Below, in pieces: positions 1-64,000 of a stretch of 64,000 bases of DNA. Source of the stretch: an uncultured Clostridia bacterium (GTDB taxonomy: Bacteria > Bacillota > Clostridia > Oscillospirales > Acutalibacteraceae); the NCBI GenBank assembly GCA_947627345.1, contig CANQVS010000003.1, forward strand, positions 1 through 64,000, read 5' to 3'. Position 1 is the first letter of the stretch. Each line of letters begins with the position of its first letter. Below the pieces are notes generated by a model that worked only from the letters and a program-made list of their open reading frames with translations, made no database searches and had not been told where the DNA came from. Made by a program: the position numbers and the translations under genes.

Positions 1-90
1 TTCCTTTAAGTCTTTTCTTTTCAACTCAAAGTCATCTCGGGTTTCTTTACTTGCGTTGTTTAATTTTCAAGGTTCTGAACGCTTAACACA
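1..90 (-). other. Probable rRNA-operon leader or ITS segment, operon running leftward out of the window
   Basis: The reverse complement reads GAACCTTGAAAATTAAACAACGCAAGTAAAGAAACCCGAGATGACTTTGAG, resembling Firmicute rRNA leader/spacer sequence. It is preceded by a consensus promoter. The rRNA gene itself is outside the window. Confidence 0.5.
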
Positions 91-132
91 CAAATTACAG
101 GAATGTAATTTTTGCGCTATAGCGTATTTGTT

Positions 133-161
133 ATTATATTATAATTAACACATAAAGTCAA
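133..161 (-). promoter_or_regulatory. SigA-type promoter, leftward (TTGACT - 17 nt - TATAAT)
   Basis: Minus strand TTGACT (156-161), 17-nt spacer, TATAAT (133-138), directed at the left-edge leader. Confidence 0.6.
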
Positions 162-410
162 TACTTTTTTCAAAAAAAATCCAAATATTTTTTTATATGT
201 TTCTATTTTTCTATAATCTCACATTAAAAGACATAATGCCTTTAATATACAATATATATTACATATAATCACATATTTAAAATTCAAGGATATTATATAC
301 AAATGAAATATAATTCTTTTATGCAATATTTACAAAAATGTAAATTTCAGTTGATTTTTTGGTGCAGATTGCATATAATGTAGGCAGAACTTCGCACAGG
401 AGGAACAACG

Positions 411-1028
411 ATGGCCTGTAAAAACATTATTACAATTGCCCGACAATTTGGAAGTGGCGGACGAAAAATCGGTGAAGCTTTATCAAAAAGACTTGGTATA
501 AAGTGTTATGACAAGGAGCTTATCTCTATTGCCGCTAAGGAAAGCGGGATTGACCCGGAGATTTTTAATAATGTTGACGAGAAAGCTACCAACAGCCTTC
601 TTTACTCTCTCTCAATGGGACTCTACTCTTTCAGTACCAGTTATAATTCTGGACAATTGCCTGTAAATGACAGACTTTATCTTTTACAGCATAAAATAAT
701 TAAACAGTTAGCAAGTAATGAACCATGCATATTTGTCGGACGTTGTGCAGACTATGTACTTAAAGACAGATCTGACGTCGTAAAGCTTTATATATATGCT
801 GACAAAGATTACAGAATTAAGCGTGCTATTGAAACAAAGGGAGTTAAAGAATCAAAGGCTGAACAAACTGTCGCCAAAACCGACAAATCAAGAGCAAATT
901 ATTATAACTTTTATTCAGGCAAAAAATGGGGTCTGACGGAAAATTACGATTTGTGTATAAACAGAACAAACTTGACTGATGATCAGGTTGTTAACATCGT
1001 GGTTAGTTATCTGGATATTATAAACTAA
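411..1028 (+). CDS. Cytidylate kinase-like family protein
   Basis: N-terminus IITIARQFGSGGRKIGEALSKRLGIKCYDKELI is typical of the cytidylate kinase-like family; SD aggagg upstream. Confidence 0.85.
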   Translation: MACKNIITIARQFGSGGRKIGEALSKRLGIKCYDKELISIAAKESGIDPEIFNNVDEKATNSLLYSLSMGLYSFSTSYNSGQLPVNDRLYLLQHKIIKQLASNEPCIFVGRCADYVLKDRSDVVKLYIYADKDYRIKRAIETKGVKESKAEQTVAKTDKSRANYYNFYSGKKWGLTENYDLCINRTNLTDDQVVNIVVSYLDIIN

Positions 1029-1033
1029 AATCC

Positions 1034-1066
1034 GCACCCCCTTATTTGCTTAATTAAGGAGGTGCA
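1034..1066 (+). terminator. Hairpin downstream of the cytidylate kinase-like gene; its 3' arm contains a perfect SD
   Basis: GCACCCCCTT ... AAGGAGGTGC inverted repeat with one mismatch. Confidence 0.4.
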
Positions 1067-1071
1067 TTTGT

Positions 1072-1155
1072 ATGTTATTCAGATATTACATTGATAACGG
1101 AGATATAGATGATTTTATTTTCGGTAACGAAGAATGGCATGAAAGCGAGAGATAA
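1072..1155 (+). CDS. Possible 27-aa small ORF (MLFRYYIDNGDIDDFIFGNEEWHESER)
   Basis: ATG lies 7 nt after AAGGAGGTG; short and without recognised homologs. Confidence 0.3.
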   Translation: MLFRYYIDNGDIDDFIFGNEEWHESER

Positions 1156-1374
1156 CGCACATAAAATAAATTAAATAAATTTAGGTCGGACAGACAAATT
1201 GTAATTTTAATTGCTTTTGTCGTTCGACCGTTTCTTAATTATATTAACATTTATATTTATATTATATATTAAAAAATAGTATATTTTTATCTGTTTACAC
1301 TACTTAACACTTTACACTATGGCATAATATACATATATTATAGTAATATTTTGTACAAAAAACGAATTGTAATT

Positions 1375-1403
1375 TTGACAGAAATAATTTATTATAGTAT
1401 GTG
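1375..1403 (+). promoter_or_regulatory. Candidate promoter of the amylase gene (TTGACA -35, weak -10)
   Basis: TTGACA at 1375-1380; AT-rich -10 region TATAGTATGTG near 1393-1403. Confidence 0.35.
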
Positions 1404-1616
1404 ATAAAAAGGTTTTTATACCTTGTTAGAAGTTATATTACCTACGGCAGAATAAATTAGTGTGAAAGTTATACTGATTTTATTCCTGTTGTACGCTTAG
1501 TTTTCCGAAACGGTGACCGAGCGATGATTGAATTTCCATACACGACTTATCAGCCCACGGTAAGGTTGCGGGAAATTTTGTCTACTATTTGTGGGCGGAA
1601 AGGCTATGGATTTTTT

Positions 1617-4064
1617 ATGAAAAGAAAAGTTATTTCTGTAGTGTTGGCAGTTTGTATGTTGCTTACCTGTTTTGTAGCGGCAAACTACACAGCCAACGCA
1701 GTTACAACGACAAAGAGCGTTTTAGGTGTACCCGACACCTATTCAGATGTCACGAGTAATCCATATGGATTAACGGACGATCTTGACAACGCTACAATTC
1801 TTCAGGCATGGAACTGGAGCTACGCCAATATGACAAACGAACTGGATAAAGTTGCATCACAGGGATTTACTGTTATCCAGATTTCTCCTCCGAACGAAAT
1901 TAAAGAGGGTACAAAGGGTCACAAGGTTACGGGCGAAACCAACAACGGTTGGTGGATGTTTTATCAGCCCGCGGGTTTCCAGCTGAACGAAAGCTCTGAC
2001 AACGCTCTAGGCACAAAGAACGAGCTAGTTACAATGGTCAAAGAGGCCCATAAACGCGGTATCCGTGTCATTGCCGACTCCGTTATCAACCATATGGGTA
2101 CCTGCTCAGGCGAGGACAATATCTCATCCTCCGACCCGATGGCACATGTAACGCCGAAGGCACAGCAGTTTGAACCCGAAATCTACAACAATAAGCTTTT
2201 CCACTCTCCGTGGTTTAATATGACATACCAATATGAGTGGTCCGGACCTCAGGATGCCTGTACCAACGACCTTACACGAGGATGCACATCACGTCTGCCC
2301 GACCTTAAAACTGAGGACAGCAGAGTTCAAAATGCTATTTATGAATATCTTCAGGAAATGGTAGACGCAGGTATAGACGGCTTCCGTTTTGACGCGGCAA
2401 AGCATATTGAAACTCCGTCCGATCTCGCTAAGTATAAGTCTGACTTCTGGGTTAACACGGTTAATAAGGTTAAAACATACGCTAAGAATACTTATCAAAA
2501 AGATCTTCTCTCGTACGGAGAAATTCTTAACACATGCGGATATGGACGTTCTTACAGCCATTACTTCCCGTTTATGAAGGTTACTGACTCCACAATATAC
2601 CGTCAGGTTCAAGATGCGGTTAACGGCGGAAGCGCCGCAAACGCAGTTCCACAGAATATGGCTAACGGTTCAAAGGCTCAGACAGTTCTTTGGGACGAAT
2701 CTCACGATACATATATGGACGGTTCTTCAAAGAACTTCTCAAAAGCGCAGAGAAATAAAACTTGGGCTGCTATTGCCTCTCGTGACGGCATCACATCAAT
2801 GTACCTCGCTCGTCCTGCAAGCCTTACCCAGCAGTTAGGTGTTGCTTCTGAAACTGACTGGACAAGTAAAGAGGTAGCAGAGGTTAATAAATTCAATAAC
2901 GTTTACGCGGGTCAAGGCGAGTACCTTGCAAACTCTTCAGGTGTAGCTGTTATCGGACGTGGCAGCAAAACTCAGGACGGCGGAGCAGTTCTCGTTAACT
3001 GTTCCGGCACAACTAAGAGTGTATCAGGTCTTACAGTTGCTACTATGGCTGACGGTACATACACAGACCGCGTATCCGGCGGTACATTCACTGTATCAAA
3101 CGGAAAAGTAAGCGGTTCTATCGGAAACACAGGTATAGCGGTTCTTTATAATGAGCCGGGTCCCACAGTATATGCAACTGCAAGCCAGAGGTATTACACA
3201 GACAATATCTCAATAACGCTTAGCACTAAAAACTGCGACAGCGCAACATATTCTATAAACGGCAGTGCTGAAACAACTTATACAAGCGGACAGAAAATAA
3301 CGCTCGGAACATCTGCCGATACCGTAGGAGCTACATATGTAGTAACACTTAGAGGATACAAGGGCGGTACTCAGGCAACAACGGCAACATACACATATAC
3401 AAAGGCTGTAAAATCTGACAGCTATACAGTAACGGTTAACACAAATAACGTTTCGGGTTGGTCAGGAACTCCTAATATTTATATGTGGAACAGTTCAACA
3501 CAGGTTAACGGCGGTGATTGGCCGGGAACAGCAATGTCCGGCTCGGGCGGTACATATACCGCAACTGTAAGCAGTGAATATGATAGAATTATATTTAACT
3601 GCGGAACTAAACAAACCGTGGATATCTCAATAGACGGCTCAACAAATTATACTATCAAGAGCAGTACAGTGAAAAACTCGGGAGGAACGGATTGCAACGA
3701 GGTTGATGCTGTTTCGGCAGAGGACCCGATTCCTACTTACTATCCCGGTGATAATCCAACTCCCTCTTCGTCTTCACAGGAAACTTCTTCTCAAACAACG
3801 CCTACAACATCTCAGGTTATAACATCAAGTGAAACGTCTGCTACTTCCACACAGCCGACAAGTAATCAAAGCAAATACTCATACGGTGACGTCAACAGAG
3901 ATACGTTAATAAATATTTCTGATGTAACCCTTATTCAGAAAGCACTTGTAAAACTTATCATATTTGATGACGAGCAGACAGCTCTCGGCGATTATGATAA
4001 TGACGGAAGATTAAGCATCAAGGACGCTACAAAAATTCAATACGCGATTGCTAAAATCGGATAA
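1617..4064 (+). CDS. Secreted alpha-amylase: GH13 catalytic domain, CBM26-like starch-binding module and C-terminal type I dockerin
   Basis: Signal peptide MKRKVISVVLAVCMLLTCFVAANYTANA from the internal ATG at 1617. GH13 motifs GFRFDAAKH, SYGEIL, WDESHDTY. CBM26-like IYMWNSSTQVNGGDWPGTAM. Dockerin repeats DVNRDTLINISDVTLIQK and DYDNDGRLSIKDATKIQ. Confidence 0.93.
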   Translation: MKRKVISVVLAVCMLLTCFVAANYTANAVTTTKSVLGVPDTYSDVTSNPYGLTDDLDNATILQAWNWSYANMTNELDKVASQGFTVIQISPPNEIKEGTKGHKVTGETNNGWWMFYQPAGFQLNESSDNALGTKNELVTMVKEAHKRGIRVIADSVINHMGTCSGEDNISSSDPMAHVTPKAQQFEPEIYNNKLFHSPWFNMTYQYEWSGPQDACTNDLTRGCTSRLPDLKTEDSRVQNAIYEYLQEMVDAGIDGFRFDAAKHIETPSDLAKYKSDFWVNTVNKVKTYAKNTYQKDLLSYGEILNTCGYGRSYSHYFPFMKVTDSTIYRQVQDAVNGGSAANAVPQNMANGSKAQTVLWDESHDTYMDGSSKNFSKAQRNKTWAAIASRDGITSMYLARPASLTQQLGVASETDWTSKEVAEVNKFNNVYAGQGEYLANSSGVAVIGRGSKTQDGGAVLVNCSGTTKSVSGLTVATMADGTYTDRVSGGTFTVSNGKVSGSIGNTGIAVLYNEPGPTVYATASQRYYTDNISITLSTKNCDSATYSINGSAETTYTSGQKITLGTSADTVGATYVVTLRGYKGGTQATTATYTYTKAVKSDSYTVTVNTNNVSGWSGTPNIYMWNSSTQVNGGDWPGTAMSGSGGTYTATVSSEYDRIIFNCGTKQTVDISIDGSTNYTIKSSTVKNSGGTDCNEVDAVSAEDPIPTYYPGDNPTPSSSSQETSSQTTPTTSQVITSSETSATSTQPTSNQSKYSYGDVNRDTLINISDVTLIQKALVKLIIFDDEQTALGDYDNDGRLSIKDATKIQYAIAKIG

Positions 4065-4091
4065 AAGACGGCTCCCACAGGGAGCCGTCTT
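4065..4091 (+). terminator. Rho-independent terminator after the amylase
   Basis: AAGACGGCTCCC acag GGAGCCGTCTT followed by an AT-rich tail. Confidence 0.8.
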
Positions 4092-4133
4092 AATTAATTG
4101 TATTCTTTAGGGCGTGGAAAAATCCCTCGGCTC

Positions 4134-4180
4134 AATGATATGCACCCCAAAAGTTAGACACTTTTGGGGTGCATATCATT
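4134..4180. repeat. Perfect 21-bp inverted repeat with 5-nt loop resembling paired IS3-family terminal repeats
   Basis: AATGATATGCACCCCAAAAGT tagac ACTTTTGGGGTGCATATCATT; no transposase nearby. Confidence 0.6.
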
Positions 4181-4219
4181 AACGGGTGGTTATATGATTT
4201 ATTTAAAGACATAAAAACA

Positions 4220-4249
4220 GGAAGATAACCCTTTTAAAGGTTATCTTCC
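4220..4249. terminator. Intergenic terminator hairpin between convergent genes
   Basis: GGAAGATAACC cttttaaa GGTTATCTTCC followed by ATTTTTG. Confidence 0.7.
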
Positions 4250-4317
4250 ATTTTTGCCCCTAAAACGAAACGAGGGCTTTATTAAAAATTATTAATTTGT
4301 TTTTCTGTATAAAGAAA

Positions 4318-5058
4318 TTATTCATCGTTATTAATAATGGAGAGAGGGTCTACGTATTGTCCATCTGCCTTTATAGAGATATGAACGTGGGGTCCTTCAA
4401 GCTCCTCGCTCGGTACGTTATCCGCTGTACCAAGTACATCTCCCGCTTTTACTGCACTTCCCTTTTCTACTTTTACATTTTCAGATAAACCGCTGTAATA
4501 AGCAGTGTATGTCGGGGCTTTTACAATAATGGTTTTTCCGAGTAAATCGTCATCATAAATTTTCTTGACCTCGCCGTCACCCATTGAATATACGTTATCG
4601 CCTACTTCGCAGGCAAAATCAACTCCTGTATGAGCCTCCCATTGGTTAAGGGTTTTATTATATACGCTTTCCTCGCTATATTCCTTTATTACCTTTCTCT
4701 TATCAAGAGGGTAGGACAGGCTGGTATTTATTGATACCATTGTCTGCAAGGCTGATTTTGTTTCTGCGGGAGGAGTTTCTTCCTCGTATTCTGTTTCTTC
4801 CTCGGTTTCAGTTTCAGCTGTTTCTGTCACGGGTTCAGTAGACTCACTTTCCGTAACAGTTTCTGTTTCCGTTTCTGTTACTCCTGTTACTATATTATTG
4901 ACAGCCAAGGTTTCGGTAGCACTATCGTCAAAAATACCCGTGAGACTTGTGTATGTTGAATAAGCCGCCATTCCAACGGCAACAATACAAATGGACAGTG
5001 CTGTAAAAAATCCGACGCGTTCCTTTCGACTTCGCCTTTTATTTTCACTGTATCTCAT
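4318..5058 (-). CDS. Membrane-anchored M23 (LytM-type) peptidoglycan endopeptidase, SpoIIQ-like layout
   Basis: N-terminal TM helix, Thr/Glu-rich stalk, then M23 domain with HTGVD and GPHVHIS metal-binding motifs. Confidence 0.85.
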   Translation of the reverse strand: MRYSENKRRSRKERVGFFTALSICIVAVGMAAYSTYTSLTGIFDDSATETLAVNNIVTGVTETETETVTESESTEPVTETAETETEEETEYEEETPPAETKSALQTMVSINTSLSYPLDKRKVIKEYSEESVYNKTLNQWEAHTGVDFACEVGDNVYSMGDGEVKKIYDDDLLGKTIIVKAPTYTAYYSGLSENVKVEKGSAVKAGDVLGTADNVPSEELEGPHVHISIKADGQYVDPLSIINNDE

Positions 5059-5440
5059 ATAATCACCTCTGCCGTTATTATAGACAGAGGTGAATTTTTT
5101 ATTCAGTTTGAATAAAATAATTTTTAGACTTTTTTGAGTATATATAATAACATATTAAATAATGTAATCCGTTATAGATAATATGACTTTCAAAATTATA
5201 CCTAATACCTTTTTTATGATTAAGATTTAGGAATTAAAATGCTAAAACAAAACTTATATGATACTATTAATTGAAGCAAAAAAGTTCGATGAATATGTTT
5301 TTCAGTTAGATATAGAATTGTTTTATGTGAATATTTATGGAGTATGAAAACATAACCTATCCTATCTATTTAAAGTGATATGAAAGAGATGTTTTATGGA
5401 TATGTTTCAGATAGAGAATGAGTTTGACTCAGAAGATATT

Positions 5441-5475
5441 TTAAGGGCTGTGTCTTTTCGGACACAGCCCTTTAA
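5441..5475 (-). terminator. Terminator hairpin after the second amylase (leftward)
   Basis: TTAAGGGCTGTGTC ttttcg GACACAGCCCTTTAA. Confidence 0.65.
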
Positions 5476-5514
5476 TAAGCGTTAAATTTTAAATATTAAG
5501 CTCTATTAAGCTTT

Positions 5515-8500
5515 TCAATTAGAGTATGTTGTCCAGCTTTCGGAACTAAGAACGAAACAGTTGTTAGGCATACTAACCGTAATATCCCCCGTTTGATTAA
5601 CAAACGATTTTGGATCCTCGGTATCCTTTAAGAGGAATGTCTTAATTCCGTCAGGGATAGGTTGCGGAAGGTCAATCTTCCAATAGTTTGTGCCTTCTAT
5701 CCTTTCAAGCGGAATAGTATTATTAGCCATACCGTAACCCCATCCGTAGATATATACGTTACTCCATCCTTTGTCATTAAGGACGTAAAGTGTTGATAAG
5801 GAATCAGGTTGTTGTTCCGCAACATAAGGTTCAACGGCTCCGTCAGGCTGACCCCCGAGGGGATAATCGTTAAGGCGGTAACAGTTATTGGTAGTTGAGA
5901 ATGTTACAGGCATAAGGTTGTATGCCTCACTGCTTGTTTCAGGATTATCAACAGGTCCCGTTGCACGGTAAATTATAGCATTCGTGAGTGACGTTGGAAC
6001 ACTTGTATAGAACACCTGAGGATAAACACTTGTATCCTGTACCATCAAATAACTCTGACCCGTTGCAGTATCGTAAACATAGGGCTCAGAACCCATTGAA
6101 CTAATCCACGAGAGTGTTGTCTTTAAATAAACCGTATAGGTTGAATCATCATCGGGCGTAGTCGGTGTATCTGTTGGTGTATCTGTCGGAGTTTCTGTTG
6201 TAGGTTGTTGGGGTGTTGCGGTAGGTGTCGGTTGCTGTGACGAATATTTTTCGCCTGTCTTTCCAGACATACTCATTTTTGCAATATACTTTTGAACACA
6301 AGTAGCGTCTTTAATTTTAACTATACCGTCGCCGTCAACATCAGCTACGGATAAAGCGTCACCTGTGAGAGTAATTATCTGTGCAACGTGCTTCTGAATT
6401 ATTGTAACATCTGCAATATTAATTGCACCGTCAAGGTTAACGTCACCATACATCAAATCACCTGTGATAGTCTGTGATGTTGATTCGCTTTCGGTTGAAG
6501 ATGATGTCTGAGTCGGTGTAGGTGTAGAAGCAGATGTAGGCGCGGACGTTGAAGAAGATGCTGTGGTAGTGACTTGAGTTGCATTTCCCTTTGTTACATC
6601 TGTTGCGGGAACTGATGTAGACTGTCCGGGCTTATCAGTTGTTACTGCCCAGTTAGATGTGCTCGGCGTACCCGAAAGAGCTGTCAGCTTATGGGACGTA
6701 CCGCCGAGATCAAGAGTTCTTCTTGAGCTTGAACCCGGGAACTGTTTGCCCTGTGAAACACCGCCCGCCGATTTAGACGAGTCGCTTACGATAACGTGCG
6801 TATTCTTTGAACCGGCAAGATTAAAGTTTGCAGTAACAGGGGATGCTGAACCTGTAACCTGTCCGTTTGTAACCTTTGTAGTTTTCTCTGAAATACAGGT
6901 AGTATTGCTGACTTCAAGATAATAAGCATCAAGCTTGGAATCATACTGCATTTCCTCGCCCGGCCACGATGCGTTTTTATAAACCTGACCGCCTACTGTA
7001 AGTCCGTTTCCCGAATCCTGATCAAACAGATAGCAGTATAAAGGAGCATTCCAGCTTGCACTCTTAACGGTTGACGCCGGAAGTATGATATATACTCCCG
7101 AAGAAGCCGCCTCAGCCTTAGTGTACTGATACTGCGATGTAGTTGTCTGTACTCCGTCTGTAGCTGTTAATGTAAGCTTAATTGTTTCTCCTACTTTATA
7201 GTCGGAACCAATTCTAATTTTCGGTGAACCAGTAAATGTTACAGGCGTATAATTATCAAGCTGATAAGTACCGCTTGTCGCATTTGAAAGCGAAAGACCG
7301 ACTGTGATTGTATCGCCCTTAAAGGTTTGTGTTTCCTGGTCCGCAAAAGCCATAGGAGTTGTTGAACCCTGAGTTACAACCGCGATACCTGTTGAGCCTA
7401 TCTGACCGCTTACAGTACCGCCTGATACTGTAAAGTTACTGCCTGTAATCATATCTTTATAGGTACCGTTAGCAAGACCTGTTCCGCTAACATTTACGGA
7501 AGCTGTTGTGCCGTTTGTATTAACTAAAACAACACCTGTCGTACCTCTTGCTACATAAGCGATACTTCCGCTTGCGCCTGTTTTCTCGCTCTGTCCTACA
7601 AAGTTATTGTGGAATTTGTTAACTTCCGCAACCGCTACGCTCTTATAGGAAGTGTTAACGGCGCTTCCGCCCATATTCATACCGTTTGTACGGGCAAAAT
7701 AGAGAGGAGTTGCGTCTTTTCTCGAAGCAACCATAGCCCAAGTCTTCATAATATCGGAATCTGATATGTTAGTTGTATTACCCGATTCTGTATTTAAATA
7801 TGTGTCGTGTGATTCTGCCCAAAGCACAGCGTGGGACGCTCCGCCCGAGAGAGAATAGGAAGCGTTAACTGCGCCTGAAGCATTATGGCTTGTTACAGCG
7901 TTACGAATAGAGGTTGATGTAGTGTTATCTGTAACTCTGTATTTACCGCCGTCCAGGTTTGTATAACCTGTAATGGACCTTCCGCCACCGGGGGTATTAA
8001 GAACCTCTCCGTAATAGAACAGAGATTTATTAGCTTTTGACTGAGCATAGGTAGAAGCCTGACCTAATACGTTCGGCCAGTAGTTGTTCGGAGAAATACC
8101 CGAGTCCGCGGGAGTTTCAATGTGTTTAGCCGCGTCAAACCGGAAACCGTCAACTCCGCAATCAATACATTCTTTAAGGAGGCTTACAACTCTTCCCTGA
8201 ACGGTTGTATTACCTGTGTTAAGGTCAGGGCAGGAAGATGATACATACTGTGTTACAGTAGTAGCGTTGCTGTCAGACGCTGTTCCTGTAGGAGCATGGA
8301 AGTAAGGGTTGTTCGCTACTCTACCTGTACCATTCCAAAGAGTAGGTTCGTATGTCTTAACTTCAGCAGCAAGCTCGTTGTAGCTGTTTTCATTACTTGC
8401 ACCGAGATGGTTCGTTACAACGTCACAGATAATCTTAACATTGTATTTGTGGGCTGTTTCGCAGAGAGATTTAAGCTCCTGTGCAGTACCTACCCAGCTG

Positions 8501-8838
8501 TCTTTAGCAATTGAAAGACTTACGGGCTGATATAGCTTCCACCACTGACCGGATACGTTAGTGGAGGTGTTTACATCCTTCGGCTGCTGAACAGGAGAAG
8601 TCTGAACCGCTGAATAACCCGCCGCGGCAATCGCGGGGATATTCTTTTCAATTTCGGAGTAACCCCAGCAAAGCGCGTGGAGAATTACGCCGTCGGAGAC
8701 ATTGCTCTGGAGCTTTGTATCTAAACCGGTATTGTCTTTAGCGGTTTCGGCAGCTTGAGCCGTAGTTGCAAAGACAAAAGTTGTACAAAGCAAAGCTAAA
8801 ACCATCACAATGCTCAATATACCTTTGAGTTTTTTCAT
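5515..8838 (-). CDS. Secreted alpha-amylase: GH13, starch-binding-like modules, internal type I dockerin and C-terminal extra modules
   Basis: Signal peptide; GH13 motifs GFRFDAAKH, YYGEVL, WAESHDTY; internal dockerin YGDVNLDGAINIADVTIIQK...DVDGDGIVKIKDATCVQKYIAKM; Thr/Pro-rich linkers. Confidence 0.93.
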   Translation of the reverse strand: MKKLKGILSIVMVLALLCTTFVFATTAQAAETAKDNTGLDTKLQSNVSDGVILHALCWGYSEIEKNIPAIAAAGYSAVQTSPVQQPKDVNTSTNVSGQWWKLYQPVSLSIAKDSWVGTAQELKSLCETAHKYNVKIICDVVTNHLGASNENSYNELAAEVKTYEPTLWNGTGRVANNPYFHAPTGTASDSNATTVTQYVSSSCPDLNTGNTTVQGRVVSLLKECIDCGVDGFRFDAAKHIETPADSGISPNNYWPNVLGQASTYAQSKANKSLFYYGEVLNTPGGGRSITGYTNLDGGKYRVTDNTTSTSIRNAVTSHNASGAVNASYSLSGGASHAVLWAESHDTYLNTESGNTTNISDSDIMKTWAMVASRKDATPLYFARTNGMNMGGSAVNTSYKSVAVAEVNKFHNNFVGQSEKTGASGSIAYVARGTTGVVLVNTNGTTASVNVSGTGLANGTYKDMITGSNFTVSGGTVSGQIGSTGIAVVTQGSTTPMAFADQETQTFKGDTITVGLSLSNATSGTYQLDNYTPVTFTGSPKIRIGSDYKVGETIKLTLTATDGVQTTTSQYQYTKAEAASSGVYIILPASTVKSASWNAPLYCYLFDQDSGNGLTVGGQVYKNASWPGEEMQYDSKLDAYYLEVSNTTCISEKTTKVTNGQVTGSASPVTANFNLAGSKNTHVIVSDSSKSAGGVSQGKQFPGSSSRRTLDLGGTSHKLTALSGTPSTSNWAVTTDKPGQSTSVPATDVTKGNATQVTTTASSSTSAPTSASTPTPTQTSSSTESESTSQTITGDLMYGDVNLDGAINIADVTIIQKHVAQIITLTGDALSVADVDGDGIVKIKDATCVQKYIAKMSMSGKTGEKYSSQQPTPTATPQQPTTETPTDTPTDTPTTPDDDSTYTVYLKTTLSWISSMGSEPYVYDTATGQSYLMVQDTSVYPQVFYTSVPTSLTNAIIYRATGPVDNPETSSEAYNLMPVTFSTTNNCYRLNDYPLGGQPDGAVEPYVAEQQPDSLSTLYVLNDKGWSNVYIYGWGYGMANNTIPLERIEGTNYWKIDLPQPIPDGIKTFLLKDTEDPKSFVNQTGDITVSMPNNCFVLSSESWTTYSN

Positions 8839-9107
8839 TTTTCAAAACTCCTTTCATAAATTAACGCAATACCTTTACGCAGTACACGTTCTATCACAAT
8901 AATTATACCAAAAACATCAAAATATGTATATATATTTTTTTAACTAATGTCAAAGTAATATTTTGTGTATTTTGCTAAAAAGACAAGCATATATTTATGT
9001 AAGATTAATTTTCATTGACTTTTAACTAAAAAAAAATTATAATATTTTGCGGTGTAATATACTATTATATAAAAATACTTAAAAATACTTAATAAGGGAG
9101 CAGATAG

Positions 9108-10526
9108 ATGAAAAAAACTAAGAACGATATAATAGTATCCTTAAAGGATATTTTTGTAGAGTTTGACGGTGAAGTAATACTAAATCACATTAACCTTGAT
9201 ATAAAGGATAAGGAATTTTTGACCATACTTGGTCCCAGCGGTTGCGGAAAAACCACAACACTCCGTATTATAGGCGGATTTTTACAACCAAAACAGGGAG
9301 ATATTATGTTTGACGGAGAAAATATAAACAGTCTTCCTCCTCATAAACGTAATGTAAATACCGTTTTCCAGAAATACTCTCTCTTTCCGCACCTGAATGT
9401 TTTTGAAAATATTGCTTTCGGTATGCGAATTAAAAAAATGCCGAAAGATGAAATAAAAAAACGCGTTAAGGAAATGCTTTCGATAGTTGACCTCAAAGGC
9501 TACGAAAAACGAAGTGTAGCTAAGCTTTCGGGAGGTCAGCAACAGAGAGTTGCGATTGCGAGAGCGCTTGTATGCGACCCTAAAGTCCTGCTTTTAGATG
9601 AACCTTTAGGAGCGCTTGACCTTAAACTTAGAAAAAATATGCAGTGGGAACTTAAACAGATCCAACAAAAAACAAACACTACTTTTGTATATGTTACACA
9701 TGACCAAGAGGAAGCTCTCACTATGTCCGATACAATAGTTGTAATGAACAACGGCGTTATTGAGCAGATAGGAACTCCCACCGATGTTTACAATGAGCCT
9801 GTTAACGCGTTTGTTGCGGATTTTATAGGCGACGCTAACATTTTAAACGGAATTATGATAGACGACTGCCGTGTTAAAATTTTTGGAGAGGAGCTGGAGT
9901 GCGTAGACAAGGGCTTCGGCCAGAACACACCTGTCGATATAGTTATAAGACCCGAAGATATTGAAATTGTAAAACCCGAACAGGCAAAGCTTGTAGGAGA
10001 GGTTACAGAGGTCGTATTTAAAGGCGTTCACTATGAGATGACCGTTATGTGTAAGGGATGCGAATGGATAGTCCACTCGACCGAATGCGCTCCCGTAGGC
10101 TCTATAGTCGGAATGAAAATTATTCCGTTTAATATTCAAATTATGAACAAAATGTTCATTGCGGAGAAAAACACTTTTTACGCTGAAGTTATTTCCTCAA
10201 ACAAGGAGGAAAACCGCATAACGGTAAGCGTTGAGGACTGCGAATTTGATATAGAAAATCAATATTTTGAACAGGGAACAAAAATCGCTGTCACATTGCC
10301 TCCGAGCGCGCTCTCAATCGCGGGCGACGGAGTTGGTCATATTAATGACGTTTACATTGAATCAGTCATTTTTAAGGGCGAACACAACGAAATTATACTC
10401 GAATCAGATAAACAAAAATGGCTTATGGAAAGCGATGTTGACGAACAGGTAGCGACCTATGTTCCGCTGAAATTTGATTTTACAAAAGCCGAATTTAAAG
10501 TCGTGGAGGGTGAAGATGAAACTTAA
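9108..10526 (+). CDS. potA: Spermidine/putrescine ABC transporter ATP-binding protein
   Basis: Walker A GPSGCGKTT, signature LSGGQQQRVAIARAL, Walker B VLLLDEPLGALD; followed by potB, potC and potD. Confidence 0.9.
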   Translation: MKKTKNDIIVSLKDIFVEFDGEVILNHINLDIKDKEFLTILGPSGCGKTTTLRIIGGFLQPKQGDIMFDGENINSLPPHKRNVNTVFQKYSLFPHLNVFENIAFGMRIKKMPKDEIKKRVKEMLSIVDLKGYEKRSVAKLSGGQQQRVAIARALVCDPKVLLLDEPLGALDLKLRKNMQWELKQIQQKTNTTFVYVTHDQEEALTMSDTIVVMNNGVIEQIGTPTDVYNEPVNAFVADFIGDANILNGIMIDDCRVKIFGEELECVDKGFGQNTPVDIVIRPEDIEIVKPEQAKLVGEVTEVVFKGVHYEMTVMCKGCEWIVHSTECAPVGSIVGMKIIPFNIQIMNKMFIAEKNTFYAEVISSNKEENRITVSVEDCEFDIENQYFEQGTKIAVTLPPSALSIAGDGVGHINDVYIESVIFKGEHNEIILESDKQKWLMESDVDEQVATYVPLKFDFTKAEFKVVEGEDET

Positions 10527-11310
10527 ACGCCCTTCTATCCCATATATATTTTGGATGGTAATTTTCACGCTGATTCCGATTGTACTGATACTTTACTCCT
10601 CTTTTACCGACAGAAACGGTAATTTCAGCTTTGAATCTTTCTCAAAAGCTTTCGGATATTATGATGTGTTTTTGAGGAGCCTTTGGATAGCGTTTATATC
10701 AACCTTAATCTGCCTTATACTCGCCTATCCGTTAGGCTATATAATGAGCCGTCAGAAAGCGAGCGTACAAAATACGCTCACAATGGTAATTATGATACCG
10801 ATGTGGATGAATTTTCTTTTAAGAATTTACGCTTGGGTAACTCTGCTTCAAAATGACGGACCGATTGATATAATGCTCTCGTTTTTGGGGATTCACACCA
10901 CACTTATCGGAAATCAAGGCGCGGTAATTTTAGGAATGGTATATGAATATCTGCCGTTTATGGTTCTGCCGTTGTATACGGTTATGGCTAAAATCGACAA
11001 AGGCCTTATAGAGGCGGCGGACGATTTAGGCTCAAATAAATATATCATTTTTAAAAAGATTATATTTCCGCTTAGTGTCCCGGGAATAATCTCGGGAATT
11101 ACTATGGTTTTTGTCCCCTCGGCAAGCACATTTTTAGTTGCCCAGTACCTTGGCGGAGTGGACGATATTATGATAGGCGACGTAATCGACAGAATATTCT
11201 GGAGCGACCAGAACACAGGCTCCGCAATTGCTCTTATATTGATGGTTGCAATTTTTGTATTCCTGATTATACTTAACTTCTTCGGCGACGAGGAGGCGGT
11301 TGCAACGTGA
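10516..11310 (+). CDS. potB: Spermidine/putrescine ABC transporter permease
   Basis: Multi-TM permease; start at ATG 10516 overlaps the potA stop. Confidence 0.88.
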   Translation: MKLKRPSIPYIFWMVIFTLIPIVLILYSSFTDRNGNFSFESFSKAFGYYDVFLRSLWIAFISTLICLILAYPLGYIMSRQKASVQNTLTMVIMIPMWMNFLLRIYAWVTLLQNDGPIDIMLSFLGIHTTLIGNQGAVILGMVYEYLPFMVLPLYTVMAKIDKGLIEAADDLGSNKYIIFKKIIFPLSVPGIISGITMVFVPSASTFLVAQYLGGVDDIMIGDVIDRIFWSDQNTGSAIALILMVAIFVFLIILNFFGDEEAVAT

Positions 11311-12104
11311 AAAAGCTTTCAAAAATTTACACCGCTCTGATTATATTTTTTATGTATATGCCTATTATTGTTCTGATACTTTTCAGCTTTAACGACGGCA
11401 AAACTATGGTTTGGAAGGGCTTTACGCTAAATTGGTACACGGATCTTTTCAAAGACAGTCAGATTATAAACTCGCTTTGGAACACGCTTATTATAGCATT
11501 TTTGGCGTCGCTTTTCGCAACCGCTCTGGGAACTATGGCGGCGATTGGCATAAACAACTTTAAAGGCAGAAAACGAATTTTGCTCCAAAACGCAAGCAAT
11601 ATTGAAATTTTAAGTCCCGATATTGTAACGGGAGTTTCGCTTATGCTTATGTTTACATTAGCCGGTGTTGCATTCAACTTTAAAATGGGATTTTTAACCG
11701 TACTTTTGGCGCATATTACATTCTGCACGCCGTATGTGGTTTTAAACGTCCTTCCGAGAATAAGACATATGGACTACTCGGTTTACGAGGCGGCTCTCGA
11801 TTTAGGCTGCAATCAATGGCAGGCGTTCAGAAAAGTTGTTATACACGAGCTTATGCCCGGTATGTTCTCGGGATTTTTAATGAGCTTTACGTTCTCAATG
11901 GATGACTTTGTAATAACTTATTTTACGAGAGGCGCAAGCTTTCAGACGCTTTCAATTCAGATTTACACAATGACACATCAGAGGATTTCGCCTAAAATAA
12001 ACGCGCTTTCCGCTTTGATGTTTGTTGTTGTTTTCGTTTTAATGGTAATAATAAATATTAAAGACAGAAAGCTCGAAAAACAGAAAGTACAGAAAGCATT
12101 ATAA
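11307..12104 (+). CDS. potC: Spermidine/putrescine ABC transporter permease
   Basis: Permease with EAALDLGCNQWQAFRKVVIHELMPG (EAA loop); overlaps potB. Confidence 0.88.
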   Translation: MKKLSKIYTALIIFFMYMPIIVLILFSFNDGKTMVWKGFTLNWYTDLFKDSQIINSLWNTLIIAFLASLFATALGTMAAIGINNFKGRKRILLQNASNIEILSPDIVTGVSLMLMFTLAGVAFNFKMGFLTVLLAHITFCTPYVVLNVLPRIRHMDYSVYEAALDLGCNQWQAFRKVVIHELMPGMFSGFLMSFTFSMDDFVITYFTRGASFQTLSIQIYTMTHQRISPKINALSALMFVVVFVLMVIINIKDRKLEKQKVQKAL

Positions 12105-12115
12105 AGGAGAAAATA

Positions 12116-13183
12116 ATGAAAAAATTTTTAAGCACTTTTATTGCTCTTGCAATACTTGTTTCCTGCACGGTTGTAATGTCCTCCTGTACAGGCGGTTACG
12201 ATGGCGAAATTAACGTCTATAACTGGGGCGATTACATTTCCGACGGAAGCGATGATTACCTCGACACTATTAAAACATTTGAGGACGAATATAATATTAA
12301 AGTCAACTACACAACCTACGAAACCAACGAGGAGCTTTACAATATTTTAAGCTCAAGTAATTCAAGCTATGACGTAATTATCCCCTCGGATTATATGGTA
12401 GAAAAATTAATTGAAGAAGGATTACTCCAAAAACTTGACTATTCCAAAATTCCTAACTCAAAAGATTTAATGGACAATTTTAAAAAGCCGACATACGACC
12501 CGAACGGAGAATACTCTGTAGCATATTCGTGGAATGTTACGGGACTTGTTTACAACAAAACTATGGTAAAAAATAAAAAGCCCGACAGCTGGGAGTATCT
12601 TTGGGATAAAGACTTAAAGGGTTCAATTTTACAGTTCAACAACAACCGCGACGCTTACGCGATAGCAATGCAGCTTTGCGGTATTACGCCCGATAAATTC
12701 AGTAAAAAAGATGTTGACAAGGCTACCGTTAAGCTTAAAGAGCAAAAACCGTTGCTTAAAAAATATGTTATGGACCAGGTATTTCTGGAAATGGAAAAGA
12801 ACCAGTCAGCTATTGCTCCATACTACGCAGGCGATATTTACACAATGATGTTAAACAATGAAAACCTCGTGGGCGTACTTCCGAAAGAGGGTTCAAACCT
12901 CTTTGTTGACGCTATGTGTATTCCTAAAAATGCCTCGAACGTAAATGGGGCGCACAAATTTATAAACTTTATGACAAGAGCTGACATCTCGGCAGCAAAT
13001 TCCTCATATATCACCTACGCAAGCCCCGTAAAAAGCGCCAAAAAGCTTTTGGATAAGGATTTAAGAGAAAGCGAACTCGTATATCCACCTGATGATTATC
13101 TAAAGAAATGCTACACTTTCCATAATGTAGACGATGAGACCTACTCCTATATGCAGGAACAATTTGTAAAATTAATGTCATAA
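12116..13183 (+). CDS. potD: Spermidine/putrescine-binding lipoprotein
   Basis: Lipoprotein signal LVSCTVVMSSC; INVYNWGDYISDG typical of PotD. Confidence 0.9.
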   Translation: MKKFLSTFIALAILVSCTVVMSSCTGGYDGEINVYNWGDYISDGSDDYLDTIKTFEDEYNIKVNYTTYETNEELYNILSSSNSSYDVIIPSDYMVEKLIEEGLLQKLDYSKIPNSKDLMDNFKKPTYDPNGEYSVAYSWNVTGLVYNKTMVKNKKPDSWEYLWDKDLKGSILQFNNNRDAYAIAMQLCGITPDKFSKKDVDKATVKLKEQKPLLKKYVMDQVFLEMEKNQSAIAPYYAGDIYTMMLNNENLVGVLPKEGSNLFVDAMCIPKNASNVNGAHKFINFMTRADISAANSSYITYASPVKSAKKLLDKDLRESELVYPPDDYLKKCYTFHNVDDETYSYMQEQFVKLMS

Positions 13184-13192
13184 AAAAATCGG

Positions 13193-13230
13193 TCGGGAAT
13201 GACAGTTATTAAACTAATCGTCATTCCCGA
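13193..13230 (+). terminator. Terminator after potD
   Basis: TCGGGAATGAC ... GTCATTCCCGA inverted repeat. Confidence 0.7.
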
Positions 13231-13282
13231 TATATAAATTTTTATTACTTAAATCCTTAATATACAAAGTAATCGGAGACAA

Positions 13283-13316
13283 AAAAGCGTACGCACAATG
13301 TGCGTACGCTTTTCAT
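13283..13316 (-). terminator. Palindromic terminator at the end of the tRNA cluster
   Basis: AAAAAGCGTACGCAC aat GTGCGTACGCTTTT. Confidence 0.65.
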
Positions 13317-13318
13317 TT

Positions 13319-13393
13319 TGGAGGCGTCACCCAGATTTGAACTGGGGAATCAGGGTTTTGCAGACCCGTGCCTTACCACTTGGCTATGACGCC
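13319..13393 (-). tRNA. tRNA-Cys(GCA)
   Basis: Minus-strand cloverleaf GGCGTCATAGCCAAGTGG...CTGCAAA...TGACGCCTCCA; CCA encoded. Confidence 0.93.
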
Positions 13394-13474
13394 GTATATT
13401 TTAATCATATAACATATTATATGAAAAATCACTCAAAATGTGAACTTTCCGCAGCTCAATCTCAAGTGATTAAT

Positions 13475-13550
13475 TGGAGCGGATGACGAGGCTCGAACTC
13501 GCTACCTCCACCTTGGCAAGGTGGCGCTCTACCAGATGAGCTACATCCGC
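13475..13550 (-). tRNA. tRNA-Gly(GCC)
   Basis: GCGGATGTAGCTCATCTGG...TTGCCAA...TCATCCGCTCCA. Confidence 0.93.
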
Positions 13551-13553
13551 ATA

Positions 13554-13629
13554 TGGTGCCTCCGGACGGAATCGAACCATCGACACGGGGATTTTCAGTC
13601 CCCTGCTCTACCGACTGAGCTACAGAGGC
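13554..13629 (-). tRNA. tRNA-Phe(GAA)
   Basis: GCCTCTGTAGCTCAGTCGG...CTGAAAA...GGAGGCACCA. Confidence 0.93.
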
Positions 13630-13635
13630 ACATTA

Positions 13636-13712
13636 TGGCGACCCGGATCGGGTTCGAACCGACGACCTCCAGCGTGACAGGCTGGCGTTCTAACCAACTG
13701 AACTACCGGGCC
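13636..13712 (-). tRNA. tRNA-Asp(GTC)
   Basis: GGCCCGGTAGTTCAGTTGG...CTGTCAC...CGGGTCGCCA. Confidence 0.93.
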
Positions 13713-13758
13713 ATATAATAAAGTCGATATGCGTGCATATGACATTATATTTAAAATA

Positions 13759-13834
13759 TGGTGGGAACTACAGGGCTCGAACCTGTGACCCTCTGCTTGT
13801 AAGGCAGATGCTCTCCCAGCTGAGCTAAGCTCCC
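13759..13834 (-). tRNA. tRNA-Val(TAC)
   Basis: GGGAGCTTAGCTCAGCTGG...CTTACAA...AGTTCCCACCA. Confidence 0.93.
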
Positions 13835-13906
13835 ACAGCGTCGCTTTTATCAGCGACTTGATTATCATACAACAAAAACCTTTTAATGTCAATACTTTTT
13901 TGGAAA

Positions 13907-14788
13907 TTATTTTTTGTTTTTGATAATTTCGTCTATATCCTGCTTTGAAAAAATATAGGTTTTGTTACAGAATTGGCAGTTGACCTCCGCTTTACCGTCT
14001 TTTGACAGGCACTCTCTAAGCTCATCGTTTGGAAGTCCTGAAAAATAACTCTCAATTTTCTCTCTTGAACAACCGCATACGTAATTTACAGGCTTTTCGT
14101 CTAAAACCTCAACCTCAAATCCCGCAAGCGCTGTTTTGCATATATCTAATATACTCATTCCCTTTGCAAACATTGTCGTTACGGGTTCGAGCTGTGAAAT
14201 ATTTTTTTCAAGCTTATCTATAGTGCTGTCGTCAGCTCCGGGAAGCAGTTGAATTAAAAGTCCTCCCGCAAGCAAGACCTTTCCGTCCTCTTTATCTATC
14301 AGAACACCGAGCGCACACACCGTAGGAATTTGCTCCGAGGTTGCAAAATAGCTTGTAATATCTTCAGCAATCTCACCGCTTACAAGCGGAACGCGTCCTA
14401 TATAGGGATCCCTGCTGCCGTAGTCGCGGATAACTCCCAAAGTTCCGTATTTTCCCACTCCTGCGGAAACATTAATCTTTCCGTTTTGGTAATATTCGGT
14501 AGGGCAATCGGGATTTCCGACATAACCTTTTACATTTCCGCGAGAATCTGCCACGACCACAACGGTTCTTAAAGGTCCGTTACCGTTTACCTGGAGCGTT
14601 AGCTTAGCCCTGTCCTGCTTTAGACCTATACCCATAAGCGAACCCGCGCACAAAAGCCTTCCAAGCGCCGCGGTAGCTGCAGGAGTAGTTTTATGTAACC
14701 TTTGAGCAGTAAAAACAATATCCGAGGCGTCTACAGCAGCCGCCATAACCGCTCCGTCGCTTGTTATACATCTTATAATTTTATCCAT
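13907..14788 (-). CDS. hslO: Hsp33 redox-regulated chaperone
   Basis: Hsp33 fold motifs and C-terminal zinc cysteines CGCS and CQFC. Confidence 0.93.
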   Translation of the reverse strand: MDKIIRCITSDGAVMAAAVDASDIVFTAQRLHKTTPAATAALGRLLCAGSLMGIGLKQDRAKLTLQVNGNGPLRTVVVVADSRGNVKGYVGNPDCPTEYYQNGKINVSAGVGKYGTLGVIRDYGSRDPYIGRVPLVSGEIAEDITSYFATSEQIPTVCALGVLIDKEDGKVLLAGGLLIQLLPGADDSTIDKLEKNISQLEPVTTMFAKGMSILDICKTALAGFEVEVLDEKPVNYVCGCSREKIESYFSGLPNDELRECLSKDGKAEVNCQFCNKTYIFSKQDIDEIIKNKK

Positions 14789-14799
14789 AATCTTCAACC

Positions 14800-15540
14800 C
14801 TAAATTTTTCTCGCAACATAAATTACGCGCTGTTCATCGTCTTTCGGAGGCTCAAAGCTCATATCCCCAAAACGACTGACAACCTCAAATCCCGATTTTT
14901 TAAGCATTTTTGAAATATCTTCATCGCTGTAAGCTCTTTCACAAAAATGCTCCTCGCTTCTTAAATACATCTCCCCGTTCGGAATAAAGAGGTTTATATC
15001 TATTTCAATAATATTATTTTCCTTTAAGGAATTTTCCCAAACGCAGTAAACCTCGTCCATATCATATACAAAAGTATTATCGGCTAAAATTTTTCTATGC
15101 TTATAAACGGTATTAACATCAAACAAAAAGTATCCGTCGGGATTCATAAACAAAGAAACCCTGTCAAATGTCTTTTGAACATCATCGGGATTAATTATAT
15201 GATTAATGCTGTCCAGAGTACATATACAGGTATCTATTCCTCCGTATAAATCAAGCTCCTGCATTTTTTGGTGCAGAAATAAAACAGAAAGCCCCTCTTT
15301 TTCGCAATTTTCAAAAGCTCGTGTGAGCATATTCCCGGACGCGTCAACACCGTAAATATCCACACCTCTTTTTTTAAGCTCCAGAGTAAGCTTTCCCGTA
15401 CCGCACGCTAAATCGAGAGTAATGCCCATATCGTGCCCGAGTTTTTTAAATACGCTTAAAATATATTCTGCACGCTTTTTGTAATCTACATTTAAGGTGA
15501 GAGCGTCATAATAATCGGCAAACACGCCGTAAGAATCCAT
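14800..15540 (-). CDS. Class I SAM-dependent methyltransferase
   Basis: LDLACGTGKLTLELKKRGVDIYGVDASGNML motif I region. Confidence 0.88.
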   Translation of the reverse strand: MDSYGVFADYYDALTLNVDYKKRAEYILSVFKKLGHDMGITLDLACGTGKLTLELKKRGVDIYGVDASGNMLTRAFENCEKEGLSVLFLHQKMQELDLYGGIDTCICTLDSINHIINPDDVQKTFDRVSLFMNPDGYFLFDVNTVYKHRKILADNTFVYDMDEVYCVWENSLKENNIIEIDINLFIPNGEMYLRSEEHFCERAYSDEDISKMLKKSGFEVVSRFGDMSFEPPKDDEQRVIYVARKI

Positions 15541-15848
15541 TATTTCTCTACCTTAATTCCCATATTTCTAAACGCGAGCATATAACCGTCCGTATCCTCA
15601 TTTAAGGAACGTTTTACTCGGCTGATTGTCGCTGTGGACGCGCCGGTCTGCTTTACAATTTCATTGTAAACTGTCTTTTCATGGAGAAGTTTTGCAACAA
15701 CTATTCTCTGTGACATCGCGTTAAGCTCGGGCTGTGTGCATAAATCCTCAAAAAATCTATAGCAGTCTTCCTTAGTTTTTAGGGTAAGAATTGCCTCAAA
15801 AAGAAAATCAGTCTGTTCATTTTTCAATTTTGAATTCACATAATCCAC
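15540..15848 (-). CDS. YerC/YecD family TrpR-like DNA-binding protein
   Basis: FFEDLCTQPELNAMSQRIVVAKLL...TGASTATISRVKRSL. Confidence 0.88.
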   Translation of the reverse strand: MDYVNSKLKNEQTDFLFEAILTLKTKEDCYRFFEDLCTQPELNAMSQRIVVAKLLHEKTVYNEIVKQTGASTATISRVKRSLNEDTDGYMLAFRNMGIKVEK

Positions 15849-15915
15849 TCCTTAATTTACTGTCGCACATTAAATTACTAAATTATTTTAACATAATAAA
15901 GTGGATTTGTAAACA

Positions 15916-16698
15916 TCAAATTTTACCCTTTATCTGATTGAGCGCCGATTTTTCAATTCGGCTCACCTGTGCTTGTGAAATTCCTATCTCGCTTGCAACC
16001 TCCATTTGTGTTTTTCCTTTAAAAAACCTGAGGCCTATTATCTTTTTTTCTCTTTCATTCAGATTTTTAATCGCGTCCTTCATTGAAATTTCATCGAGCC
16101 AATCCTTATCATCGCTTATGTCGCCTATCTGGTCCATAACATATACCGTATCGTTTCCATCGGAAAACAACGGCTCATATAAAGATACAGGCTCAACTAT
16201 CGCCTCTAACGCCAGCACAACCGTTCCCTTGGGAAGTTCAAGTTCTTTCGCTATTTCCTCGATAGTGGGCTCACGGTTTTTTTCATTTGTTAATTTTTCT
16301 TTAACCTGCATCGCGTGGTAGGCTATGTCGCGCATAGAACGCGATACCCTTACAGAGTTATTATCACGGAGATAACGTCTAACCTCACCTATAATCATAG
16401 GTACTCCGTATGTTGAAAATCTTACGTCCATATCGGGGTCAAAATGGTCAATCGCCTTTATAAGACCGATAACGCCGACCTGAAACAAATCGTCGGGATT
16501 TTCTCCTCGGCCCGAAAAGCGTTGGATTACCGAAAGTACAAGCCTTAAATTCCCTTTTATCATTTTATCTCTTGCAATTTTACGCTCCTGTTCGGAACCG
16601 TTTCTGATAATATTTAATAATTCACGTTTCTCCTTTTCTGAAATAACCTTTAACTCCGAGGTATTTACCCCGCAAATTTCAACCTTATTATACTGCAA
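15916..16698 (-). CDS. sigG: Sporulation sigma factor SigG
   Basis: Sigma-70 regions 2, 3 and 4; NKVEICGVNTSELKVISEKEKRELL N-terminus typical of SigG. Confidence 0.9.
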   Translation of the reverse strand: MQYNKVEICGVNTSELKVISEKEKRELLNIIRNGSEQERKIARDKMIKGNLRLVLSVIQRFSGRGENPDDLFQVGVIGLIKAIDHFDPDMDVRFSTYGVPMIIGEVRRYLRDNNSVRVSRSMRDIAYHAMQVKEKLTNEKNREPTIEEIAKELELPKGTVVLALEAIVEPVSLYEPLFSDGNDTVYVMDQIGDISDDKDWLDEISMKDAIKNLNEREKKIIGLRFFKGKTQMEVASEIGISQAQVSRIEKSALNQIKGKI

Positions 16699-16789
16699 AA
16701 TAACAGCTCCCTAAAAATACTTATCTAAATAAAGTATTGCCAAAGGAGCTGTTATAATTCAGTTTTACGTATTCAATTGATTAATTGTT

Positions 16790-18055
16790 TTATTCGCTTA
16801 GTTCCTCCAATGAGTTATCGGAAAGCTCTATGCTTTGAACGTCTTTAAGCCTGCGCCTAATTTGGCGCGTTCTTACTCCGACAAGCTTATCAAGTTCAGA
16901 ATTCGCCTGATTAATTCTCTGCTGAGTGGCAACTAAAACATCGTTAAATTTGTCAAATTCTGTCTTAACCTGACCTAAAATATTCCAAACCTCCGCGCTT
17001 CTTTGCTGAACGGCTAATGTTTTAAAGCCCATTTGAAGTGAATTTAAAAGCGCCGCCATTGTACTCGGTCCCGCCACGTTAACCTTGTATTGGCGCTGTA
17101 AAACCTCGACAAGTCCTCTGTTTACAACCTCGCTGTAAAGTCCCTCAAACGGCAAAAACATAATTGCAAACTCGGTTGTATTCGGCGGGTCTATGTATTT
17201 GTCGCGGATATCCTTTGCCTCATTTTTAATTGTGGTAATAAGCGCTTTTACGGCAAGTTCGATTTTCTCCTTATCACCCTCCTCAATCGCGTCGCGAAGA
17301 TGAGAGTAGGTATCCCCCGGAAATTTTGAATCAATCGGAAGATAAATAAAACCGTTATCGTCCGCAGGGAGCTTTACCGCGAATTCGACAACATTTTTTG
17401 AGCCTTTTTTCGTCGCTACGTTTTCATCGTACTGGTCGGGTGAGAGAATCTCCGAAAGAATAGCTCCAAGCTGAATTTCTCCGACTATTCCCCTCGTCTT
17501 AACGTTTGTGAGAACCTTTTTTAAATCTCCAACTCCGACAGCCAGACTCTGCATTTCCCCAAGTCCCTTATAAACCTGCTCCAAACGCTGATTAACAAGC
17601 TCAAAGCTCTTATTCATCTTCTCTTCAAGGGTATTCTGAAGCTTTTCGTCAACGGTTTTACGCATTTCTTCAAGCTTTTTGTTATTGTCCTCCTGAATAT
17701 ATGTAAGCTTTGTCTCAACGGATTTTCTTATTAAATCAAGCTTTTGCTCATTTTCAAGGGAAAATGTTTTCAGTCTGCTCTCCAAATTATCAAACTTTTC
17801 CTGTTGCGTACGGGAAAACTGTTTTTGGTTTTCCGAAATCATATCCCCCATACTCTTCACCGACTGCTGAGTGGATACTGTAAGCTCCTGGCGGAGCATA
17901 CTTGATTGGCGCTGCTGCTCTTCGGAAAGACTTGATATGATTTTTGAGGAATCATTTCCGTTTTTATTTCTCATACCTAAAACGACTGCCACAATTGATA
18001 AAACCGCGGTCAAAACGGAAAATACAATAATAATAACTAAAAGAATATCTGTCAT
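16790..18055 (-). CDS. rmuC: DNA recombination protein RmuC
   Basis: N-terminal TM, long coiled coil, RmuC domain (IYLPIDSKFPGDTYSHL, AIMFLPFEGLYSEVV). Confidence 0.92.
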   Translation of the reverse strand: MTDILLVIIIVFSVLTAVLSIVAVVLGMRNKNGNDSSKIISSLSEEQQRQSSMLRQELTVSTQQSVKSMGDMISENQKQFSRTQQEKFDNLESRLKTFSLENEQKLDLIRKSVETKLTYIQEDNNKKLEEMRKTVDEKLQNTLEEKMNKSFELVNQRLEQVYKGLGEMQSLAVGVGDLKKVLTNVKTRGIVGEIQLGAILSEILSPDQYDENVATKKGSKNVVEFAVKLPADDNGFIYLPIDSKFPGDTYSHLRDAIEEGDKEKIELAVKALITTIKNEAKDIRDKYIDPPNTTEFAIMFLPFEGLYSEVVNRGLVEVLQRQYKVNVAGPSTMAALLNSLQMGFKTLAVQQRSAEVWNILGQVKTEFDKFNDVLVATQQRINQANSELDKLVGVRTRQIRRRLKDVQSIELSDNSLEELSE

Positions 18056-18238
18056 ACTTCCACCTCCGATTTATGGTTTAATTTTATCATTTTATATTCT
18101 TAAAATCAACTTTAGTATCTCAAACGTCAGGATAAAATTATACATATTTTTTACATTATTTTGTATAAAATGTGTATTTATTTTTATATATACATTTGAT
18201 ATAATGGTAATAATTGAAGTTTTGAAAGGATGAATTTT

Positions 18239-20782
18239 ATGAAGAAAAAAATTCTCGCCGCTGTGCTGTCTTTTGCACTTGCGGTAACAGCGTTTTCTTT
18301 CACACCTGTTGTACAGGCTGTAAACACCGATAAAACGGAAACTTCCGCCGGTACGTTAAGCAGTCCGTCTGACTTTTCGTGGGATAACGCTTCAGTCTAC
18401 TTTTTACTTACAGACCGTTTCTACAACGGTAAAACATCCAACGACCACTCCTACAAGAGAAGTCTTAACCAAAGCGGTCAGGTAGTTAAAGGCAACTCGG
18501 ATTCTGCCGCTTTCCACGGCGGAGATTTTGAGGGAATCACAAAGAAAATTGAAGAAGGCTATTTTGATGATTTAGGTGTAAACGCCCTTTGGATTTCAGC
18601 ACCGTACGAGCAGATACACGGTTACTGCATTGCCGGTACAGGTAAATCAGGCTCTTTCCCCCACTATTCTTACCACGGATATTACGCGCTCGATTTTTCA
18701 CAGCCTGACGCGAACTTCGGTGACGAGAAAGAATTCCAAAAATTGGTTGACACCGCACACTCTCACGGTATCAGAATTGTAATGGATATTGTTATGAATC
18801 ATGTCGGCTATAATACAATTGAGGATATGAATACATACGGTTTCGGTACCCTTAAAAACGGCTGGCAAAACGGCTACTACAACGCAACACTAAACGATTC
18901 AAGCTATCACGAGTTTATCGACTACAATTCAGACAGCAACGCTTGGGCAAAATGGTGGGGAAGCGACTGGCTCAGAGCAGGTCTTGCAGGATATAAGGAA
19001 GGCTCGGGAGATTTGCAGGGTTCTCTTTCATTCCTGCCCGATGTAAAAACGGAAAGCACACAGACAGTCGATATTCCCGCGGTTCTTAAAACAAAATGGA
19101 CAAAGGAAAACACACTTTCCCAAAAGTCCGCTGAGCTTAATAACTATTTCAAAAACAACAATAAGTCAAAAACCGTAAGAAACTATCTTGTATTCTGGCT
19201 TACTCAATGGGTTGAAAAATACGGCGTTGACGGTTTCCGCTGTGATACCGCTAAACACGTTGAACTCGAAAGCTGGAAAGCATTAAAGGAACAGGGCGTT
19301 AAATCGCTTAAAACATGGAGAGCTAATAACCCGTCCAAACCAGGCGCCGACTGGGACGAAGACTTCTGGATGACAGGAGAATGTTTCCCGCACTATTTAA
19401 GCTACGACAGCTTTTATACTTCGGGAGGATTTGATTCTATGATTAACTTCTCCTTTAACAGTGAATCAAAAGCGTTTGATGCAAACGGACAGGGTGTCCC
19501 AGGCTCCGGTTCAATTAATAACACTTATTCCGACTACGCAAAACAGCTTAATACAAATGACAAATATAATGTTTTGACATATCTGTCCTCTCATGACACG
19601 AGCCTCTGCCGTAAGGATATGATTTATCAGGGTTCGGCGTTCCAACTCCTGCCCGGCGCAATTCAGATTTATTACGGTGATGAAAGCAACCGTCCTCTCG
19701 CCGGAGGACTTGCTTCCGGAAAAGACCACAACCTGAGAAGCGATATGAACTGGAACAATATGGATAAAAACCTGCTTGCTCATTGGCAAAAGGTTGGTAA
19801 ATTCCGTTCAAACCATGTAAGTGTAGGCGCAGGCAGTCACACTAATTTAAGCGCGACATCAGGAACCGCGTTCGCGCGTTCATACAGCAAAAACGGAATT
19901 TCCGATAAGGTTGTCGCTTGTATCGGCGCAAGCAAAAACAACAGCGTTACCATTACGCTTAACAATACTTTCCCCGACGGAACAGAGCTTAGAAACGCTT
20001 ATGACGGAACAACGTCTACTGTATCAGGCGGAAAGATTACATTCAACAGCGGCGCAAACGGAACGATTCTTCTTGAAACAACAGGCAATCAGGACGATAC
20101 ACAAGAAACTACGGCAACTACAGCGACTACGGCAAGCACCGCGACTCAAAATACAACCCCGTCACAAGGCACCAGCTCAACGGATATTGCTACTCCTCCT
20201 GTTAACCCTGACGGCTTATACGGCGACGCTAACTGTGATGGAGCAATAAATGTTACAGACGTTACCGTTATTCAGAAGAAAGTGGCTTTAATTAACGATT
20301 TGTCCGAGATAGGTAATATTTTATCTGACGTTGACGGCGACGGTATAGTTAAAATCAAGGACGCAACCTGTATTCAGAAGCATATTGCTAAAATGGACAA
20401 TACATCAAGTGTAGGAAAGCCCTATTATAAGCAACAGCCTACGACGCAAGCCCCAACCCAGATAACGCCGTCCGAACAACCAACTCAGGAAACGACTGAA
20501 TTTGTTACACTGCCCTCAGAGGTTGAAAGCGGAACTGTAGTTTACTTTGAAAATACGGAAAACTGGGCTACTCCTTATATCTACTATTGGACGGGTTCAT
20601 CGGGACCGCTTCCGTGGCCCGGAGTTCCAATGGAGCAGACTTCTGACGGACGCTGGACATTTACAATTCCCGAGGGTTACGATAAATGTATCTTTAACAA
20701 CAATGAAGGTACACAGACAGGAGACCTTGTTCCTCCCTCAAGCGGAATGACATATAACTATTCAAATCAAAGTTGGTCATAA
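18239..20782 (+). CDS. Secreted GH13 amylase with type I dockerin and C-terminal CBM26-like module
   Basis: SD gaaagga before ATG 18239; signal peptide; motifs DIVMNHVG, GFRCDTAKH, MTGECF, YLSSHD; dockerin DANCDGAINVTDVTVIQKK...DVDGDGIVKIKDATCIQKH; C-terminal YIYYWTGSSGPLPWPGVPME. Confidence 0.93.
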   Translation: MKKKILAAVLSFALAVTAFSFTPVVQAVNTDKTETSAGTLSSPSDFSWDNASVYFLLTDRFYNGKTSNDHSYKRSLNQSGQVVKGNSDSAAFHGGDFEGITKKIEEGYFDDLGVNALWISAPYEQIHGYCIAGTGKSGSFPHYSYHGYYALDFSQPDANFGDEKEFQKLVDTAHSHGIRIVMDIVMNHVGYNTIEDMNTYGFGTLKNGWQNGYYNATLNDSSYHEFIDYNSDSNAWAKWWGSDWLRAGLAGYKEGSGDLQGSLSFLPDVKTESTQTVDIPAVLKTKWTKENTLSQKSAELNNYFKNNNKSKTVRNYLVFWLTQWVEKYGVDGFRCDTAKHVELESWKALKEQGVKSLKTWRANNPSKPGADWDEDFWMTGECFPHYLSYDSFYTSGGFDSMINFSFNSESKAFDANGQGVPGSGSINNTYSDYAKQLNTNDKYNVLTYLSSHDTSLCRKDMIYQGSAFQLLPGAIQIYYGDESNRPLAGGLASGKDHNLRSDMNWNNMDKNLLAHWQKVGKFRSNHVSVGAGSHTNLSATSGTAFARSYSKNGISDKVVACIGASKNNSVTITLNNTFPDGTELRNAYDGTTSTVSGGKITFNSGANGTILLETTGNQDDTQETTATTATTASTATQNTTPSQGTSSTDIATPPVNPDGLYGDANCDGAINVTDVTVIQKKVALINDLSEIGNILSDVDGDGIVKIKDATCIQKHIAKMDNTSSVGKPYYKQQPTTQAPTQITPSEQPTQETTEFVTLPSEVESGTVVYFENTENWATPYIYYWTGSSGPLPWPGVPMEQTSDGRWTFTIPEGYDKCIFNNNEGTQTGDLVPPSSGMTYNYSNQSWS

Positions 20783-20791
20783 ATAACAAAA

Positions 20792-20826
20792 AATAATGAC
20801 GGATACAATAATCCGTCATTATTTTT
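20792..20826 (+). terminator. Rho-independent terminator after the amylase
   Basis: AATAATGACGGAT acaata ATCCGTCATTATT TTTTT. Confidence 0.85.
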
Positions 20827-20905
20827 TTGAATTGACAAATAATACAAATGGTATATAATAGTAGTGTTAAAATAATGTATAAAAATTTACATTTTTCCTT
20901 AGAAT

Positions 20906-21754
20906 TTGTTATTAGAGGGGGCGAGGATAATAGTTTTTTTAAAAAATATTATCGATGAACACAAGGACTTTGGTAAGCAGATTTTTGTTCTTGCAAAAAT
21001 GGAGCTTATTAAAACATATAAGGGTGCTGCTATAGGCCCGCTATGGGCAGTAGTTAAACCTGCATTTACACTTTTCGTGTATTGGTTTGCATTCACAATA
21101 GGCATTAAAAAGCTCGGGCATGTTGACGTTTTCATACACGGCCAAACTCTTTCCTTTGACCGATTTTTATTTATGCTTGTCGGATTTATCCCTTGGTTTT
21201 TCATTTCGGAAAGTATAACTAAAGGCGCAAGAGAAATACGTCTTAACAGGCAGTTTGTTACAAAAATCAACTTTCCTGTTTCAACTATTATGACATTTAC
21301 CGCTATTGCCCGTTTATATGTTCACCTCGTACTTTCTCTTATAATGTTTATTATCGTTGCGTTTATGTGGGGGACAAGCTGGTATAATCTCCAAATTTTC
21401 TTTTATATGCCTCTTATGTTCCTGTTTTTTGTATTCCTCTCCTGGAGTACGGCTCCGATGTGCGCATTCAGCCGTGACCTTGAAAATGCTATTGTTTCGA
21501 TTATGTCGGGAATATTCTGGCTTACAGGTGTAATTTATAACACCTATGACCTTCCGAAACCGCTTGATACCATTATGCTTTTTAACCCGATTAACTTTTT
21601 TGTAAACGGCTACAGAAACTCTTTCCTGTACAATAGATTCTTCTTTGAATTTAAAACGGAATTTGTAATATTCCTTGTAGAATTTATAGCTTTGTTCTTC
21701 CTCGGCGTTTTCAACTACAACCGACTTAGAAAGAAGATTCCGGACGTACTATAA
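20906..21754 (+). CDS. ABC-2 type polysaccharide/teichoic-acid export permease
   Basis: KMELIKTYKGAAIGPLWAVVKPAFTLFVYWFAFTIG (TagG/Wzm-like). Start codon uncertain. Confidence 0.85.
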   Translation: MLLEGARIIVFLKNIIDEHKDFGKQIFVLAKMELIKTYKGAAIGPLWAVVKPAFTLFVYWFAFTIGIKKLGHVDVFIHGQTLSFDRFLFMLVGFIPWFFISESITKGAREIRLNRQFVTKINFPVSTIMTFTAIARLYVHLVLSLIMFIIVAFMWGTSWYNLQIFFYMPLMFLFFVFLSWSTAPMCAFSRDLENAIVSIMSGIFWLTGVIYNTYDLPKPLDTIMLFNPINFFVNGYRNSFLYNRFFFEFKTEFVIFLVEFIALFFLGVFNYNRLRKKIPDVL

Positions 21755-21765
21755 GGAGATTAAAT

Positions 21766-22740
21766 ATGAGTGAATTTTTTGAGAATATGAACCGCGCTCA
21801 AATTGATAAGGACTCCGAGCCGGTTATAAAATTTGAGAATGTATGTAAAACCTACACTCTCTATAGAAGTGACCAAGAACGCTTTCGCGCGCTCTTCGTA
21901 AAGCCCAGAAATCCTATTCTTCATAAGGCTCTGGATCATGTAAGTTTTGAAGTCCGCAAGGGCGAGTCTGTCGGAATTATGGGCGATAACGGTTGCGGAA
22001 AATCTACTCTTCTAAAAACTGTTACAGGCGTAACATTTCCCGACGAAGGTGACGTTACCGTTCATGGAATGGTTGCCGCTCTTTTGGAACTCACTTCGGG
22101 ATTTTCAATCGAAATGACAGGCAGAGAGAACATCTACCTCAAAGGATATATCCTCGGTCTGAAAGATGAAGAAATCAAGGTTATTGAGGAAAATGTTGTG
22201 GACTTTGCAGAGCTTGGAGATTATATAGACCAGCCTGTCAGGACCTATTCAAGCGGTATGAAAATGCGTTTAGGATTTGCTATAAACGTAAACATTTCTC
22301 CTGATATACTCGTTGTCGACGAGGCGTTGGCTGTCGGAGATGCCGCGTTTAAGGCTAAATGTAAAAATAAAATCCGTGAAATTATTGAAACAGGTGTAAC
22401 CGTACTTTATGTAAGCCATAATGCGTCTTCCGTTGAGGAAATCTGCGAACGTTCAATTTATATGAGAAAGGGTCAAATCATTTTTGACGGTCCTACTCAC
22501 GAAACTCAGCTTGTCTATCTGGTAGATAAACGGCAGATGCAAATTGAAAAGCGCAAAAAACGCATAGAAAAACTTGAAAACCTTGTTGCAACTTCCAATA
22601 ATGAGGAGGACATAAAGGCGGCGCAGACCGTTCTCCCTAAGCATAAAGCATATCTTGAAAGATATGAAATGGAACTTGCTCAATTTGAGCAAGAGCTTAA
22701 AGAGTACCGCGCAGAGCATTACGAAACCGTAAATCAGTAA
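21766..22740 (+). CDS. ABC-type polysaccharide export ATPase with C-terminal coiled coil
   Basis: Walker A GDNGCGKST, YSSGMKMRLGFAI signature, TagH/Wzt-like; C-terminal charged heptad region from VDKRQMQIEKRKK. Confidence 0.88.
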   Translation: MSEFFENMNRAQIDKDSEPVIKFENVCKTYTLYRSDQERFRALFVKPRNPILHKALDHVSFEVRKGESVGIMGDNGCGKSTLLKTVTGVTFPDEGDVTVHGMVAALLELTSGFSIEMTGRENIYLKGYILGLKDEEIKVIEENVVDFAELGDYIDQPVRTYSSGMKMRLGFAINVNISPDILVVDEALAVGDAAFKAKCKNKIREIIETGVTVLYVSHNASSVEEICERSIYMRKGQIIFDGPTHETQLVYLVDKRQMQIEKRKKRIEKLENLVATSNNEEDIKAAQTVLPKHKAYLERYEMELAQFEQELKEYRAEHYETVNQ

Positions 22741-22746
22741 TTTAAT

Positions 22747-22773
22747 TATGCCGGCATATAACGCCGGCATATG
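22747..22773. terminator. Intergenic hairpin
   Basis: TATGCCGGC atataac GCCGGCATA perfect 9-bp inverted repeat. Confidence 0.45.
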
Positions 22774-22793
22774 TTGTATGACAGGAGTTTGGT

Positions 22794-23810
22794 ATGGAAT
22801 ACGAAGTAAAAAAGCTGCTGAAGCCTAACCTTTACAACGATATTGAAACAATTGCAAAAAATGAGAACGATTTTTCTCCTTTTAAAAACAAGACCATTCT
22901 TATAATCGGGGCGGGAGAACTTCTTGGATTTTATTTTTCGTGCGCCTTTCTTGTCAGCAACGATATTAACTCCACCAATGTAAAAATTATTGCGGTGGAT
23001 AAAAGCGACGAGATTTTTAAGCAGTACGGAAAACTTACTTACAGAAACGATATTGAATTTGTTGTAAGCGAAAATTACTCAAACCTTGCCACTATATCTG
23101 CGGATTTTGTTATCCATACCAAAAAGCCTAAAAACGATAATGAAATAACCAATATTTTAGGACTTATAAAAAATAACAAATCATCGGCAGTTATATGCTC
23201 CTGCTCGGATATTTACGGCGATGTGTTTAACGGCAGAGATACAATTTGTGAAACCGATATGGGATATTGCAACTGCTATAATTCCGAGTACAGAGATATT
23301 CAGGCGCAAAGAATTTTTGAAAGCACGGCGCTCATTCTTGCAAAGGAACATCAACTTGACATCAAGCTTGCGCATATGTGCAGAATTTTCGGCTACAGTG
23401 GTTTTTCTGAAAACGACAGATGTGAAAAGATATTTTCAGATGTTACCAACAAGCACAATATTGTCATAGAGCAAGGTGATAATATTGTCGAAAGCTATAT
23501 TTATGTAACAGACGCCGTAACTGCCCTTCTTAAAATTTTAATCAGCGGAAAAAACGCTGAAATATATAACGTTTCGTCAGGAATTGTCGCAAGCAACCAC
23601 ATAATAGCGCAATATTGCGTTAAAATGTTTTCTGACTTAGCGATTAAAATTGTATATAAAAACAAACTAAAAACTCTCTCACCTATGGCTTCGACCTTAA
23701 AAATTCTTGAGAATGAAAAGCTTAAATCAATAGGCTTTGAGCCAAAGGTAGATTTACAAAACGGAATTGTAAAGAGCGTAAAAGTTCTTTTAGAAGAAAA
23801 GAGCAAATGA
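22794..23810 (+). CDS. NAD-dependent epimerase/dehydratase (SDR)-like protein, degenerate motifs
   Basis: TILIIGAGELLGFYF Rossmann-like start; SDR-like layout; no clear YxxxK. Confidence 0.7.
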   Translation: MEYEVKKLLKPNLYNDIETIAKNENDFSPFKNKTILIIGAGELLGFYFSCAFLVSNDINSTNVKIIAVDKSDEIFKQYGKLTYRNDIEFVVSENYSNLATISADFVIHTKKPKNDNEITNILGLIKNNKSSAVICSCSDIYGDVFNGRDTICETDMGYCNCYNSEYRDIQAQRIFESTALILAKEHQLDIKLAHMCRIFGYSGFSENDRCEKIFSDVTNKHNIVIEQGDNIVESYIYVTDAVTALLKILISGKNAEIYNVSSGIVASNHIIAQYCVKMFSDLAIKIVYKNKLKTLSPMASTLKILENEKLKSIGFEPKVDLQNGIVKSVKVLLEEKSK

Positions 23811-23820
23811 GGTGAGCGAA

Positions 23821-25701
23821 ATGTTAATGAAAGATATTCTTAATGTGTTTCAGTTTGACTGGGCTATGAGCCCCGCTATTGCGGAATCTAAACCCGATAA
23901 ATTAAAAAATAAATCAATACTCATCTCAGGACACGAAACCGCTCTGGCTCTCGCTTATACAATACAATGTCTTAACGATAAGCTTAACCTCGGCGCAAAA
24001 ATTTTCTTATGCTCACAGGAAGAAAATTTTGAGCAGAAAATTATCCCCGACGCGCTCGAACGCGGAGATTTGATTTACAATAGCACAGAACATATCGACG
24101 ATATAAAACAAAAGATTGATATCGTTATCCACACAGGGCTTTGCGGTACAGAAATAAAAGGCAATTTTGAAGAATACAGAGCAGAAACACGAGCGCTGAA
24201 TTTGGTAATAGACCTTGCCCAAGGCAGAAAGGCAGAAAAAATAATTCTCCTCTCCGACAGCAGAGTTTACGGCAAAGGCGAAAATAAATACCGCGCTTTT
24301 GCCGAAACAGAATTGGGATACGCAGGTATAGACGATTTCGGCGTACAACTTTTAAGAAATATTGAAAGCACTTTTTCTCTAAGAACTAATAACATAAATG
24401 GCGCAACACTTAGAACCGGCGTAATTTTAGGAGCGGGAAGCGGAATTTACAACGGACTTGAAGATATCTTTAAGTCAATTGCCAAGGGAAAAGAAACAGA
24501 CCTTTACAGTACCGAAAATAAAATATCGTTTATTTATATGAGCGATGTTTTCAAAGCGCTTTACTACCTGATTGATAAAAAATTAAACGGAGTATATAAT
24601 GTTTCAGGTGTTGATTCAATCGCCTCTACAGGAACCGTTTCAGCCATGCTCCACGATATTTTCGGAAATGATGTAAAAATAAAAATGCTTGACAGCGGAA
24701 ACTTTGAAGGCAACGAACTAAACTGCGGAAAGATAGCCTTTTCGGGTTTTTATCCGACAATTGATTTAAAAACCGCGCTTGAACTAAGCGTTATCAGTTA
24801 CAAGGGTGAAATTGCCGACAACTTCCGCTTTGAAAACGAGCATTATGGACGGCTTGACGCGATACAGGAGGTACTTATGGCATATCTCCTTGAAGTGGAT
24901 AGAATATGTAAAAAACATAATATTAAGTGGTATTTGGGCGGAGGAACACTTTTAGGCGCCGCAAGACACCGGGGATTTATACCTTGGGACGACGATGTTG
25001 ATATTATGATGTTGAGAAAGGATTACGATAAATTTTTGGAGGTCGCGCCGGACGAACTTCCTGACGGTATGATACTTCAAGACCCTAAAAAAGATAAAAC
25101 CTATAACTACTGTTACGCAAAATTAAGGATTACCGATACCGTTTTCGCGACCGACTTTTCAAAAAATCATAAAGGAATGAACAACGGGTTTGCCTTTGAT
25201 ATTTTCTGCCACGATAAGACTGCAAACTCAAAACTCGGACAAAAGATACACAGTCAGCTCACTTTGTTCTGGCTTGCAATGGTATTTAATAAATGGAACC
25301 ACAGAAGAGTCTACAATGGAAGAAAAATCCAGTCTGCCATAAGTAATTTTTTTAAAAATATCTTTCCCCTGCGCTTTTCAACAAGAATGTTGCTGTTTAC
25401 GCTTGAGATGTTTAAACACAAGAAAAACGCAAAATATCTTTACGATGGAATGGGCAAAAGCGTTCATAAAGGCGGATTTGACAAAACTTTTCTTGATGAT
25501 GAAATTCGTCTTGACTTTAACGGATATAAAATGCCTGTCCCTGCAAAATACAAGGAATATTTGACAAATCATTACGGCGACTATATGGAACTTGCACCGC
25601 TTAGCACAAGATTAATGGGACACGAAATAACTTTGAGCGACCTTAATAAATACGCAGGTTTTCAAATTTCTAATAAAGAAATAAGAGCCAAAGGATTTTA
25701 A
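23821..25701 (+). CDS. Fusion of SDR-like domain with LicD-family nucleotidyl/phosphocholine transferase domain
   Basis: C-terminal half KWYLGGGTLLGAARHRGFIPWDDDVDIMMLRKDYDKF is LicD. N-terminal half is SDR-like (RVYGKGENKYRAFAETELGY, GATLRTGVILGAGSG). Confidence 0.88.
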   Translation: MLMKDILNVFQFDWAMSPAIAESKPDKLKNKSILISGHETALALAYTIQCLNDKLNLGAKIFLCSQEENFEQKIIPDALERGDLIYNSTEHIDDIKQKIDIVIHTGLCGTEIKGNFEEYRAETRALNLVIDLAQGRKAEKIILLSDSRVYGKGENKYRAFAETELGYAGIDDFGVQLLRNIESTFSLRTNNINGATLRTGVILGAGSGIYNGLEDIFKSIAKGKETDLYSTENKISFIYMSDVFKALYYLIDKKLNGVYNVSGVDSIASTGTVSAMLHDIFGNDVKIKMLDSGNFEGNELNCGKIAFSGFYPTIDLKTALELSVISYKGEIADNFRFENEHYGRLDAIQEVLMAYLLEVDRICKKHNIKWYLGGGTLLGAARHRGFIPWDDDVDIMMLRKDYDKFLEVAPDELPDGMILQDPKKDKTYNYCYAKLRITDTVFATDFSKNHKGMNNGFAFDIFCHDKTANSKLGQKIHSQLTLFWLAMVFNKWNHRRVYNGRKIQSAISNFFKNIFPLRFSTRMLLFTLEMFKHKKNAKYLYDGMGKSVHKGGFDKTFLDDEIRLDFNGYKMPVPAKYKEYLTNHYGDYMELAPLSTRLMGHEITLSDLNKYAGFQISNKEIRAKGF

Positions 25702-25732
25702 TCAAAAAAGTTTTAAATAATGAAACTGCAAA

Positions 25733-25761
25733 TTGACAACTCATCCATTATTTGATATAAT
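25733..25761 (+). promoter_or_regulatory. Perfect SigA consensus promoter TTGACA - 17 nt - TATAAT
   Basis: Exact -35 and -10 hexamers with 17-nt spacing, 17 nt upstream of the first tRNA-like unit. Confidence 0.85.
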
Positions 25762-25778
25762 GGGTGAGTTGAAAATAA

Positions 25779-25933
25779 GCAGATATAGTGGAATTGACAT
25801 CTCAAAACACATTAGTTTAAAAAAAGATTTTAACAGTTTTCTGGTGAAATATACGCAGATTAAGATGAGCAGTAAATTTTAGTTGAAATTAGTCTCTGCT
25901 TCGGTAAACTCAGAAAAAGACTTAACCTAATAT
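25779..25933 (+). repeat. Degenerate tRNA-Leu 5'-half-derived unit A (155 bp)
   Basis: GCAGATATAGTGGAATTGACATCT matches GCGGATATGGCGGAATTGGCAGAC with substitutions; the tail aligns with unit B (CAG-TTTTCTG...ATATACGCAGATTAAGAT). Confidence 0.55.
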
Positions 25934-26093
25934 GCGGATATGGCGGAATTGGCAGACGCGCATGGTTCAGGCCACGCCACGTCTGTGTAAATTAACTTCT
26001 TACAGATTTTTCTGTTAAGATATATGTGGATTAGGATATACTCCCCACCTCGGTTGCTCCACCGTGTAAAAATTAGGAGCAAAAATTAAACAT
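25934..26093 (+). pseudogene. Truncated tRNA-Leu copy (unit B): 38 nt identical to tRNA-Leu(CAG), then unrelated tail
   Basis: GCGGATATGGCGGAATTGGCAGACGCGCATGGTTCAGG is identical to the functional gene at 26094, then diverges. Confidence 0.85.
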
Positions 26094-26180
26094 GCGGATA
26101 TGGCGGAATTGGCAGACGCGCATGGTTCAGGTCCATGTGAAAGCAATTTCATGCAGGTTCAAGTCCTGTTATCCGCACCA
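26094..26180 (+). tRNA. tRNA-Leu(CAG)
   Basis: GCGGATATGGCGGAATTGGCAGACGCGCATGG TTCAGGT CCATG...GGTTCAAGTCCTGTTATCCGCACCA. Confidence 0.93.
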
Positions 26181-26191
26181 TAATATGTAAC

Positions 26192-26233
26192 GAACAATCC
26201 CGACAGTCTTCTTAGGCGCAATCGGGATTGTTC
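26192..26233 (+). terminator. Hairpin terminator after tRNA-Leu
   Basis: GAACAATCCCGA ... TCGGGATTGTTC. Confidence 0.7.
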
Positions 26234-26272
26234 ACTTTCTTAATCGGGATAAAAAGGTATAAAAAGAAGCAT

Positions 26273-26305
26273 ATAACTAACACATAACTAACACGCAACT
26301 AACAA
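26273..26305. repeat. Three tandem 11-nt repeats
   Basis: ATAACTAACAC ATAACTAACAC GCAACTAACAA. Confidence 0.7.
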
Positions 26306-26580
26306 AGCCCCGTCAGTTGACGAGGTTTGTATTTTACTTTTTGATATATTTTTCAATCTTATTTTGTGGGCGGTTGTTAGCCGCCCTCAGCTTTGCTATT
26401 CTAATATTTAACTGTTGTGATTTTATCATAATTACTATTCCAGCGGCTGTGATAATTCGTTGTAATAGTGCGGTTGTCGTAATCCTGCCAAACTTCCATT
26501 AAATTTCATTGTTCACTGTATTTTTTATTTTTCTTGTCAAGTGAAAAGAATACTTGCAAAATACATTCTGTGCACCAATA

Positions 26581-26618
26581 TAAAAGCTCATAACGGATTT
26601 ATCCGTTATGGGCTTTTA
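26581..26618. terminator. Long near-perfect hairpin
   Basis: TAAAAGCTCATAACGGAT tt ATCCGTTATGGGCTTTTA (one T.G wobble). Confidence 0.55.
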
Positions 26619-26785
26619 TACATTTTACTACGGTTACAGAGGACTTGAGCCGACCGTTTAGAAAATCGTTCTGCGGACGATTTTATGGAGGAGCGCTTAT
26701 GAATGTTTTAACTTTTCTACACGTCCTAATAATCAAGGAACCAGTCTTGCTAATATGAACATATGTTATCCCCACCCAAAAATAC

Positions 26786-26814
26786 AAGGTATCCTTTTTG
26801 GATACCTTTTTTAT
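26786..26814 (+). terminator. Rho-independent terminator
   Basis: AAGGTATCC ttttt GGATACCTTTTTT. Confidence 0.65.
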
Positions 26815-26873
26815 GCTATAAAAGCTTTTATGCTATGTTCAGGGAACAAATTTCAGTCTTCATATCAGCCTCC

Positions 26874-27353
26874 TCAAAGCGAAGACAGATAGTCCCTGAT
26901 TGCCCCGACAACTCTCTCCTTTTGAGAGTGATACTCGGAAAAGCTGTGGATGCGGGCTAATTTTATTTTTTCACCAAGACTGTCGCCCTCGCCGCACATA
27001 ATCACAAAATTTTGCTTTGAAAAAGTCTTGGCAATTTCGAGTTGATGGTCATCTATATGCTCACCGAATTTTTTTAACCTCGGAACTACAATTACGGGCT
27101 TTTTTTCCTTTACTCCCGCGATAATTGTAGCTACACCGCTGTGAGTTATTAACAAATCGCAATTCTTTATGCAGTTTTTAAATTCGCTTTCATTTAAAAA
27201 CTCTCCCGAATCAAAGTTATGAGGCTTATAGTCGCTATGACCTATCTGGGCAAAGATTTTCTCGCCCTTAAGCTCGTCTACGGCAAGCTCGTCCATTTCT
27301 CTGAGTAATCTATTAAACTGAAATTTTTGTGTACCAACCGATACAAATATCAT
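26874..27353 (-). CDS. PssE/Alg13-like glycosyltransferase subunit
   Basis: MIFVSVGTQKFQFNRLLREMD...ITHSGVATIIAGVKEKKPVIVVPR...EHIDDHQLEIA. Confidence 0.85.
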   Translation of the reverse strand: MIFVSVGTQKFQFNRLLREMDELAVDELKGEKIFAQIGHSDYKPHNFDSGEFLNESEFKNCIKNCDLLITHSGVATIIAGVKEKKPVIVVPRLKKFGEHIDDHQLEIAKTFSKQNFVIMCGEGDSLGEKIKLARIHSFSEYHSQKERVVGAIRDYLSSL

Positions 27354-27418
27354 AGAATTCTCCACCCACAAATCTTATTTCTCAAAAGCCTTGCCATTAG
27401 CAAGTAAGAGCTCAAATA

Positions 27419-27874
27419 TCAAAAAATTCCGCCGTAATATTCCGCCTTGGAGTACAACTTTAAAAGGGGTTCCCACTGCACAAAAAATTTGTCGGCAATC
27501 GGATGAACTAATTTACCGGACAATGATTTTTCATAAACACGGGCAAACGACTCGATGTAAACAATTTTCTTACCCATTAGTTTGCCAATATAGCAGAACG
27601 GAACACAAATCATAGCTCCTGTTGTTATTATTACATTGGGGGATTCTTTTCTCAGTATTTTTAAGGCATTAAAAGTGAGTTTAATAAAATGAAATATAAA
27701 TCCTCTTTCACGGCGGTTAATCTGCTCAACACATATAATATTGTTAAGCTTGCTGTCCGAAGCCTGACCTCCCTCCTCGGTAACAAAACATACATCGTAG
27801 TCGTCCGTGAGTTCTTTAAGGCACATAAGTTCCTCCCAATGTCCCCCCGAAGAAGCAATCATACAAAGTTTCAT
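27419..27874 (-). CDS. PssD/Alg14-like glycosyltransferase subunit
   Basis: MKLCMIASSGGHWEELMCLKEL...VIITTGAMICVPFCYIGKLMGKKIVYIESFARV. Confidence 0.87.
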   Translation of the reverse strand: MKLCMIASSGGHWEELMCLKELTDDYDVCFVTEEGGQASDSKLNNIICVEQINRRERGFIFHFIKLTFNALKILRKESPNVIITTGAMICVPFCYIGKLMGKKIVYIESFARVYEKSLSGKLVHPIADKFFVQWEPLLKLYSKAEYYGGIF

Positions 27875-28312
27875 ATTATTCCCCCATCATTATCTATCAT
27901 AATGTATTCCAATTTTTCGGGTATAGATATATGCCCCTGATAATTTTCTGTGCGTTGAGTTTATTGATATTTGAGAAATATTTTTCAATATAGTTTTCTG
28001 TATTAAGGGTTTTTATTGTTTATAATAACCAATTTTATTTGATTACCATAATTTAAAAGAACATACATTACCTCAAATACCTTTTAATAAACATTGTCGT
28101 TTAATTATGTCATAACAAAATTGTACTGCCGATAATATAATTCCACAAAATAATTTTATAAAACTTATTTTACATTAACATCACTTTTTTTTCAAGATAG
28201 TTTGTGTAACATACGATAAATAATAATCGTTTTATAATACTTTTATTTATAGTTTCACATAAAATATGTGTAAATAAATCGTAGCTGATAAGAAATTTTG
28301 ATATCAGAAAAT

Positions 28313-28346
28313 GGTCGCACAAATGACTAAAATCACTTGTGCGACC
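28313..28346. terminator. Intergenic hairpin
   Basis: GGTCGCACAA ... TTGTGCGACC. Confidence 0.45.
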
Positions 28347-28447
28347 TGTTACTTTATTAAAATTAAATAATATTTTTTAATACCGTTATATATAGCATCT
28401 TTTTGGAAGTCTATACTATTATCAGTAGTTCATTACCGAATATAATA

Positions 28448-29197
28448 TCAGGCAGTTACATCAGATTCCTTCAACCAGTCCTTTACATCATCTTCGGCTT
28501 CATTTACTTCAGAGCCTATAACCGACAAACCCTCCTTTAATTTTGCGTTCGGGCAAAGCTTTGATATATCTTCCTCACTGCTTCCGAGCTGACTGCCCTC
28601 ATTGGTACAAAGCGGTAATATAGTTTTACCCGAAAAATCATATTCCTCTAAGAACGTGGATACAGGCATAGGAATCGTACCCCACCAAATCGGGTAAATC
28701 AGAATTACGGTATCGTAAGACGCCATATTTTTTACATGGTTTGCAAGCTTTGGGCGAGCGCTTTCCTCCTGCTCTTTTTTAGCTTTCGCTGTTGTGTCAT
28801 CATATAAGGACGGGTATTTATCAACCGTTTTAATAAAAAACAGCTCTCCCCCCGTTTCTTTCTGTACCATATCCGCGAGGATCTTTGCGTTTCCATAGAC
28901 TTTACTGCCTATTAAATTTACACTCGCGCTTGAAACAGCGTCTACGTCCTCTTTATACTCCGCATTTCCGATGCGTGAAAAATAAGCAATAAGTGTTTTA
29001 TTATTTTTTGTATTTTTCTTTGAATCTGATTCTTTCGTTTTCACACCTTTTGGAGTGCCGACAGAGCTTTTTGCGGAATCGGAAATTGACGCATTATTAT
29101 TTGTGTCAGCGCAAGCTGAAAATAAAGATACAATTATCATAAAGGATAAAAATATCAGTATGCTTTTAATTTTACCTTTATAAATCATAAAACGCAC
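28448..29197 (-). CDS. Flavodoxin-domain lipoprotein
   Basis: Lipoprotein signal IVSLFSAC; flavodoxin-like TLIAYFSRIGNAEY and ILIYPIWWGTIPMPV. Confidence 0.85.
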   Translation of the reverse strand: MRFMIYKGKIKSILIFLSFMIIVSLFSACADTNNNASISDSAKSSVGTPKGVKTKESDSKKNTKNNKTLIAYFSRIGNAEYKEDVDAVSSASVNLIGSKVYGNAKILADMVQKETGGELFFIKTVDKYPSLYDDTTAKAKKEQEESARPKLANHVKNMASYDTVILIYPIWWGTIPMPVSTFLEEYDFSGKTILPLCTNEGSQLGSSEEDISKLCPNAKLKEGLSVIGSEVNEAEDDVKDWLKESDVTA

Positions 29198-29263
29198 CTC
29201 CGTCTATTTTATCAAACACTAAAAAAACAGACATTGTGTTTAACTTATATAACAAGCTTTTAA

Positions 29264-30433
29264 TTACAAACACATATGATAAATTTCTTCGACATCATCA
29301 GGAGTAAGGTCCGTAAAGCCGTGCAGAACATCAAAACGGCAAGCCTTTTCAGCCATTGCCTTAAAATCCTTATCGTCAATTCCAAGTTCGGAAAGTCTGC
29401 TCTTTAATCCGAGAGTTTCAAAGAAAAACTTTTCAAGCGCTTTTATTGCCTCTTTTGCTCCATCAATATCCGAAAGAGAAGAATTTACGCCGAGTACGTT
29501 TACTCCGAAACGCTTAATGCGCGGGGCGGTTTCCCCATCTAAAATATACGACAGCCAGCGAGGTGTGAGAATTGCGAGTCCGTGACCGTGAGTTATATCA
29601 TAAAACGCGGAAAGCTCGTGTTCCATAGCGTGACATACGGTAGACTGACTTAATCCGTCAAATAAAAATCCATTAAGCGCCCACGACGACGCCCACATAA
29701 GATTTGCTCTCGCGTCGTAGTCGTCAGGCTTTTTTATGGCAATCGGAGCATATTTTACAACTGTGCTTAAAACCTCCTCCTGCATACGGACGAGCATTTC
29801 CATCTGATCTTCCTTTGTAAAATATGCCATATCAAAAACGTGCGACATAATATCAGCGCTTCCGCACGCGGTCTGATAAGCGTTTACCGTATAGGTGTTT
29901 GTCGGGTCGAGGAATGACACATCGGGGTTGTTATCGGGAGCAAAGTAACCGTATTTCTCATTGGTTTCAATGTTACTGATAACACAGCCTCCGTCCATCT
30001 CGGAGCCTGTCGCCGAAAGTGTAAGAACGGTAACTATCGGCAGGGTTTTGTCAACCTCGGCTTTATGAGTAATTAAATCCCAGCAATCGCCGTCATAATA
30101 AGCGGCCGCGGCAATCGCCTTTGTCGCGTCAATTGTTGAGCCTCCGCCGACAGCAAGTAAAACGTCGATACCCTCTTTTTTGCAGATGTCCGCGCCCTTA
30201 TTTACTGTGGTATGGCGAGGATTCGGCTCAACTCCCGAAAGTTCAAAAACCTTCATATCCGCCTTTTCAAGCTCTTTAATCACCTTGTCGTAAAGACCTA
30301 TTCTCTTAATTGAACCTCCTCCGTAAACGAGTAGTACCTTTTTTCCGAATTTTGCAATTTCCTCGTTCAGGTTTTTGATAATATCTTTTCCGAAATAGAT
30401 TTTTGTTTTGTTGTGAAATACAAAGTCTTTCAT
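29264..30433 (-). CDS. Iron-containing alcohol dehydrogenase (butanol dehydrogenase-like)
   Basis: FHNKTKIYFGKDI, GGGSTIDATKAIA, CHAMEHELSAFYDITHGHGLAILTP. Confidence 0.92.
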   Translation of the reverse strand: MKDFVFHNKTKIYFGKDIIKNLNEEIAKFGKKVLLVYGGGSIKRIGLYDKVIKELEKADMKVFELSGVEPNPRHTTVNKGADICKKEGIDVLLAVGGGSTIDATKAIAAAAYYDGDCWDLITHKAEVDKTLPIVTVLTLSATGSEMDGGCVISNIETNEKYGYFAPDNNPDVSFLDPTNTYTVNAYQTACGSADIMSHVFDMAYFTKEDQMEMLVRMQEEVLSTVVKYAPIAIKKPDDYDARANLMWASSWALNGFLFDGLSQSTVCHAMEHELSAFYDITHGHGLAILTPRWLSYILDGETAPRIKRFGVNVLGVNSSLSDIDGAKEAIKALEKFFFETLGLKSRLSELGIDDKDFKAMAEKACRFDVLHGFTDLTPDDVEEIYHMCL

Positions 30434-30446
30434 ATTTTACCTCTTT

Positions 30447-30962
30447 CTACTTTACTGCGTTTTTTGCCCAATTTTCAACCTGTGAACGCGACGACGGCGC
30501 GTTTCCTCCGCGCACCTCAAGCGCCGAGCCGATAGTCGCTCCTCTGCACGAATTCTTTATAGTCTCAGGAACGCCACCCAAGCCTGAGCCTTCGTGCGTA
30601 ACAACATAGTGAACGGTCTTGTTTTTAAAATCAAGCTTTTCAAGCTGTGTGTATAAAGCCATAGGATATACTCCCCACCAATTAGGACCTACAATAAAAA
30701 TATTTTTATATTCAGAAATGTCTTTGAGATACTTTTTTAACTCGGGCCTCGCTTTTGCTCTGAGTTCTGCCTTAGCCTCCTTAGTGCAGGCTGTGTAATC
30801 CTCGCTGTATGGTTTTACTGTATCAACTTCAAATATGTCCGCGTCAACAGCGTCTTTAATAAAACCCGCAATTAACTCGGCGTTACCCTTTTCAATGCTT
30901 TTTATTGTTCCGTTAACGTAGTTTTGTCCTCTTCTTGAATAGTAAATAATAAGATTTTTCAT
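30447..30962 (-). CDS. Flavodoxin family protein
   Basis: MKNLIIYYSRRGQNYVNG...FIVGPNWWGVYPMALYTQLEKLDFKNKTV. Confidence 0.88.
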   Translation of the reverse strand: MKNLIIYYSRRGQNYVNGTIKSIEKGNAELIAGFIKDAVDADIFEVDTVKPYSEDYTACTKEAKAELRAKARPELKKYLKDISEYKNIFIVGPNWWGVYPMALYTQLEKLDFKNKTVHYVVTHEGSGLGGVPETIKNSCRGATIGSALEVRGGNAPSSRSQVENWAKNAVK

Positions 30963-30984
30963 AAGAGTCACCTCGTCAGATTAA

Positions 30985-31959
30985 TTAAATAAGATGTGTA
31001 TTAAAAAATTCCGTAATTTTATCAAACGGTATTATGTCTTTTCTATCGTAAAGGTCTGTGTGAACCGCGTCTTTAATAATCATAAGCTCCTTATTATCAC
31101 CTTTTAACTTCTTGAACGCGTCCTCGCTGAAATACTTTGAGTGGGCTTTTTCTCCGTGTATTAATAAAACCGCACTTCTTATTTCATCGGCATACGAAAG
31201 AATAGGCATATTCATAAACGAAAGCGCGGAGGTCGTGTTCCAACCGCCGTTTGAATTAAGCGAACGCTTATGATAACCGCGTTTTGTTTTATAGTAATCA
31301 TAGTAATCCTTAACGAAGAACGGCGCGTCATCGGGCAACGGGTCAACAACACCTCCGCCTAACTGATATTCCCCGTTTTTATAGTCCTCCGTCCTCTGCG
31401 CGTTAAGTTTTTTCCTAAGCTCATAGCGTTCATCGGCGCCCATAGCGTCAAAATATCCGTTCGCGTTAACACGGCTCATATCGTACATTGTAGACGCGAC
31501 GGTTGCCTTAATGCGTGAATCTATAGCCGCAGTATTCAAAGCCATTCCGCCCCAACCGCAGATTCCGAGTATTCCGATACGCTCGCTGTCAACATTCTCC
31601 TGAACAGAAAGAAAATCAACCGCCGCGGAAAAATCTTCCGTATTAATATCGGGAGACGCAACGTATCTCGGCTGTCCTCCGCTTTCACCCGTAAAGGACG
31701 GGTCGAACGCTATTGTCAGAAATCCTCTTTCCGCGAGAGTTTGGGCATATAGTCCTGAGCTTTGCTCCTTAACTGCGCCGAAAGGTCCGCATACAGCTAC
31801 AGCGGAAAGCTTTCCCTGCGTGTTTTTCGGCTCATACAAATCGGCCGCTAAAGTTATTCCGTATCTGTTATGGAACGTAACCTTTCTGTGATTTACCTTT
31901 TCACTTTTAGGAAATGTCTTATCCCATTCATTTGTCAACGTTAATTCTTGATTTTTCAT
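30985..31959 (-). CDS. Alpha/beta hydrolase (dienelactone hydrolase-like)
   Basis: GILGICGWGGMALNTAA nucleophile region; SD AAGGAGG immediately precedes ATG at 31959. Confidence 0.87.
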   Translation of the reverse strand: MKNQELTLTNEWDKTFPKSEKVNHRKVTFHNRYGITLAADLYEPKNTQGKLSAVAVCGPFGAVKEQSSGLYAQTLAERGFLTIAFDPSFTGESGGQPRYVASPDINTEDFSAAVDFLSVQENVDSERIGILGICGWGGMALNTAAIDSRIKATVASTMYDMSRVNANGYFDAMGADERYELRKKLNAQRTEDYKNGEYQLGGGVVDPLPDDAPFFVKDYYDYYKTKRGYHKRSLNSNGGWNTTSALSFMNMPILSYADEIRSAVLLIHGEKAHSKYFSEDAFKKLKGDNKELMIIKDAVHTDLYDRKDIIPFDKITEFFNTHLI

Positions 31960-32006
31960 TTGTGCCTCCTTATAACTTGACATAGTATTTTTTTAATTAT
32001 ATGATT

Positions 32007-32037
32007 ATTATACAAGTTAAAGTTAACTTTAAGTCAA
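32007..32037 (-). promoter_or_regulatory. MerR-type promoter with 19-bp spacer and palindromic operator
   Basis: Minus strand TTGACT-(19 nt)-TATAAT; spacer and edge contain perfect palindrome TTAAAGTTAACTTTAA (32017-32032); divergent merR gene adjacent. Confidence 0.8.
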
Positions 32038-32067
32038 TACTTATTTTATAATTTTTGGAGGTTTTTT

Positions 32068-32520
32068 ATGGTTTATACAGTAGGTGAAATGGCAAAGGTA
32101 CTGGATGTTAACACATCAACGCTCAGATATTACGACAGCGAGGGACTTCTTCCCTATGTCGAAAGGTCAAGCGGAGGAATGAGAATGTTCAGCGAAAAAG
32201 ATTACGAAGCGCTTATGGTAATAAACTGTCTTAAAAAATCGGGACTTACAATTAAGGAAATTAAGCAGTTTATTGAAATGACAGAAAAGGGCGATGAAAC
32301 AATTGAAGAGCGTTTAAAGCTTTTTGAAAACCGTCGAAAGGCTGTACAAAAGCAGATTGACGAACTGCAAAAAACGAAGAAACTCTTAGACTATAAATGC
32401 TGGTACTATCAAACCGCCAAAAAAGCGGGAAGCGAGCAGTATGTAAAGAATATTTCTCCCGAAAAAATCCCCGAGGAAATCATAGAGGCTAAAAACACTC
32501 TCAAGCCAAAATCTGTTTAA
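32068..32520 (+). CDS. MerR-family transcriptional regulator
   Basis: YTVGEMAKVLDVNTSTLRYYDSEGLLPYVERSSGGMRMFSEKD. Confidence 0.92.
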   Translation: MVYTVGEMAKVLDVNTSTLRYYDSEGLLPYVERSSGGMRMFSEKDYEALMVINCLKKSGLTIKEIKQFIEMTEKGDETIEERLKLFENRRKAVQKQIDELQKTKKLLDYKCWYYQTAKKAGSEQYVKNISPEKIPEEIIEAKNTLKPKSV

Positions 32521-32614
32521 AATCGGCTTTGTTTTCATTATTTTCAAGTATCCGCAGTTAGGTTGTCTGATTTTTGATTTTTACATAAAACGCTTTGATT
32601 TACCGCGGAATTTA

Positions 32615-33343
32615 TTAAGGCAGTTTGTTATATTCTTCGTCAGTTACAGGCTCGCACCATTCGGTTTCTGTTTTTTCTCCCGGAATTTCCTGGGCGATAT
32701 GCTGGAACCAGCTGTCCTTTGCCGCTCCGTGCCAATGCTTTACATTTGCCGGAATGTTTACCACATCTCCCGTATGCAGTTCTATCGGTTCACTGCCCTC
32801 TTCCTGATACCAACCGCGTCCGCTTACGCAAATGAGCATTTGACCTCCGCCCGATTTCGCGTGGTGAATGTGCCAGTTATTTCGGCAGGAAGGCTCAAAT
32901 GTAACGTTAAATGTCGGAACCTGCTCGCTTGTTAAAGGAGCGAGATAGCTTTGACCGATAAAATACTGCGCGTACGCGTCGTTCGGCTCGCCAATCGGAA
33001 ACGGCAGATTTTTTCCCTCGTTTTCATCTTCACCGTAAACTTCCTCAATCATCGGGAAAGTACTCCAAGCTTTGGGCCAACCGCAATAGAATGCGAGCTG
33101 TGTTACAATTTCAACAGCCTCCTGCTTAGTTACTCCGTGTTCCTTGCCTATAATTAAATGACTTTTCAACTGCGGATAAAGTCCTGCTGAAAACAATGCG
33201 GAAATAGTAACCATACTTCTGTCGCGGGCAGAAAGCTTATCCTCCCTTGCCCATACCTCTCCGAATAAAACATCATCATTTAACTGAGCGAATTTCGGAG
33301 CCAATTTTCCTAAATTTTCTCTGCCTGCCGTTTGCTTTTTCAT
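32615..33343 (-). CDS. Carboxymuconolactone decarboxylase-like/cupin fusion protein
   Basis: CMD region RSMVTISALFSAGLYPQLKSHL; cupin region NNWHIHHAKSGGGQMLICVSGRGWYQEEG. Confidence 0.9.
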   Translation of the reverse strand: MKKQTAGRENLGKLAPKFAQLNDDVLFGEVWAREDKLSARDRSMVTISALFSAGLYPQLKSHLIIGKEHGVTKQEAVEIVTQLAFYCGWPKAWSTFPMIEEVYGEDENEGKNLPFPIGEPNDAYAQYFIGQSYLAPLTSEQVPTFNVTFEPSCRNNWHIHHAKSGGGQMLICVSGRGWYQEEGSEPIELHTGDVVNIPANVKHWHGAAKDSWFQHIAQEIPGEKTETEWCEPVTDEEYNKLP

Positions 33344-33376
33344 AAATAACACCTCGATAAATTTATATTTTAATTA

Positions 33377-34219
33377 TTATTTTTGAGAGTTAAAATCGGG
33401 AGCAAATGCCAAAAAGCCTTCAAGCCCTTCTTTTGTCGCATTATAATATCGGATATTTTTATCAAGCCTTGCAATCTCCGCGATTTCATCATCTGTAAGA
33501 GTAAAATCAAAAATGTTTATGTTTTCCTTAATATGTTCGGGATTTTTCGAGCCGGGAATAACAATATTTCCTACCTGCGTATGCCAGCGGAGTATAATCT
33601 GCGCGCAGGTCTTTTTGTATTTTTCAGCGAGTTTTTTAAATATTTCTTCATTTATAAGTTTTTTATCGCCGTGACCCAGCGGATACCAAGCCATAATAAG
33701 TATATCGGGATAGCGCTTTTTAAGCTCATTCTGCGGAAAATACGGATGTGCCTCTACCTGAAATACAGACGGTCTTATACTTGTTTTACTGATAATCTCA
33801 TCAATCTGCTCAACCGAAAAGTTAGATAAACCGAGCGACTTTACCTTACCGTTTTCAACCGCTCTCTCCATAGCCTTATACGCGCTTATATAATCGCCGA
33901 CAGGCTGGTGCAAGAATAAAAGGTCGATATAATCTGTACCAAGTCTCTTAAGCGTTTGTTCAACCGCGTTGTCCGCGTCCTTATAAACGCTCGGCCAAAG
34001 CTTTGTAGAAATATACAAGTCCTCTCTGCTTTTACCGCTTTGTTTAATACCTCTGCCCACCGCTTTTTCGTTCATATAAGCGTTTGCGGTATCAATTAAA
34101 GTATAGCCGTTTTCAATGGCGCTTATGACAGCTTTCTGTGCATCGTCAGGCTCAAGAAGGAATGTTCCGATTCCCGCTGTGGGTATTTTTGTGTTATTAT
34201 TTAATAATACGTTTTTCAT
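33377..34219 (-). CDS. Aldo/keto reductase
   Basis: GYTLIDTANAYMNEKAVGRGIKQSG; DYIDLLFLHQPVGDY; VKSLGLSNFS. Confidence 0.93.
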   Translation of the reverse strand: MKNVLLNNNTKIPTAGIGTFLLEPDDAQKAVISAIENGYTLIDTANAYMNEKAVGRGIKQSGKSREDLYISTKLWPSVYKDADNAVEQTLKRLGTDYIDLLFLHQPVGDYISAYKAMERAVENGKVKSLGLSNFSVEQIDEIISKTSIRPSVFQVEAHPYFPQNELKKRYPDILIMAWYPLGHGDKKLINEEIFKKLAEKYKKTCAQIILRWHTQVGNIVIPGSKNPEHIKENINIFDFTLTDDEIAEIARLDKNIRYYNATKEGLEGFLAFAPDFNSQK

Positions 34220-34332
34220 AACAGGACCTCCGTAATTTTATGGTATTATTTTATCCTATTATTCCCTAAAAGTACAATATCAATTCTGTATTGTGCTATA
34301 CTTAAAATGTATACTGAAAGCAGGTGGAGTTT

Positions 34333-35178
34333 ATGATAGAAATATATCTACTTGAACAGCTTGCGGCGGTGAAAGAATACGGTACTCTTTCGGACGCCGC
34401 AAAGCATTTAAGAATAGCACAGCCGTCAGTATCCCGCGCTATGAGAAAGATAGAGAGCGGACTGGGTGCGGAGCTGTTTACAAGAAGTAAAAACAAAATC
34501 ACTCTGAACGAAACGGGAAAACTCGCCGCCCAATACGCGCGGGACATACTCGATTTAGAAGAAAAAATGCAAAAGCATATAAAGGAATTTGATGAAAGTC
34601 TTAATTCTGTTTCAATAGGGAGTGTAGCGCCCGGACCTCTGATGGTACTTCTTCCAAGATTGGCTGTCACCGTGGCTGATACAACGGTCAGCTCAAATAT
34701 TTCGGACGAGGATGAACTTATTACAGGATTAAAAAACTCAAAATACAATCTTTTAATTCTTAACCGCCCCGTTAAAGATGAGAAATATGTCTGCACAAAA
34801 TACTTATCGGAACGCCTTTTTGCGAATGTAAGCCATTTTCATCCTGCCGCCGCTCAAAAGAAAATAAGCTTTAGTGAAATGGACGGTCAGAATTTTATTA
34901 TGTATTCAAGAGTCGGATTATGGGAAGAAATTGTGAAATCAAAAATGCCCGGTGCAAAATTTTTTAAGCAGGAAAATATGGACGCTGTCGCAGAGCTTTC
35001 AAGCCTGTCGGACCTCCCCACGTTTTCAACGGATATTACGCAGGAAGTTATAAACTCGCGAAGCAATATGGGAAGAGTTAATATTCCTTTTTCGGATAAA
35101 GAGGCGGAAATGCAGTTTTACCTTATCTACAACAAAAGCGATAAGAAAAGATTTGAAAAAATCATTTCTTCCGTTTAA
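34333..35178 (+). CDS. LysR-family transcriptional regulator
   Basis: EQLAAVKEYGTLSDAAKHLRIAQPSVSRAMRKIESGLGAELFTR HTH. Confidence 0.9.
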   Translation: MIEIYLLEQLAAVKEYGTLSDAAKHLRIAQPSVSRAMRKIESGLGAELFTRSKNKITLNETGKLAAQYARDILDLEEKMQKHIKEFDESLNSVSIGSVAPGPLMVLLPRLAVTVADTTVSSNISDEDELITGLKNSKYNLLILNRPVKDEKYVCTKYLSERLFANVSHFHPAAAQKKISFSEMDGQNFIMYSRVGLWEEIVKSKMPGAKFFKQENMDAVAELSSLSDLPTFSTDITQEVINSRSNMGRVNIPFSDKEAEMQFYLIYNKSDKKRFEKIISSV

Positions 35179-35218
35179 ATCTTATAAAACATTTATTAAT
35201 ATTTTTTAAGGAGAAGCT

Positions 35219-35851
35219 ATGAACGTAACAGAAATAAAAAACGAAATTAACAAACTCGACAAGGCAACCATCCCGGCTCTTAGAAAAATAGCTAAAAGAA
35301 TTGTTAAAGACGATTACAAGGCTTTTCTCGACAACAATCCCTCAGACAGTTTTGAGCTTAAACTTCTTTACGCCTTTACGCTCGGCTACGCAAAAGATGA
35401 CATTAATATATTGATAGAATATTTTGAAAAATTTATACCCGAGGTTTCCGATTGGGCGGTATGCGATTCTCTCTGTCAGGGATTTAAAATCGCCCGAAAA
35501 TATAGAAAACAAGTCTATGATATGCTTATGAAATATAAGGATTCATATGAAGAATTTGAAACGAGAATAGTTGCGGTTGTTCTTTTAAGCCACTATATGA
35601 CTGACGATTATATTGACATCGTTATCGATGTGCTTAATAATTTACATACAGAAAAGTATTACTCAAAAATGGGAGTTGCATGGGCTGTAGCGGAAGTAAT
35701 GGTAAAATATCCCGAAAAATGCTTAAAATATCTTAAAGGCGAAAACTGCGGGCTTGATGATTGGACCTACAATAAATCACTTCAGAAAATGCGCGAGTCA
35801 TACCGTGTTTCAGATGAGATAAAGGCAATTACAAAAAACTTAAAAAGATAA
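35219..35851 (+). CDS. DNA alkylation repair (AlkD-like HEAT-repeat) protein
   Basis: SDWAVCDSLCQGFK, WAVAEVMVKYPEKCLKYL, WTYNKSLQKMRESYRV. Confidence 0.87.
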   Translation: MNVTEIKNEINKLDKATIPALRKIAKRIVKDDYKAFLDNNPSDSFELKLLYAFTLGYAKDDINILIEYFEKFIPEVSDWAVCDSLCQGFKIARKYRKQVYDMLMKYKDSYEEFETRIVAVVLLSHYMTDDYIDIVIDVLNNLHTEKYYSKMGVAWAVAEVMVKYPEKCLKYLKGENCGLDDWTYNKSLQKMRESYRVSDEIKAITKNLKR

Positions 35852-35926
35852 TCTATCTGTTAAGCCTAATTTGTTTGAGAATTAATTAAATCAGGTTTTG
35901 CATATACTTTCTACGGGAGTGATTAA

Positions 35927-36499
35927 ATGTTAATTTTTATCCTTAACTCAACACTGCTCGGCGTGGGGCTTGCTATGGACGCTTTTTCCGTATCAATAGC
36001 AAACGGTCTTGCAGAAACGAAAATGCGCGGTTTAAAGGTAACAGTCACGGCGGGAACATACAGCTTTTTTCAATTTTTAATGCCGATGACGGGCTGGATA
36101 TGTGTTCACTCAATAGTAGAATATTTCAGCGTATTTGAAAAAATTGTACCATATATCGCTCTCGGACTTCTCCTTTATATCGGAATAAAGATGATAGCCC
36201 AATGCCTTAGAAAAAAAGAAATGGAACAGGTAAAACGCCTTAGCGTACCACAGCTTTTAATGCAGGGGGTTGCAACCTCGATAGACGCGCTTTCGGTCGG
36301 ATTTACCATAGCTGAATATGAACTTGCAATGGCGTTTTTGGCGTCTGTAATTATAGCGGTTGTTACATTTATAATTTGTGTATTCGGTTTAATAATCGGC
36401 AAAAAATTCGGAGAAAAATTCACAAAAGCCGAAATGATAGGCGGTATAATTTTAATAGCTATTGGTATTGAAATTTTTGTTAAGGGGATTTTATCTTAA
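35927..36499 (+). CDS. mntP: Manganese efflux pump MntP
   Basis: GVGLAMDAFSVSIANG and GVATSIDALSVGFTIA paired motifs. Confidence 0.92.
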   Translation: MLIFILNSTLLGVGLAMDAFSVSIANGLAETKMRGLKVTVTAGTYSFFQFLMPMTGWICVHSIVEYFSVFEKIVPYIALGLLLYIGIKMIAQCLRKKEMEQVKRLSVPQLLMQGVATSIDALSVGFTIAEYELAMAFLASVIIAVVTFIICVFGLIIGKKFGEKFTKAEMIGGIILIAIGIEIFVKGILS

Positions 36500-36530
36500 A
36501 TTATTTTTAGTACGGATTTGTAATATGCTT

Positions 36531-36572
36531 TTTCCAAAGCAAGGCAGAGGAAGAATCTTTCGGGAAAATTAA
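36531..36572. repeat. Degenerate partial copy R0 of the structured repeat family
   Basis: CCAAAGCAAGGCAGAGGAAGAATCTTTCGGG aligns with CCAAAGTGAGATAGAGGAAGAAACGTCTGGGG. Confidence 0.5.
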
Positions 36573-36596
36573 TTTTTTATAAAATATACACTTTTT

Positions 36597-36710
36597 ATCA
36601 GTCTACAGCAGAACCTATCCTCCCTATCCAAAGTTAGGTAGAGGCAGAACGGCTTGGGGGATATGAATTTCAGAGAGGGACTGCACGGACTGATGCGGAG
36701 ATATAAAAAT
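36597..36710. repeat. Structured repeat unit R1
   Basis: CAGAACCTATCCTCCCTATCCAAAGTTAGGTAGAGG...GGGGGATATGAATTTCAGAGAGGGACTGCACGGACTGATG. Confidence 0.85.
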
Positions 36711-36779
36711 TAAGAATTAAATTTATAGGTAAACTTCTAATTCCTATTCAAAAAAGATAGAACGGAAAAGTTTCTAAAA

Positions 36780-36880
36780 AGTCTATAGCAGAACCTGTCC
36801 TCCCCATCCAAAGTGAGATAGAGGAAGAAACGTCTGGGGGATATGAAATTCAGAAAGGGACTGCACGGACTGATGTGGAA
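36780..36880. repeat. Structured repeat unit R2
   Basis: CAGAACCTGTCCTCCCCATCCAAAGTGAGATAGAGGAAGAAACGTCTGGGGGATATGAAATTCAGAAAGGGACTGCACGGACTGATGTGG. Confidence 0.88.
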
Positions 36881-36890
36881 AATCTAAAAA

Positions 36891-36990
36891 AGAACCTGTC
36901 CTCCCTATCCAAAGTGAGATAGAGGAAGAAACGTCTGGGGGATATGAATTTTCCGAGAGGGACTGCACGGACTGATGTGGAGATATAAAA
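36891..36990. repeat. Structured repeat unit R3 (101-bp period from R2)
   Basis: AGAACCTGTCCTCCCTATCCAAAGTGAGATAGAGGAAGAAACGTCTGGGGGATATGAATTTTCCGAGAGGGACTGCACGGACTGATGTGG. Confidence 0.88.
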
Positions 36991-36991
36991 A

Positions 36992-37028
36992 TGACAGGCG
37001 ACGCAAGATTAAACTTGCGCCGTCTGTC
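36992..37028. terminator. Strong hairpin after the repeats
   Basis: GACAGGCGACGCAAG attaaa CTTGCGCCGTCTGTC (one mismatch) followed by TATTTAT. Confidence 0.65.
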
Positions 37029-37088
37029 TATTTATAAAAGAATGGATGGTGAGATTATAAAATATAGAGAAATTAAACTAATTGCAGA

Positions 37089-38846
37089 TTATTCAACATC
37101 CTGTAAAGCGTCGTATCCCTCTTCTCCTGTACGAACCTTTACTACGTTCTCAACGTCATATACGAATATCTTACCGTCACCGATATGACCTGTGTAAAGC
37201 GCTTTCTTGGCTGTTTCAATTACACTGCTTACAGGCACCTTGCTGACAACGATTTCAACCTGTACCTTAGGAAGCAGATTAGCCTCAATCTGTACTCCAC
37301 GGTAATACTCGGGCTTACCCTTCTGGATACCGCAACCGAGAACGTGAGATACCGTCATACCCGTGATACCTATATTCATCATAGCTGTCTTTAATGTTTC
37401 AAGCTTAGACTCTTTACATACAATTTCAATCTTAGTAAACTTAGGCGTACCCTCGTCGAAAGTCGGAACCTTCTTAATCGGTACAGCATCAGCGACAGGA
37501 ATATCACCGTTTACAACAACGGGAGCCACTCCCTCCTCGATATATTCGGGAGCCATAGCGAAGCCTGCGTACGCGGACGGCATACCGTGCTCTGTAGAAT
37601 CAAGTCCTGTAATTTCTTCTTCACGGGAAACACGGAGACCGACAATCTTCTTGATTAATAAGAATGAAATTGTAATTGTAACCGCTGTCCACGCAGCAAC
37701 TGAAACAAATCCTACAAACTGTAAGCCTAAGAGTTCAAAACCTCCGCCGTAGAATAAACCTACAAGCTTTTCTCCCGAAGCGTTAGCGATTGAATATCCG
37801 GGAGCCGTATCCGTAGCAAATAATCCTACCGCAAGAGTACCCCAGATACCGTTCATCATATGAACAGCAACTGCTCCGACAGGGTCGTCAATGTGAAGCT
37901 TATAGTCGAGGAACCATACTCCGAATACTACAAGCAAGCCTGCAACGATACCGATTATAACAGCGCCCAAAGCGTCGGTTACATCACAGGGAGCGGTAAT
38001 AGCAACCAGACCCGCAAGCGACGCGTTAAGACACATACTAACGTCGGGTTTACCGTATTTAATCCAAGTGAATATCATACAGGTTACAGTAGCCAAAGCG
38101 GGAGATACGGTAGTTGTCAGAAAGATTGAACCGAGCTGTTCAACCGAAGTTGCTGCAGCGCCGTTAAATCCGTACCAGCCGAGCCACAGAATAAATACAC
38201 CTAAAGCTCCCAAAGCAATGTTATGACCAGGAAAAGCTCCAACTTTAATAACCTTGCCGTTTTTATCTCTCTTAAATTTACCAATACGTGCGCCTAAAAT
38301 CTTTGCGCCGATTAAAGCGGAGATACCGCCTACCATATGGATAGCGCAGGAACCGGCGAAATCGTGGAAACCGATTTGGCTGAGCCAGCCGCCGCCCCAA
38401 ATCCAGTGAGCCTCAATCGGGTAGATAAGAGCGGAAATAACGCCTGAATAGATACAATACGATAAGAATTTTGTTCTCTCCGCCATTGCGCCCGAAACGA
38501 TTGTAGCGGTTGTAGCGCAGAACACAAGGTTAAACACAAAGCTCGAAAAATCAAAATTCGCGTACGATGTAAATAAATCAAATCCCGGCTGGCCTATAAA
38601 ACCTACAAGGTCCTCGCCCATAAGCAAGCTAAAACCGATGATAATAAACGTTACCGTACCGATACAGAAGTCCATAAGGTTCTTCATAATAATGTTACCG
38701 GTGTTTTTAGCTCTTGTAAAACCTGCTTCAACCATCGCAAAGCCTGCCTGCATCCAGAATACCAAGGCGGCTCCGATTAGAAACCATACAGCAAAAAGCT
38801 GTTCTGACGTAGCTTGTGTGACAAGCTCTTTAATTGCCTCGTTCAT
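37089..38846 (-). CDS. amt: Ammonium transporter with C-terminal fused PII (GlnK-like) domain
   Basis: Amt core (QAGFAMVEAGFTRAKNT, DFAGSCAIHMVGG); C-terminal KIEIVCKESKLETLKTAMMNIGITGMTVSHVLGCGIQKG...PKVQVEIVV PII domain. SD AAGGAG before ATG 38846. Confidence 0.93.
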   Translation of the reverse strand: MNEAIKELVTQATSEQLFAVWFLIGAALVFWMQAGFAMVEAGFTRAKNTGNIIMKNLMDFCIGTVTFIIIGFSLLMGEDLVGFIGQPGFDLFTSYANFDFSSFVFNLVFCATTATIVSGAMAERTKFLSYCIYSGVISALIYPIEAHWIWGGGWLSQIGFHDFAGSCAIHMVGGISALIGAKILGARIGKFKRDKNGKVIKVGAFPGHNIALGALGVFILWLGWYGFNGAAATSVEQLGSIFLTTTVSPALATVTCMIFTWIKYGKPDVSMCLNASLAGLVAITAPCDVTDALGAVIIGIVAGLLVVFGVWFLDYKLHIDDPVGAVAVHMMNGIWGTLAVGLFATDTAPGYSIANASGEKLVGLFYGGGFELLGLQFVGFVSVAAWTAVTITISFLLIKKIVGLRVSREEEITGLDSTEHGMPSAYAGFAMAPEYIEEGVAPVVVNGDIPVADAVPIKKVPTFDEGTPKFTKIEIVCKESKLETLKTAMMNIGITGMTVSHVLGCGIQKGKPEYYRGVQIEANLLPKVQVEIVVSKVPVSSVIETAKKALYTGHIGDGKIFVYDVENVVKVRTGEEGYDALQDVE

Positions 38847-38882
38847 ACAAATCAACTCCTTAAAATTACCTTTAAATTAAAA

Positions 38883-38916
38883 CAAGCTCTGCTTTGCTCG
38901 CAAGGAGCAGAGCTTG
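38883..38916 (-). terminator. Intrinsic terminator/attenuator upstream of amt
   Basis: Minus strand CAAGCTCTGC ... GCAGAGCTTG followed by TTTTAATTT. Confidence 0.75.
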
Positions 38917-38927
38917 CGAACGATTGT

Positions 38928-39042
38928 AACCTGCGCAGGGAGCGTTAGCTCCTCAGGGTTTCTGCGGGGGATTATATCCCACCGCTGAAAGTCTGATATG
39001 TTCCCCGCCTAAAAGGCGGGGTGGGACATCTGCGCTTAGGTT
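38928..39042 (-). ncRNA. Candidate structured leader RNA (multibranched, three hairpins closed by a P1 stem) upstream of amt
   Basis: Minus strand P1 AACCT-aa-GCGCAG / CTGCGC-AGGTT; H1 CCCCGCC/GGCGGGG; H2 TTTCaGCGGtGGGAT/ATCCCCCGCaGAAA; H3 GGAGC/GCTCC. Confidence 0.65.
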
Positions 39043-39058
39043 ATATATTACTGAAATA

Positions 39059-41152
39059 TTAAACCCCGAATAAAAGTTCGCTGTAGGACGGATACGGCCA
39101 GTATTCAGCGGAGGTTATTTCCTCCATACTGTCGCCGACAGCTCTTAACTCCTGCATTTTCTCAAATACAACCTCCCTGAAATAAGTAGCGTATTTAAGA
39201 TTATCATCGCTGTACTGATGTGCGCCGTCAACAGCCTTTTTAAGCTCCTCGGTCTTTTTAACAAAGTCGACAAGCTTATATGAAAGGCTTGTAATCAACT
39301 CCTCCTCAACCGAGGTCGGAATAGCCGAATTGAGCGACTTCTTGGAAAGCGCGGTATCTGTAAGCTCTTTTACAAATGCCGAAACAGCGGGAGTAATATC
39401 TTTATTAGCCATACTAATCATAGTGAGCGCCTCGATATTAAGCTGTTTTGCGTATGTTTCAAGGTCAATCTCATAGCGCGCTTTAAGTTCCTCTTTCGAG
39501 CAAATTTTATTCTTCACAAAAAGATTGATATTCTTTTCTGACATAAAGTGTGAGAGAGCCTCGGGCAATGATTTAAGATTAAGCAGTCCGCGTCTTTTTG
39601 CCTCCTCTACCCATTCGTCAGCATAGTTATCGCCGTTAAATATGATATTCTGATGTTCCGTAAAGGTTTTCTTAATAAGAGCGGTAACCGCGCTGTCCAT
39701 ATCCTTTGAGTCTTTAAGTTCATCATAAAACTCTGAAAGTTCCTCGGCAACCATTGTATTAAGCATATAGTTAGGACAAGCGATATTCAAAGATGAACCG
39801 AGCGCTCTGAATTCAAATTTATTACCCGTAAACGCGAACGGCGACGTACGGTTACGGTCTGACGTGTCTTTCTTAAAGTCGGCAAGCACCTCAACGCCTG
39901 TTTTCATTTTTGCCTTGCCTTGGCTTACGTACTCCGTATCATTAATAATAGACTGAACAAGCTCGCCGAGGTCATCGCCCAGATACATTGAAATAATCGC
40001 GGGAGGCGCCTCGTTAGCTCCTAAACGGTGGTCGTTACCTGCGGAGGCAACCGTAATTCTAAGTAAATCCTGATACTCATGGACCGCCTTAACAACCGCC
40101 GCAAGGAAAAGCTGAAACTGAAGATTGTTTTCGGGGTGCTTTCCTGGGTTGAGAAGATTTTCGCCCGTATTCGTTGAAATTGACCAGTTATTATGTTTAC
40201 CGCTGCCGTTGACGCCCGCGAACGGCTTTTCGTGAAGCAGGCACACGAGATTATGTCTTTCGGCAACCTTTTGCATAATTTCCATTGTAAGTTCATTATG
40301 GTCGGTCGCAATATTTGAAGTTGAGAAAATCGGGGCAAGCTCGTGCTGTGAGGGAGCAACCTCATTGTGTTTTGTTTTCGCGAGAATACCGAGTTTCCAA
40401 AGCTCCTCGTCCAAATCTTTCATATATTCGGAAACTCTCGTTTTAATCGAACCGAAGTAATGGTCGTCAAGCTCCTGTCCTTTAGGTGCCATTGCTCCGA
40501 ACAGGGTTCTGCCCGTAAGCTTTAAATCCTCGCGCTGATTGTATAAATCTTTATCTATAAGAAAGTACTCCTGCTCAGGTCCTACTGTCGTCGCAACCCT
40601 TGTGACATCGGTTTTGCCGAGCAGATGAAGAATTTTTACTGCCTCTGTACTCAAACGCTCCATAGAACGCAAAAGCGGTGTTTTCTTATCTAATACTTCG
40701 CCTGTATAGGAACAGAACGCTGTCGGAATATAAAGCGAGCCGTCCTTTACAAAAGCCGGTGAAGTAGGGTCCCAAGTCGTATAGCCTCTCGCCTCAAAAG
40801 TGGCTCTGATACCTCCGCTCGGGAATGACGACGCGTCGGGTTCTCCCTTGATAAGTTCCTTGCCTGAAAATTCCATAATAACCTGACCGTCGCCCTGAGG
40901 TGCGATAAAGCTGTCGTGCTTTTCAGCGGTAACGCCCGTCATCGGCTGGAACCAGTGAGTAAAATGGGTACAGCCAAGCTCTACTGCCCAATCTTTCATA
41001 GCGTTTGCGACAACATTCGCAACGCTTATGTCGAGCGGTTCGCCGTTCTCGATGGTTTTCTTTAAAGCCTTATATGTAGCCTTGGGTAATCTTTCCTGCA
41101 TTACCTTGTCGTTGAAAACCATACTTCCGAAAATTTCGGGTACCTTCGTCAT
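39059..41152 (-). CDS. glnN: Glutamine synthetase type III
   Basis: About 700 aa; GSIII motifs [33 protein letters not shown] and [21 protein letters not shown]. Confidence 0.93.
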
Positions 41153-41187
41153 AATAATCTCTCCATTTCATAAATATTGATTATAAA

Positions 41188-41229
41188 GCAAAAGGGCGCC
41201 GTAAGCTCATAAGCTTACAGCGCCTTTGC
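41188..41229 (-). terminator. 5'-terminal GC-rich hairpin in the glnN leader
   Basis: Minus strand GCAAAGGCGCTGTAAGC ttatga GCTTACGGCGCCCTTTTGC followed by TTTATAATC. Confidence 0.6.
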
Positions 41230-41244
41230 TGTTTCAACAATGCC

Positions 41245-41273
41245 ATTATATTACCGAAATAACATTTTGTCAA
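41245..41273 (-). promoter_or_regulatory. Perfect SigA consensus promoter for glnN
   Basis: Minus strand TTGACA (41268-41273) - 17 nt - TATAAT (41245-41250). Confidence 0.85.
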
Positions 41274-41386
41274 TAGATTTTTGAAAGTTTTTTATTTTTT
41301 CTTGCAATTTATTTTTAAAATTAGCTTTAAATAAGCTTATTTTTTGGATTTTTTGAAATTTATTTTTATAATGTTGCAATTTTCTA

Positions 41387-41416
41387 TTGACAAATTTACA
41401 CTCTTGCCTGTATAAT
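41387..41416 (+). promoter_or_regulatory. SigA consensus promoter for gltB
   Basis: TTGACA - 18 nt - TATAAT, 50 nt upstream of the gltB ATG. Confidence 0.8.
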
Positions 41417-41466
41417 ACTAATGTATTATTAACCCGCTAAAGGGGATTTTGAAAGGAAGATATACA

Positions 41467-44400
41467 ATGCAGACTAAAGGCTTGTACTCCCCCGAATTTG
41501 AACACGATAACTGCGGAATAGGAGCCGTTGTCAATATAAAGGGAATAAAATCCCACGACACGGTAAGCAACGCTCTTACGATTGTAGAAACCCTGGAGCA
41601 CCGCGCAGGAAAGGACGCAGAGGGAAAAACAGGAGACGGAGTCGGTATACTCCTCCAAATTTCACATAAATTTTTTAAAAAAGAAGCTAAAAAGCTTGGA
41701 ATAGAACTTCCGAGAGAACGCGACTATGCTGTAGGAATGTTCTTCTTCCCTCAAAACGAGCTTGCCAGAAATCAAGCTAAAAAAATGTTCGAGATTATCG
41801 CACAAAAGGAGGGCCTTACAATTTTAGGCTGGAGAGACGTTCCCTCAAACAACTCGGTAATCGGAAAGCGCGCTCTCGACTGTATGCCGTATATTCAGCA
41901 ATGCTTTATTAAACGTCCGCAGTCAGCGGCAAGAGGACTTGACTTTGACCGCAGACTTTATGTAGCAAGACGTATATTTGAACAGAGTAACGAGGACACA
42001 TATGTTGTATCACTCTCGAGCAGGACTATAGTATATAAAGGTATGTTCTTAGTAGGAGATTTAAGACTTTTCTTTACGGATTTGCAAAGTCCCGACTTTG
42101 AGTCGGCTATCGCCCTGGTTCACTCGCGTTTTTCAACAAACACATTCCCCAGCTGGCAAAAAGCGCACCCGAACAGAATGATTGTGCATAACGGAGAAAT
42201 CAATACAATCCGCGGAAACGCCGATAAAATGCTTGCGCGCGAGGAAACTATGCGCTCCGAACATCTTAAAGGCGATTTGGACAAGGTTATTCCCGTTGTC
42301 AATGCAGAGGGTTCGGACTCCGCTATGTTGGATAACACCCTTGAATTTCTCGTGATGAGCGGTATGGATTTACCGCTTGCGGTTATGATTACAATTCCCG
42401 AGCCGTGGGATAACAACAACACAATGAGCCGTAAAAAAAGAGATTTTTACCAATATTACGCGACAATGATGGAGCCGTGGGACGGCCCCGCGTCCATTCT
42501 TTTTTCCGACGGAGATATTATGGGTGCCGTGCTTGACAGGAACGGACTCAGACCGTCGAGATATTATATTACCGATGACGGAAATCTTATACTTTCTTCC
42601 GAGGTCGGAGCGCTCGTAATTCCCGATGAAAAAATTGTGGTCAAGGAAAGGCTCCGCCCGGGTAAAATGTTGCTCGTAGATACGGTTAAGGGACGGCTTA
42701 TCGACGACGATGAAATAAAGGAATATTACGCGTCAAAACAACCTTACGGTGAGTGGCTTGACACAAACCTTGTACAGCTTAAAAACCTTAAAATACCAAA
42801 CGCTAAAGTTGAGGAACACCACCGCGACGAAAGGAAAAGACTGCAAAAGGCTTTCGGCTACACCTATGAGGACGTTATGACATCTATTCTTCCGATGGCT
42901 CAAAACGGAAGCGAGTCAATCTCGGCTATGGGAACGGACAGTCCTTTAGCGGTTCTTTCAAAGGAGCCTCAACCGCTGTTCAATTATTTCAAGCAGATGT
43001 TCGCGCAGGTTACAAATCCTCCGATTGACGCAATAAGAGAAGAAATAGTAACCTCTACAACTATCTACATAGGAGAGGACGGAAATATTCTCGAAGAAAA
43101 GCCCGAAAACTGCAAGGTTATAAAGGTACATAACCCCATTCTGACATCAACCGATATTTTAAAGCTGAAGAATATGCAAATTCCCGGCTTTAAGGTTGCG
43201 GTAATTCCAATGTTGTATTATAAAAATACAAGGCTCTCAAAGGCGATAAAAAGATTATTTATCGAGGCGGATAAGGCGCTCGGCGACGGCGCAAATATAC
43301 TTATTCTATCCGACAGAGGCGTTGACGAAAACCACCTCGCTATCCCCTCACTGCTCGCAGTTTCCGCGCTTCATCAACACCTTGTCGTAACAAAAAAGCG
43401 CACATCTTTAGCGATGATTTTGGAGAGCGGAGAGCCGAGAGAGGTACATCACTTTGCAACTCTCTTGGGCTACGGCGCAAGCGCGATTAACCCGTATCTG
43501 GCGCAGGAAACTATCCACGAGCTTATTCACGATGATTTACTTGACAAAGACTACTACGCCGCCGTAAACGACTACAACGACGCAGTTCTTCACGGTATAG
43601 TTAAAATTGCCTCAAAAATGGGAATTTCCACCATTCAATCTTATCAAGGCTCGCAGATTTTCGAGGCGGTAGGTTTAAGCGAGGAGCTTGTAAACGAATA
43701 CTTTACAAATACCGTAACAAGAATCGGCGGAATTAATATCAAGGATATTGAGGACAATGTGGAAAATCTGCATACTGCCGCTTTTGACCCTCTCGGACTA
43801 ACCAACACGACCGAGCTTTCCTCGCGCGGAAGTCACAAATTCCGCAGCGGTAAGGAAGAACACCTGTATAATCCAAAGACTATTCATCTTCTTCAGACCG
43901 CGACAAGAACCAACAACTACGATTTATACAAGCAGTATTCTAAGCATATTGAAGAAGAACTCGATACAGTAAATATCAGAGGACTTTTAGACTTTAATTA
44001 CGCTGAAAAACCGATTCCTCTCGATGAAGTTGAAAGCGCTGAAAGCATTGTCAGACGTTTTAAGACGGGAGCTATGTCCTACGGCTCAATCTCGCAGGAG
44101 GCTCACGAGGCTCTGGCAATAGCTATGAACAGACTACACGGAAAATCCAATTCAGGCGAGGGCGGTGAAAGCGAAGAAAGGCTCGCTACAAAGGGAAAGA
44201 AAAACAACAGCTGTTCGGCGATTAAGCAGGTTGCGTCGGGCAGGTTCGGCGTCACATCCGAATACCTCAATTCCGCTGATGAAATTCAAATTAAAATGGC
44301 TCAGGGCGCAAAGCCCGGCGAGGGAGGTCATCTTCCCGGACAAAAGGTTTATCCGTGGATTGCAAAGACGCGTCACTCCACACCGGGAGTATCTCTTATA

Positions 44401-45984
44401 TCCCCTCCCCCTCACCACGACATTTATTCAATCGAGGATTTAGCACAGCTTATATATGATTTGAAGAATGCCAACGACAACGCGAGAATTTCGGTAAAGC
44501 TCGTTTCCGAGGCAGGAGTAGGCACGGTTGCCGCAGGCGTTGCAAAGGCGGGCGCAGGAGTAATTCTTATCTCGGGATATGACGGCGGTACAGGCGCCGC
44601 TCCGAGAAATTCGATATACAATGCGGGTCTTCCGTGGGAATTAGGTCTTGCGGAAGCGCATCAGACACTTATATCAAACGACCTTAGAAACAAGGTTGTA
44701 ATCGAAACCGATGGTAAGCTTATGACGGGCCGAGATGTCGCTGTCGCGGCTATTCTCGGGGCGGAGGAGTTCGGATTTGCAACGGCTCCGCTCGTAACTC
44801 TCGGCTGCGCGATGATGAGAGTTTGTAATCTTGATACCTGTCCGTTCGGCGTTGCGACACAAAACCCAGAGCTTAGAAAACGCTTTATGGGCAAGCCTGA
44901 ATATGTAGTTAACTTTATGCTTTTTGTCGCAAATGAACTCAGGGAATATATGTCTAAATTAGGCGTTAGAACGCTTGACGAGTTAGTCGGCAGAAACGAC
45001 CTTTTAAAGGTTAAAGATAATCTTTCAGAACGGGAAAAGAAAGTTGATTTAAGCAAAATTCTCTATTCAGCGGAAAATGAGAAAATTGAGTATAATAACA
45101 AAAATACATTCGACTTTAAGCTTAAAGAAACTCCCGATGAGAATCTGATTAAGGAGCTTTCCACGGCATTTAAAAACAAAAAGCCGAAGAAAATTACCAT
45201 TGACGTTAAAAATACGGACCGCTCGCTCGGAACGAGAACGGGTTCGGAAATCACAAAGAATTTCGGTACCTCTTTAAGCGAGGACACCTACAAAATTGTG
45301 TGTAACGGCTCGGGAGGTCAAAGTTTCGGCGCATTTATTCCGAACGGTCTGACTCTTGAACTTATAGGCGACAGCAACGACTACTTTGGAAAGGGACTTT
45401 CGGGCGGTAAGCTTGTAATCTATCCGCCGAAAAACTCAAAGTTTAAAGCCGAAGAAAACATCATTATCGGTAACGTAGCGCTCTATGGAGCCACAAGCGG
45501 TAAGGCGTTTATAAACGGAGTAGCGGGCGAACGTTTCTGCGTGCGTAATTCAGGCGCTACGGCGGTAGTTGAGGGCGTTGGCGACCACGGATGCGAATAT
45601 ATGACAGGCGGTAAAGTTGTGATACTCGGCTCAACGGGCAAAAATTTTGCCGCGGGAATGTCGGGCGGAGTAGCGTACGTTTTAGACGAGGACAGGGATT
45701 TATACACAAGGCTCAACAAGGAGCTTGTTTATTTCTCCGAGGTCAGCGAAAAATACGAAATCGCCGAGCTGAAAAGCTTAATTGAGGAGCATTTTAAAGC
45801 AACAGGCTCTCAAAAGGCTAAACGTATTTTGGACGATTTTGACGAGTATCTTCCGAAATTCAAGCGTATTATTCCTCACGACTACAAGAGAATGATGTCC
45901 GCAATCGCTGAAAACGAAGAAAAAGGCCTTGACCGAGAGCAAGCGAAAATCGAAGCCTTTTATCAGATAATCAATAATAAATAA
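41467..45984 (+). CDS. gltB: Glutamate synthase large subunit
   Basis: N-terminal CGIGAVVNIKG (Ntn amidotransferase cysteine), FMN domain, C-terminal GXGXG repeat domain; SD gaaaggaag. Confidence 0.95.
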   Translation: MQTKGLYSPEFEHDNCGIGAVVNIKGIKSHDTVSNALTIVETLEHRAGKDAEGKTGDGVGILLQISHKFFKKEAKKLGIELPRERDYAVGMFFFPQNELARNQAKKMFEIIAQKEGLTILGWRDVPSNNSVIGKRALDCMPYIQQCFIKRPQSAARGLDFDRRLYVARRIFEQSNEDTYVVSLSSRTIVYKGMFLVGDLRLFFTDLQSPDFESAIALVHSRFSTNTFPSWQKAHPNRMIVHNGEINTIRGNADKMLAREETMRSEHLKGDLDKVIPVVNAEGSDSAMLDNTLEFLVMSGMDLPLAVMITIPEPWDNNNTMSRKKRDFYQYYATMMEPWDGPASILFSDGDIMGAVLDRNGLRPSRYYITDDGNLILSSEVGALVIPDEKIVVKERLRPGKMLLVDTVKGRLIDDDEIKEYYASKQPYGEWLDTNLVQLKNLKIPNAKVEEHHRDERKRLQKAFGYTYEDVMTSILPMAQNGSESISAMGTDSPLAVLSKEPQPLFNYFKQMFAQVTNPPIDAIREEIVTSTTIYIGEDGNILEEKPENCKVIKVHNPILTSTDILKLKNMQIPGFKVAVIPMLYYKNTRLSKAIKRLFIEADKALGDGANILILSDRGVDENHLAIPSLLAVSALHQHLVVTKKRTSLAMILESGEPREVHHFATLLGYGASAINPYLAQETIHELIHDDLLDKDYYAAVNDYNDAVLHGIVKIASKMGISTIQSYQGSQIFEAVGLSEELVNEYFTNTVTRIGGINIKDIEDNVENLHTAAFDPLGLTNTTELSSRGSHKFRSGKEEHLYNPKTIHLLQTATRTNNYDLYKQYSKHIEEELDTVNIRGLLDFNYAEKPIPLDEVESAESIVRRFKTGAMSYGSISQEAHEALAIAMNRLHGKSNSGEGGESEERLATKGKKNNSCSAIKQVASGRFGVTSEYLNSADEIQIKMAQGAKPGEGGHLPGQKVYPWIAKTRHSTPGVSLISPPPHHDIYSIEDLAQLIYDLKNANDNARISVKLVSEAGVGTVAAGVAKAGAGVILISGYDGGTGAAPRNSIYNAGLPWELGLAEAHQTLISNDLRNKVVIETDGKLMTGRDVAVAAILGAEEFGFATAPLVTLGCAMMRVCNLDTCPFGVATQNPELRKRFMGKPEYVVNFMLFVANELREYMSKLGVRTLDELVGRNDLLKVKDNLSEREKKVDLSKILYSAENEKIEYNNKNTFDFKLKETPDENLIKELSTAFKNKKPKKITIDVKNTDRSLGTRTGSEITKNFGTSLSEDTYKIVCNGSGGQSFGAFIPNGLTLELIGDSNDYFGKGLSGGKLVIYPPKNSKFKAEENIIIGNVALYGATSGKAFINGVAGERFCVRNSGATAVVEGVGDHGCEYMTGGKVVILGSTGKNFAAGMSGGVAYVLDEDRDLYTRLNKELVYFSEVSEKYEIAELKSLIEEHFKATGSQKAKRILDDFDEYLPKFKRIIPHDYKRMMSAIAENEEKGLDREQAKIEAFYQIINNK

Positions 45985-45996
45985 GGAGGAGTCAAA

Positions 45997-47483
45997 ATGG
46001 GAAAACCGACAGGATTTTTGGAGTTCAACCGCGAGGACGCGAAAGCTTCATCCGTAAAAGAACGGATTAAAAACTACAACGAATTTCACACTCCTCTGTC
46101 TCACGATGAACAGAAAAAGCAAGCCTCGCGCTGTATGGAATGCGGAGTGCCGTTTTGTCAATCGGGAATGATGATAGGCTCTCTATGTACTCGGGCTGTC
46201 CGCTCAACAACCTTATCCCGGAGTGGAACGACCTCCTTTATAAAGACGCGTGGGAACAGGCATACCACAGATTAAAGCTGACAAACAGCTTTCCCGAATT
46301 CACATCAAGAGTTTGTCCCGCGTTGTGCGAAAAAGCCTGCACCTGCTCGGCTAACGGCGATGCGGTAACCGTAAGAGCAAACGAGTACAGCATTATTGAA
46401 AACGCGTATCTCGCAGGCTATGCTAAAGCAGACCCGCCCAAAGTGAGAACGGGCAAGAAAATTGCCGTTATCGGTTCGGGACCGTCGGGTCTTTCCGCTG
46501 CCGATATGCTGAACAGACGCGGTCACAGCGTAACCGTATTTGAGAGGAGCGACCGTGTAGGCGGACTTCTGATGTACGGAATACCGAATATGAAGCTTGA
46601 AAAAAGCATAATCGACCGAAAGGTTCAGATTATGAAAGAGGAAGGCGTCGAATTCAAGACGGGAGTAAATGTAGGAAAAGACATTACTGCCGACGAAATT
46701 ATGAAAGAATTTGACAGAGTTATCCTCGCCTGCGGAGCGTCAAACCCAAGGGACATTAAGGCTAAGGGCAGAGACGCCGAGGGAATTTACTTTGCGGTAG
46801 ACTTTCTGAAATCAACTACAAAATCCCTCCTCGACAACGGCTTAAAAGACGGTACATATATTTCAGCCAAGAATAAAAATGTTATTGTTATCGGAGGAGG
46901 CGACACAGGAAACGACTGCGTCGGAACGTGTGTAAGGCACAAAGCGAAATCCGTTACACAGCTTGAAATGATGCCGAAACTCCCCGATGAAAGAACCGAA
47001 GATAACCCGTGGCCCGAATACCCGAGAGTATCCAAAACCGATTACGGTCAGGAAGAGGCGATTGAGGTTTACGGCAAGGACCCGAGAGTGTATCAAACCA
47101 CAGTTAAAGAATTTGTCAAGGATAAAAACGGCAAACTGACAAGCGTTGTTCTCGTAAAGCTTAAGCCTGAAAAGGACGAAAAAACGGGCAGAATGGTGAT
47201 GACGGAAGTCAAAGGCTCCGAATACAGCGTAAAAGCCGAACTTGTTTTAATCGCCGCAGGTTTCCTCGGAAGTGAAAACTATGTGACAGACGCATTCAAG
47301 GTCAAAACCAACGCGCGTACCAACGTGGAAACGCCCCAAAACTCTCACAAAACGAACGTTGAAAATATTTTTACGGCAGGAGATATGCACAGGGGTCAGT
47401 CACTCGTAGTATGGGCGATACGCGAGGGCAGAGATGTCGCACGCGAGGTTGACGAAAATCTGATGGGATATACTAATCTTTAA
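45997..47483 (+). pseudogene. gltD: Glutamate synthase small subunit, interrupted by an apparent 2-nt frameshift at (CT)3, 46179-46184
   Basis: Frame 1 gives MGKPTGFLEFNRED...CMECGVPFCQSGMMIGS. The +2 frame then gives [23 protein letters not shown]... through intact GPSGLSAADMLNRRGH and GGGDTGNDCVG motifs. Confidence 0.85.
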
Positions 47484-47526
47484 ATAAAAACGCTTATTTA
47501 GTTTTTTATATTTTTGTTCCTTAAAA

Positions 47527-47563
47527 AAATTCCCTTTATGGTAAATACCATAGAGGGAATTTC
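47527..47563. terminator. Intergenic terminator between convergent genes
   Basis: AAATTCCCTTTATGGTA aa TACCATAGAGGGAATTT. Confidence 0.7.
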
Positions 47564-47588
47564 CGTTATTTGATTTTTAATGATGGAA

Positions 47589-48827
47589 TTACGCCTTTTT
47601 AATAGTTTTAAGCAAAGAGCCGATTTTCGGGGTTGTTCCGTAGAGCAAAACGCCGACGCGGTAAATTTTTGCGGAAATCACACCTATTCCGATTACAGAA
47701 GCGACAAGAATCGCAATAGAAATCAATATTTCGTAAATCGGTACGGTACTCATTGCAATTCGGGTAAACATCGCCACAGGAGAAGTAAACGGAATATAAG
47801 AGCAGACAATCATCATCATATTGTCTACCGAGCCGTTTGTCATAGAATAAACAACAACGAAGAACGCAATTACGAATACAAGTGTAAGAGGCATTACCGC
47901 AGTATTGATATCCTCAAGCTTTGAAACGGTAGAACCGATAGCTCCGTAAAGGAAAGCGTAAATAAAGAAGCCCAGAATAAAGAATATAACCATATAAACA
48001 AGAAGCTCCAAGGGCATATTAAAGATAGATTCTATAAGCGGATTGCCCGTCCAATACGGTTTATTTATGTTATAGAAAAGATAAGCGGAGCCGAAAACGG
48101 CGACTAATTGAATTAAACCCGCAAGGCACGAAGCTATGATTTTTCCGAACATCATACTTACAGGCTTCGCGCTTGTTATAAGAAGCTCCATAGCTCTTGA
48201 GCTTTTTTCGGTTGCGACATTTGTAGCCACCATTTGGCCGTAAATAATTATAACAAAATACAGAGCAAAAATCATAATATATGTATAGAAAAAATTCTGC
48301 GCCTGATTTTGTCCCAAGGCTTTAGTATCGTGTTCTATAGAGGTGTTAAATACTTTTTCAACATTTTCCATAGGGACTCCGTTTTTCTCCATTTCGTTCA
48401 TACGGTAAATATTTTCCAAAGCTTCATCAGCAATTTGAGTATTTGAGTCGTAGAGAGAAAGGTTATTTACATAATACTCATAGGAGCTTAAACTTTTTAA
48501 AACGAACGCGCATTCCGCTTTTTGAGATATAATCTGATTTTTTATATTAGCAAGATTTTTATCTGAAATCTTTACATCATAATCTGCAAAAGCTTTTGCA
48601 AAGGATTTCTTCAAAACATCCGCGTTTTTTGGACTGTCCGCAACGACAAGAATTACGGGCTTACTCTCACTGCTTTGTGTATCATCGTCTGAAATCATTC
48701 CGAAAACACGAGGCGAAAACATCACAAATGCTATAACCAATACAAGAAATATTGTTATTCCGACAAACGCCTTTTTCTGGAAGCAACTTTTTAATTCAAA
48801 TTTTAATATAGTCGAAAACTGATTCAT
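47589..48827 (-). CDS. ABC transporter permease (NatB-like, ABC-2 family)
   Basis: Large extracytoplasmic loop and C-terminal TMs; start at MNQFSTILKFELKSCFQKKAF. Confidence 0.87.
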   Translation of the reverse strand: MNQFSTILKFELKSCFQKKAFVGITIFLVLVIAFVMFSPRVFGMISDDDTQSSESKPVILVVADSPKNADVLKKSFAKAFADYDVKISDKNLANIKNQIISQKAECAFVLKSLSSYEYYVNNLSLYDSNTQIADEALENIYRMNEMEKNGVPMENVEKVFNTSIEHDTKALGQNQAQNFFYTYIMIFALYFVIIIYGQMVATNVATEKSSRAMELLITSAKPVSMMFGKIIASCLAGLIQLVAVFGSAYLFYNINKPYWTGNPLIESIFNMPLELLVYMVIFFILGFFIYAFLYGAIGSTVSKLEDINTAVMPLTLVFVIAFFVVVYSMTNGSVDNMMMIVCSYIPFTSPVAMFTRIAMSTVPIYEILISIAILVASVIGIGVISAKIYRVGVLLYGTTPKIGSLLKTIKKA

Positions 48828-48846
48828 TCTTATTCCCTCCTCACCT

Positions 48847-49731
48847 TTAATTTTTCGTGTACTCAACGAAAATATCATTTAACGAAGGCTCAAAAACCTT
48901 AATTTCGTCAATATCGTATTTTTCCGTGAGCGTTTTCATCATATTTTTCTTTTCATTTTCGGAGTTAAGATGAATTTTGATTTCCCCTGCCTCAGTCAAT
49001 GAGCAACATTCTCCGAGCTCCTCAACTATTTTGTCGGCATTTTCGGAGCGCACAATAAGCTTATCACGGACATAGTTTCTTTTAATATCGTAAAGCTCGC
49101 CTTGCAAAGCGATTTTACCGTTGTTAAGAATAGCAATTTTGTCACAGAATTCCTCTATGTAATTCATCTGATGACTTGAGAATAATACTATTTTTCCCTT
49201 TTTTATCTGCTCCTTGACAACATCCTTTAATATCATCGCGTTAACCGGGTCAAGACCTGAAAACGGCTCGTCTAAAATAATAATCTGAGGGTCGTGCGCA
49301 ATGGCTGTAATAAGCTGGATTTTTTGCTGATTACCCTTTGAAAGAGTATCAAGCCTCTTATCCCTGTATTCAATCATATTAAGCCTTCTAAGCCAATAAT
49401 CAACGGACTTTACCGCGCTTTTATAGTTCATACCTTTAAGATTCGCAAAATAAACCAACTGGTCAATAATTTTCTTTTTCGGGTAAAGTCCTCTTTCTTC
49501 GGGGAGATAACCGATTTGTATCTTGTTATAATCAATCGGTTTCCCGTCAATTAAAACCTCTCCGCCGTCAGCAGAAAATACTCCCATTATAATTCTTATA
49601 GAAGTTGTTTTTCCCGCTCCGTTTCTTCCCAGCAGTCCAAACGCTTTTCCGCCCTCTGTGCTGAAAGAAATTCCCTTTAAGACTTCCTTTCTCCCGAAGC
49701 TTTTCTGCAAATTATTTAATGTAAGCTCCAT
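48847..49731 (-). CDS. ABC transporter ATP-binding protein (NatA-like)
   Basis: GRNGAGKTTSIRIIMG, LSKGNQQKIQLITAI, IIILDEPFSGLDP. Confidence 0.92.
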   Translation of the reverse strand: MELTLNNLQKSFGRKEVLKGISFSTEGGKAFGLLGRNGAGKTTSIRIIMGVFSADGGEVLIDGKPIDYNKIQIGYLPEERGLYPKKKIIDQLVYFANLKGMNYKSAVKSVDYWLRRLNMIEYRDKRLDTLSKGNQQKIQLITAIAHDPQIIILDEPFSGLDPVNAMILKDVVKEQIKKGKIVLFSSHQMNYIEEFCDKIAILNNGKIALQGELYDIKRNYVRDKLIVRSENADKIVEELGECCSLTEAGEIKIHLNSENEKKNMMKTLTEKYDIDEIKVFEPSLNDIFVEYTKN

Positions 49732-49796
49732 ATAAACCTCCTTTTAAATGCGATTATTCATATTGTTCTATGTTGTGTATTCTATTAAAATAAACA

Positions 49797-49840
49797 TCCC
49801 CCGATGGTAGTTTTTATTTACCATTGGAGGAATTTTTCCG
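49797..49840 (-). terminator. Intergenic hairpin
   Basis: CCCCGATGGTA ... TACCATTGGAGG partial inverted repeat. Confidence 0.4.
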
Positions 49841-49859
49841 TCATTCATTTTTTGTTGTT

Positions 49860-50276
49860 CTACTTTGTCCTCATTATGTATTTTTTAGGGTCTACAAATA
49901 TTTTCATAGGGACTTTTTCCCATACATTATTTTTCTTATATTTAATGGTAAGCTTTGTAAGTCCGTAGCTTTTTCCCGTTATTTTAAATGTGTAACGGTG
50001 AAGCTTAAAATCGTATTTACAATTCACCTTTATGTTTTTATTATTGATTTTATACGTCCAGTCATAGCCGTAGGAGGCTTTTCCCTTTACCTTAAATTCG
50101 TACGCCTTTGCGAATGAATTAAGCTTTTCGGTAGTCTTGGGAAGAGTATATTTTTCTGTTGCCTTGGATTTTTGTTTTTTTACAGCGGACGCAGGCACGG
50201 CGCAAATTGCGGTTACAAACGAGAAAGTTAAAATTAACGCTGATAAAAATGATGCAAATCTTCTTGTTTTTTTCAT
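49860..50276 (-). CDS. Secreted hypothetical protein
   Basis: Signal peptide KKTRRFASFLSALILTFSFVTAICAVPASA; Lys/Tyr-rich mature region. Confidence 0.65.
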   Translation of the reverse strand: MKKTRRFASFLSALILTFSFVTAICAVPASAVKKQKSKATEKYTLPKTTEKLNSFAKAYEFKVKGKASYGYDWTYKINNKNIKVNCKYDFKLHRYTFKITGKSYGLTKLTIKYKKNNVWEKVPMKIFVDPKKYIMRTK

Positions 50277-50420
50277 TTTTTCCTCCTTGAGTTTCGGGTT
50301 TTACTATCCGCTTTGGCTATACTATATCACTCCCATACGAGAATATAATGACAAAAAGTAATTAAATGAATTTTTTTGCAAAATATTTTACTTTTTTAAC
50401 ACACCGAATTTACACTATAA

Positions 50421-50975
50421 TTAAATGCTTTCAGTTTCAAGATTATCCTTAGCGTCAATTACAAAATTTTTCAGAGTTTCAAACTCTCCCCAAAGCTTTT
50501 GATTAGTGTATTTTTTCCACACTTCAAAATCATTATTTAAGAAAAGAGCGCGCATTTGCGAGGCCGAAATATCAATTGACTTCGGAATGTAAAGCAGAGA
50601 AATATCAGCGCCGTTTCCGCTGTCGAACCAATCAACACGCCTTTCTTCCTTTCCCGAAACAAGCAAATCGGGAGTCTTGTGAAAACGTTTAACTACGTTA
50701 TCAATGACGTAATCGCCCCATTTTGAGTTGTTTCCAACGCCTATATCGGGCAGAGGGCAGATTTCAACATTGTTTTTATAAATTTTCTGAATTAATGACT
50801 TTCTCATTTCATAGGAGAACGGATTTTTAAAAGTTCCTTTCTCCTGCGAAGAACCTATAAATATTCCGACTTCATCGCAAAGTTCAACGGCTTTGTTTAT
50901 CATCATTTCGTGACCCTTATGAAATCCCTGAAACCGTCCCACCAATACACCTAATTTGTATGGCTTTTTCCCCAT
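50421..50975 (-). CDS. Nicotinamide-nucleotide adenylyltransferase-like nucleotidyltransferase
   Basis: LGVLVGRFQGFHKGHEMMINKAVE with HxGH; ISASQMRA. Confidence 0.85.
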   Translation of the reverse strand: MGKKPYKLGVLVGRFQGFHKGHEMMINKAVELCDEVGIFIGSSQEKGTFKNPFSYEMRKSLIQKIYKNNVEICPLPDIGVGNNSKWGDYVIDNVVKRFHKTPDLLVSGKEERRVDWFDSGNGADISLLYIPKSIDISASQMRALFLNNDFEVWKKYTNQKLWGEFETLKNFVIDAKDNLETESI

Positions 50976-51881
50976 TTAAAACACCTGCTTTAATAATTTG
51001 TTTATCTTTTCCTTTGTTGCAATTCCAGCCGAAAACGCTGTAGCGTTTGCACAAACTGTCCCTAATTTAAGCGCATATGAATAGCTGTTTTCTTTTTCAA
51101 AGCCTGCGATAAATCCCGCTATCATCGAATCTCCCGAGCCTACCGTATTTATCACCTCACCCTTTAATATGCCCGTTTTATGCGTTTCTCCGTTTTCATC
51201 AACCAGAACCGCGCCATCACAGTCAAGAGAAACAATTACATTTTTTGCGCCTAACTTTTTAAGCTCTTTAGCGCAATTTTCAACTTCCTTTTCCGTTCTT
51301 ATTTCTACGTCAAAAATATTACAAAGCTCCTGACGGTTTGGTTTAACCAGAAACGGTTTATATTTAAGTGAATTTAAAAGCAGTCCTTTTTCGGCGTCAA
51401 CAACGATTTTTATATTTTTATCCTTTACCCTGTCTAAAACTTTCTCATAAGTATTATCGGGCATTGTATTCGGAATACTTCCTGCCAAAACTAAAGTATC
51501 ACCGCTTTTAATACAATCAATTTTTTTTAAAAGTTTTTCAACAGATGCGTCGTCAATATTCGGTCCCTGACCGTTAATCTCCGTTTCATTTTCCTCCACA
51601 ATCTTGACATTTATTCTTGAAATTCCATTATTAAGCTTTATAAAATCGGTTTTTATCCCTATGTTCTCAAGAGCATTTTGGATAGCTTCACCCGTAAATC
51701 CCGCAACAAATCCTAAGGCTGTGCTGTTTACTCCAAGCTCATAAAGTACACGAGATACGTTTATTCCCTTTCCGCCGAAATAATACTCCTCGCCTTTTGC
51801 GCGGTTTACTGTTCCCCGCGAAAACAAGCTTAAAAAAATTGTATAGTCAACAGAGGGATTAAAGGTTACAGTATAAATCAA
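50976..51881 (-). CDS. 1-phosphofructokinase-like PfkB-family sugar kinase
   Basis: MIYTVTFNPSVDYTIFL, GGKGINVSRVL, NTVGSGDSMIAGFIAG. Confidence 0.92.
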   Translation of the reverse strand: MIYTVTFNPSVDYTIFLSLFSRGTVNRAKGEEYYFGGKGINVSRVLYELGVNSTALGFVAGFTGEAIQNALENIGIKTDFIKLNNGISRINVKIVEENETEINGQGPNIDDASVEKLLKKIDCIKSGDTLVLAGSIPNTMPDNTYEKVLDRVKDKNIKIVVDAEKGLLLNSLKYKPFLVKPNRQELCNIFDVEIRTEKEVENCAKELKKLGAKNVIVSLDCDGAVLVDENGETHKTGILKGEVINTVGSGDSMIAGFIAGFEKENSYSYALKLGTVCANATAFSAGIATKEKINKLLKQVF

Positions 51882-52035
51882 TGCTTTTCTCCGCTTCCTC
51901 TTTATATTTCAATTAATATAGTACCACATAATCAGGTTTTATCCAAGTATATAATTAAATAAACATCGCAATTATTCTGTAGACATCTTTAGAAATATGT
52001 ATTATACTAATTACAAAGATATGAGGAGTGGTACT

Positions 52036-53997
52036 ATGCCTGACGTATATTACAAGGAAGCTTTAAAGCTCGCTCAAAAAGAATACCGTCTTTGCGTTTC
52101 TAAGGGTAAATCTCCTTGTCTGCCTGTACTTGATGATTTTCTTTCATCTGAGAAAACATCTGCAGGCATAGATTTGGGACTTGTTCAAATACCTATGGAC
52201 CAGATAGTCGGAACCAAATCCCGCGGACGCGTTAATGCATTTGCTCCGAATTTTATGCCGATTATGGAAGAGAAAACTGAATTTGCACAGAAGTGGAAGC
52301 ATTTATGTCAGGCTCACATTACCGAGGGTATCCGCGACCCGATAAAAGTGTATGAATATATGAATCGCTTTTACGTTGAGGAGGGAAATAAGCGAGTCAG
52401 CGTTCTAAAGTTTTTTGACGCTTATAATATATCAGGCAACGTAATCCGTATTCTTCCCGAAAGAACAGGCGAGGAAGAAGTTGAGCTTTACTATGAGTTT
52501 GTATCTTTTTATAAATACAGCAAAATTAATTTTATAGAGTTCAGTGAACGCGGAAGCTATGCAACACTTCAAAAGGCGCTCGGCAAGGAAGCGGACGAGG
52601 AATGGACTGAGGATGAACGAAAGGAATTTTCCGCTGTTTATTACTACTTTAAGCAGGCGTATATTTCAAACGGCGGTGATAAACTTCAGTCAACCGTCGG
52701 CGACGCGATGCTTGGTTATATTAAGATTTACGGCTACCATGAACTTAAAAATACAGAGACCGCCGATATAAAGAAAAATTTAAGCAGAATGTGGGAAGAT
52801 GTAATTTTAAAAGAGGATGAGGCTCCCATTGAATTAAAGCTTCACCCGTCAGAAGAAAAGAAACCCGGCGTACTTTCAAAGGTTCTGCCCTCTCCCTCCC
52901 CTTCTGTCACAAAGGTGGCGTTTCTCTACGATGGCACTCCCGAAAACTCGGGCTGGGTTCTCGGTCACGAAAAGGGACGGCGCTACATACAGCGTATTTT
53001 TGACGATAAAATTGAAACAAAGGCCTATTCAAATGTTATGGAAAATGACCCGTTTGCTGTCATAGAACAGGCTGTTGAGGACAAAAGCAAAATCATTTTC
53101 ACCACAACTCCGAGGCTTTTACAGGCAAGCCTCAGGTCGGCTGTAGAACATCCCGATATAGTAATTATGAACTGCTCTCTAAACAAATCTCACAGATACA
53201 TACGCACTTATTATACAAGAATGTATGAGGCAAAATTTATTCTCGGAGCAATCGCGGGCTCGATTACCGACAGCGGGAAACTCGGATATGTATGCGACTA
53301 TCCGATATACGGTCAGATTGCGGGAATTAACGCCTTTGCTCTGGGCGCTCAAATGGTCAATCCGCGGGCTAAGGTTTACCTCGAGTGGTCGGCAATAAAG
53401 GGCGCGCAGGAAGCCTCTCAAGCTCTTAAAAGACAGAATATCCATCTTATTTCTTCGCAGGATACGGCAAGATTTCTGTACGATGACAGGAGCAGCTTCG
53501 GGCTTTCCTGTATTCACGGAGATGATATGGAGCTTATTGCGAATCCGATTTGGAATTGGGGAGTATATTATGAAAAAATACTTAGACGCGTATTTGACAA
53601 AACCCTGCAATCCGAATATGAAAACAGCAACAAAGCCCTGAATTATTACTGGGGAATGTCCGCCGGGGTTGTGGACGTAGTTTATTCAAAATCGCTTTCC
53701 TTAGCCTCCAGACGTTTCGCGGACTTGTTAAAAGAAAGCATAATTCACAACGTATGTATCCCGTTTCTCACCCCGATGTACAGCCAAAACGGAGAAAAAA
53801 TCGGCGAGGGTCAAAAGTCCTTAACTCTTGAACAGATTATTAATATGGATTATCTTGTTGAAAACGTAGTCGGCTCTATCCCGAAATATGAAGAACTTAG
53901 CCCTATGGGAAAAGCCACAGTTGATATGGCAGGTATAGAAAAATCACAGAGCGCTCACTCACAAGCCTCCCAACCGAAAGCAGGTGACGAGATATGA
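52036..53997 (+). CDS. Cytoplasmic fusion: ParB-like N-terminal domain plus BMP/PnrA-type periplasmic-binding domain
   Basis: No signal peptide. N-terminal IPMDQIVGTKSRGRVNAFAPNFMPI...FYVEEGNKRVSVLKFFD; C-terminal TKVAFLYDGTPENSGWVLGHEKGRRYIQ...YEAKFILGAIAGSITDSGKLGYV. SD aggagtgg before ATG 52036. Confidence 0.8.
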   Translation: MPDVYYKEALKLAQKEYRLCVSKGKSPCLPVLDDFLSSEKTSAGIDLGLVQIPMDQIVGTKSRGRVNAFAPNFMPIMEEKTEFAQKWKHLCQAHITEGIRDPIKVYEYMNRFYVEEGNKRVSVLKFFDAYNISGNVIRILPERTGEEEVELYYEFVSFYKYSKINFIEFSERGSYATLQKALGKEADEEWTEDERKEFSAVYYYFKQAYISNGGDKLQSTVGDAMLGYIKIYGYHELKNTETADIKKNLSRMWEDVILKEDEAPIELKLHPSEEKKPGVLSKVLPSPSPSVTKVAFLYDGTPENSGWVLGHEKGRRYIQRIFDDKIETKAYSNVMENDPFAVIEQAVEDKSKIIFTTTPRLLQASLRSAVEHPDIVIMNCSLNKSHRYIRTYYTRMYEAKFILGAIAGSITDSGKLGYVCDYPIYGQIAGINAFALGAQMVNPRAKVYLEWSAIKGAQEASQALKRQNIHLISSQDTARFLYDDRSSFGLSCIHGDDMELIANPIWNWGVYYEKILRRVFDKTLQSEYENSNKALNYYWGMSAGVVDVVYSKSLSLASRRFADLLKESIIHNVCIPFLTPMYSQNGEKIGEGQKSLTLEQIINMDYLVENVVGSIPKYEELSPMGKATVDMAGIEKSQSAHSQASQPKAGDEI

Positions 53998-54581
53998 AAA
54001 TTCTCGCTGTCGCCGACATTGAGTCAAAGTTTTTTTATGATTTCTACATACCCGGAAAGCTTGACGGCTTTGACCTTATTATCGCCTGCGGTGATTTAAA
54101 GGCGGAATACCTTGAATTTCTTGTCACTATGGCTGACTGTCCGCTTTTATATATTCACGGCAATCACGACGAAAACCAAAAGGAATTTCCCGAGGGCTGT
54201 ATATGTATTGATGATGAACTCTATGTATATAACGGAGTAAGGATTGTCGGGTTGGGCGGTTCTTACCGATACCGCGAGGGCAAATATATGTACTCGGAAA
54301 AACAGATGAAACGCAGGATAAGAAAACTTCTGCCGTCTATTTTTCGGCACAGGGGCTTTGATATCCTTGTAACTCACGCTCCCGCGAGACATCTGAATGA
54401 TTTTGATACCCTGCCTCACCGCGGTTTTGATTGTTTTAATAAACTTATAGAGCGATATAAACCGAAATTCTTTCTTCACGGACATATCCACAGAAATTAC
54501 GGAACTGCCATTCCGCAAAAAACCGAACACGGCAAAACAACCGTAGTAAATGCTTACAACTACTGCGTGATTGAAATATAA
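53994..54581 (+). CDS. Calcineurin-like metallophosphoesterase
   Basis: KILAVADIES, IIACGDLKAEYLEFL, YIHGNHDE, LVTHAP, FLHGHIHRN; start overlaps the upstream stop. Confidence 0.9.
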   Translation: MKILAVADIESKFFYDFYIPGKLDGFDLIIACGDLKAEYLEFLVTMADCPLLYIHGNHDENQKEFPEGCICIDDELYVYNGVRIVGLGGSYRYREGKYMYSEKQMKRRIRKLLPSIFRHRGFDILVTHAPARHLNDFDTLPHRGFDCFNKLIERYKPKFFLHGHIHRNYGTAIPQKTEHGKTTVVNAYNYCVIEI

Positions 54582-54773
54582 TTAAGTCAAAAACTGATTA
54601 TAGAGTATATTATGTCCCTGTTGCTATTTAAAATTTTAATCGTCCTTTTAAAACAAGGGCGATTTTTATTTGTCGGCTGTATTTTGATTTTTTATCGGTA
54701 ATGTATTATACTATTTATCGTAAAAACAGTTTAAGGCTTATAAAATATACATTTTTATAAGGAGAATAAAAGT

Positions 54774-55895
54774 ATGAAAAAATTTATTTCAATTATTCTT
54801 ATTGCCGTTATATTCGTTATGTGTTTATTCACAAACACAATTCCCGCTATGGCTGCAGATATTCAAACAAATTCAGAAGAACACGCAACGGAAGATGTCT
54901 GCCCGTCTACTGAACCTACAACCGAAACTCCGTTTGAGCAACAACCTTCGACCTCTCAGATTGTTAAAAACGGTTTTTACCTTGAAAACGGTAAAACAAG
55001 ATATTACAAAAACGGCAGATTGCACAAAGGCTTTTTAAAATTAGGCAAGAAAAAATATTACTTTAATTCTTACGGAAATATGGTAACAGGAAGTCAGAAG
55101 ATAAAGGGATCGTATTACTACTTCAATAAAAACGGTATTATGAGGACAGGGTTTATTAAAATAAACTCCAAAAAATATTACTATAGCAAAAAGTCAGGTA
55201 AAAAACTTTTCGGATTCAGAAAGATAGGCAAATACCAATATTATTTAAAAAAGAACAGCGGGGCTGTAAAAACAGGATTTTTATCTAGAAAGATTAAAGG
55301 GGAAAAAGTAAAAACCTATTATGACAAAAAAGGACATTTAAAAAAAGGTACTTTTAAGGTTTCCAATGTAGAGTATAAAAGCAGTAAAAAGATAGGAAAA
55401 ATTTATTCCGTAAGAAATTTAGCAAAAGCTTTGTGTCAAAGGCCTCAATTACCTACAGGATGTGAAATCACCGCGTGGACTATGATGGTTAATTTTGCCG
55501 GTAAAAAAATAAGTAAAATCACCGCCGCAAATATTATGCCGAAAAGCTCTAATCCAAACAAAGGCTTTGTAGGCAGTCCCTATTCTTCCGGTGAAGGCGT
55601 ACTGGTAGTTTATCCTAACGGACTTAAATCAATAACCAAAAAATACTTGAAAAATTATGAGAATATGTCCTATTGCAGTATTGGCAAAATTAAATCAAAA
55701 CTATTAAAAAAGCATTTGGTTTTGGCGTGGGTAACTCAGTTAGATGGATTTTCTTCTCATACAATTACACTTACCGGCTATGACAGGCGGGGATTTTTCT
55801 ATAACGACCCCTGGACCGGCAGAAAACATAAAATAACCTACAGAAGATTTAGGATTCTTTGGTCAGGAAATTCATACAGAGCTATGTCATATTGA
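54774..55895 (+). CDS. Secreted protein with cell-wall-binding repeats and C39-like peptidase domain
   Basis: Signal peptide; repeats NGFYLENGKTRYYKNGRLHKGFL etc.; C-terminal LPTGCEITAWTMMVNFAGK (Cys) and FSSHTITLTGYD (His). Confidence 0.85.
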   Translation: MKKFISIILIAVIFVMCLFTNTIPAMAADIQTNSEEHATEDVCPSTEPTTETPFEQQPSTSQIVKNGFYLENGKTRYYKNGRLHKGFLKLGKKKYYFNSYGNMVTGSQKIKGSYYYFNKNGIMRTGFIKINSKKYYYSKKSGKKLFGFRKIGKYQYYLKKNSGAVKTGFLSRKIKGEKVKTYYDKKGHLKKGTFKVSNVEYKSSKKIGKIYSVRNLAKALCQRPQLPTGCEITAWTMMVNFAGKKISKITAANIMPKSSNPNKGFVGSPYSSGEGVLVVYPNGLKSITKKYLKNYENMSYCSIGKIKSKLLKKHLVLAWVTQLDGFSSHTITLTGYDRRGFFYNDPWTGRKHKITYRRFRILWSGNSYRAMSY

Positions 55896-56062
55896 TTTAT
55901 AATATTGATTTAAAAATTTTAATATTAAAACATTTTTTAGCAACAAATACTTGAAAAAATTGCTACATATAATCTTAGAAAAAACTCACACAATACTATA
56001 GCAACATCAAAGTTGCTTAATTTATAAATTATAAAAAATAAAAAGAAAAGGAGTAGTTTGCT

Positions 56063-56254
56063 ATGTCTAAGAGTAATATCGTAGTACCTGAGGCTAAGGA
56101 AGCTCTCGAGCGCTTCAAGATGGAAGCTGCTAACGAAGTAGGCGTTAACCTCAAGCAGGGATACAACGGCGACATCACTGCTCGTCAGGCAGGTTCTGTC
56201 GGCGGTCAGATGGTTAAAAAGATGATCGAGTCTTATGAAAAAGGCTTAAAATAA
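56063..56254 (+). CDS. Alpha/beta-type small acid-soluble spore protein
   Basis: KEALERFKMEAANEVGVNLKQGYNGDITARQAGSVGGQMVKKMIE. Confidence 0.95.
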   Translation: MSKSNIVVPEAKEALERFKMEAANEVGVNLKQGYNGDITARQAGSVGGQMVKKMIESYEKGLK

Positions 56255-56290
56255 GCATATAATAAGAATATAAAAAAACCTTTAAATTAT

Positions 56291-56327
56291 AAAAAAACCG
56301 AAGGGGAAATTTCCTTTCGGTTTTTTT
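56291..56327 (+). terminator. Rho-independent terminator after the SASP gene
   Basis: AAAAAAACCGAAGGGG aaattt CCTTTCGGTTTTTTT. Confidence 0.85.
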
Positions 56328-56508
56328 ATATCTACATTTTAAAAAATACAGTCACACTAATACAGTCACACTCTTGAGTTTCATACCCCAAATTTTTTAC
56401 CTCTATCTTTTTAGATACAATTCTTATTTAATTATCTCGCTCCTTAGTGTGTAACAGAAAACAAGTTAAAAGCGCACACACTAAGTGCGTACGCTTTAGT
56501 GTAAAAAA

Positions 56509-57036
56509 TTAATCCGCATAGAAAACACGGTTTTCTTTTCTTTTAATCGGGGGTCTTTCCTCATCGGAGTATCCGAGAATACAATGTCCTATTCCCTCGT
56601 AATCGCCCTCAATTCCAAGAGATTTTAAAATTTCTTTTCCCTCTTCGCTTTCAAATTCCTCTTTCGCGCGGTGTATCCAACAGCTTCCGACGCCCAATGT
56701 GTGGGCGGCAAGCATAAGATTTCCCATCACAAGACTTCCATCGTAAACGTGCGTAGGTACAGATTTATCGGCAAGCACAATTAAAACTGCGGGAGCGCCG
56801 TAAAACGGGTCAAATCCCACGTCCCAACCGCCGATTTTCCTGTTCATTTCCATAAGCCTGTCGCGCAGTTTTTTGTCCGTAACCGAAACGATAATTACCG
56901 CCTGGTATCCTCGGCCGTTCGCGGCGTAAAGTCCGGCGTTTATAATTTCTCCAATAATCTCTTTATCGACCATATCGGGCTTATACTTTCTTATACTTCT
57001 TCTTTCAATCATAGATTTAATAACTTCGTTGTTCAT
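56509..57036 (-). CDS. Nitroreductase family protein
   Basis: IERRSIRKYKPDMVDKEIIGEIINAGLYAANGRGYQAVIIVSV; LGVGSCWIHRAKEEF. Confidence 0.92.
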   Translation of the reverse strand: MNNEVIKSMIERRSIRKYKPDMVDKEIIGEIINAGLYAANGRGYQAVIIVSVTDKKLRDRLMEMNRKIGGWDVGFDPFYGAPAVLIVLADKSVPTHVYDGSLVMGNLMLAAHTLGVGSCWIHRAKEEFESEEGKEILKSLGIEGDYEGIGHCILGYSDEERPPIKRKENRVFYAD

Positions 57037-57052
57037 TATATCAATCCTTTCC

Positions 57053-57661
57053 TCAATTAAATTTTACCTCAACTATATCTTTTGGAAAATCGTTTTTTTT
57101 ACTGCATAGCATAATTTTAAACCCTGACAGCATATACTCTTTAAAAAAGTATGTACAATCATTATACTCAAAACTCTCAGGCAACAGACTAAAATCCAAA
57201 GAGGTCGTCTTAAAGTGAAATCCCTCTCCCAAACATTTAATAAAAGCCTCCTTGCGAGTCCAAAGTCCATAAAAATAATCTTGTTTATTTTTTGCTTTTT
57301 TAAGGAATTTAATCTCGTTTTCGTGAAAAACAATCTTCCCCAACCGCTCAAAGTTCGCGGGCTTTTCCCTTTCAATATCACAGCCCACCTCATCGTCACC
57401 AACGGCAAAAATAACATAATCACCGCTATGGGAAAGATTAAAATATTTTCCGTTTTCGCAGTAAGGCTTACCGTAACCTCCGATTTTAACGGGCTTATCT
57501 CCTATAAATTTTTCAATGAGCAGACCTGCGCCCAAAGAACGAAGCTTATCGCTTTTATGTGAAAGCCTTTGTATTTTATCTCGGCGGTACTCGGGTACTC
57601 GACTTAAATTTAATTCTGAAAAAGAAATATTATTTATATTTGTATAAAAAAATTCAGTCAT
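57053..57661 (-). CDS. 4'-phosphopantetheinyl transferase (Sfp-like)
   Basis: FNLSHSGDYVIFAVGDDEVGCDIE; LWTRKEAFIKCLGEG. Confidence 0.92.
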   Translation of the reverse strand: MTEFFYTNINNISFSELNLSRVPEYRRDKIQRLSHKSDKLRSLGAGLLIEKFIGDKPVKIGGYGKPYCENGKYFNLSHSGDYVIFAVGDDEVGCDIEREKPANFERLGKIVFHENEIKFLKKAKNKQDYFYGLWTRKEAFIKCLGEGFHFKTTSLDFSLLPESFEYNDCTYFFKEYMLSGFKIMLCSKKNDFPKDIVEVKFN

Positions 57662-57670
57662 AACAAAACA

Positions 57671-57686
57671 GGGCGGTAAACCGCCC
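57671..57686. terminator. Short GC-rich hairpin
   Basis: GGGCGG taaa CCGCCC. Confidence 0.5.
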
Positions 57687-57698
57687 TCCTATCCTTTA

Positions 57699-58187
57699 TT
57701 AATAGCCTTCTTTTCCGATAAGAGAATCGTCGTTAACAATCCAGTCCTCTATGTAAATAGCTGTAAACTCGGTCTTGCTGTTTCTGACAACAACCCTCTT
57801 AATTCCGGCGTTAATTATCATACGCTTGCACATAGCGCAGGAGTTAGCGTTTTTTACATATTCGCCAGTGCCGAATTCTTTTCCGACAAGATACATTGTA
57901 GCGCCTATCATCTGCTCGCGCGGAGCGTGAATAATAGCGTTAGCCTCGGCGTGAACGCTTCTGCAAAGCTCATAGCGCGTACCGCGCTCAACTTTAAGCT
58001 TTTCACGAATACAAGTCCCGAGGTCTATACAATTTTTACGGCCACGTGGCGCGCCTACATATCCGCTCGAAACAATCTGGTCGTTATTAACAATAATTGC
58101 TCCGTAATTTCTTCGCAGACAGGTTCCTCGCTCAAGAACAGTTTCGGCAATATCAAGATAATAATTCTCCTTATCAATTCGCGACAT
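57699..58187 (-). CDS. dCMP/cytidine deaminase family protein
   Basis: CRSVHAEANAIIHA and NSCAMCKRMIINAGIKRVVV zinc motifs. Confidence 0.9.
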   Translation of the reverse strand: MSRIDKENYYLDIAETVLERGTCLRRNYGAIIVNNDQIVSSGYVGAPRGRKNCIDLGTCIREKLKVERGTRYELCRSVHAEANAIIHAPREQMIGATMYLVGKEFGTGEYVKNANSCAMCKRMIINAGIKRVVVRNSKTEFTAIYIEDWIVNDDSLIGKEGY

Positions 58188-58350
58188 AACTCCACCCCAT
58201 ATGTTGCTGATAACTTTACAAAATATCCTCAATCAAGAAAGCATTATATTAAAATATAAAGCTTTCATAAACCCATTCGCGCGCATACACAACCAATGCG
58301 TCGGCGCGCAAAATTCCTTATTTATATAATGAATTATTTATCACAGTTTG

Positions 58351-58590
58351 TCAAGAGTTATTTAGCTCTTTTATACAGCTTTCGCAGACAGTTTTTCCAA
58401 AATAGCTTTTCAGAGAAGATGTTTTTCCGCAGAAAATACAACTTTTGTCTGCTTTAGTAATAATTATTCTTCCATTATCTACGTCAATTTTAAGCATATC
58501 GTTTATTTGCAAATCCATTTCTTTTCTTATATCTTTTGGTAAAACGACTCTTCCTACTTCATCAATTTTTTTATAACTTATATACGCCAT
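58351..58590 (-). CDS. AbrB-family regulator with C-terminal zinc-ribbon-like CxxC pair
   Basis: KKIDEVGRVVLPKDIRKEMDLQINDMLKID; CIFCGKTSSLKSYFGKTVCESC. Confidence 0.9.
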   Translation of the reverse strand: MAYISYKKIDEVGRVVLPKDIRKEMDLQINDMLKIDVDNGRIIITKADKSCIFCGKTSSLKSYFGKTVCESCIKELNNS

Positions 58591-58686
58591 ACAATCATTC
58601 CTTTCCCGACATTATTTTACCAAAAAATGACAAAATAGTCAATGATATACAAAAAAATGCCATTATTTGTCACAAAAGGTGATTTT

Positions 58687-59259
58687 ATGCTAAATTACAT
58701 ATTTGCAGGGATAATAATAATTTCCCTTATTTGCGCTATATTCACAGGAAACGGACCCGCTCTCGCGCAGGCTGTCGTTGACGGAGCCGCTGAAAGCGTA
58801 GACCTGCTTTTGACAATGGCGGGTATGCTTGCGCTTTGGTCGGGAATAATGGAGATTGCCTCACGAGGCGGATTTACCAAGGTTTTCAGCCGTATGCTCG
58901 CCCCGATTTTAAAGCATCTTTTCAAAACCGCCGACAAAGACAGCAAAACGTTAAATCTTATAAGTATGAATGTAAGCGCAAATCTGCTCGGTCTCGGAAA
59001 TGCCGCAACTCCTCTGGGACTGGGCGCTATGAAAGAACTTAAAAGATTAAATCACGACAGCGAACGCGCGTCGGACGATATGATAATTTTTGTAGTTATG
59101 AACACGGCGTCGATACAGATAATGCCGACAATGGTAGGAACTTTAAGACAAACCTACGGCAGTACACAGCCGTTTTCAATTTTACCGTGCGTATGGATAA
59201 GCTCTGCCTGCGCACTGGCGGTAGGACTGACGCTTGCAAAAATACTAAAAACAAAATGA
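58687..59259 (+). CDS. spmA: Spore maturation protein A (nucleoside recognition domain)
   Basis: LTMAGMLALWSGIMEIASRGGFTKVFSRMLAPILKHLF; NLLGLGNAATPLGLGAMKEL; followed by spmB. Confidence 0.88.
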   Translation: MLNYIFAGIIIISLICAIFTGNGPALAQAVVDGAAESVDLLLTMAGMLALWSGIMEIASRGGFTKVFSRMLAPILKHLFKTADKDSKTLNLISMNVSANLLGLGNAATPLGLGAMKELKRLNHDSERASDDMIIFVVMNTASIQIMPTMVGTLRQTYGSTQPFSILPCVWISSACALAVGLTLAKILKTK

Positions 59260-59280
59260 GGTGAGCTTATCGAACTTTTT

Positions 59281-59778
59281 ATGCCGGCATTTATTGCGGT
59301 TGTTATCGGATTCGGATTAATAAAAAAGATACCGATTTTTGACACGTTCTTAATCGGAGCGCAGGAAGGATTTAAAACTCTTTACTCGTTAGCCCCAACC
59401 ATGGTGGGGCTTATTGTCGCGGTCAATATGCTTAAAGCGAGCGGAGCGACTGATCTGCTTTGCAACGCTGTTACCCCTATTGCGAACGCTCTCGGCTTTC
59501 CCAAAGAAATAGTCCCTATGGTACTTCTGCGGCCTATTTCGGGAGGGGGTTCAACCGCACTTTTAACGGGAATTTATAAGGACTTCGGGCCTGACAGCTT
59601 CGCCGGTATGGTAGCCTCCGTGCTTGCAGGCTCTACGGAAACAACCTTTTATGCCATAGCGGTTTACTTTGGAAGTGTAAAAATAAAAAAAATCCGCCAC
59701 ACCTTAATCTCGGCTTTAGCGGCGGATTTCACCGCCGCGGTTATGGCGGTGCTTACAGTTAAACTGATTTTATTTTAA
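59281..59778 (+). CDS. spmB: Spore maturation protein B (nucleoside recognition domain)
   Basis: FLIGAQEGFKTLYSLAPTMVGLIVAVNMLKASGATDLL; LLRPISGGGSTALL. Confidence 0.88.
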   Translation: MPAFIAVVIGFGLIKKIPIFDTFLIGAQEGFKTLYSLAPTMVGLIVAVNMLKASGATDLLCNAVTPIANALGFPKEIVPMVLLRPISGGGSTALLTGIYKDFGPDSFAGMVASVLAGSTETTFYAIAVYFGSVKIKKIRHTLISALAADFTAAVMAVLTVKLILF

Positions 59779-61275
59779 CTTTTTAACAACGACTTTACAT
59801 TTAAGCTTCATTCCGTTTGTCTTTACGGTAATATTCGCTTTGCCGACGGCAACACCTTTTAATTTACCGTCGTTGTTTACTCTTACAATCTTTTTATTGC
59901 TTGATGAAAATTTTGCTTTACCGACCTTACCGGTTATTTTTAACTTAAACGTTTTACCTCTTTTTATCTTTACACTTGTTTTATTAAGCTTTGGATTTTT
60001 TACCGTGACGGTAAAAGTCTTTTTTACCCCGTTGTTCTGAACGGTAATTTTCGTTTTTCCCGCCTTAACGGCGGTAACCTTGCCCGAGCTGTTTACCGTA
60101 GCAATTTTTTTACTTGAAGAGGTATAAGTTGTTTTACCAAAGCCGTTTTTAATGTTCGCCTTAATCTGAACCTTACCGCCTACATAAATTTTCTCCGAGT
60201 TTTTTGTGAGAGTTATAACCGTTGTATAGGTATCCTCAAACGCAAACCCGTTGTCCTTTGCGTAAGTTTCAGCGGACGAGCCGACAGCCCCGCATATTTT
60301 AAAATTTAAATAAGAATAGTCGACGCCGTCGTCATAATAATAGCCCAAAGCTCCCCTGCCGATAGTTTTTACAGTCGGCGGGACTGATACTACCGCTAAA
60401 TTATCACAGCTTTCAAATGCCCACTCGCCGATTTCAACAACGGTGTTTGGAATAACTACTCTTTTAATATTCGTTGCAAAAAACGCAAGTCTCCCAATAT
60501 ATTTTACGGGACAGCCGTTTACCTTGCTCGGAATTGAAACAGCGTCATCATCGTCCGCATAGGAAATAAGCTCCGCCTCTCTGCTTGAATTAATAAAAAA
60601 GTCCATACCGTTTAAGGTTTCAGCGCTTACTCCTGTATCCAGACTGTAAAAATCAAGCTTATGCTTATCACAATATTCATACGCGGAGGAATTTTCGTAT
60701 CCTAAAATTCTGAAATCCGACCTTTTATAGTCATAATATTTATTTTCCGTTTGCTCCAACTCATAGTAGTAACCGAACGAGCAGTAACCTATTTTTTCAA
60801 CATTTTTAGGAATAACCGCGTAAGTCATACTCCAACAGTTCTCGAACGCGCAGTCGCCTATCACCTTAAGAGTATTAGGAAACTCTATTTTTGAGCTTAA
60901 TTTATCACAGTCATAAAAAGCCGTATCCCCTATACTTTCAAGTGTGTTTGAGAGGACAACCCTCTCTAAATTTTTGCAGTACGCGAACGCGCTTTGCGAG
61001 ATATATTTTACACTGTCGGGGACAGTAACGCTTTTTAAATTGCTTTTTTTAAATGCATTCTCACCGATACCCGTCACAATATATCCGTCTACGGCGTCAG
61101 GTATTGTCAGATTATCCGAAGTACCTTTATAAGAAGAAATTTCCGCCTTATTATCTACAATATTATATTCAAAATCTCCGCTTTCTTTAGCAAACGCTCC
61201 TGTCGGGACAATTGAAAACGCGCCTAAAAGCACAATAAAGGAGAGCATTGCGCTAAAAAGCTTTTTAATTTTCAT
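59770..61275 (-). CDS. Secreted BspA-type leucine-rich repeat protein with bacterial Ig-like (Big_2) domains
   Basis: LRR5 repeats (VTGIGENAFKKSNLKSVTVPDSVKYISQSAFAYCKNLERV); Big_2-like TYTSSSKKIATVNSSGKVTAVKAGKTKITV. Confidence 0.9.
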   Translation of the reverse strand: MKIKKLFSAMLSFIVLLGAFSIVPTGAFAKESGDFEYNIVDNKAEISSYKGTSDNLTIPDAVDGYIVTGIGENAFKKSNLKSVTVPDSVKYISQSAFAYCKNLERVVLSNTLESIGDTAFYDCDKLSSKIEFPNTLKVIGDCAFENCWSMTYAVIPKNVEKIGYCSFGYYYELEQTENKYYDYKRSDFRILGYENSSAYEYCDKHKLDFYSLDTGVSAETLNGMDFFINSSREAELISYADDDDAVSIPSKVNGCPVKYIGRLAFFATNIKRVVIPNTVVEIGEWAFESCDNLAVVSVPPTVKTIGRGALGYYYDDGVDYSYLNFKICGAVGSSAETYAKDNGFAFEDTYTTVITLTKNSEKIYVGGKVQIKANIKNGFGKTTYTSSSKKIATVNSSGKVTAVKAGKTKITVQNNGVKKTFTVTVKNPKLNKTSVKIKRGKTFKLKITGKVGKAKFSSSNKKIVRVNNDGKLKGVAVGKANITVKTNGMKLKCKVVVKKLK

Positions 61276-61299
61276 AATAACCTCTCCCTTTAGTTTTAT

Positions 61300-63120
61300 T
61301 TAATCTGTATCGAGCTTTAAGACGGCCATAAACGCCTCCTGCGGAACCTCTACCGTGCCGAGCTGGCGCATACGCTTTTTACCTTCCTTTTGCTTTTCAA
61401 GAAGCTTTTTCTTTCGGCTTATATCGCCTCCGTAGCACTTAGCAAGCACATCCTTGCGCATAGCCTTGACTGTCTCACGGGCTATGATTTTTCCGCCGAT
61501 GCACGCTTGAATAGGCACCTCAAAAAGCTGACGCGGAATTTTCTCTTTCAGCTTTTCAGCCATTTTACGCGCTCTTCCATAGGCCTTATCCTTGTGAATA
61601 ATAAAACTTAAAGCGTCCACAATCTCTCCGTTGAGCATAATATCAAGCTTCACAAGGTCACTTTTAACGTAGTCGGATAACTCATAGTCAAACGACGCGT
61701 AACCTCTCGTCCTCGATTTAAGAGTATCAAAGAAATCATAAATAATTTCCGCAAGAGGGAGCTGATAGTGAATATCAACGCGGTCAGAGTCGATATAATC
61801 CATACCGACAAAAATTCCGCGTCTGTCCTGACAAAGCTCCATTATATTGCCGACATAATCAGCAGGCGAGTAAATGTGCGCCTCCGTCATAGGCTCCTCG
61901 GCTAACGCAATCAAAGCAGGGTCGGGATAATTTGTCGGATTATCGATATTTTCAACCGTACCGTCGGTTTTCGTTATTTTATAAATTACGCTCGGCGCTG
62001 TTGTAATAAGGTCAAGATTATACTCGCGCTCCAGACGTTCCTGAATAATCTCCATATGAAGAAGCCCCAAAAATCCGCAACGGTAGCCGAAACCTAAAGC
62101 GACAGATGTTTCAGGTTCAAAGGTAAGCGACGCATCGTTGAGTTTTAATTTTTCCAAAGCGTCCTTTAAATCGCCGTAACGTGCTCCGTCCACGGGATAA
62201 ATTCCGCAGAAAACCATCGACTGCGCCTCCCTGTATCCGGGGAGGGGTTCGTCCGCGGGATTACTAACCAATGTAATAGTATCTCCGACCTGCGCGTCGG
62301 AAAGGGATTTTATTGAGGCGGCAATATAACCGACCTCGCCCGCATACAGCGCATCGGTCTGCTCCATTGACGTCGCGTGCATAAGACCGCATTCAACGAC
62401 ATTAAAGGTTGAACCCGTTGCCATAAGCTTAAACTCGTCCCCCGTGTGAATTTGCCCTTCCTTTAAACGGACGTAGATAATAACTCCCTTGTACGAGTCA
62501 TAGTAGCTGTCAAAAATCAATCCCCGCAGAGGAGCGTTAATATCCCCTGTCGGAGCGGGAATATCGGTTACAATTTTCTCCAAAACATCGTGAATATTAA
62601 TTCCCTGTTTTGCGGAAATTCTCGGAGCGTCCTCAGCGGGGATACCGATAACGTCCTCAATTTCGTTTATAACCCTGTCGGGGTCAGCGGAGGGGAGGTC
62701 TATTTTATTTACAACAGGAACAATTTCAAGTCCGCTGTCCACAGCAAGATAGGTATTCGCAAGAGTTTGAGCCTCAATCCCCTGCGAGGCGTCAACAATG
62801 AGTACCGCTCCCTCGCAAGCGGCGAGCGAACGGCTGACCTCATAGTTAAAATCAACGTGACCCGGTGTGTCGATGAGGTTCAGAAGATACTCGTTTCCGT
62901 CGTCAGCCTTATAAACCGTAGTTACGGCGCGCGCCTTGATTGTTATTCCACGCTCGCGCTCAAGCTCCATATCGTCTAAAATCTGCGCCTCCATATCGCG
63001 TACCGCAACGCTTTTGGTAAGCTCCAAAATACGGTCGGCAAGAGTGCTTTTTCCGTGGTCGATATGCGCTATTATTGAAAAATTCCTTATTTTATCCTGT
63101 TCAAATTTCAAACTAATCAC
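61300..63120 (-). CDS. lepA: Elongation factor 4
   Basis: [39 protein letters not shown], LepA C-terminal domain. Confidence 0.96.
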
Positions 63121-63246
63121 CTTTTATGCCGAATTGGATTAATTATCATTAATTATTATCATCTTATTATACCACAGCATTTATGTATTGCCAACTGTTT
63201 TTTACACAGACTCCTGCCTGTTTAATCCTTTTTGGGGATAAAAATT

Positions 63247-63284
63247 TTGGGAAAACAGGTTGAATAATGAACCTGTTTTCCCAA
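63247..63284 (-). terminator. Terminator after the Na/Pi cotransporter-like gene
   Basis: TTGGGAAAACAGGTT gaataatg AACCTGTTTTCCCAA; T-rich on the minus side. Confidence 0.75.
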
Positions 63285-63296
63285 ACGAATTATTTT

Positions 63297-64000
63297 TTAA
63301 TTGTTAGCGGTAATCTGCGGTGTGTGCTTATAAGGAATACAAAGCGCGACCGTAAGCGCGTGGTCGCCCACCCTTTCGAGGTTTGTTAAAAGCTCGATAA
63401 ATACTATACCTGCCTCGGCACTGCATTTTCCCTGCGAGAGACGTCTAATATGATTTTGCCTGAAAAGCTCGCAGTATTCGTCAATCTGGTCCTCCGTTTT
63501 CATAACCGCCTCGGCAAGGCTCGGGTCCTTGCTTTGATTAGAAAACATATAAAGACTGTCCTCTAAAATCTGCTCAACCGTTTCAAAAACAGTTTTAATC
63601 TCCTTCATCGCAACGTCTGAAAGCACAGCCTCGCCGCTGATAATTTTTGACGCCGCCTCGCATATATTCTCACTTCGATCGCCTATACGCTCCAAGTCCT
63701 GAATAGCGTTATACATCGCGCCCATAACCTTTCGGTCATAGTCCATAATATCGAGGCCGTTAATTTTAACGATATATTTTGTAATACTGTGGGTAAGCTT
63801 GTCTACTGTCTTTTCGTTTTCCTCAACCTTTGAAATTGCCTTTGCGTCCTTGTTCAAAACAGCGTCAAGCGAAAAATCAAAACTGTCTTTTGCAAGCTGA
63901 GCAAGACGCGCACATTCCTTTTCAGTCTGCTGAACGGCAACAGGAGGAGTGGTAAGGATACGAGAGTCGAGATATACGGTAATTCCGTCTTCTTCCTCGT
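63297..64000 (-). CDS. C-terminal (PhoU-like) part of a Na/Pi cotransporter family protein, truncated by window end
   Basis: MGAMYNAIQDLERIGDRSENICEAA and LLTNLERVGDHALTVAL PhoU-like repeats; the reading frame continues to 64000. Confidence 0.82.
   Translation of the reverse strand, partial: EEEDGITVYLDSRILTTPPVAVQQTEKECARLAQLAKDSFDFSLDAVLNKDAKAISKVEENEKTVDKLTHSITKYIVKINGLDIMDYDRKVMGAMYNAIQDLERIGDRSENICEAASKIISGEAVLSDVAMKEIKTVFETVEQILEDSLYMFSNQSKDPSLAEAVMKTEDQIDEYCELFRQNHIRRLSQGKCSAEAGIVFIELLTNLERVGDHALTVALCIPYKHTPQITANN

Follow-up and report, generated by a model that had tools for sequence, protein, structure and literature searches.

The two truncated tRNA-Leu units that precede the functional tRNA-Leu(CAG) gene in the window (the whole 64,000-nt stretch of DNA analysed here) are very probably, at a probability of about 0.88, two successive, stacked attL scars left by integrative elements whose insertion target is the anticodon loop of tRNA-Leu(CAG/UAG) genes. 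According to the mechanism we propose, a mobile element would integrate at the anticodon loop of tRNA-Leu, at a CAGG or TAGG core, and cut the gene in two, while it would carry a leader motif and a complete but promoterless tRNA-Leu immediately inside its left end. The promoter of the cut gene would then transcribe the element tRNA via the left-over 5′ half. A later element could split the new tRNA likewise, so that 5′ halves would accumulate at the left side and 3′ halves at the right; the two scars in the window would have arisen in this way and subsequently lost the element bodies. Confidence in the promoter capture and in the roles of the leader is lower than in the integration reading. 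Both junctions, the rejoining of the tRNA halves, the recombinase and relaxase, and the missing promoter were established in relatives.

The array begins with a perfect consensus promoter and consists of three units (Table 1), of which the third is the sole tRNA according to both ARAGORN and Rfam. The first-pass annotation had already described these features as well as the verbatim retention of 38 nt of the tRNA 5′ half in unit B, and all of them were confirmed. Unit B and the tRNA have a 43-nt repeat of 98% identity in common at a spacing of 160 nt, in which the 38 nt up to TTCAGG are identical. Unit A, regarded earlier as a more diverged copy, indeed aligned to unit B with a score of 44, while the best of 1000 shuffles reached 39; its alignment to the tRNA alone was weak, the same score being attained by 7 of 1000 shuffles. 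Hairpins had been noticed in the tails of both units; that of unit B is the variable stem (S2) in a leader motif that is conserved, and unit A has this motif in a decayed form. The window copy at 26026–26089 is the only strong one in the genome. The 18-nt arm that follows the anticodon of unit B, like the recurrence of the whole anatomy in relatives, went beyond the earlier description; it occurs as a single copy in the window. The small hairpin between the arm and the leader motif is not terminator-like in the window but is terminator-like in some relatives.

Table 1. Features of the tRNA-Leu(CAG) locus in the window
Feature	Position	Strand	Evidence
Consensus promoter TTGACA-17-TATAAT	25733–25761	+	12/12 match
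Unit A, decayed remnant of a tRNA-Leu 5′ half; oldest of the resident left halves, presumed attL	25779–25815	+	Shuffle-tested alignment to unit B
Unit A leader motif, decayed	25855–25923	+	Covariance model R1, 13.5 bits, second-best match in the window
Unit B, tRNA-Leu 5′ half preserved intact as far as the TTCAGG of the anticodon loop; attL left half-site	25934–25971	+	Identical to 26094–26131
CAGG core, common to attL and attR junctions of relatives	25968–25971	+	Junction alignment
Element arm (X), CCACGCCACGTCTGTGTAA	25972–25990	+	Matches attL arms of relatives; inverted counterpart at attR
Small hairpin between arm and leader motif	26001–26018	+	Sequence and relatives
tRNA-Leu leader motif, P1 stem and probable H-type pseudoknot	26026–26089	+	R1 70.7 bits, E 2.2e−20; covariation
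Functional tRNA-Leu(CAG)	26094–26180	+	ARAGORN and Rfam

In this reading, the youngest event would have left unit B as its left junction, unit A would be an older left junction, now decayed, and the present tRNA-Leu(CAG) would have come with the youngest element. The promoter originally served the resident tRNA-Leu and now probably drives the whole array. A right junction, an inverted arm, and a recombinase were all looked for in the window and none of them was found, nor did the search of the whole genome reveal a further tRNA-Leu 3′ half. Because of these results, the element bodies and right ends appear to have been lost from this locus or to be missing from the assembly, and since the window contains no recombinase, the locus is filed as a scar of serine recombinase elements and not as an element. 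A perfect 12-nt inverted repeat (GAACAATCCCGA/TCGGGATTGTTC) lies directly 3′ of the tRNA at 26192–26233, with no clear T run after it.

When the window segment was used as the query against 59 relatives, similar sequence was detected in 56 genomes, and a pattern search with the tail gave more than 118 stretches in Ruminococcus and other Oscillospirales-type genomes, a few chance matches apart. Many of the relatives' loci contain one to four units of approximately 160 nt, flanked by a promoter on one side and a tRNA-Leu on the other. The orthologous loci, whose synteny is marked by a LicD-like gene upstream, hold from zero to four units per species, which is contrary to the possibility raised earlier that the units would be absent elsewhere; in the unit-free locus L024 (G031), the same promoter is directly joined to the tRNA. 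Comparison of the tRNA-Leu(CAG) locus in relatives, as suggested in the first-pass annotation, thus showed that the units recur with the same anatomy in many genomes. The 5′ halves always break off in the anticodon loop, after which the recurrent 18-nt arm follows. Most units (29/43) mismatch the local tRNA in the acceptor or anticodon stem, the mismatches being concentrated at stem positions, and some units are separated by cargo genes. The units in L022 and L032 lack the leader motif.

The complete examples found in relatives start at the left end with the resident 5′ half, the 18-nt arm, the leader, and a complete tRNA-Leu. Often a large serine recombinase gene, oriented towards the tRNA, comes next; cargo follows, and at the right end the inverted arm adjoins the 3′ half of the resident gene. 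Such attR sites, where the tRNA-Leu 3′ half begins at the anticodon, occur in many relatives (right junctions were identified in L142, G002, G007, G010, G012, G025, and G033 and at UAG-type loci). At L142, the inverted arm with an exact tRNA-Leu 3′ half is situated 1.5 kb beyond the functional tRNA, and a second, nested right junction lies further out. The left and right arms are inverted repeats of each other with 13–17 of 18 positions identical, a similarity that was reached by only 0–1 of 5000 shuffles, and the att core of the relatives is CAGG or TAGG. Judging from these junctions, attP would consist of a short core flanked by P and P′ arms that are imperfect inverted repeats of each other.

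The rejoining of the tRNA halves was analysed in the five cases in which both ends could be located, the two junctions being on one contig in G002, G012, and L142 and on different contigs, so that their pairing is inferred, in G025 and G033. Joining the attL 5′ half to the attR 3′ half restored a tRNA-Leu(CAG) recognized by ARAGORN in all five cases, with 7/7 acceptor pairs, while in four of the five the resident halves paired worse with the element tRNA (4–6 of 7 acceptor pairs). The functional tRNA-Leu, either CAG or UAG, is a separate complete copy located between attL and attR. Since the halves rejoin and, in four cases, match each other better than they match the element tRNA, we concluded that the resident gene was split and that a complete second tRNA was brought in. 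Among the three explanations offered in the first-pass annotation, the integration-site scar is the one that stood, although not in its usual kind, since the resident tRNA was split and replaced, not restored. Carriage by viruses and plasmids was also considered and rejected: virus contigs gave no match to the arm-junction (attP) arrangement and one match to the leader motif, which was in the same chromosomal-type context, and no plasmid covered the left end of the element, the match being 88 nt only.

In 21 of the 107 loci with the leader motif, the tRNA has a large serine recombinase gene no more than 900 nt downstream, in convergent orientation in 20 of them; this gene was absent within that distance at the other 86. 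It was present at 15/37 loci with an upstream split 5′ half versus 6/70 loci without it (p = 1.8e−4), while 0/32 control tRNAs had an adjoining recombinase. The Resolvase, Recombinase, and Zn_ribbon_recom domains (Pfam) were recognized in the G002 and G012 elements and in the L060 and L094 proteins. In both the G002 element, which is about 37 kb long, and the G012 element of about 22 kb, the recombinase lies beside a MobA/VirD2-type relaxase, and ABC transporters are included in the cargo. The location of a recombinase beside attR was rejected, as the genes on the attR side are varied cargo and the recombinase adjoins the tRNA instead. The large serine recombinase is the likely enzyme acting on the anticodon-loop junctions. 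At 8496–11495 of L231, the G002 element also encodes a protein of 1000 aa that matched the Pfam family for RNA-dependent RNA polymerase (PF05183, E 3.7e−12). Small recombinase-free elements with the same junctions were observed in L142 (4122–5258 and 5480–6883), L044 (5317–5850), and L123 (7066–7332, reverse strand); their cargo is a single gene, for example, a small membrane protein gene or a serine hydrolase gene, and they resemble cassettes mobilized by an enzyme supplied from another source.

A near-consensus promoter was present upstream of the first 5′ half in 72% of the loci. In the interval between the arm and the leader motif, a promoter score of at least 10 was reached in 0/45 units and the mean score equalled that of the shuffles. 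Because no promoter was found between arm and leader in these 45 units, the element tRNA most likely relies on the split gene's promoter, and transcription would read through the left-over 5′ half to the element tRNA. Equilibrium folding predicted that this 5′ half competes for the 3′ strand of the tRNA and that the leader gives no cure: the tRNA's own acceptor pairing was 0.24 with the native and 0.23 with a shuffled leader, and the role of the motif as a folding insulator was rejected. Pairing of the 5′ half with the arm as a conserved RNA structure was not convincing either (mean score 11.6 vs. 11.2 for shuffled sequences).

The leader proved to be a new, strongly covarying RNA motif. It consists, in this order, of a stem GNGG..CCNC with an AUYA bulge, CUCGG, the variable stem, CCGUGUAAAAAU, and the variable-stem partner. 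In the alignment, 89% of the cells were paired compared with about 44–52% when it was slid, and 13 of the 16 pairs had changes on both sides. The variable-stem partner could form an H-type pseudoknot, whose stem is rated only as likely, because it is mostly invariant (its U-U mismatch is U-A in five sequences) and its letters were fixed in the first search pattern. Wherever a complete tRNA follows the motif (179 copies), it is a tRNA-Leu, 145 of the CAG and 34 of the UAG type, and zero other isotypes were found. The motif had no match in Rfam 15 at the gathering score or in permissive searches, which returned tRNA alone, and a known RNA family or riboswitch was discarded as its identity. Its distribution is patchy: at the chosen threshold, it was found in 28/295 genomes of the order, where a few matches, lacking a nearby tRNA, were due to chance, while in the set of 399 genomes of the phylum a convincing match was seen only in the window's own genome. 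At loci with several copies, the copy nearest the tRNA scored higher in 21/32, which is only suggestive of a gradient of decay away from the tRNA.

The strong covariation and the exclusive association with tRNA-Leu(CAG/UAG), together with the terminator-like hairpins that precede the motif in some units, could also mean that the units are functional leader RNAs, either tRNA mimics or an attenuator, which regulate the expression of tRNA-Leu. This is very unlikely, as the 5′ halves and arms are accounted for as integration junctions, unit A is decayed, promoter and tRNA are kept in unit-free relatives, motif-free units exist, and the leader did not protect the tRNA fold in equilibrium folding. 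Functional tRNA-mimic RNAs, which the first-pass annotation had considered, are unsupported for the 5′ halves, while the leader between the units is nevertheless a covarying motif, for which a regulatory role is possible and compatible with the element junctions.

If homologous or slipped recombination had duplicated the leader and the tRNA 5′ half in tandem, and the copies had then decayed, no site-specific element would be needed. Copy number differs among related species and the tail of unit B in the window corresponds to the third unit of the four-unit array in L130, so some of the changes in unit number likely occurred via homologous recombination. As a general explanation, such duplication is nonetheless improbable, since every break falls in the anticodon loop and adjoins the same arm, 3′ halves that match and carry the inverted arm lie tens of kb away, the halves often show mismatches to the local tRNA, as though derived from another gene, and cargo genes are present between units; the rejoining attL/attR pairs have already largely refuted it. 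The anticodon loop is a standard crossover subsite of tyrosine integrases (PMC4383910), and the units could represent scars of classical islands that restore the tRNA by carrying one half, in which case the element would supply the 5′ half. The probability of this is minimal: the 3′ half of the functional tRNA differs from the resident attR 3′ half in 4/5 cases, which indicates import of the tRNA as a whole, the arms form long inverted repeats, and a recombinase of the serine family lies nearby. As stated, this explanation is refuted by the rejoining test.

Integration at the anticodon loop with replacement of the tRNA has its closest known counterpart, by analogy, in the tRNA-dependent lysogeny of actinobacteriophages, which use a tyrosine integrase and whose phage tRNA has its own upstream promoter region (PMC10865867). 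In both systems the insertion occurs inside a host tRNA gene at a short common core, the tRNA is not reconstructed, and the element brings a complete tRNA of the same isotype. Unlike those phages of Actinobacteria, the elements described here are relaxase-bearing, occur in Clostridia, probably use a large serine recombinase, carry a promoterless tRNA that follows a conserved leader motif at the left junction, and show stacked events. Islander-type islands (PMC4383910) also have a tRNA gene at one end and a fragment at the other, use the anticodon-loop subsite, and can be in tandem, but they involve tyrosine integrases and restore the gene by an identity block, while here the resident gene is unrestored and the difference between element tRNA and resident halves contradicts such restoration in 4/5 cases. 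Large serine recombinase integrative mobilizable elements are similar in the Resolvase, Recombinase, and Zn_ribbon domains, in the nearby relaxase, and in att sites composed of imperfect inverted repeats and a short core; they differ in that here the target is the tRNA-Leu anticodon loop and a replacement tRNA is carried.

Other inserts were also observed at tRNA-Leu genes. At L022, L023, L026, L030, L034, L039, and L068, a second type of insert, about 130–200 nt long and often containing a conserved AAATAAGGAGC..GCGACTATATTT structure, follows tRNA nucleotide 19 or so (D loop, GGAATTGG). At L023 and L030, the two that were checked, it is flanked by a 55–58 bp direct repeat comprising the leader and tRNA start, and it is apparently a separate small element that uses this gene as well. 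Downstream of tRNA-Leu at L005, L006, L029, L115, and L175, the tRNA 3′-end (T loop to CCA) recurs in palindromic or tandem copies, as many as three at L175, which suggests yet another insertion type. Palindromic elements of about 120–150 bp lie downstream of the tRNA terminator at L005, L007, L011, and L028, and their ends (TTGGCAGACGC..GCGTCTGCCAA) copy the tRNA-Leu D arm.

According to a source from 2014, serine integrases were not known to target tRNA genes (PMC4383910), while the probable serine-recombinase family reported here targets one and carries its own promoterless repair tRNA; exceptions published later may exist. Searches of the literature, covering open-licence papers, found no prior description of these elements. 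The chances seem about even that a serine-recombinase family of gut and rumen Clostridia splits tRNA-Leu and carries a promoterless copy that becomes active only by capturing the promoter of its victim, behind a new tRNA-Leu-specific leader RNA that lets the chimeric transcript express the copy correctly. The element junctions would explain otherwise odd loci with tandem half tRNAs, they revealed a new structured motif that stands as a leader before tRNA-Leu(CAG/UAG) alone, and they define the att sites sufficiently for direct recombination assays. If the reading of a promoterless repair tRNA is true, expression would be tied to correct integration, which would serve as a fail-safe for the element and as a marker for finding such elements.
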